A stretch of 34,206 nucleotides of DNA from Candidatus Omnitrophota bacterium. GTDB taxonomy: Bacteria; Omnitrophota; Gorgyraeia; Zapsychrales; Fredricksoniimonadaceae. The notes under the pieces were generated by a model that ran no database searches, was not told the origin of the DNA, and saw only the letters and a program-made list of their open reading frames with translations. Of the stretch, positions 1 to 34,206 are shown in pieces. A program made the position numbers and the translations under genes. Position 1 is the first letter of the stretch, and each line of letters opens with the position of its first letter. The stretch spans positions 1-34,206 of the forward strand of contig CAILQW010000040.1 in the NCBI GenBank assembly GCA_903836515.1, read 5' to 3'.

Positions 1-93
1 AAGCTTGCCATTTATGGAAGGAATTAACTAACTGATGTGAGCGGCAGGAGTACTTCCGGGGACTGGGCCCCGTCTGGTGATAATTTCTTCGTC

Positions 94-126
94 AAGGGCC
101 CAGCATGATCCGGTTCGGGCCCTTTT
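94..126 (+). terminator. Possible rho-independent terminator (8-bp stem AAGGGCCC/GGGCCCTT, 15-nt loop, then TT)
   Basis: 94-101 aagggccc pairs with 117-124 gggccctt; short T run follows on the + strand. It abuts the 3' end of the minus-strand ORF, so it could serve either side. Confidence 0.4.
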
Positions 127-1022
127 CAGTGATCGCTTACAGCTTTGAAGCAATCCCGATAATTCAATATCTTCTCACCCTTGTCTTGATTATACTTTCC
201 GCTGATTTCATGCCAACGAATACTAATGTCTCCAGCAGTGAAGCCAGCATCCTTAACAATGTGCATATGCTTAGACATTATTTGAATGCGTTTAGTCAGA
301 TTATTCAGCACCTCATCCTCGAACGTCTTAAGCAATGATTTCAAACGACCATTACTATCAAGAGATACTTGACTTGTCTTAGTAGTAGTTGTTGTTGAAT
401 CTACTTTAGTAGCTCCCACAGAGCTACTGCTACCAGAAGAAACGTTATCTATCTTTTTATTAGACTTTATATCTTTCTTTATATAGAGCTTTTTCTCGCT
501 GTCAAAACCACTCGTTTTATACACGATTTCATCACTTTTACAAATTGAGCGGTTACAAAACGTGTAACTTTTGTTATCAAACGTGTATTCTTTCTCACTT
601 AATTTGTAACCAGCGTCAACTATTTTGTAATGCTTCATTGTGCATCCGAAAGACAGAAGATTGACCGCATACTTATACTTGCCACCGCCTTCCTTACCAC
701 GAAAAATAGCTCTGTCTTGCAGTAGCTTATTAATGTACTTAGAAAAATGCGATTTCTGCATTCCCATTGCATCTTTGAAATCGTCAGCTCCCAAGTAACA
801 CGTCTCATCACTCCCAAAACCAAAAGACATCCGACAAATGTATAAAATCATTCTTGTTTCAACTGCTCCCAGAATTCCGCCTGAAATAATCTGAGTCATT
901 ACAGCATTTGGAACTTGAGTAAACAGTTGCTGTCCTGTTTTATCGTCAAAACCTCGCCAAAGCTTACTGCTCTCAAATTCTTCAACGTTACTGTCGTCAG
1001 TATCTACCATAAATTCTTTCAT
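126..1022 (-). CDS. Phage replication protein O-like (winged-helix N-terminus, Ser/Thr-rich linker, C-terminal domain)
   Basis: N-terminal 'FTQVPNAVMTQI...AVETRMILYICRMSFGFG...' resembles the RepO N-terminal pattern; low-complexity linker SSGSSSSVGATKVDSTTTTTKT. Confidence 0.6.
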   Translation of the reverse strand: MKEFMVDTDDSNVEEFESSKLWRGFDDKTGQQLFTQVPNAVMTQIISGGILGAVETRMILYICRMSFGFGSDETCYLGADDFKDAMGMQKSHFSKYINKLLQDRAIFRGKEGGGKYKYAVNLLSFGCTMKHYKIVDAGYKLSEKEYTFDNKSYTFCNRSICKSDEIVYKTSGFDSEKKLYIKKDIKSNKKIDNVSSGSSSSVGATKVDSTTTTTKTSQVSLDSNGRLKSLLKTFEDEVLNNLTKRIQIMSKHMHIVKDAGFTAGDISIRWHEISGKYNQDKGEKILNYRDCFKAVSDH

Positions 1023-1112
1023 CTTTCTTATCAGCTAAGTCCCGGGTCTCTTTTAGCACAAACCACAATCACCCAAGAACGCTTACGACTGTTTCCTTGT
1101 CTCTCTTAAACA

Positions 1113-1442
1113 TTAAAGGTTAAGGCTAGGCATCTTGAAGCAATTCTCAGCACAGTCTTGACCCGTGATATAGATTGGCTTTCTCTTATTTGCAAAAACA
1201 ATCTTAAAAGACTTACCTTCAGTAGCACGTGGGCTCATGCCAGCAGTAATTGCTTTGATTTTCGTTCTGTTAATAGTTGGGCCCTTGATATGACGCCCAG
1301 CCAACAGCTTCATAAATTTAAAGTCTTGTGATGATAATTCTGCATCAATATCGTATCTGTCTAGAATGCCTTGCGCATGCTTCTGCAAAAGCTGTGCTGA
1401 CTCAAATTCTATACCGTCAATTATACGTTTCGTCTCTTTCAT
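1113..1442 (-). CDS. DUF3223/DCL-like protein (copy 2)
   Basis: ORF 1113..1532; start chosen at MKETKRIIDG because GAGGTAAAG lies just upstream and this avoids overlap with the next gene. 'ILDRYDIDAELSSQDFKFMKLLAGRH' resembles the DCL/DUF3223 core. Confidence 0.55.
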   Translation of the reverse strand: MKETKRIIDGIEFESAQLLQKHAQGILDRYDIDAELSSQDFKFMKLLAGRHIKGPTINRTKIKAITAGMSPRATEGKSFKIVFANKRKPIYITGQDCAENCFKMPSLNL

Positions 1443-1461
1443 TTCTTTACCTCGTTGTAAG

Positions 1462-1785
1462 TTAAGAAAATAACTGCGTAAACTTAAAAAGATTCTCGTA
1501 ACATTCACTTGGGTAGAAGTATGTTGGAACATTGTCGCTGCGCTGAATCTGCAAGCGTCTCTCTCGATTAACCTTTATACTGGGAGCGTCCTTCCTAACA
1601 ATCATGCCCAACACACCACCTGCTGACTTAGTTTTATAAAGTGGATGCTGAGTAAACAATTTATTCATAAACATAAAATGTTCTGGCAATAACACTGCGT
1701 TGAGAGGATACGACTGAATCAGTGTCTTGACGTATACGCTTATTTCATTTATATCTTTAAATTCTAAGCCTTCAACAATACGCAT
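1462..1785 (-). CDS. DUF3223/DCL-like protein (copy 1)
   Basis: 'LIQSYPLNAVLLPEHFMFMNKLFTQHPLYKTKSAGGVLGMIV..ECYENLF' aligns by eye with the neighbouring copy and the DCL pattern. Confidence 0.55.
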   Translation of the reverse strand: MRIVEGLEFKDINEISVYVKTLIQSYPLNAVLLPEHFMFMNKLFTQHPLYKTKSAGGVLGMIVRKDAPSIKVNRERRLQIQRSDNVPTYFYPSECYENLFKFTQLFS

Positions 1786-1826
1786 TTGTTTCCTAGTCCC
1801 GATAAAATTAACCGCTGGTATTGAAC

Positions 1827-2669
1827 CTATTCAACTGTGCTTTGCTCATTCACACTGCTTTGTTTCTTATCGAATATGAATTTATCTTTTTCCCATTTCC
1901 AAACAGTATACCTATCGCTTGGACAATCAGCATACGACCAGCCAGGCACATCAAGCTTACCAAAATAAATTTTAATTGCTGAAAGACGACCTCTACCATC
2001 TTTTAATTCATCTAGACCACACGCACTTCCAGCCGTAAATATCTTCTCCAATTTCTTATTATGAATTTTATATACGTCTAAATCTTGATGATGCGCGCCT
2101 CCCGTAGACCAAAAGAATATCTCACTAATGCCGTCAGAAGCAAGGTCATGTAATTCAAGTTTAGAGTAGTAATCATTGCCACTTAGATATTGAAGATACT
2201 TGAATTTTTCTCCGTTTTTCTTCCCCAATGCAATAAATGATGTCGGCACACTCACACTATCAGCAGTTCTAGCTTGAAAACCCACAACCACTAAACTATC
2301 AGATAAACTTAACGTTTGAGGGTCGCTCGTCGGATTGTATTGAAGCTTGTTGAAAGTAAAGGATGGTGTCACAATTTGATTATTTTTCTGCTCTAGAGAA
2401 GGGTAGAAACGATTCCCTGCAACGCCCCCATGAACAGTGTGAGCAAAATGCCAAATCTCAAAACTATTTTTGTGGTCATTCATGCATTGCTTTTGTGGTG
2501 TCGTCTTCTGATTACAAAGTTCGATGCCAAGACCTAATCCAGTAAAACGATTTCTAAGTAAAACATAATACGCATCATCATCCAGCCTTACATCGTAAAC
2601 GATAAGTATGATATTCAAAACAATCGAAAGAAATAAAGCCACAATAAACACTTTATTTGTTTTTAACAT
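1827..2669 (-). CDS. Hypothetical protein, N-terminal signal-anchor; extracytoplasmic domain with FG-GAP/VCBS-like segment
   Basis: Hydrophobic N-terminus KVFIVALFLSIVLNIILIVY; 'LHDLASDGISEIFFW' resembles D.(N)GDG.EI repeats. Confidence 0.6.
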   Translation of the reverse strand: MLKTNKVFIVALFLSIVLNIILIVYDVRLDDDAYYVLLRNRFTGLGLGIELCNQKTTPQKQCMNDHKNSFEIWHFAHTVHGGVAGNRFYPSLEQKNNQIVTPSFTFNKLQYNPTSDPQTLSLSDSLVVVGFQARTADSVSVPTSFIALGKKNGEKFKYLQYLSGNDYYSKLELHDLASDGISEIFFWSTGGAHHQDLDVYKIHNKKLEKIFTAGSACGLDELKDGRGRLSAIKIYFGKLDVPGWSYADCPSDRYTVWKWEKDKFIFDKKQSSVNEQSTVE

Positions 2670-2690
2670 CTTTTTTCATCCCTCTTAAAA

Positions 2691-3344
2691 TTATGACGAG
2701 CCACTTGAAGGAAGCACTTGCTCTTCTATTTTAATAATATACTCTGAAAGAGCCAAGTCTGTTGACGCCAACATTAGCCCAAAAGTAGCTTCTAAACAAA
2801 TCATATCCCAGTCTTCTTCTCGTTCTTTTCCAAAAACATGCTGCCAAAAGCATCTAGAGAGTCTTTCTGCAAAAAATGCATCAAACGGCAGTGTGGATTG
2901 GTAATCAAAGAACCTTCTGGTAAGGAGGATGTCTAATAAAACCTTGAAACTTACTCTTGCTTCTTCACCAACAGTGCATTCCCGTTTGAAAGAAACCAAC
3001 TCTTCTTGACCCTTTACAAAGTCTTTTAGCGAAAGCCCATGAATTTGATTAGTTTCTTCATATGCTTCGAGCGATTTGTATAAACCAACTTCGATTCCTT
3101 TGCATATTTCTTGACAATCATCGTGCTCGTAATGTAATTCACAAGTCACGCTTGCTTGCCAGAAACTAATTATATAAATGTCAAATAGACGTTTTAGCCT
3201 TGGAAACTTATTAAACTCAACAGCAGTCTCTTTGAAGTCTTCTTTATTCTCTAAAGAACAAACACTGTCATCAGCAAGAGTAAATATAAAGTGACAAATT
3301 GCCTCCGCCATCAATTCTGTATTTCTTGAGCGCCGTTTATTCAA
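2691..3344 (-). CDS. Hypothetical protein (217 aa)
   Basis: Complete ORF in a co-directional array; no recognised motif. Confidence 0.55.
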   Translation of the reverse strand: MNKRRSRNTELMAEAICHFIFTLADDSVCSLENKEDFKETAVEFNKFPRLKRLFDIYIISFWQASVTCELHYEHDDCQEICKGIEVGLYKSLEAYEETNQIHGLSLKDFVKGQEELVSFKRECTVGEEARVSFKVLLDILLTRRFFDYQSTLPFDAFFAERLSRCFWQHVFGKEREEDWDMICLEATFGLMLASTDLALSEYIIKIEEQVLPSSGSS

Positions 3345-3455
3345 TCGCCCACCTCATATAAAGTAAAAAACTCATACAATACATCCACCCTTTCACATCT
3401 TTTCCCTTGAGCCTAATCTCTTAAACAGATTAAATATGCCACCGAATCTTTATAA

Positions 3456-3923
3456 TTATTTTGACCACTCCCACCGCTCTCCATCTCTTAACAGCTCGTA
3501 GTAATTTCTTAAGTCTAAAGCTCTTTGTTTAACGATTCCTGCCTGTACATTAGCAAGAACATTTATATACATTGTCCCTTTAAGATTTCCGTATACAGCA
3601 CTAGCATTTTTAAACTCCGCATCTTTGAATATTACCCATTTTGACTGCGCATCATTCGCTATCTTTCTGTCCTTGTCGTTTAACAACGAGACTAACAATT
3701 TGTTGTATTTAACAACTTCTTTCTCCCATTCAGAGAGTGCCGCATAAGTGCAATTAGCCATCCCAGACGTTGTATAATCTTTTTCCATACACTTTGCTTC
3801 TTTAATATCAATCGGGAAATCATCAGCACCAAATGATTTATGAATTTGAAAGATACCAAGAAAAACACAAACAAATAAAATCATTCTTAAAGTTGCATCC
3901 ATAAAACCTTTCACTTTCGACAT
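3456..3923 (-). CDS. Secreted LprI-like/DUF1311 protein
   Basis: Signal peptide followed by 'C..KDYTTSGMANCTYAALSEWEKEVVKYNKLLVSLL...AQSKWVIFKDAEF', the DUF1311/LprI N-terminal domain pattern. Confidence 0.65.
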   Translation of the reverse strand: MSKVKGFMDATLRMILFVCVFLGIFQIHKSFGADDFPIDIKEAKCMEKDYTTSGMANCTYAALSEWEKEVVKYNKLLVSLLNDKDRKIANDAQSKWVIFKDAEFKNASAVYGNLKGTMYINVLANVQAGIVKQRALDLRNYYELLRDGERWEWSK

Positions 3924-3947
3924 GATTCTTCATCTTTCTTTTTCAAT

Positions 3948-4478
3948 TTATTTTATGTAGTTCCTCAAAGAAACATAAATATATAGAACCACGCCTATTA
4001 TTGAAGTAGTTAGCAAAAGATTAAAAACAATACGGTAAGCGTTCTTATCAGCTAACAGCTTTTTTCCTTTCCAAAACAAAAATAATGCTATTAAACCAAG
4101 AGGCACAGTGAACGCTACGAGCATCCCAATAAAAGAAAATATGCCATGAAATTCAAAACTCTTACTGCCAACCCCAAACCCCTCAGTTAATACCGCACGA
4201 ATAAGACCATACAATAAAACCAAGCTTCCCCAGCCGATATAACGTTTTCCCTTAATTTGAACTTTATCAACCTCGTTCTCGCTCATCTTTGCTTTTGGTC
4301 TTAATTCTTTTGGCTTATTTATTAAATCCTCTATGTTACGTCGTTTTGCCTCGTCCAGGAGCAGCCCATAAGCATCTTCTGTGTATTTACTCTTTCCTTC
4401 CGCTACTCTGTCCAAAATTTCATCGTCAGACATCCTAAGATAATTGTCTTTCAGTTGCACGTTTTTTTGTCCGTTCAT
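3948..4478 (-). CDS. Hypothetical membrane protein (about 3 TM helices)
   Basis: N-terminal 'MSDDEILDRVAEGKSKYTEDAYGLLLDEAKRRNI' cytosolic motif, then three hydrophobic segments. Confidence 0.6.
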   Translation of the reverse strand: MNGQKNVQLKDNYLRMSDDEILDRVAEGKSKYTEDAYGLLLDEAKRRNIEDLINKPKELRPKAKMSENEVDKVQIKGKRYIGWGSLVLLYGLIRAVLTEGFGVGSKSFEFHGIFSFIGMLVAFTVPLGLIALFLFWKGKKLLADKNAYRIVFNLLLTTSIIGVVLYIYVSLRNYIK

Positions 4479-4490
4479 AGCTAAATCCTT

Positions 4491-4781
4491 TTATGATTCA
4501 AACTTAACATTAAAACCATTTTTAAATTCCTTCCAAACAGCGTATTTAGGGAAAAACTCATTTTTCGTTGAAACAAGTCCATATGCTCTAAAGAATTTTA
4601 TAATTCCCCCAACGTAAGTTCCTGTTTTATCTATATTGAACACTTTCCCCACAGACGAAGAGTCACTGCCAAAATAAATTACAACAGCCCTATTTGTTCC
4701 GACTACTGACTTAATGTCCTTAGGCAGTCTTAAAATTTGAGCCCTAATATCGTTGTGAGATACAAATTTTCTCATTTTCAT
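4491..4781 (-). CDS. Hypothetical protein
   Basis: ORF 4491..4817; start MKMRKFVSHND preferred (AAAGG upstream). No recognised domain. Confidence 0.45.
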   Translation of the reverse strand: MKMRKFVSHNDIRAQILRLPKDIKSVVGTNRAVVIYFGSDSSSVGKVFNIDKTGTYVGGIIKFFRAYGLVSTKNEFFPKYAVWKEFKNGFNVKFES

Positions 4782-5014
4782 AATCTGAAGACCTTTAAAT
4801 GCTTTTAATTGTAGCATAGAAGACGCTACGCTTAATATCCAATGCTTTGATTTTGGTGTCTTTGTGGTGTCTTAGAGATTGAGCTTTGAAGTGAATAATT
4901 GCAAAAAATAATAAATCATCAACACACAACATTAGTGTTGTCTGTTAAGTATTCCGTCGATGATATTTTATTTATTGAAATTGCGTAGAAGAGATAAAAA
5001 GAAGTCTAATTCGT

Positions 5015-5053
5015 TCCCAAAGCAAGTGCGCTAGCCAGCTGCGCCACTTCCCG
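5015..5053 (-). tRNA. Truncated tRNA-Pro(UGG): 5' half only
   Basis: Minus strand CGGGAAG TG GCGC AGCTGGCTA GCGC A CTTGC TTTGGGA: acceptor 5' strand, paired D-arm, 5' anticodon stem and loop with TGG. The following bases (ACGAATTAG) do not form the 3' anticodon stem (GCAAG expected), and no T-arm follows. Confidence 0.75.
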
Positions 5054-5131
5054 TTCGAAAACTTGAACCCTCAGCATCACCGTCAACGGGGTTTTAGCCA
5101 GTCCCAGCCCCGGGGGGGCCGGGATTTCCTC
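5039..5131. repeat. Direct repeat copy 1 (93 bp, period 123)
   Basis: ctgcgccacttcccgttcgaaaacttgaaccctcagcatcaccgtcaacggggttttagccagtcccagccccgggggggccgggatttcctc; overlaps the tRNA 5' end. Confidence 0.95.
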
Positions 5132-5153
5132 GCCCCGCTTCTATTCGCGGGGC
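5132..5153. other. Perfect hairpin between repeat copies (GCCCCGC/GCGGGGC, 8-nt loop)
   Basis: gccccgc ttctattc gcggggc read directly. Confidence 0.7.
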
Positions 5154-5161
5154 TTCGGTCA

Positions 5162-5254
5162 CTGCGCCACTTCCCGTTCGAAAACTTGAACCCTCAGCAT
5201 CACCGTCAACGAGGTTTTAGCCAGTCCCAGCCCCGGGGGGGCCGGAATTTCCTC
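5162..5254. repeat. Direct repeat copy 2 (about 2 mismatches to copy 1)
   Basis: Same sequence as 5039-5131 with gaggttt for ggggttt and ggaattt for gggattt; also contains the first ~15 nt of the tRNA. Confidence 0.95.
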
Positions 5255-5319
5255 ACTAAAACCCTTAAGAGACGTTATTTATACCAGACTTTCTGCAGGA
5301 TGTCGAGAAGAGTTGCCCT

Positions 5320-5904
5320 CTATTTCCCGAAAAACTCTTCCAGGCCCTTTTGACTGGGCTTCATAGAACGATCTCCCGCACGCCAGTTGGCAGGACACAC
5401 TTCCCCGTTCTTCTCGAAGAACTGCAACGCCTCAACCATACGCAGCGCTTCATCCACACTGCGCCCAAGCGGCAGGTCATTGACAAGCTGATGCCGCACC
5501 ACACCGTTTTTATCGATCAGAAAAAGCCCGCGGTACGCGATCCCCTGCCCCTCGACCAGCACATCGTAATCCCGTGAAATGGCCTTGTTGATGTCGGACA
5601 CAATAGGATAATGCACCCCTTCAATGCCCCCGCGCACCTTGGGCATCTTAAGCCAGGCCAGATGGCTGAAATGGGAATCCACGCTGACGGCCACCACAAC
5701 CGTATCGCGCTTCTTGAATTCCTCGAGCTTCTGCGCAAAAGCATGGAGCTCGGTCGGACATACGAAGGTAAAATCCAGTGGATAAAAAAAGAGCACCACA
5801 TACTTGCCCCTGAACTGGCTTAAGGTAAACCCCTCGATCACCTTGTCTTCCTGGACAGCGACGGCCTTGAAATCAGGCGCCTGTTTACCAACGAGTACTG
5901 ACAT
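5320..5904 (-). CDS. Typical 2-Cys peroxiredoxin (AhpC/Prx family)
   Basis: FYPLDFTFVCPTELHAF peroxidatic Cys motif and EVCPANW resolving Cys motif. Confidence 0.95.
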   Translation of the reverse strand: MSVLVGKQAPDFKAVAVQEDKVIEGFTLSQFRGKYVVLFFYPLDFTFVCPTELHAFAQKLEEFKKRDTVVVAVSVDSHFSHLAWLKMPKVRGGIEGVHYPIVSDINKAISRDYDVLVEGQGIAYRGLFLIDKNGVVRHQLVNDLPLGRSVDEALRMVEALQFFEKNGEVCPANWRAGDRSMKPSQKGLEEFFGK

Positions 5905-6061
5905 AACCTTCCTCCTTGATTGATACAGTTATACTAGTAATGAATATTTATTGGTCGGATGACCCCTTGCCGAATTACAAAGAATCGGTTATCTTATATT
6001 TAAACCGGACGCAGACGGATCGGGCCTCAAAGCCGCCCGCCGGAGCAGGATTCTTCTAATT

Positions 6062-9000
6062 ATGACGATAACCTTTTCCGCGCGCATCAAAAAGGCCGCT
6101 TTTATCCTGGCGGTCATCTTTTTTGTTTTTTCAGCCGGTCTTTTCTATATCAATAAAGTACTCCTGCCGGTCCAGGCCAGAACCATTGTCCTGAAACTTG
6201 CCCAAGACGCCCTCCAACGCAACGTCACTTTTGCTACACTTCAATACAGCCCCTTGCGCGGGTTTGTCATCACCAAGCTCATTATCGCCGATAAAGACGA
6301 TCCTTCCAAAGTTTTTTTAAAAGCCGACAGCGCCTCGGCCCGCATGCTCTGGCTGCCGATCCTAAAAAAGAAGATCATCCTTCCCTCCATCCGCCTGGAC
6401 GGCGCGGAACTCCGCCTGGCACGCACCGGAATCAACCGATGGAATTTCAGCGACCTTATCCCTGCGCCAACAACATCCGCCGCACCATCGTCGGCGCCCG
6501 TGGACGCCCTCGTCACCGGATTCACCCTCACCAATGGCCGTGTCATCCTTACCGATACCGCCAACGCCGGTTCCTTCAGTGAAACATTCCTTATCCCGAT
6601 CGTTCAGGGATCTTTATCCGTGCAGGGCACAGCCACTATCACAGGGGCTGTGGTCATCCCATCAGCCCAAGGCCGCCTTGAATTCAATGTCTCTGCAGGA
6701 CTTCAGAATAAAACCTTCCGAGGGACCATCAAGGCCTCCAACATCATCCTGGACCGATACCTGCGCTTTCTGCCGACAACGCTTCCCGTCGATATCCACG
6801 CCCTGACCCTGAAAGATGCGCACCTGACAACAACCCTGCAGCACAACGAACTCAGCCTCTCGGGGAACCTCCGTTTACCCGGCATCGACATGTCACTCGC
6901 CGATGGTACACGGGTCCATGGCGACATCCTGCTCAACACCATGACCGCACGCCAGACTAATAATGATATATCCCTGGAAAGCGCCCTGCATCTCCAGTCT
7001 GTTGCCATCGAAACCCCCGCAGGCATCACCCTGCGGCTCAACAATCTGGACATCCCCAGGCTCAAGACCCGCTTCACTGGCACAGCCCTGCTCGCCACAG
7101 CTGATATGGCCGCCAAAGGAATTGATATCACCCTCGCGAACGGTCAAAAATTCACCACAAACCTGGATATCCACACCCTTGAACTCACGCATAACGCCGC
7201 GGCATGGACAGCGCACGCCACAGCCGAAGCGCACGAATTTTATGCCATACTCCCTGATAGCCAGGCTGTTTCAGGAAATATTATTTTCGAAAACATGGAT
7301 ATCCGCGGTGACACCAGGCTCATTAAAGGCCTGGCAGATATCAACGCCAACGATATAAAGATGTCAACGCCCCAGGGGACACTGACAACCAGCATACGTC
7401 TCCCTCAAACACGCATCAGCCTGTCCGGGGGAAAAATAGAAAGCGCCCTGTGCGCTTCATTCCAAAAAGTCGACGCGGCCTTTCAGGGGATCTCCGTCAA
7501 AGGGAAAACAAAAATTGACGCCCATATCATCCTGGATCCCCGCGCGGCGAAACCCTTCACCTATGCCGGAACACTGAAAATCACCGGCGCATCTGCTGAA
7601 AATATTCCCTCGATAGGCGCTGTCAAGGATATCCATGGCCTGGTCACCTTCGAAACCAACCGCGCCCAAACAAAAGATTTCTTCCTGACAACCCTGAAGA
7701 CTCCGGTGCGCCTTTCTGGAGAAATCCTGGACCTGGCCGCAGGACACCTGAACATCAAGGCCAAAGCCGACCAGGTCGATCTGGCCCTGGCGGCAAAGAC
7801 CGTCCCGGACATGATCAGGGAATACGGACTTTCCGCCAGCGGGACTGCGGATATCGGCATCTCTTTTGACGGTTCCCTCGGACATCTACAAGACGGAAAA
7901 ATCAGCGGCACCCTCCGTTTGCAAGATGTCCGCGCAGCCAGCAATACATTGAAACAGGAAATTTCCGCGCTCAACGGCATCATTGAATACAAAGCGCCAT
8001 CCTTATCATGGAAAAACCTGACAGCAACTTACTTGGGCAGGACATGGACCTCACACGGCTATATGCAGGACTTTGCCGCCCCCTTCATCAAGGCCTCCGT
8101 CAAGACCGACAACCTCAGCGCCGACCTTCAGGCCCTCAAGCAAGGCAACACAATCCATCTCGATGTATTTACCGGGGAATATTTCACCTCGACGTTTAAC
8201 CTCAAGGGGACCGTCCTTATCCCCGATGGGAAAATGCCGGAAATCGACTTGACCGGCGACTTCAAGCTGTCGCTGCGGGAACTGCCCCAAATGCTCCCGG
8301 CTGAACAAGCCAAGCAGATCGAAGCATTAAAACTTGCCGGAATCCTTAAGATCAAGGCGGCCGTCAAAGGTGCACCACAGGCATGGCAAGACCTTACATC
8401 AACGGTATCCATTGAAACGCCGGCGCTTTATATGATGGGGTACCAGATAAGTGACCTGGCCGTGGAGGCCCGTCAAAAAGAGGGAAAGATCGATCCCCTG
8501 ACTGTAAGCGGCTCCCCCTATGGCGGGACCATGCATGCCGTCACATCTATAGCCCTTAAGGAAAAAGTCTTCCCCTTTGACACGTCAGCCAAATTCGAGA
8601 ACGTCAACCTCGAACTTCTGAAAAAAGACACGCCCCTCAAACAGCAGCATCTCTCGGGCCTTCTGTCCACAACCGCCAACCTCAAGGGCGTCCTTGGCGA
8701 TATCCGCCATATCACAGGACAGGCATCCATGACGATCTCGCAGGGCTACTTGTGGGACCTCGAAATCCTGTCCAAGGTACTGGGCATTCTTTCATCCTCG
8801 TTCCAGGGCGGCGACATCATCATCACGGATGCAGACGCTATTTTTAAGATCCGCGACCAGAAAGTCATGACCGACAACCTGACCTTAAAGAGCGCGGCCG
8901 TAACCCTGGCGGGAGAAGGCTGGGTGGATTTCGACCAGAACATCGATCTGAATATCAGCCCCCGCCTCACACCAGGAGTCCCCGGCGCAGCCAACAGCAC

Positions 9001-9154
9001 GCTGACGCTCGTCAACCCCACGGCGGGGGTGGTGAACATCCGCGTCTACAATACCCTTACCGCACCAAAATTCGAACACAACATCACCGCCCCCCAGCTG
9101 ATCAAGAAGACCCTGCAAAACACAGTCGGCTCATTTCTTAAGATCTTTGAATGA
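6062..9154 (+). CDS. Large AsmA-family protein
   Basis: N-terminal TM anchor, repetitive beta-rich sequence, AsmA C-terminal-like region 'SISQGYLWDLEILSKVLGIL...LTLKSAAVTLAGEGWVDFDQNIDLNI'-type pattern. Confidence 0.75.
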   Translation: MTITFSARIKKAAFILAVIFFVFSAGLFYINKVLLPVQARTIVLKLAQDALQRNVTFATLQYSPLRGFVITKLIIADKDDPSKVFLKADSASARMLWLPILKKKIILPSIRLDGAELRLARTGINRWNFSDLIPAPTTSAAPSSAPVDALVTGFTLTNGRVILTDTANAGSFSETFLIPIVQGSLSVQGTATITGAVVIPSAQGRLEFNVSAGLQNKTFRGTIKASNIILDRYLRFLPTTLPVDIHALTLKDAHLTTTLQHNELSLSGNLRLPGIDMSLADGTRVHGDILLNTMTARQTNNDISLESALHLQSVAIETPAGITLRLNNLDIPRLKTRFTGTALLATADMAAKGIDITLANGQKFTTNLDIHTLELTHNAAAWTAHATAEAHEFYAILPDSQAVSGNIIFENMDIRGDTRLIKGLADINANDIKMSTPQGTLTTSIRLPQTRISLSGGKIESALCASFQKVDAAFQGISVKGKTKIDAHIILDPRAAKPFTYAGTLKITGASAENIPSIGAVKDIHGLVTFETNRAQTKDFFLTTLKTPVRLSGEILDLAAGHLNIKAKADQVDLALAAKTVPDMIREYGLSASGTADIGISFDGSLGHLQDGKISGTLRLQDVRAASNTLKQEISALNGIIEYKAPSLSWKNLTATYLGRTWTSHGYMQDFAAPFIKASVKTDNLSADLQALKQGNTIHLDVFTGEYFTSTFNLKGTVLIPDGKMPEIDLTGDFKLSLRELPQMLPAEQAKQIEALKLAGILKIKAAVKGAPQAWQDLTSTVSIETPALYMMGYQISDLAVEARQKEGKIDPLTVSGSPYGGTMHAVTSIALKEKVFPFDTSAKFENVNLELLKKDTPLKQQHLSGLLSTTANLKGVLGDIRHITGQASMTISQGYLWDLEILSKVLGILSSSFQGGDIIITDADAIFKIRDQKVMTDNLTLKSAAVTLAGEGWVDFDQNIDLNISPRLTPGVPGAANSTLTLVNPTAGVVNIRVYNTLTAPKFEHNITAPQLIKKTLQNTVGSFLKIFE

Positions 9155-9766
9155 TCAGAAATGCTCTGTCCGGACGAGATAATTTTCGAGGAGTTTGAGG
9201 AATTTCCGCAGGGCATCCGCACGATGGCTCATGGTGTGCTTCACCGCAAGGTCGAGTTCACCGAACGTTTTCTGCCGGGAAGGAATGAGAAAAAGAGGGT
9301 CGTAGCCAAACCCGTTTGATCCGCGGCGCACGGAAGCGATACGTCCCTCACACGCGCCTTCAACCACATCAACGAGCGCATCCTTGTCTGCCAGTGCCAT
9401 GGCGCAACGGTAACGCGCTGTACGTTTTTCATCCGGGACACCGGAAAGTTCCTTCAATAAAAGATCATTATTGGCTTCATCGTCCGCGCCTTCACCCGCG
9501 TAACGTGCCGAATATACACCCGGCCTGCCGCCCAAGGCATCCACTTCAAGCCCGGAATCCTCCCCCATCACGACCAACCCGGTATGGCGGGCGATCACAA
9601 CAGCTTTCTTGGCGGCATTGGCACGGAATGTTATGCCGTCCTCGATGATCTCGGGCATGCCGGCATGATCCAGGAGCGAAGTGACCCTGATCCCCATAGG
9701 GGCCAGCATATCGGCGATCTCGCGAACCTTGCCTTTATTTTTGGTAGCGATCAGTAACGCCTTCAT
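9155..9766 (-). CDS. rdgB: Non-canonical purine NTP pyrophosphatase (RdgB/HAM1)
   Basis: MKALLIATKNKGKVREI...GEDSGLEVDALGGRPGVYSARYAGEGA...GFGYDPLF...; start moved to 9766. Confidence 0.95.
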   Translation of the reverse strand: MKALLIATKNKGKVREIADMLAPMGIRVTSLLDHAGMPEIIEDGITFRANAAKKAVVIARHTGLVVMGEDSGLEVDALGGRPGVYSARYAGEGADDEANNDLLLKELSGVPDEKRTARYRCAMALADKDALVDVVEGACEGRIASVRRGSNGFGYDPLFLIPSRQKTFGELDLAVKHTMSHRADALRKFLKLLENYLVRTEHF

Positions 9767-9782
9767 CAGAAAAACCCCCGCC

Positions 9783-10496
9783 TTATCCCAAAACCTTTTT
9801 TTGCATCGTAAACAGGCTGGCAATACCTTTGCCGGCAAGGCCGAGCATGGCATCCATGTCCTTTTTGGAAAAGGACCTGCCTTCCGCCGTCCCCTGAACC
9901 TCAACAAAGCGCCCTGAACCGACCATCACCACATTCATGTCAACATCCGCCTTTGAATCTTCAGCATAATCCAGGTCAAGCAGGGCACGGCCGTCCTGCA
10001 TGCCTACACTGATGGCAGCTATCTGCTCCGTGACCGGCGAGGCAGCAATCAATTTTGCCTTTTGGAGCTTCCGAACAGCCAGGACAAGCGCGATATACGC
10101 CCCCGTGATGGAAGCCGTGCGTGTACCGCCGTCACCCTGAATCACATCACAATCTATCTTGATCGTCCGCTCACCTAATAGCTTCATATCCACCACCGCG
10201 CGCAAGGAACGCCCCACCAGACGCTGAATCTCCTGGGTCCGTCCGGAGCCACCGCCTTTCTCGCGGCTGATGCGCTGGGTGCACGAACGCGGCAACATGC
10301 CATATTCCGCAGTCACCCACCCCTGCCCTTTGCCCTTCAAGAAAGCAGGGACACCTTCTTCGACCGAGGCAGAACACACGACCTTGGTATCACCACAGCA
10401 AATAAGGCAAGACCCTTCGGCATGCTTGAGATAATGCTTCTGCACCGAAACCTTGCGCAGCTCATTAGGCGCGCGGCCGTCATGACGTTGGGTCAT
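9783..10496 (-). CDS. rph: Ribonuclease PH
   Basis: [12 protein letters not shown]...[20 protein letters not shown]...[15 protein letters not shown]...[19 protein letters not shown]...[14 protein letters not shown]. Confidence 0.95.
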
Positions 10497-10894
10497 TTCT
10501 TCTTCCCCTTATATTCCGCCTCGACAGCCGTGTAAATACCGCCGCGCGGATTCATTTCCACACAGACCTTCATCCAGCGCGGCCTGGACGCCTTCACGCA
10601 GTCATCCAGGAACTTGTTGACCAGGTGTTCGTGAAAGATCCCGATCTGACGGTAAAAAACCGTGTACATCTTCAACGATTTAAGTTCCAGGCATACAGCG
10701 GCAGGACGGTAATCGATCTTGATAACTGCAAAATCAGGCAAGCCCGTCTTGGGACAAATACAGGTAAATTCCGGGATCTCCAGATGGATCGTATAATCAC
10801 GCTCCGGATACTGGTTCTCCCAAACCTCGATCTCCGGCGTTGTCAGGCGGCGGATATTCTTCTGCAAACCTTCATAAGAACTGGTGGATGTCAT
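10493..10894 (-). CDS. queF: NADPH-dependent 7-cyano-7-deazaguanine reductase
   Basis: [15 protein letters not shown] active-site Cys and [10 protein letters not shown] motif. Confidence 0.95.
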
Positions 10895-10906
10895 AACGGT
10901 TCCTTG

Positions 10907-11599
10907 TTATTGGATCTTCATGAATTTGTGCATTTGCGGCACAACACGCACGTCGGAAAGATAGTTCAGGCAGTAGTTCTGGAATTCGACACACTTGACC
11001 ATCACACCCTGGTCGATCTCGAATGAATTCGGCTGAAGAAAGAGCGGCATAGAGGGATCTCCCTGGGAGATCATTTCCACCGCCTTGATGACATCTTCCA
11101 TGCTCGTGTTATTGGAAATGACGATCTTGATAAAAACATCCTTACCCCAGGCCGTGCGCAGAAAACGCACATGCTCGTCCCAGAACGGGGCCAAACCCGT
11201 CGAACTGGGCAGCTTGACATCCATGGACACAATGTCAATGTCATCAACGATCTTTTTGAGTTCGTCGGGAAGAGTGCCGTTGGTTTCAAGGAAGACCGGG
11301 ATGCGGTGCACCTGCAAAATGGGTAAAAAATCCTTCAGAAAATCCGTCTGCAGCAACGGCTCCCCGCCCGTCAACACCACGGAATGACACCCGAGCCACA
11401 CATCCTCGATCTCATGCCAGAGGTCTTCAGGGGCATACTGCCGTACGCCCGGCGCATTCATATCGCGCGCGTGTGAGGTGTCGCACCACTTGCAATTCAG
11501 ATTGCATCCCGCAAAACGGATAAATACCTGGGGAACGCCGACATATTTGCCTTCGCCCTGAATGGATCGGAACACCTCGACGACACTGGCCTTCTTCAT
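10907..11599 (-). CDS. queE: 7-carboxy-7-deazaguanine synthase
   Basis: EVFRSIQGEGKYVGVPQVFIRFAGCNLNCKWCDT radical SAM CxxxCxxC; start at MKKASVV. Confidence 0.95.
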   Translation of the reverse strand: MKKASVVEVFRSIQGEGKYVGVPQVFIRFAGCNLNCKWCDTSHARDMNAPGVRQYAPEDLWHEIEDVWLGCHSVVLTGGEPLLQTDFLKDFLPILQVHRIPVFLETNGTLPDELKKIVDDIDIVSMDVKLPSSTGLAPFWDEHVRFLRTAWGKDVFIKIVISNNTSMEDVIKAVEMISQGDPSMPLFLQPNSFEIDQGVMVKCVEFQNYCLNYLSDVRVVPQMHKFMKIQ

Positions 11600-12270
11600 G
11601 CACCAACTCCCTTTAACGCCGGGTCTGCAACTCCCGCTTGCGCAAATCCCAGCGACCGTAAACGACAACTGTCACAGACCCCGCAGGGTTTCTGGCCGCC
11701 ATTATAACACGACCATGTCAGGCCCAAAGGAACTCCCAGCCTGGATCCCAGACGGACAATCTCCGCCTTGCTCAGATCCACCAGGGGCGTCAGGATGCGC
11801 ACACGCCGCTGTCCCGCACCGGCCTTGAGGCCGAGGTCCAGCGCGCCCTGGAAGGCCTTGAAGAATTCAGGGCGGCAGTCCGGATATCCGGAATAATCCA
11901 CGGCATTAGCCCCGATAAAAACCGCCTTCGCCCCCACAGCCTCGGCAAAAGAAGCCGCAAAGCTCACAAAAATAATATTACGCGCGGGAACATAGGTGGG
12001 GGGTATCATCCCTTTCCTGACGCCTCCCGAGGGGACCTTGACACGGCTGTCCAGGAGCGCCGAGCCCTTCCAGGGCAAGCTGATCCCAACGACCTCAAAG
12101 GGAACTTTGGCTGCTCGGGCCACAGCCCGGGCCGCTGTCACTTCCCGTCGATGGCGCTGGCCATAGTCGAAAATAAGGGCACGCACGGCATAGCCCTTCG
12201 AAAGCGCATAATAAAGCGTGGTGGCAGAATCAAGCCCGCCGGATAAAAGGACAATGGCCGGGGGCTTCAT
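11596..12270 (-). CDS. queC: 7-cyano-7-deazaguanine synthase
   Basis: VLLSGGLDSATTLYYAL PP-loop; C-terminal Cys cluster CYNGGQKPCGVCDSC. Confidence 0.95.
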   Translation of the reverse strand: MKPPAIVLLSGGLDSATTLYYALSKGYAVRALIFDYGQRHRREVTAARAVARAAKVPFEVVGISLPWKGSALLDSRVKVPSGGVRKGMIPPTYVPARNIIFVSFAASFAEAVGAKAVFIGANAVDYSGYPDCRPEFFKAFQGALDLGLKAGAGQRRVRILTPLVDLSKAEIVRLGSRLGVPLGLTWSCYNGGQKPCGVCDSCRLRSLGFAQAGVADPALKGVGA

Positions 12271-12632
12271 GGGGCGTAATACACCACATCAGCGCGGTCG
12301 GATTCCCATACCTGGACCCGGACCATCTTCAAGGGCTTGACCAACCGCTCATATTCATTATAAATAAACCGGGCAATATTCTCGGTCGTCGGATTATGCA
12401 TTTTGAAATACTTCAGGTCATTCAGGCAGGCATGATCCAGCTGGGACATGATCGACTGAAGATGGGCCTTGAGTTCCACAAAGTCCGCCATCACACCGAT
12501 CTTGTTAAGGGTCTTGCCCTTGACCGTGACCGCGACTTTCCATGTATGCCCGTGCAAATTACGGCACTGGCCGCTGTAATCACGTAAAAAGTGCGCGGAT
12601 GAAAATTCACCCCGGACAGTCAGTTCAAACAT
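12267..12632 (-). CDS. queD: 6-carboxytetrahydropterin synthase
   Basis: FSSAHFLRDYSGQCRNLHGHTWKV with CxxxHGH motif; VWESDRADVVY C-terminus. Confidence 0.95.
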   Translation of the reverse strand: MFELTVRGEFSSAHFLRDYSGQCRNLHGHTWKVAVTVKGKTLNKIGVMADFVELKAHLQSIMSQLDHACLNDLKYFKMHNPTTENIARFIYNEYERLVKPLKMVRVQVWESDRADVVYYAP

Positions 12633-13440
12633 GGTCCACCCTCCTCACATGAGGCAGGTCATGCCCCAGGAAACGTTTGGCAATCACACGAAAATGCTCC
12701 GGCTCATCGGAAACCAGGAATTCGTGTCGCGGCGGCTTCCGGCTTGTACGCAAAAGCCCCTCGGCTTCCAGCATCCTTTTAACCTCGCGCGCCGTCTCGG
12801 CCGCCGAATCCACCAGCGTGACCGCCGGCCCCATCACTTTTTGAAGGACCGGCTTGAGCAGCGGGTAATGGGTGCACCCCAGAATCAGCGTATCAATGTC
12901 CTCCTCCCGCAACGAAGAAAGATATTCCCGGGCCACGGCCTCGGTCACCTTGTGATCCAGCCACCCCTCCTCAACGAGCGGCACAAAAAGCGGACACGCC
13001 CTGGCCGCCACAAAAGCACCGGGATCCATCCTGAGGATGGTCTGCGCATACTTCCCGCTGTTAACCGTCGAGGGCGTGGCAATGACGCCGATACGTTTTT
13101 TGCGGGACACCTCAAGGGCCCGCCGCGCCCCGGGCTCGATAACACCGATCACCGGAAGCTTGTATTCCTTGCGCAGAACACCAAGGGCCCAGCTTGTGGC
13201 CGTATTGCAGGCAATGACGATCACTTTGACATTATACCGCAACAGCACATTGGCATCATCACGCGAAAAACGGATGACGGATTCCTTGGACTTGGTGCCA
13301 TAAGGAACCCTGGCCGTATCGCCGAAGTAAACGATCTGTTCCCCCGGCAACAGGCGCGTGATTTCCTGGGCCACCGTCAGCCCTCCGATGCCCGAATCAA
13401 ACACTCCGACGGCGCGGTCACAACCCTGTGGCATACGCAT
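12625..13440 (-). CDS. murI: Glutamate racemase
   Basis: VGVFDSGIGGLTV..., YFGDTARVPYGTKS, IACNTATSWAL, LILGCTHYPLL. Confidence 0.95.
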   Translation of the reverse strand: MRMPQGCDRAVGVFDSGIGGLTVAQEITRLLPGEQIVYFGDTARVPYGTKSKESVIRFSRDDANVLLRYNVKVIVIACNTATSWALGVLRKEYKLPVIGVIEPGARRALEVSRKKRIGVIATPSTVNSGKYAQTILRMDPGAFVAARACPLFVPLVEEGWLDHKVTEAVAREYLSSLREEDIDTLILGCTHYPLLKPVLQKVMGPAVTLVDSAAETAREVKRMLEAEGLLRTSRKPPRHEFLVSDEPEHFRVIAKRFLGHDLPHVRRVDHV

Positions 13441-14449
13441 ACCTCATCAAGCTTTGTGTGATCGCATCCGCAATCTTCTGCCGGTAATGACTGTCCTTGA
13501 GGAGCGTGGCCTCACGCGGATTCGAAATGAAGCCGACCTCCACCAGAATCGCGGGCACAAGCGTGTTGCGCAGCACAAAATAGCGCGCCGTCTTGCTGCC
13601 GCGCGAACTCTGCCCAAGGTCTGTGACCATCCCGCGGGAAACGGCATCCGCCATGGCCGCCGACATCCTCATCTTGTGCGCGTAAAGCATGCCCGTTACA
13701 ATCCGGTTGAGCACTTCGGAATCCTTGCGCATATTAAAAAGCCCGCAGATCTTTTTCTCATTATGCCGGCGCTGGTCTTCGCTGCGGTCTTCCTTACCGA
13801 GAGTGGCGCTGTAATAAACCTCGACGCCCCGCGCACGATGATTCTTGTTGGCATTGGCATGAATACTAAGAAAGAAATCCACATCGGGACGGCTGGATAA
13901 ATCCGTACGCCCGTCCAGCGAAATAAATTCATCCTGGTCCCTTGTCAGGATCACGTCGACACCCGCATCCCTGAAATTGCGTGCCACGCGTTTGGCCAGG
14001 TCCAGGTCGATATCTTTTTCCTTGATACTGCAAAAACCCAGCGCTCCCGAATCCTTCCCGCCGTGCCCCGCATCCACTACAACACGGGCAAACAAACGCC
14101 CTGTGCCCGACGTCCCAGCCGCTGTTATCCTCTCCGGCGACAAGACGGTTCTTTCAAAATCTTCGGGCACAACAACCGCCCCTTGCCGGCGGCCGAGAGG
14201 CGCACTTAACACCAATTTGGATGCCCCCGCGATCACCATGTTACTGCCGACCAGCGCCTGGATCTTCTGGCCGCGATAATACATGGTCACTGTCTGTGAA
14301 ACACCGTCCCATGAGCAATTCAGGCTGTATTTCCCGCACAAGCCCTCCAGAGTTCTTTCCGGCGGCAAGGGCGCCAAACGGGGACCCGCGGCGCACCCCG
14401 CAAGAAAAACCGCCAGGACAATAAGTAAAAAATGCCGCAACAGGTTCAT
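13418..14449 (-). CDS. N-acetylmuramoyl-L-alanine amidase (Amidase_3), lipoprotein-like N-terminus
   Basis: VVVDAGHGGKDSGALG...; FLSIHANAN; PAILVEVGFISNPREA; LAGCA lipobox. Confidence 0.92.
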   Translation of the reverse strand: MNLLRHFLLIVLAVFLAGCAAGPRLAPLPPERTLEGLCGKYSLNCSWDGVSQTVTMYYRGQKIQALVGSNMVIAGASKLVLSAPLGRRQGAVVVPEDFERTVLSPERITAAGTSGTGRLFARVVVDAGHGGKDSGALGFCSIKEKDIDLDLAKRVARNFRDAGVDVILTRDQDEFISLDGRTDLSSRPDVDFFLSIHANANKNHRARGVEVYYSATLGKEDRSEDQRRHNEKKICGLFNMRKDSEVLNRIVTGMLYAHKMRMSAAMADAVSRGMVTDLGQSSRGSKTARYFVLRNTLVPAILVEVGFISNPREATLLKDSHYRQKIADAITQSLMRYAYATGL

Positions 14450-15942
14450 TCCCCACCTCCCGGCAGTGCCGCTTCTTCATCCGCCAGCGTCTGTGAGAGC
14501 GAAACACTGCGGGCTGTCAAGAACACGACAAACTCTTCCTTACGGACGAGGCCGTTCATGCGGAACGCAAAGCCGACCAAAGGCAAATCGCCCAAGAGAG
14601 GGATCTTGTGGGCGGCAGATACCCGCGCCGAAGTCATAATGCCGCCGATAACAGCGGTATAGCCCTCATGCGCGCTGAGCGTATGAAAATGTTCGGAAGA
14701 AGCGGCCGCTTTCCCCGCCGCACGAAGATTGTCCGGAGTCACCATCATCACAATATCCCCGGTCACATCAAAAGACGGCCTGACCCGGAATTCCATGGCC
14801 ACGCCTTCGAGCGGCCGCGGATCTTCTTTCTTCACGGAACCATCGGCGTCGACGGCCGGAGCCACAGACATCACCAGCAGAGGATCATCCAGCCTGAGCA
14901 CACAGGAAACCTGGTCATCGCCGCTTACCGTGACGGTGGATAACGGATATTCCTGAACCAGGCCCACTGTATCCAGCGCCTCGATGAGTGTTGGGAAATC
15001 GTCATTGGAGATCATTCCGAAACTCAGGGCGCGCCCGTTATCCCCCTCGGCGAGAAAATCGTATCCGGACGGAAGGCGCATGCGCTGGTAATCCTCGACG
15101 ATCCCCGACCAGTCGACACCGCCGGGGTGTGCGTCGTCAAGCACGACATGCACCAGCTTGGCCTCAATGACCATAACCCGTCCGCGCACATCGGCCGCTT
15201 GCACGGCTTGGCGCACCCTGGCGACGCGCGCCAGCGTATCGGTGACTTTCAACGTATTCGCCTGGGTGTCGGCCTCCACGGAACCAATACTGCGGGTCAG
15301 AATACGCCGCACCTCGGCGACCAGGGTTTCAGCCCGGGCATGTTCCAGCGTGATCACCGTTGTTGTCACCGGCACATCGATTTCCGCCAGCAGCGCCTCC
15401 ATGTCCTTGATCTTGGCACGGTCATCCATCATGAAAACGGTCCCCGCATCCTCATTGGCAGAAACCTTGCCATGCACGCTTTTCATCTCCTCCAGAATCC
15501 TGACAGCATCGCGAGGCAGCATGACATGGAGCTTAACGAGCCTGGAAACCTGGTCCTGGCCAAAGACGTAACCATACCGCAACTTGAATTCCTCTGCCGT
15601 CATGACACGGATGATCCCGCCCTCTTCCACACAGGCAAACCCGCTGGACTCAAGGACAATGCGCAGCGCCTCGCGCGCGTCCACGCGTTTAAGGAAAATC
15701 GAGATTTTACCCTTAACATTCTGTCCGGTAATAATATTCAGACCGCTTTTTTGAGCAATAATCTCGATCGCCTGGGCAATATCGGTCTCCTTGAGGGACA
15801 ACTCATCGATCAGGGGACTGGCGGGTGCCAGCGATGCCGCGCCCGCTGTAGGCGGCGGGATATAACGTTCCTGCTCAGCCCACACCCGAGAGCCAGGAAA
15901 CGTTAATATATAGATAAATATAAGATAACAGAATATTTTCAT
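14446..15942 (-). CDS. Secretin-family protein (type II/III secretion or type IV pilus outer-membrane component)
   Basis: Signal peptide; secretin N-type domains; C-terminal 'GYTAVIGGIMTS...HKIPLLGDLPLVGFAFR...EEFVVFLTA' secretin signature. Confidence 0.9.
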   Translation of the reverse strand: MKIFCYLIFIYILTFPGSRVWAEQERYIPPPTAGAASLAPASPLIDELSLKETDIAQAIEIIAQKSGLNIITGQNVKGKISIFLKRVDAREALRIVLESSGFACVEEGGIIRVMTAEEFKLRYGYVFGQDQVSRLVKLHVMLPRDAVRILEEMKSVHGKVSANEDAGTVFMMDDRAKIKDMEALLAEIDVPVTTTVITLEHARAETLVAEVRRILTRSIGSVEADTQANTLKVTDTLARVARVRQAVQAADVRGRVMVIEAKLVHVVLDDAHPGGVDWSGIVEDYQRMRLPSGYDFLAEGDNGRALSFGMISNDDFPTLIEALDTVGLVQEYPLSTVTVSGDDQVSCVLRLDDPLLVMSVAPAVDADGSVKKEDPRPLEGVAMEFRVRPSFDVTGDIVMMVTPDNLRAAGKAAASSEHFHTLSAHEGYTAVIGGIMTSARVSAAHKIPLLGDLPLVGFAFRMNGLVRKEEFVVFLTARSVSLSQTLADEEAALPGGGE

Positions 15943-16040
15943 AAGAAATTATCGTTATTGTCATGGAATTTAACAGGACTGTCAATGCTTAAACCCGGAT
16001 TCTAGCCAACCGGCTCAGACCCGCGCTCTGCGCAGGTTGG

Positions 16041-17801
16041 TCAAGTTCTCATGAACTGCCGGTCCAGGAAACTTGAACGCAGTTCGACAAAGACGGGGCG
16101 ACCGTGCGGACAGGTAAAAGGATTCTCACAGGCCATGAGGGCTGTCAACTGATGCACCGCCTCCTCATCCTTCATCCGGTCGCCCGCCATAACAGATGCC
16201 CGGCAGGCGCGGCGTGCCAGAGCATCATGATCCACACCGGCAAGGTGTTCATCCGCCAGGAGCGCACGCACCGCATCGCCGGGACGGGCCAACAACACGG
16301 GAGATGTGTGCAGGGCCATGGCGTCCTGACCGATCGCGGTAGCCTCGAAGCCGAACGCATGCAGCAATGCCCCGGCTTGCTCGAAAGCCATCTGCTCCTG
16401 GGGTGTCAGTTTAAGCACCAGCGGTATCAATAAGCGCTGAACCTCCACCTTGCCCGCCGTAACCTGGGCGCGAAACTTTTCATAGAGGATCCGTTCCTGG
16501 GCAGCGTGCTGATCAATGACAAACAAGGACTCTCCGTCCTCAAAAAGATGATATGTCCGTGCAAACGTGCCAATAAATCGCGCGCGCAAAAACCGGTCTT
16601 TCAGGCTCTCCTCGCGCTCCTGAGTATAACGGGCCGCGAATTGAGGGAACGTATCCTGAACGGGCACACGAGGCTCCGCCACAACATCCCGGTGCGCCAT
16701 AGCGGCAGCCGGGATATCCTGGTCCGGAAAAGAAAATACAGGCTCGGCACGCACGGCCCCGCCATAAGGATCACCGGACAAAGAAGCCCCCCCCATTTCC
16801 CTGGCTCCGCCGCGGCTCATCAACAGGTGTTCAGCCTGGGCACGCAGCAAGGCGCCAAGACGCGCCTCCTGACGGATACGCACCTCGCGCTTGGCCGGAT
16901 GAATATTGACATCCACCTCCTCGGGAGGGAGTTCAAGAAAAACGGCGAATGCAGGGTGTACGCCATCAGGCATGAGCATGCGGTACACATCATTGACATG
17001 AAAAAAAATCGAACGGCTTTGCACGGGGCGGCCATTGACAAAAAGAAACTGAAGATCCCGTCGCGGGCGCTGGATATTGATATCCCCCAGCACCAGCCGG
17101 ACAAAAACCCCCTCCGAAGATCCCGCCCGATCACCCGCGATCAAATGGCGCGCCTCCAGGTTCAACGCCGCCGCAAAACGATCAACAACAGCTGCGGGAG
17201 CAAGATCCAAAAGCGTTCGGCCATTGTGCGTAAGCATAAAATGACCCGAGGGATACAACAGCGTATACGGCAAAAGAACGTGCAAAACCTGTTCCATTTC
17301 CGCAGGATCGCTTTTCAAAAATTTTTTACGCGCAGGGGTATTGAAGAAAAGTTCTTTGACGCGCAGCTCCGTTCCCTGCGCAGGCATGGCCGCAGGGCGT
17401 GCGGCTTCCTTGATCCCGCCTTTCACATCGAGCTCCCAGGCTTCGTCCGCGCCGGCACAGCGGCTTTTGATGCTGACCTCACCCACCGCCCCGATAGAAT
17501 AAAGCGCCTCACCGCGGAATCCCAGGGACAGGACCTTCTCCAGGTCATCCGCTGTCGCAATCTTGCTGGTGGCATGCCGCTGGAAAAGAACCGCAAGATC
17601 TTCACGCGCAATCCCCCGGCCGTTATCCTTGACATGAATAAGAGTTTTCCCCCCGTCCTTCAGGTGAACCTCCAGACGTGACGCACCGGCGTCCAGCGCA
17701 TTTTCAATGAGCTCTTTGACAACGGAGGCAGGCCGCTCCACCACTTCGCCAGCCGCAATACGCGCGATCATCTCCGAAGAAAGGACATGGACTATCGGCA
17801 T
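16041..17801 (-). CDS. mutL: DNA mismatch repair protein MutL
   Basis: IAAGEVVERPASVVKELIENALDAGA...; GFRGEALYSIG; C-terminal DQHAAQERILYE and CPHGRPVF; start MPIVHVLSSEM preferred over 17837. Confidence 0.95.
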   Translation of the reverse strand: MPIVHVLSSEMIARIAAGEVVERPASVVKELIENALDAGASRLEVHLKDGGKTLIHVKDNGRGIAREDLAVLFQRHATSKIATADDLEKVLSLGFRGEALYSIGAVGEVSIKSRCAGADEAWELDVKGGIKEAARPAAMPAQGTELRVKELFFNTPARKKFLKSDPAEMEQVLHVLLPYTLLYPSGHFMLTHNGRTLLDLAPAAVVDRFAAALNLEARHLIAGDRAGSSEGVFVRLVLGDINIQRPRRDLQFLFVNGRPVQSRSIFFHVNDVYRMLMPDGVHPAFAVFLELPPEEVDVNIHPAKREVRIRQEARLGALLRAQAEHLLMSRGGAREMGGASLSGDPYGGAVRAEPVFSFPDQDIPAAAMAHRDVVAEPRVPVQDTFPQFAARYTQEREESLKDRFLRARFIGTFARTYHLFEDGESLFVIDQHAAQERILYEKFRAQVTAGKVEVQRLLIPLVLKLTPQEQMAFEQAGALLHAFGFEATAIGQDAMALHTSPVLLARPGDAVRALLADEHLAGVDHDALARRACRASVMAGDRMKDEEAVHQLTALMACENPFTCPHGRPVFVELRSSFLDRQFMRT

Positions 17802-17829
17802 TGAATGACTCCCGGGTATATGAAAAAAA

Positions 17830-20370
17830 TCAGGCAATAAGTTTCTTTAGTTCATTCAGTTTCGCCAGCGCTTCAAGCGGTGTGATCGCATTGACGTCAA
17901 TCCCGTCGAACTGCCGGACCAGGGCTTCCCAGCGGGGATCCGTATCCCTGACGTTTGAAAAAAGATCAGGCCCCGCACCACCTGACTGTCCGGCCTTTAA
18001 ACGGTCCCTCAGATCTCCGTCGCGTTCCAGGCCGGCCAGGATCTTTTTCGCACGATTGACCACCGCCGCCGGCATGCCGGCGAGTTTTGCAACATAAATC
18101 CCGTAACTGTCATCCGTCCCGCCAGGAATGATCTTGTGCAAAAAGATCACCTTGTCCTCCCACTCACGTACCGCAACATTATAATTTTTTACGCCGCGGT
18201 ACTGATCAGCCAGCAGGGTCAATTCATGAAAATGCGTCGCAAACAGAGTGCGCACCTTGCGCTCCGCCAGAAATTCCGCCAGGGCCCATCCCAAAGCCAG
18301 CCCATCATACGTCGATGTGCCGCGCCCTACCTCATCGAGAATCACAAGGCTCTGGGGTGTCAGATTGTTCAAGATATCCGCAGCCTCCGTCATCTCAACC
18401 ATGAACGTGCTTTGCCCGCGGGCGATCTCGTCATGCGCCCCGATCCGGGTGAATATCTTGTCAACCACACCCATCGAAGCCGATGACGCGGGAATAAAAC
18501 TTCCCGTCTGGGCCAGCACGACCAAAATGGCGTTCTGACGGATATACGTCGATTTCCCGGCCATGTTCGGCCCGGTCAGGATCACCAGATGTTCATCGCA
18601 GCGGTCCAGACGAGTGTCATTGGGAATAAAATCTGCCCCGCAGACAGCTTCCACCACCGGGTGGCGGCCATCGGCGATAAAAAGCTCATCCCCATCGTTG
18701 ATCTGCGGACGAACATACCCCTTGCGGGAGGCGAGCAGGCTCAGGCTGTAAAAAACATCCAGCATGGCCAGCTCCCGGCAGTAGCGGTGCAAGGCCGCGG
18801 ACTGGGCCAGAACAAGGGCGGCGAGATCCTTCATGATCCCGGCCTCAAGGCGCAAGACTTGTTCTTCTGCCGAAAGCACGCGCTGTTCAAATTCTTTCAG
18901 TTCCGGCGTAATGAACCGTTCGCCGTTGACCAGCGTCTGTTTCCGCTGATAATCCGCAGGCACGGCCTTGATATGCACATTGGTGATCTCGATATAATAT
19001 CCAAAGATCTTGTTGAACCCCACCTTGAGAGAATTGATTCCTGTGCGGCGGACCTCCTCAGCCTGGTAGGCGGACACCCACTCCCGTCCGCCATCCTGAA
19101 GATCTTTGAGACTGTCGAGTTGCGCGTCATACCCCCTGGCAATGACCTTCCCCTCGTTGCGCGCCAAAGGCATCTGCGGGTTAATGGCGCGTTCAAGGGT
19201 ATCGCGCAAGGCAGGGATATCGCTCAAGGCAAAAAACACGCTCTGCCCGGCTACGGGTGCCAGCGCAGCACTCAATTCCGGCCCGCGGCATAACGCCTGA
19301 CGGACGACCAGGAGGTCCTTAGGCGCAGAACAGCCGCAGCTGATCCGCGAAAGGCTCTTCTCGACGTCGGGAATATTTTTTAACAATTTTGTCCCCAACT
19401 CGGCACAAAGCCCCGGATTCTCCTTGAACAGCGCCACCGCATCCTGACGCGCACGGATCTTGTTGATATCTTTCAATGGATGATACAGCCAGAAACGCAT
19501 GGCCCTGCGCCCCATGGGGGTCAGGGTCCGATCGACGTTTTTCAACAAAGATTCCAGCTCGAGCCCATGATGCGCCGCCGGCGAAATGAACACATATTCT
19601 CCATCGTCATAAAGCGCCACACGGTCAATATGCGCCAGGGGAACCTTGTTCATCTCGCGCAAATATTCGATGAGGGCCCCGCTGGCGGCCTGCGCCAGAG
19701 GAAGGTCCTCGATCCCGAACCCGCGCAGGGAGTTCGTCCCGAAATGACCGCACAAAATCTCATACGCCCGCTCCCGCGCAAAAGACCAGTCACGGAAGGG
19801 CGTCATGGCCGTATTCTTCAAACGCAGCAGAGGATGAGCAAAAATGTCCGGGACCCGCTCCTGGGGAAAAACACATTCGTTCAGCTGGAGCTTGGCAAGC
19901 GCCTCAACCGCGCGTGAGGCCGTAAACTGATTGACGTGGATCGCCCCTGTGGCGGTGTCCGTGAAAGCCAGGCCATACTGCTTGCCGTCCCCGCAAATCG
20001 CGGCAATGTGCCGCGCATCCGTGGCATCGTCAAGATACGTGCCGGCCGTGATGATGCGGACCACCTCGCGCCGGACAAGCCCCTTGGCCAGGGCGGGATC
20101 CTCAACCTGTTCGCAAATCGCGACTTTCTTTCCCGCTTTGATGAGGCGGGAAATATAATTATCGGCAGAATGAAACGGGATGCCGCACATGGGCACCCGC
20201 CTTTCGCCTGTGCCGCGCGATGTCAGGACAAGATCCAGTATCCCGGAAGCTTCCTGCGCATCCTCATGGAACATTTCGTAAAAATCTCCAAGACGGAAAA
20301 AAAGAATGCAGTCCTTGTGGCGGGCTTTGATCTCGAAATACTGTTTTTGCATCGGCGTGGCGTTATCCAT
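17830..20370 (-). CDS. mutS: DNA mismatch repair protein MutS
   Basis: TPMQKQYFEIKARHKDCILFFRLGDFYEMF; TGPNMAGKSTYIRQ; DEVGRGTSTYDGLA; ATHFHELT. Confidence 0.98.
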   Translation of the reverse strand: MDNATPMQKQYFEIKARHKDCILFFRLGDFYEMFHEDAQEASGILDLVLTSRGTGERRVPMCGIPFHSADNYISRLIKAGKKVAICEQVEDPALAKGLVRREVVRIITAGTYLDDATDARHIAAICGDGKQYGLAFTDTATGAIHVNQFTASRAVEALAKLQLNECVFPQERVPDIFAHPLLRLKNTAMTPFRDWSFARERAYEILCGHFGTNSLRGFGIEDLPLAQAASGALIEYLREMNKVPLAHIDRVALYDDGEYVFISPAAHHGLELESLLKNVDRTLTPMGRRAMRFWLYHPLKDINKIRARQDAVALFKENPGLCAELGTKLLKNIPDVEKSLSRISCGCSAPKDLLVVRQALCRGPELSAALAPVAGQSVFFALSDIPALRDTLERAINPQMPLARNEGKVIARGYDAQLDSLKDLQDGGREWVSAYQAEEVRRTGINSLKVGFNKIFGYYIEITNVHIKAVPADYQRKQTLVNGERFITPELKEFEQRVLSAEEQVLRLEAGIMKDLAALVLAQSAALHRYCRELAMLDVFYSLSLLASRKGYVRPQINDGDELFIADGRHPVVEAVCGADFIPNDTRLDRCDEHLVILTGPNMAGKSTYIRQNAILVVLAQTGSFIPASSASMGVVDKIFTRIGAHDEIARGQSTFMVEMTEAADILNNLTPQSLVILDEVGRGTSTYDGLALGWALAEFLAERKVRTLFATHFHELTLLADQYRGVKNYNVAVREWEDKVIFLHKIIPGGTDDSYGIYVAKLAGMPAAVVNRAKKILAGLERDGDLRDRLKAGQSGGAGPDLFSNVRDTDPRWEALVRQFDGIDVNAITPLEALAKLNELKKLIA

Positions 20371-20469
20371 AGGGAATTGTTATAACATAAAAAGCCGAAC
20401 CGGAAAACCGATATCCATTTCCTGCCCCGAGGTTCCCCTTGCCAAAAAAACATCTTTTTCAACCCGGAC

Positions 20470-20499
20470 TTGTATTCTTATGTAAGAATGTATTAAAAT
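20470..20499 (+). promoter_or_regulatory. Candidate promoter TTGTAT-N18-TAAAAT with embedded palindrome ATTCTTA-TG-TAAGAAT (20474-20489)
   Basis: Direct reading upstream of the + strand coiled-coil gene pair. Confidence 0.5.
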
Positions 20500-20506
20500 T
20501 ATTCCC

Positions 20507-21541
20507 ATGCGAGACGATATGAAGAAATCCTTATCACTTTGTTTCCTTGCCTGCCTGCTCCTGACAGCCGTGGCAGCACCTGTTTCATTCGCCGAAAAAT
20601 CTACGACGCCATCTACGGCCAAGAATCCAAAGGTTGCCGCGCCGGCAGCTGTGACCAAGCCTGCCAAATTCCAGTTGAGCATCGTGGAATTGACGAATGC
20701 GGAAAACTACCGTTATGGACGCGAGATGTTCTTGAGCGGCAACTATCCCGAGGCCGTAAAAGCGTTTGAGGAAATCCTTCGCCTGGACTGTCACAACAAG
20801 GTGGCGCAGTACCATCTTCTTAAAATAGCCGTTCAAAACCCTGACTTCGCTTACCTGAAAGATGAACTTAAAAATCTTCCTTGCGGCACCTACGACTTCA
20901 CCAAAGAAGATTTTCTCCCCGCCTCCCTTTATTACGAAAAAGATACCGACATCCTCCTGGAACAGATCATTTCCTACCAGAAACGCCAGCGCATGAACGA
21001 AGAAGAGCTGAAGGCCAAGGCGGAAAAATACAGCGGCATGGTCACGGATCTGGAAACCAGAACAGCCGGGCTCATGCAGACAACCCCAGACAAGGAACCA
21101 GCTGAAAAAACAACAGCCCGTATCGCCGATGAGCGCAGGGCCGCCTACAAACTGGACAAACAGATCGCCTACCTCAAGAGTGAACTCGCCCTGGAAAGAC
21201 TGGAACGCCAGAAAAAACTTCAGGATATGCGCACACGTCTGGCCGCGGCCGAAAGCCGCTTGAGCGAAAACGAAGATGCCCCCGCAGCGCCCGCTGCCCC
21301 GCCGTCATATTCTCCCAAAGCCGTGTCCCTCATGGAAGCCATTGCACAGGCCAGGACCCAGCTTGAAGGCAAGGAAAAAACCGCCGCCGACAAAGACAAG
21401 GAACTCGCGGCGCTGCAGGAGCGCTTCGACGATATCCAGCGCAGGCTCAAGATCATCCAGGACGAGCTCGTGCGGAAAACAGCGCAAATGCAGTCACTGG
21501 AAACCAACCTTCAGGATATGCAGGACCACGCCAATCCATGA
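20507..21541 (+). CDS. Secreted TPR/coiled-coil protein (alternative start 20519)
   Basis: Signal peptide KKSLSLCFLACLLLTAVAAPVSFA; TPR-like YRYGREMFLSGNYPEAVKAFEEILRLD; long heptad-rich region. Confidence 0.75.
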   Translation: MRDDMKKSLSLCFLACLLLTAVAAPVSFAEKSTTPSTAKNPKVAAPAAVTKPAKFQLSIVELTNAENYRYGREMFLSGNYPEAVKAFEEILRLDCHNKVAQYHLLKIAVQNPDFAYLKDELKNLPCGTYDFTKEDFLPASLYYEKDTDILLEQIISYQKRQRMNEEELKAKAEKYSGMVTDLETRTAGLMQTTPDKEPAEKTTARIADERRAAYKLDKQIAYLKSELALERLERQKKLQDMRTRLAAAESRLSENEDAPAAPAAPPSYSPKAVSLMEAIAQARTQLEGKEKTAADKDKELAALQERFDDIQRRLKIIQDELVRKTAQMQSLETNLQDMQDHANP

Positions 21542-23514
21542 AAAATAAATTCCTGGCTCCTGTTTTATGTTGCCTCGTAACCCTGCTGGGCACACTGCCT
21601 GTTTCCGCGCAGGCTTATCGGTCGCGCCTTCATTTCCTGGAAGAATTTGCGATTCATCAGTATGAAACAGGTGAAAAGACCCGCGCAGCCAAGGAATTCC
21701 TGCGGCTCCTGCGCCTTGACCCTGACAACGCCATCGCCCGAACATATCTTGATAAAATCACCAAAGACCCACTTAATACCGTCCAGGACAAAGCGCAAAT
21801 AGACCAGCTGGTCACTGACATCAGCCAGGCCCAGCACGCACTTGACAGCTACCAAAAAGATCAAAAAGATCTCGAAAAAATGATCCGTGACCTTATTACG
21901 GAAAATGACGCGCTCTACGCATCTCTCTCCAAACGATCACGCGAAGTCCTGGAAATGCGTGAAAAATTCTACGGTATTCCTTACGGCTACACATACCGCG
22001 ACGTGATGAACAATCTCCCTGTGGACCGCGTTCCCCAGCACTTGCATTCAGCCGAAGATATCCTGCCTGATCCGCAACCCACAGACGGCTTTGAAACCGC
22101 GCGGCCCCTCAAACGAGCCGCCAGCACAACCATTCCAGAGAACTATCAAGAACAATCAGATCAACAAAATCCCGCCCCGGAATATGCCGCGCGTCCTAAC
22201 ACAACGCCAACCACATCAGCCGCGACAACCGTACAGGATCTTGCGCCTGATCAAGAAAAAAACAGGGCCGAAATCAACCGGCTTCTGGCCGACATCGCCG
22301 CGCTCCAGCAGCAAAAAAATGTCGTCCACATCCAGGCGCCGGCACCCTCACATGTGCCGCAAGAACCGGCAGGAACCCTCCAGGCCAAAAGGGACCTGTT
22401 ACTCCAAAAGACCCAAACACTGGCTGAAAAACAACAAAGCCTCGCCGCACTCAGGCAGGAACTCCTGTCCATGAACAGCGGGCTGAAAGGCGCCAACAAC
22501 CGCTACATCGACGCACTCCGCCTGATTGACGACTACTACCGCGACATCAAGAATGAAATTTCCGATAAACACTACGTCGAGCAGAAAATATTCGCTGAAC
22601 TGATGAACGACTATGCCGCCAAAATCAAGGAAGCCCAGTTGATCCGCTACGCCGTCTGCCGTCGCGACCACGCCCTCACCGCCTTCAAGGCAAGGCTTGC
22701 GGAAAATAACCGCCGTCTCCTTTCGCTTGATACCGCAATGGCCGTCCGGGACCGCCAATTGGCAGGCTATAAATCTCTCCTGGTCCAGCATAAAAAAGAA
22801 CTTGAACACCAAGCCGCACTCATCCTCCTCCAGCAAGGGCGTCTCAGCCTGACGGATAAAAAACTCACCGGGGTCACGGCCCAGGTTACCACCATTGAAG
22901 AAACCCTTAAACAAAGTGACGTCCAGCTGGACCGGCTCAAAGACAACATCACCCGCACCCGCGACCTCATTGCCCGGCAAAAAGCCGGCCTCGACACCAT
23001 GAACACGGCCAACCAGAAGGCCGCGCTTGACTCATCGCGCGCCGATAAACTTGCATCCATGAACAAAGAACTTGTGTCCCGCCTTGAGACAAACCAGAAA
23101 GCCCTGGAAATAGCCGGCGCCCGCATCGAACACATGGAAGACCGCATCGCCGCTGAAAAAGCCAAGGCTCAGCTGTCCCTGGTGAAAAATCCTCAAAAAA
23201 TCCTGCAGGAAAGGATCGGCGATCTTGAGGGAAAACTTGAACGCAAGATCGCTGAACTGGAGACGGCAAAAACCCGCCTGTACGCACTTACAGCCCTGCG
23301 TGAAATCCCGCAGGAACAGGGAAATAAAAATACGCCCGAAAATCCTGCCGCCGATGAAGCGCTTGCACGTGCCCGGGCCGAAACGGCTGACCTGACCCAA
23401 AAAACAACAAACGCGCTTACGGAGATCAAGCGCCTCAACGATGTCGTCAAAACAAAGGATGCCGAGATCCGCAGCCTGCAGGCCCGCTTAAACGAACTCA
23501 CGCAGAAACCTTGA
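21538..23514 (+). CDS. Secreted TPR/coiled-coil protein
   Basis: Signal peptide ending VSAQA; TPR-like EFAIHQYETGEKTRAAKEFLRLLRLDPDNAIA; extended coiled coil; ATGA overlap with upstream gene. Confidence 0.78.
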   Translation: MKNKFLAPVLCCLVTLLGTLPVSAQAYRSRLHFLEEFAIHQYETGEKTRAAKEFLRLLRLDPDNAIARTYLDKITKDPLNTVQDKAQIDQLVTDISQAQHALDSYQKDQKDLEKMIRDLITENDALYASLSKRSREVLEMREKFYGIPYGYTYRDVMNNLPVDRVPQHLHSAEDILPDPQPTDGFETARPLKRAASTTIPENYQEQSDQQNPAPEYAARPNTTPTTSAATTVQDLAPDQEKNRAEINRLLADIAALQQQKNVVHIQAPAPSHVPQEPAGTLQAKRDLLLQKTQTLAEKQQSLAALRQELLSMNSGLKGANNRYIDALRLIDDYYRDIKNEISDKHYVEQKIFAELMNDYAAKIKEAQLIRYAVCRRDHALTAFKARLAENNRRLLSLDTAMAVRDRQLAGYKSLLVQHKKELEHQAALILLQQGRLSLTDKKLTGVTAQVTTIEETLKQSDVQLDRLKDNITRTRDLIARQKAGLDTMNTANQKAALDSSRADKLASMNKELVSRLETNQKALEIAGARIEHMEDRIAAEKAKAQLSLVKNPQKILQERIGDLEGKLERKIAELETAKTRLYALTALREIPQEQGNKNTPENPAADEALARARAETADLTQKTTNALTEIKRLNDVVKTKDAEIRSLQARLNELTQKP

Positions 23515-24588
23515 TTTCCAAAGGATCTCGGCCCATTCCCCTTCCGGCGTCGAATCGATCACAATACCCCCGCCAACCCCCATTTCTCCCCTGGCCCCCT
23601 CCAGAAGAATCGTACGGATGGGAACATTGAAAAAGAAATCCCGCTGCGGCGTGATCCATCCCACGGCTCCGGTGTAAATCCGCCGCGGCCAGGGCTCAAG
23701 ACTGCCGATGATCTCCATGGCTTTGACCTTGGGGGCCCCTGTCACAGACCCCGACGGAAAAATGGCGCGGAAAATATCCAGGAATGCTGCCTGCGGCGCA
23801 ATGCGTGCTGTCACGGTGGATGTCATCTGGAATATTGTCCTGTAACGCGCCACCTCGAAAAGCCGCGGCACCTGCACGGCATCGCCGATGCGGCCAAGGT
23901 CGTTGCGCAAAAGATCGGCGATCATGACATTCTCTGCACGATTCTTGGGGTCCCCCCTCAACCAAAGGCCGCCAAAAACATCATGCACGCCACCCCTGGG
24001 CCAGGAACCCTTCATGGGCTTTGCCGTCAAACAGTCCTTTTCTTTTCGAACAAACATCTCCGGCGATAAGGAAAGAATACGGTAACAGCCTGTCTCTATA
24101 TACGCCGGATACGGCACGGGCTGCCGCTGCAAGAGGGCTCTGTAAAGGCTGTACGAAGATCCATGCACCGAGAGTTTCCAGGGAAGGCAATATGTGATTT
24201 GATACACATCGCCAGCCCGGATATGGGCGTGGATACGGGATATCCCGCGGGCATGGTCTTCACGGGATATGCCTGGATGAACATGCTCCAGGCGGAATCT
24301 TTCACGCGGGATAAGCGGACGTTGCCGCAGGGGTTCATCAAAAACACCCAGGCACATCAGGGGAAAACCTGCTCTGCCCGGATAATCCAGCGCAGGTTCA
24401 AGGGCATAACCGGCTTCATAGGAAAAAAATCCGGCGGCATAATACCCGGCGGCCACAGCGCGCTCCAGACGCTCGAAACAACCCTCAAGCCCGGATGGCG
24501 TGTGGCAAACAATAACCTCCCGGGGATGTTCAAAAAAAAGCGGGGTCTTCCCGAATTCGAAAAGGGCACGCACATGACACCTCCCCAT
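23488..24588 (-). CDS. pabB: Aminodeoxychorismate synthase component I / chorismate-binding enzyme
   Basis: DVYQITYCLPWKL; LSPEMFVRKE...TAKPMKGSWPRG; NVMIADLLRNDLGRIG; FPSGSVTGAPKVKAMEII; TGAVGWI. Start approximate. Confidence 0.88.
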   Translation of the reverse strand: MGRCHVRALFEFGKTPLFFEHPREVIVCHTPSGLEGCFERLERAVAAGYYAAGFFSYEAGYALEPALDYPGRAGFPLMCLGVFDEPLRQRPLIPRERFRLEHVHPGISREDHARGISRIHAHIRAGDVYQITYCLPWKLSVHGSSYSLYRALLQRQPVPYPAYIETGCYRILSLSPEMFVRKEKDCLTAKPMKGSWPRGGVHDVFGGLWLRGDPKNRAENVMIADLLRNDLGRIGDAVQVPRLFEVARYRTIFQMTSTVTARIAPQAAFLDIFRAIFPSGSVTGAPKVKAMEIIGSLEPWPRRIYTGAVGWITPQRDFFFNVPIRTILLEGARGEMGVGGGIVIDSTPEGEWAEILWKSRFLREFV

Positions 24589-24643
24589 AACGGCCTGGGT
24601 GTCCTGCGCACGCGGGACTATGGCATGACCGGAATACGACGAC

Positions 24644-26020
24644 TTATTTCCCGATGCAAAACTTCGAAAAAATATGCTCCAGCACATCGGCATCCACATC
24701 ACGGCCTGTGATAGCATCGAGCTCATTCACAGCGGCCTTGACATCCTCAGCGGCAAACTCGAGCGAATCATGGTTAAGGACCGCCTCCTGTGCCCGCTCC
24801 AGAGCCTGTTGGGCCCGCCGGAGCGCCTGGGCGTGACGCACATCGTTGATCAGCACGCCCCGTGCATCCAAAGCAACATCTCCCAACGCGATGCGGATCA
24901 TCGCAGCCCTAAGTTCATCGATACCCTCACGCTTCAATGCAGATACCCGTACCTGGACCCCGGCAGGCAGATGGCCTGGCGCCGCAGGTAAATCCGCTTT
25001 ATTGAACACAATGATCGTATGGGGATTGCTAATCTCGGCCATCACGGCACGGTCCGCCTCATCCGGAGGACAGCTCTGATCGATCACGCAAAGAACCATA
25101 TCCGCCGACGCCATCGATGCACGGGAACGCCGGACAGCCTCCGCCTCCACCTTGTCGCGTGGCAGAAGAATGCCCGCCGTATCCACCAGATTCACGGGGA
25201 TCCCGTTGATATTGACACATTCCTCGATGATGTCACGCGTGGTCCCAGCGATATCCGTAACGATCGCGCGCGGCACACGTAAAAGCGCGTTAAGCAGCGA
25301 TGACTTGCCGACGTTAGGTTTCCCGCAGATCACAACCCGGATACCTTCCTTGAGGATCCTTCCGCTGTCAGCGGTCGCCACAAGGGCGTGGAGACGCATC
25401 GCGATCGCCTGAATATCCCGTTGAACCCTGGCAGCCTGGCCTGCATCCGTGTCATCTTCCGGAAAATTGAGGATCGCTTCGACCCCCGCGAGGACCGATA
25501 AAAGCATCCCACGCAAATTTTCAAGTTCCGCCGAAAGATCACCCTTCAACTGACGCTCCACCGCCCGCACCGCAGCCTCTGTCCTGGCGGTGATAATATC
25601 CAGCACCGCCTCGGCCTGGACCAGGTCTATCCGTCCGTTCAAGAACGCCCTCTTGGTAAACTCACCGGGCTCCGCCAGCCTGGCGCCTGACTGAAAACAG
25701 CGTTCTAGGATGGCGCGCATCACCGCCGGGCCGCCATGCCCGCTGATCTCCACGACATCCTCGCAGGTATAACTTTTAGGGGCACGCATGAACGCCGCAA
25801 GAACCTCGTCGATAATATCGCCGGCATCCGCCTTGACCCAGCCGTAATGGATGCTGTGCGAACGCCACAAGGTCAAAGGCCCCGGCGTCTTCCCGCAAAA
25901 AAAACGTCCCACAACGTCGAGCGCGCTTTTCCCGCTCACCCGCACGGTCCCAATGCCGCCGGTTCCGGCAGGGGTAATGATCGCCGCAATGGTGTCTTCC
26001 ACGCCTTTATACTGGTACAT
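24644..26020 (-). CDS. mnmE: tRNA-5-carboxymethylaminomethyl-2-thiouridine GTPase MnmE
   Basis: DTIAAIITPAGTGGIGTVRVSG; G1 GKPNVGKSSLLNAL; TDIAGTTRD; C-terminal FCIGK. Confidence 0.97.
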   Translation of the reverse strand: MYQYKGVEDTIAAIITPAGTGGIGTVRVSGKSALDVVGRFFCGKTPGPLTLWRSHSIHYGWVKADAGDIIDEVLAAFMRAPKSYTCEDVVEISGHGGPAVMRAILERCFQSGARLAEPGEFTKRAFLNGRIDLVQAEAVLDIITARTEAAVRAVERQLKGDLSAELENLRGMLLSVLAGVEAILNFPEDDTDAGQAARVQRDIQAIAMRLHALVATADSGRILKEGIRVVICGKPNVGKSSLLNALLRVPRAIVTDIAGTTRDIIEECVNINGIPVNLVDTAGILLPRDKVEAEAVRRSRASMASADMVLCVIDQSCPPDEADRAVMAEISNPHTIIVFNKADLPAAPGHLPAGVQVRVSALKREGIDELRAAMIRIALGDVALDARGVLINDVRHAQALRRAQQALERAQEAVLNHDSLEFAAEDVKAAVNELDAITGRDVDADVLEHIFSKFCIGK

Positions 26021-27380
26021 AAACTCTTGCCTCAGCACATACAAAAACAGACCCTGTCACGACAACAATCCCATCCCTGCCAGCCAGTCGCCGCGCCTCA
26101 TCCATGGCTTCCCCCACATGCCGTGAGGCAGCGATTTCAATCTCCGGCACAACCTTGCCGATCTCCACCGGCGACAGATCAGCCGAACGCGGATGACCCG
26201 CCCGGGTGAGGATGATGGCCTGCGCGCGTGAGGCCAGGGCTGAAACGAACCCGCACACATCCTTATCTGCACTCATGCCCACCACAAAAACGGCGCGGCG
26301 GCCAGGATAAGCGCTGCCCATGGTGGCCAGCAGCACGCGCGCTGATTCCACCGTATGCGCGCAATCAATGACCGTGACCGGATCGATCGCAATGCGTTCA
26401 AACCGGGCGGGCCACGTCACCTTTCCCACCCCTGAACGAACCGCTTCCTCGGTCAGGACAAACCCGAACATTTCAAGATCTTCCGCCATCGCGATAGCGA
26501 GCGCCGCGTTCTGCGCCTGGTGGGCTCCGGTCAACGGCGCGGCAAGCCCCTCATACAAACGACGTCCCTGCACATCAAAGGTCACAGCATCTTGGGAAAT
26601 CCCGTAGATCTGGCACAAAACATCTTCGCCAACGATCGACGGGCAGATACCCATCTCGCGGCAACGCGCCTCAAATACCGGCAACGCCAGGGGTGCTTGG
26701 GGTGCCAGGGCCACGCGCTGGAAGGGAGCTTTGATGATCCCGGCTTTTTCTCCGGCGATTTTCTCGATGGTCATGCCCAGCAGATGTGTGTGATCAAACC
26801 CGACGGGCGTCAGGCCGCACACAGATGTCTCAAAAACATTGGTCGCATCAAGCCTGCCGCCAAGGCCGGTCTCCAGCACCACAATCTCCACGTTCCTTTG
26901 AGCAAAATACGCAACCGCGAGAACAGTGATCAATTCATAGAACGTGATCTGTGTCCCTGCCTGGCGCAAGGCCTCGATAGCATCATGATAATGGCGCAGC
27001 AAGCACTCCATGTGATCATCAGGGATACAATCCTGAAACAGGGTCGGCACGCCCTCCAGTGCCTCACGCCGCGGTAAAACAGGGGCCTTTTCAGGCTCAA
27101 GGATACGGATCCTTTCACGCACGGAATACAAATGAGGCGACGTATAAAGCCCTACACGGTATCCTGCCGCCTGCAGGATCGATGCCAGAAAAGCGCAGGT
27201 CGATCCCTTTCCCTTGGTGCCGGCTACATGTGCAAAGCGCAGTCTCTCATCCGGACGGCCGAACACACAAAGAAGCCGCTCCACGCGGTCGAGTGAAAAC
27301 GACGCCGGAGCGGCATGTTGAAGCCTGGCTTCCCAATTAAGGAATGTTTCCAAATATTCGTCGACGAAGTGCGACGCCAT
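26007..27380 (-). CDS. folC: Bifunctional folylpolyglutamate/dihydrofolate synthase
   Basis: HVAGTKGKGSTCAFLASIL; YTSPHLYSVRERI; ETGLGGRLDATNV; GFDHTHLLGMTIEKIAGEKAGIIK. Confidence 0.95.
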   Translation of the reverse strand: MASHFVDEYLETFLNWEARLQHAAPASFSLDRVERLLCVFGRPDERLRFAHVAGTKGKGSTCAFLASILQAAGYRVGLYTSPHLYSVRERIRILEPEKAPVLPRREALEGVPTLFQDCIPDDHMECLLRHYHDAIEALRQAGTQITFYELITVLAVAYFAQRNVEIVVLETGLGGRLDATNVFETSVCGLTPVGFDHTHLLGMTIEKIAGEKAGIIKAPFQRVALAPQAPLALPVFEARCREMGICPSIVGEDVLCQIYGISQDAVTFDVQGRRLYEGLAAPLTGAHQAQNAALAIAMAEDLEMFGFVLTEEAVRSGVGKVTWPARFERIAIDPVTVIDCAHTVESARVLLATMGSAYPGRRAVFVVGMSADKDVCGFVSALASRAQAIILTRAGHPRSADLSPVEIGKVVPEIEIAASRHVGEAMDEARRLAGRDGIVVVTGSVFVCAEARVYVPV

Positions 27381-27385
27381 GGGTA

Positions 27386-28942
27386 TCAGTGACGGAAATG
27401 GCGCACGCCGGTCACGACCATGGCCATGCCGCGCTTGTCCGCTTCCTTGATGACCTCCGCGTCCGCAATGGATCCGCCGGTCTGAATGATAGCGGAAACA
27501 CCGGCTTTCGCAGCAATGGTCACCGTGTCCGCTTTCGGCAAAAACGCGTCGGACGCCATGACACTCCCTTGCGCCAACTTCCCGGCTTTACGTATGGCTG
27601 CCCCCGCGCTGTCCACACGCGATGTCTGCCCGACCCCGAGACCGAGTGTCCTGGTCCCCTTGGTAAGGACAATGCCATTTGATTTGACGGCCTTGACAAC
27701 TTTCCATCCAAAAAGCATGGATTCAATCTGGGCTTTGGTCGGTTTTTTCTTCGTCACAACCTTCAATTCGCCGGATTCAAGGGTCCGCGTATCCGTATCC
27801 TGAAGCAAAAGCCCGCCTGGGACCTTCTTGAGGTCATACTTGTCTTTCCTGAAATCATCCGGCGACAATGTCATGAGCCGCACATTCTTTTTTTGTGCCA
27901 AAAGATCAAATGCTTCTTTTTCAAAGTCGGGGGCGATCACACATTCCATGAAACCGCTGGCCGCAATCGCTTCTGCGGTTTTTTTGTCCACCGGCCGGTT
28001 AAGCCCGATAATGCCCCCAAAAGCTGAAAGAGGGTCGCAGGCATGCGCATTTTTATATGCTTTCACCAAGTCGTTATCTGTAGCAACACCGGCAGGATTA
28101 TTGTGCTTGATCACAACAGCCGCCGGGGTTTCAAATCCATAGGCTATATCTGCGGCCGCGGACAGATCAAGGATATTGTTGAAGGAAAGCTCCTTGCCAT
28201 GCAGTTGTTTCATCTTGGCAAGCCCGGTCACCCCGTCGGCATCACGATAAAACGCGCCGGCCTGATGCGGGTTCTCGCCGTAACGCAGGTCCTGGACTTT
28301 CGTGAAATGCAGGCTCAAGCCCTGCGGGAGAGTTGTAAACGCTTCCGATGAAAAACGCCTCTTCAAAAAATCGGCTATCATGCGGTCATACCCGGAAGTG
28401 CGCTCGAACACCTCGGTCGCAAGGCTGATCAGGGTCCGGTCCGGTAACATGCCGCTGTTGGCCTGCATTTCCAGGAGAACTTCCCTGTAACGCGCCGGAT
28501 TCGACACGACAGCCACGCTCTTGTAATTCTTGGCCGCTGAACGCAGCATGGATGGCCCGCCAATATCAATGTTCTCGATGGCCTCCTCGAGCGACACGTT
28601 CTTCTTCGCGGATACCTTCTCGAAAGGGTACAGGTTAACAACGACCATGTCGATCAGGCCGATGCCGTGCTCCGCCACGGCTTTCATGTGTTCCGGGTTG
28701 TCACGCAGGGCCAGAAGGCCGCCATGGATCTTCGGATGCAGCGTTTTCACACGCCCGTCGAGCATTTCTGGAAAACCGGTATAATCCGAAACCTCCCGCA
28801 CCAGAACACCCGCCTCGCGCAGGATCTTCGCTGTACCGCCGGTCGAAATGATCTCAACACCCATGGCGTGAATCCCGCGGGCGAATTCAAGGATACCTGT
28901 CTTGTCGGAAACACTGATAAGCGCGCGTTTGACCTTGATCAT
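27386..28942 (-). CDS. purH: Bifunctional AICAR transformylase/IMP cyclohydrolase
   Basis: RALISVSDKTGILEFA...STGGTAKIL; RYGENPHQAGAFY; KHNNPAGVA; C-terminal GVRHFRH. Confidence 0.97.
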   Translation of the reverse strand: MIKVKRALISVSDKTGILEFARGIHAMGVEIISTGGTAKILREAGVLVREVSDYTGFPEMLDGRVKTLHPKIHGGLLALRDNPEHMKAVAEHGIGLIDMVVVNLYPFEKVSAKKNVSLEEAIENIDIGGPSMLRSAAKNYKSVAVVSNPARYREVLLEMQANSGMLPDRTLISLATEVFERTSGYDRMIADFLKRRFSSEAFTTLPQGLSLHFTKVQDLRYGENPHQAGAFYRDADGVTGLAKMKQLHGKELSFNNILDLSAAADIAYGFETPAAVVIKHNNPAGVATDNDLVKAYKNAHACDPLSAFGGIIGLNRPVDKKTAEAIAASGFMECVIAPDFEKEAFDLLAQKKNVRLMTLSPDDFRKDKYDLKKVPGGLLLQDTDTRTLESGELKVVTKKKPTKAQIESMLFGWKVVKAVKSNGIVLTKGTRTLGLGVGQTSRVDSAGAAIRKAGKLAQGSVMASDAFLPKADTVTIAAKAGVSAIIQTGGSIADAEVIKEADKRGMAMVVTGVRHFRH

Positions 28943-28969
28943 AAAAACCCCTGTGAATAAATATGGAAA

Positions 28970-29003
28970 GAAAAGCGCCGCCCCGTTTTATCAGGGCGGC
29001 GCC
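28970..29003 (-). terminator. Rho-independent terminator downstream of rpsU
   Basis: Minus strand GCGCCGCCC-TGATAAAACG-GGGCGGCGC followed by TTTTCTTT. Confidence 0.85.
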
Positions 29004-29018
29004 GGACAAAAATCATCC

Positions 29019-29177
29019 TTATACCCGCTTGCCCTTCTTGCGCTTGCGCTCGGAAGGCTTCGCGTAAAAACGGCGTTCCTTCAACTCGACAAGAAAACCA
29101 TCACGCTGACACTGCTTCTTGAATTGCCGTAAAGCTTTTTCAAAACCGTTCTTGTCGCTGATCTTGACTTCGACCAT
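29019..29177 (-). CDS. rpsU: 30S ribosomal protein S21 (absent from the supplied ORF track)
   Basis: Translates as MVEVKISDKNGFEKALRQFKKQCQRDGFLVELKERRFYAKPSERKRKKGKRV*, a typical S21. Confidence 0.95.
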   Translation of the reverse strand: MVEVKISDKNGFEKALRQFKKQCQRDGFLVELKERRFYAKPSERKRKKGKRV

Positions 29178-29197
29178 GTGTAATTCACCCGCCCCTC

Positions 29198-29279
29198 ACA
29201 CCTTTGGATGGTGTTTAAATTTAAATGTTGATATCGCCGCACACCGCTGCGGTCGTATAGAAGGAACCGTATCCCTCCT
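29198..29279 (-). promoter_or_regulatory. Structured rpsU leader with three small hairpins
   Basis: Minus-strand order: AGGAGGGA-TACGG-TTCCTTCT (29259-29279), CCGCA-GCGGTG-TGCGG (29237-29252), ACACC-ATCCAAA-GGTGT (29198-29214). Confidence 0.5.
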
Positions 29280-29290
29280 AAAGTTTAGCC

Positions 29291-29319
29291 ATGTTATCAC
29301 AAGGGGCGGCAAGCGTCAA
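29291..29319 (-). promoter_or_regulatory. Sigma70-like promoter TTGACG-N17-TAACAT for rpsU and downstream genes
   Basis: Minus strand TTGACG CTTGCCGCCCCTTGTGA TAACAT, about 110 nt upstream of the rpsU start. Confidence 0.75.
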
Positions 29320-29344
29320 TTCTTACGCAGGACCCGAATAAACT

Positions 29345-30622
29345 CTACCAGGAAATGATTTTCCTGAAAAACGTGACCGCAGGGGACAGCAGCAGCATGC
29401 CCGTCAATACGATCAGCAGGATCGTTGTGGACCAGCCGATAAAATTCTGGAATTTATTGTTCACATGCGTCCCCATGACATAGGGGCTGTTGACCATATA
29501 GATCATGGATAAAAGAACAACGGGAAGCAGCATGGCATTGATCACCTGGGTCCAGATAGTTATGGTGATCAGCGGGGCGTTAGGCCACAGGATGATCCCC
29601 ACGGCTACCGCGATGATGCTGCCAAAAAGCCAGTAGAATTGCGGCGCCTCATCCACACGCTTGTCAATACCGGCTTCAAACCCGAAGGCTTCGCACACAT
29701 AGAACGCGGTGGCCAGGGGAAGGATCGTCGCGGAAAACGCCGAAGCGATAAAAAGACCGAAAGCGAAGACCTGCGAGGCCAGGACGCCGGCAAAAGGCTT
29801 GAGGGCCATGGCCGCATCGCTGGCTTCCCTGATCACCACGCCGTTCTTGTTCAATGTCGCTGCACAAGCCACCATGATAAAAAAAGCAACCACCACCGTG
29901 GCCGTACATCCGATCACCACATCCAGAAAAGCAAATTTATAATCCTTGATCGTGATGCCCTTCTCAATGACCGCTGACTGCATATAAAACTGCATCCAGG
30001 GTGCAATGGTGGTCCCGATAATCCCAAGAACAATGCTCAGATATTCTCCGCTGAATTTGGCATGCGGATGCACTAAGGCCGTACTGATCTCCCGCCAATC
30101 AGGCTTGGCCATAACCGCAGAAATGATATAAAACAACAGACAAAAACTAAAAAACAGGAAAATCCTCTCGGCGATCTTGTAATTGCCCTTAGTCGCCAGG
30201 ATCCATACCGCTATAGCGGTCAGAGGGACGGATATGTACTTGCTGACCCCGAAAATGTCCATACTGCCCGCCACCCCCGCAAACTCGGTGGCCGTATTAC
30301 CGATATCCGCAATGATAAGGCCCAGAAAAATGAACGCGGTTACCTTGACACCGAAATTTTCCCGGATAAGGTCCGCCAGCCCTTTACCCGTGATGACGCC
30401 CATGCGCAGATTCATTTCCTGGATGACCAGAAGAGCGATAAATGAGGGAATAAGTGTCCAAAGAAGATTGTAGCCGTACAGGGCGCCGGCCACGGAGTAT
30501 GTTGTAATACCACCAGCATCATTGTCCACACTGCCGGTCACGATCCCGGGACCCAGAATGGCCAAAAACATGACAAGGTTCCTGGCGGCCGGACTGTTTT
30601 TTAAATTCTCAATGATACGCAT
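29345..30622 (-). CDS. NRAMP-family divalent cation transporter, divergent (possible Mg-type/NRMT-like)
   Basis: GPGIVTGSVDNDAGGITTYSVAGALYGYNLLW (NRAMP TM1 with DAGG in place of DPGN); LGIIGTTIAPWMQFYMQSAV (TM6, MPHN-motif Met replaced by Ala); start at MRIIENLKN. Confidence 0.88.
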   Translation of the reverse strand: MRIIENLKNSPAARNLVMFLAILGPGIVTGSVDNDAGGITTYSVAGALYGYNLLWTLIPSFIALLVIQEMNLRMGVITGKGLADLIRENFGVKVTAFIFLGLIIADIGNTATEFAGVAGSMDIFGVSKYISVPLTAIAVWILATKGNYKIAERIFLFFSFCLLFYIISAVMAKPDWREISTALVHPHAKFSGEYLSIVLGIIGTTIAPWMQFYMQSAVIEKGITIKDYKFAFLDVVIGCTATVVVAFFIMVACAATLNKNGVVIREASDAAMALKPFAGVLASQVFAFGLFIASAFSATILPLATAFYVCEAFGFEAGIDKRVDEAPQFYWLFGSIIAVAVGIILWPNAPLITITIWTQVINAMLLPVVLLSMIYMVNSPYVMGTHVNNKFQNFIGWSTTILLIVLTGMLLLSPAVTFFRKIISW

Positions 30623-30623
30623 G

Positions 30624-31916
30624 TCAAATCTGGTCCTTGTATTTTCCCCAGGCCATAGCGATAAGCTCTTCCATAACGTCATCCACCGTGATCGACCCCA
30701 CCAGAATGTCATTCTCGTCAAGCACGGGAATAGCCGAATATTTATACTGCTCGATCAGGACCGCGACTTTTTCCATCCCGTCATCGGTCCGGACAAAAAC
30801 CTTCTGCGGATGACATGTGTTAACGATGGGGCGATCGAAAGGTTCGTTGATAAAACGCCGGATCGTGGTGGTCCCGGCATAGCGGCCCTGATCATCAATG
30901 ATATAGATCGTGTTGAAACTTCCCGGGTAATCGACCGAAGCCTTCAACTTGTTCATGGCATCCGCCACCGTCGCATTCAGACCAAGGCTCAGGAATTCTG
31001 TAGCCATAAGCCCACCGGCGGAATTCCTGCGAAACCCCAAAAGCGTACGCAAGCGCTTGGACGCCTGGGATTCCATCTGGCGCATCAACTGCTGAACACG
31101 GTCGCGCGGAATGCTCATCAGAAAGTCCGCGGCTTCGTCAGAAGGGATGTTAGCGATGATCTGGACAAGCTCCCTGTCCTCCAGGAGACCCACCAGGCCA
31201 GCCTTGTCGTCCGGCGCCATATCTGCAAAAACTTTTAACTGCACATCAAAGGTCAAGGAGCGAAAAACAGAGACCTGTTCGAAAATATCCAGGTCACGCA
31301 TAATATCCGCCAGAAGAACCGGCGGGATCTTCGCGATCTTGGCACGCGCAACATCAAGCTTGAGCACATTTTTCTGATTACCCAGCGTCAAAACCTGGGA
31401 ATTCTTCCAGGAAACGAGTTCTTCGGCCTTCAGATAATCCGCATCAGGACGAAAAAATTTAACCAACAGATCGACCACCGGCTCCAGGTCAAGGCGGCGC
31501 ACCAGCGCCCTCAGGCCGACATCAACATGCGCGATATGGTACTGGTTGTCAACCCGAAGGATATGGACATCGTTGACACGGACCACCTTCTTGTTTTCAA
31601 CATCCACAACCTGCTGGTCCAGCACATCACGCCGAAGCGCGAACTCGCTGACAATCTTGACATCCTGGAATGTAACGGCGGCAATAGGAATCTTCAGGTC
31701 AACCTTGCCATCAATGCGCAGGACGTCTGCCAGGGCGACTTCCGCATAACGACGGGGAAACCCAGCCGTACACACAATGACGCCCTTGGCCCGGGGATAA
31801 ATATCATTATTGAGAGCCATGGAAAAATCATAAAATCTTCCGATGGACCGGCCATCCCGGTCCAGGACTGGCTTGCCCAGCAATTCGGAAAGATAAACAA
31901 AAAACTGCTCACCCAT
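30624..31916 (-). CDS. Soluble protein with PRC-barrel-like N-terminus, MgtE N-domain and CBS pair (no TM channel domain)
   Basis: LGKPVLDRDGRSIGRFYDF; ADMAPDDKAGLVGLL...IPSDEAADFLMSIP...; RNSAGGLMATEFLSL; ends after the second CBS (VDDVMEELIAMAWGKYKDQI) without hydrophobic helices. Confidence 0.85.
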   Translation of the reverse strand: MGEQFFVYLSELLGKPVLDRDGRSIGRFYDFSMALNNDIYPRAKGVIVCTAGFPRRYAEVALADVLRIDGKVDLKIPIAAVTFQDVKIVSEFALRRDVLDQQVVDVENKKVVRVNDVHILRVDNQYHIAHVDVGLRALVRRLDLEPVVDLLVKFFRPDADYLKAEELVSWKNSQVLTLGNQKNVLKLDVARAKIAKIPPVLLADIMRDLDIFEQVSVFRSLTFDVQLKVFADMAPDDKAGLVGLLEDRELVQIIANIPSDEAADFLMSIPRDRVQQLMRQMESQASKRLRTLLGFRRNSAGGLMATEFLSLGLNATVADAMNKLKASVDYPGSFNTIYIIDDQGRYAGTTTIRRFINEPFDRPIVNTCHPQKVFVRTDDGMEKVAVLIEQYKYSAIPVLDENDILVGSITVDDVMEELIAMAWGKYKDQI

Positions 31917-31973
31917 AGCTTAGCTCTCTCATCCCCTTAGTCGCCACCCCTTGCGCGCAGCGGCGCCCCACAA

Positions 31974-32630
31974 CTAACGATGGGCCGTGACACCGACTTT
32001 GCGGCATACCCCGCTGACCGGACAAACCGAACACTTGGGTGAAACCGGCCGGCATATATTCTGCCCCCACAACACCAAAACCCAATTGATATCTTTCCAG
32101 AACACCTGCGGCAATTTCCCACGCAAAACTCTTTCAGTCTCATCCGGGGTCCGGGCCCGGACATACCCCAGACGGTTGGTAATCCGATGCACATGCGTGT
32201 CAACACAGATCGCGGGCTTCCCAAACCCCTCGACAAGGACAAGGTTCGCCGTCTTTTGCCCGACACCCTTCAAGCTTAAAAGCCCCTCAAGGGTATCTGG
32301 AACCCGTCCGCCATACTGATTGAGAATAACCCGGCTGATGTCCCGTATGCGCCGCGCCTTGGTGCGATAAAATCCGACGGGATAAACAGCGCGTTCGACT
32401 TGCGGAATGGATAACTTTAACATACCCTCCGGCGTATCGGCAAGCCCAAATAAACGTTCTGCCGCCGGCAGGGTTGTTGTATCTTTTGTCCGCAGACTTA
32501 GCAGGCAGGAAACCAGGACAAGATAGGGATCGCGCCAGCGTTTCCCGACGAGCGTGACCGAAGGGGCCGACAGCCCGCGCACGGCGCGCTGCAAGCGCGC
32601 CAGGATCTTTACCATTTCCCCGGTCGTCAA
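31974..32630 (-). CDS. nth: Endonuclease III
   Basis: LLSLKGVGQKTANLVL...VDTHVHRITNRLG; C-X6-C-X2-C-X5-C 4Fe-4S cluster CRPVSPKCSVCPVSGVC. Confidence 0.95.
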   Translation of the reverse strand: MTTGEMVKILARLQRAVRGLSAPSVTLVGKRWRDPYLVLVSCLLSLRTKDTTTLPAAERLFGLADTPEGMLKLSIPQVERAVYPVGFYRTKARRIRDISRVILNQYGGRVPDTLEGLLSLKGVGQKTANLVLVEGFGKPAICVDTHVHRITNRLGYVRARTPDETERVLRGKLPQVFWKDINWVLVLWGQNICRPVSPKCSVCPVSGVCRKVGVTAHR

Positions 32631-34206
32631 GGCCGCTGCTCCGCAAAATATTTCCGCAAGTAGATCATCAGGATGGAAACGGCCGCCGGCGTAATCCCCG
32701 AAATACGATTAGCCTGCCCAAGCGTTTCTGGTCTGAAACGGCGCAGCTTTTCACGCGCCTCATGCGAGAGGCTGCGGATCGCTGCAAAATCAAAACCTTC
32801 CGGAATACGGATATTCTCCAGATGCCGGAATTTCGCAACCTCCTTATTCTGCTGTACGATGAACCCTTCGTACTTTATATCATATTCAACCCTGGCGGCG
32901 ACCTCCCGGGATGCCGCCAGAAATTCCGCGTCGAAAGGCGCCAGCTGTGCCCATGTCACCTGCGGGCGTTTGAGGATGTCATACAGCGGCGTCTTTTGCG
33001 CCAGTGGTGCGGATGCCACGGCCTCCAGCACAGGATTCATCTGTGCGGGTGCGGCCGAGACCTCCCTGAGCCGCCGGACAAGATCCCGGACACGGGCATA
33101 TTTTTTCTCCACCGCGGCATACGCCTCGTCGGAAACAAGTCCAAGCCTGCGGCCATGATGTGCCAACCGCTCATCTGTATTATCCTCGCGCACGATCAGC
33201 CGATACTCGACACGCGAGGTAAACATGCGGTAAGGTTCATCCGTTCCCCGGGTGATCAGATCATCAATCAACACACCGGCATAAGCTTCGTCCCGACGAA
33301 GGATAAATGGGGCCTCCTGACGGGCGCTCAGGGCCGCGTTGATCCCTGCGATCATGCCCTGTGCCGCCGCCTCTTCATATCCTGTCGTCCCGTTGACCTG
33401 GCCGGCAAAAAAAAGCCCCCGGATACGCTTTGACTCAAGGGTGTGCTTTAATTCTTCCGCATAAATAACGCCATGCTCGATGGAATATCCGTAACGCAAA
33501 AAAGCCGCCCGCTCCAACCCGGGAATCGTATGTACAAAGGCCTCCTGCACCGCTTCGGGCAGCCCCGTGGATAAGCCATTGGGATATACCACATGCGTAT
33601 CCCATCCGTCAGGCTCGAGGAAAACCGGATGCGACGCTTTGTCCGCGAATTTCTTGAGTTTGTCTTCAATGGAGGGACAGTACCGCACGCCCGTTGCGGA
33701 AATCTGGCCCGAATACATGGGGGAAAGATGAAAATTGTCGCGGATGATCCGGTGGGCAGCCTCATTGGTCTGTGTCAACCAGCACGGCAAAAGACCTTCA
33801 CGGGCGGGAATATCACGGGTGCGCGTGGAAAAAGGGATGATCTCCTCGTCAGAATATTGCGCTTGGAGATGGGTGAAATCAATGGTCCTGGCATCAAGCC
33901 TCGGCGGCGTCCCTGTCTTAAAGTTCCGCAGGACAAATCCCAACGACTCCAGATGGCGTGCCAGGTCCAGGGACGCAGGATCGTCCACCCGTCCTCCAGC
34001 CGTGATCTTAGTTCCCGTATGCATCCGTCCATCCAGGAATGTCCCTGCCGTGACGACCACAACAGGCGCCTTGAACATAGCGCCGTCCCGGACCCGAAGC
34101 CCGCTCACACGGCCATGGGCAACCAGGATTTCGACCGCTTCGCCTTCATAAAAAGTCAACAGGGGCTGTCGCCCGACCACCCCCTGCATATATGCCCGGT
34201 AACGTG
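32627..34206 (-). CDS. mnmG: tRNA uridine-5-carboxymethylaminomethyl modification enzyme MnmG (5' end beyond window)
   Basis: TAGTFLDGRMHTGTK...FKTGTPPRLDARTIDF...YCPSIEDK...GLFFAGQVNGTTGYEEAAAQG...; reading frame stays open through 34206. Confidence 0.97.
   Translation of the reverse strand, partial: RYRAYMQGVVGRQPLLTFYEGEAVEILVAHGRVSGLRVRDGAMFKAPVVVVTAGTFLDGRMHTGTKITAGGRVDDPASLDLARHLESLGFVLRNFKTGTPPRLDARTIDFTHLQAQYSDEEIIPFSTRTRDIPAREGLLPCWLTQTNEAAHRIIRDNFHLSPMYSGQISATGVRYCPSIEDKLKKFADKASHPVFLEPDGWDTHVVYPNGLSTGLPEAVQEAFVHTIPGLERAAFLRYGYSIEHGVIYAEELKHTLESKRIRGLFFAGQVNGTTGYEEAAAQGMIAGINAALSARQEAPFILRRDEAYAGVLIDDLITRGTDEPYRMFTSRVEYRLIVREDNTDERLAHHGRRLGLVSDEAYAAVEKKYARVRDLVRRLREVSAAPAQMNPVLEAVASAPLAQKTPLYDILKRPQVTWAQLAPFDAEFLAASREVAARVEYDIKYEGFIVQQNKEVAKFRHLENIRIPEGFDFAAIRSLSHEAREKLRRFRPETLGQANRISGITPAAVSILMIYLRKYFAEQRP

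Follow-up and report, generated by a model that had tools for sequence, protein, structure and literature searches.

The locus described here raises the question of whether a soluble, MgtE-like protein with no channel of its own could control magnesium import through a transporter of another family, encoded by the adjoining gene. The locus lies in a stretch of 34,206 nucleotides from a Candidatus Omnitrophota bacterium, which is called the window below. The gene pair and the idea of feedback are known in kind, since both were published by Shin et al. (2014; PMC4072509); the first-pass annotation of the window allowed that similar pairs might already be annotated. In the available text of that paper, most NrmT genes adjoin a homologue of the N-terminal cytoplasmic domain of MgtE, the "MgtE cytosolic fragment", the pair is often placed behind a single M-box riboswitch, and cytoplasmic feedback regulation is proposed for the MgtE-like partner. 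Among the papers available, a search for later work on this partner found none. What is added here, from comparisons across related genomes, is that the transporter has been exchanged several times under a retained sensor.

The sensor gene and the adjoining transporter gene

The sensor gene (P0001; 30624 to 31916, minus strand) starts with ATG and encodes a soluble protein of 430 amino acids. Searches with Pfam gave a PRC match at residues 7-31 (22.9 bits against a gathering threshold of 21.2), MgtE_N at residues 199-296 (64.8 bits) and two stretches of CBS (54 bits), while no match to the five-helix MgtE channel domain PF01769 was obtained in P0001. The open reading frame, the Pfam matches and the structural model all agree with the first-pass description of a 430-residue protein with a PRC-like start, an MgtE N domain and a CBS pair, ending without a channel. 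As to the limits of the gene given there, 31916 was correct, whilst 30620 was not, as it overlaps the start codon of the next gene.

An AlphaFold2 model of P0001, built with 65 relatives, reached a mean pLDDT of 85.5 and a pTM of 0.47, and because of the latter value the arrangement of the domains relative to each other is uncertain. In the model two beta-rich modules (residues about 1-92 and 93-187) are followed by the MgtE N domain, which is helical (189-293), and then by the CBS pair (300-415); the chain finishes with a helix at residues 411-429. The MgtE_N domain, placed at residues 189-296 (31029 to 31352, minus strand), and the CBS pair, placed at residues 300-420 (30657 to 31019, minus strand), were both delimited from Pfam, alignment and conservation, for the former with 2yvx as the aligned structure. 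Together they superimpose on the solved cytosolic domains of MgtE with an rmsd of 2.0-2.5 A, and with TM-scores of 0.81-0.90 on soluble targets. The C-terminal helix (30630 to 30686, minus strand) is positioned like the plug helix of MgtE and, on that ground, is probably its equivalent.

The N-terminal PRC-like region (residues 1-187; 31356 to 31916, minus strand) is absent from the MgtE channels compared. A PRC match was found by Pfam in 64 of the 65 relatives of P0001, and the majority of the residues that are invariant in the sensor family sit in this region (D30, D100, D105, D116, D132, R141 and W170), which we regard as a candidate docking part onto the transporter. Known fold relatives of the region were also sought by sequence; no credible match in the PDB was obtained, and residues 96-185 submitted alone had no Pfam match.

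The residues of the Mg2+ sites were compared in an alignment of P0001 with TtMgtE (2yvx), in which the numbering was anchored with the help of sites given in PMC5882242 and PMC5529423. D91, D95 and D247 of TtMgtE correspond to D260, D264 and D413 of P0001, and the three are kept in all 61 of 61 close relatives. In MgtE, closure is stopped by D91A/D247A and by D95A (PMC5882242). Two Mg-site residues are lost in P0001, E59 being replaced by K228 and D226 by K392; the D250 position is occupied by glutamate, and the ATP-site residues D188 and N203 of MgtE are not kept.

The transporter gene nrmT (P0002; 29345 to 30622, minus strand) encodes an NRAMP-related protein of 425 amino acids, predicted to be a magnesium transporter, with a Pfam Nramp match of 307.8 bits. 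Among solved structures EleNRMT (7qia) is its closest match, at 355.8 bits, and the best MntH scored 88.5 bits. In the alignment P0002 carries D55, G58, E133, T224, A227 and Q379 at the respective columns of EleNRMT, including the metal-site motifs DAGG in TM1 (EleNRMT D55 to G58; 30509 to 30520, minus strand) and TTIA in TM6 (EleNRMT T224 to A227; 30002 to 30013, minus strand). The metal site is thus of the form DxxG-TxxA and not DxxN-AxxM, and there is no histidine in the TM6b stretch APWMQFYMQSA. The NRMT signature includes the DxxG-TxxA/T site, E133, Q379 and replacement of the proton-path histidines of TM6b (PMC8806188, available text), and by these sequence features P0002 is assigned to the NRMT type.

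The sensor stop codon ends at 30624 and the nrmT ATG begins at 30622, so the genes are separated by 1 nt, the distance stated in the first-pass annotation. The neighbours are housekeeping genes, named from their translations, with mnmG and nth upstream and purH, folC and mnmE downstream; a terminator-like hairpin (28974 to 29003, minus strand) was placed between nrmT and purH by a consensus pattern scan only. Neither an M-box nor any other Rfam element was detected in the window at the Rfam gathering cut-offs. Base composition gave no sign of a recent transfer of nrmT, its GC3 of 0.653 being inside the range of the neighbours.

Conservation of the pair

The co-occurrence survey suggested with the first-pass annotation was carried out on 386 Omnitrophota genomes, and the NRMT neighbourhoods were taken from Omnitrophota genomes and the window. 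Among 77 loci with readable flanks the sensor adjoins NRMT in 75, always on the same strand (opposite strand, 0), with the sensor before the transporter in 68 loci and after it in 7. The other neighbourhoods comprised three at contig edges, one whose transporter is a more distant Nramp, and two without a neighbouring sensor. Such adjacency is far beyond chance. The loci of reversed order have transporters of a separate clade, which share about 36% identity with P0002. The combination first proposed for the window, in which a cytosolic module of MgtE type is paired with an NRMT-like transporter, holds as a conserved arrangement, and the NRMT part of it is carried by the EleNRMT match and the metal-site motif. 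The Mg-dependent gating in trans put forward with it is a hypothesis. The first-pass annotation noted the PRC-like start; the concentration of invariant residues there, the lack of MgtE and CorA matches in the host genome and the swapping of the transporter go beyond it.

The distribution of the pair is complementary to that of MgtE channels. NRMT is present in 77 of the 81 genomes that have MgtE_N but no strong match to the MgtE channel, and the channel itself was found in 5 of 83 NRMT genomes as compared with 184 of 303 others (Fisher p 5e-21, uncorrected for phylogeny and too small because the genomes are related). A weaker trend was seen for CorA (21/83 against 130/303). The host genome, which is 96% complete, has one Nramp and one MgtE_N, and no match to the MgtE channel or to CorA was obtained in it. 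It also encodes a P-type ATPase whose score of 306 bits falls short of the 610.75 set as cut-off for MgtA, so that another Mg route in the host is possible. Several related genomes have a separate high-scoring Nramp besides NRMT, which is probably MntH.

Three loci of the survey deserve a record of their own. One genome (L144), without a match to MgtE_N, MgtE channel or CorA, has two divergent Nramp genes close together, 24% and 29% identical to P0002. In another (L114, 2899-4140) the metal-site aspartate of the NRMT is changed (NNSAG versus NDAGG); its branch is among the longest, and the function is possibly altered. Downstream of a third NRMT locus (L127) there are two tandem cobalamin riboswitches (390-1048).

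The pair is seen repeatedly, in either gene order, and was also found on plasmids of Bacillota, Pseudomonadota and Actinomycetota. In the Omnitrophota loci that were sampled, neither an M-box nor another RNA element was found ahead of the pair; an M-box is present at the plasmid loci of Alicyclobacillus (L147) and Pseudarthrobacter (L149). On the Alicyclobacillus fastidiosus plasmid the M-box (145 bits) precedes an operon of sensor and transporter, the latter 65-68% identical to P0002, and the pair is flanked by recombinase and transposase genes. The Pseudarthrobacter plasmid is conjugative, and there the M-box is followed by nrmT and then by the sensor, in reversed order (2137-5571). The neighbours of a transporter-sensor pair on a Citrobacter IncHI1B conjugative plasmid (L148, 619-6680) are a heavy-metal P-type ATPase and an ArsR regulator, and a Tn3 transposase is encoded close by.

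Exchange of the transporter

For the most part, the branching of the sensor tree reflects host families. The transporters fall into two clades, A and B, and the window transporter is in clade B. A sensor lineage of its own goes with clade B (L117, L123, L124, L126-L129). In three families, f1, f6 and f13, clade B transporters are found beside sensors of the local clade A lineage; the own-lineage sensors are about 28% identical to these, although the transporters concerned are 75% identical on average. Placing the f1 transporters in one clade was rejected (log-likelihood 240 lower, p-AU 9e-40), and so was placing the B-partnered sensors in one clade (log-likelihood 1254 lower, p-AU 2e-33), both on quick trees and with groups named after the trees were seen. 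By parsimony, the transporter type changes 9 times on the sensor tree as compared with once on the transporter tree. These results point to at least three in-place exchanges of the transporter, one per family.

The same is seen in pairs of loci from one genus. Between the window and L101 the identities are 70% for mnmG, 71% for nth, 71% for the sensor and 82% for purH, with 52% for the transporter. L135 and L111 gave 89, 79, 75 and 86% for the same four genes and again 52% for the transporter, and in L122 and L083 the sensor is 81% and the downstream genes 79 and 83% identical, with a transporter identity of 52%. Within one genus (L117, 1601-4164, against L070) both genes of the pair were replaced in the slot, the flanks being 63-81% identical. 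Two genomes, G199 and G285, keep the resident sensor beside nth without a transporter (L158, 4413-5702, and L159, 4410-5705, respectively), and the only NRMT found in each is of clade B and is located elsewhere (L131 and L113), without an adjoining sensor. Binning or assembly artefacts were rejected as the source of the swaps, because in several independent genomes one and the same contig holds sensor, transporter and flanking genes.

No sensor residues were found to change in parallel with transporter type above the level of shuffles (maximum 1.40; null 95% 1.65), and as there is no convergent change after exchange, no contact surface is indicated. Since the sensor is kept while half of the transporter residues change, regulation would use features common to both transporter types, or there would be no tight interface. 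The first about 17 residues of the swapped transporters resemble the local type in f6 and f13, with identities of 0.28 and 0.30 to A of the same family versus 0.20 and 0.12 to B with its own sensor. This retention of the N-terminal tail was dismissed as evidence for docking, since it fails in f1 and could result passively from a breakpoint in the conserved TM1.

Proposed feedback on magnesium uptake and the alternatives

We consider it probable, with moderate confidence, that the locus serves Mg2+ uptake by NRMT with feedback from the soluble MgtE-type sensor. The sensor and nrmT would then form one magnesium-uptake unit, with the NRMT-type importer probably as a main entry route of Mg2+ in the host bacterium. 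The soluble protein would be the MgtE cytosolic Mg2+ sensor minus the channel, plus the PRC-like N-terminal region. High cytosolic Mg2+, presumably bound by the sensor, would bring its N and CBS domains into a closed state, in the manner of MgtE. In that state the sensor would slow the import while bound to the transporter from the cytosolic side. The closeness of P0002 to EleNRMT, the MgtE-like fold of the sensor with its three kept aspartates, the conserved adjacency, the complementarity with MgtE channels, the host without MgtE or CorA matches and the M-box of the Alicyclobacillus operon speak for this reading. Against it speak the lysines at the E59 and D226 positions, the window without an M-box or other Rfam element, the sensor without convergent change after exchange and, from Shin et al. 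(PMC4072509), the co-expression result, the full rescue of Mn uptake by the A. capsulatum NrmT and the Mg transport by C. acetobutylicum NrmT in the absence of the partner.

The opposite sign of effect, in which the sensor is a positive partner that serves NRMT as a subunit for stability, activity or delivery in a chaperone-like manner, seems unlikely to us, though it deserves some weight. Sensor and transporter are nearly inseparable, the PRC-like region holds most of the invariant residues, and PRC-like modules are often protein-contact domains. Chaperone activity is also offered as an option in Shin et al. (2014; PMC4072509, available text), whereas the same source reports that two NrmTs of Clostridium acetobutylicum transported Mg in B. 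subtilis without the partner gene, and purified EleNRMT showed activity in liposomes on its own (PMC8806188, available text). The only co-expression test, with the MgtE-like gene of Acidobacterium capsulatum expressed together with NrmT, did not improve the rescue of the Mg-transport defect any further (PMC4072509, available text); this null result weighs less against feedback inhibition, because such a growth-rescue assay would not reveal an inhibitor. The A. capsulatum protein also bears on the ion in question, being according to the same text mainly a Mn importer that rescued Mn uptake fully and better than Mg, although it stands beside an MgtE fragment. With the reversed-order plasmid pairs that adjoin a heavy-metal P-type ATPase and ArsR, this favours a pair that handles Mn2+ or another divalent ion, which the MgtE-like module would sense. 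We hold this to be quite unlikely in view of the complementarity with MgtE channels, a host without MgtE and CorA matches, the separate Nramp, probably MntH, in several related genomes, and the M-box before a close relative of P0002, an element treated as a mark of Mg specificity by Shin et al. (PMC4072509, available text).

That the adjacency reflects positional inertia, with a sensor that regulates something else and merely shares the operon, is in our judgement very improbable. The two genomes with the sensor in the slot and NRMT elsewhere could be read in this way, as could the swaps that left no detectable change in the sensor; yet both genes are still present in these two genomes, sensor genes without a channel are hardly ever seen where NRMT is missing, and the pair recurs in both orders, also on plasmids of three phyla.

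Within the feedback reading, we tentatively suggest, as a possibility that we would not yet favour, that the sensor is a portable regulator, whose PRC-like region docks on features common to NRMTs that are about 50% identical, so that Mg2+ feedback would survive an exchange of the transporter in place, or its supply from a different locus. If true, the fused sensor of MgtE would have here a counterpart that acts in trans and is exchangeable. The question bears on how NRMT importers avoid overloading cells with Mg2+, and the repeated exchange of the importer under a retained sensor makes the putative role of the latter easier to probe: the exchanges are natural matched sets, with the same sensor lineage and two transporter types in one genus, and they reveal which part evolution holds constant and which can vary.

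In CorC/CNNM and other CBS-regulated transporters a CBS pair acts as the cytosolic ligand sensor. P0001 has a CBS pair as well, but in those systems it is fused to, or in complex with, a different transporter fold, and there is no MgtE_N. MgtE itself (TtMgtE; 2yvx, 2yvy) shares with P0001 the N and CBS fold and the equivalents of D91, D95 and D247; P0001 differs by the absent channel domain, the extra PRC-like N-terminus, the lysines in place of E59 and D226, and the loss of D188 and N203. EleNRMT of Eggerthella lenta (7qia), about 45% identical to P0002, has the same SLC11/NRAMP fold and DxxG-TxxA site, but was studied alone as a purified protein, with no sensor partner mentioned in the available text (PMC8806188), whereas P0002 adjoins a sensor. 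Compared with the nrmT/MgtE-fragment operons of C. acetobutylicum (CA_C0685) and A. capsulatum, the window lacks the M-box, which is present in only a subset there, its sensor, which includes a PRC-like region, is encoded by one gene, and exchange of the transporter under the sensor is not described in the available text (PMC4072509). The feature that these operons have in common with the window is a gene for a soluble MgtE N domain adjoining nrmT.
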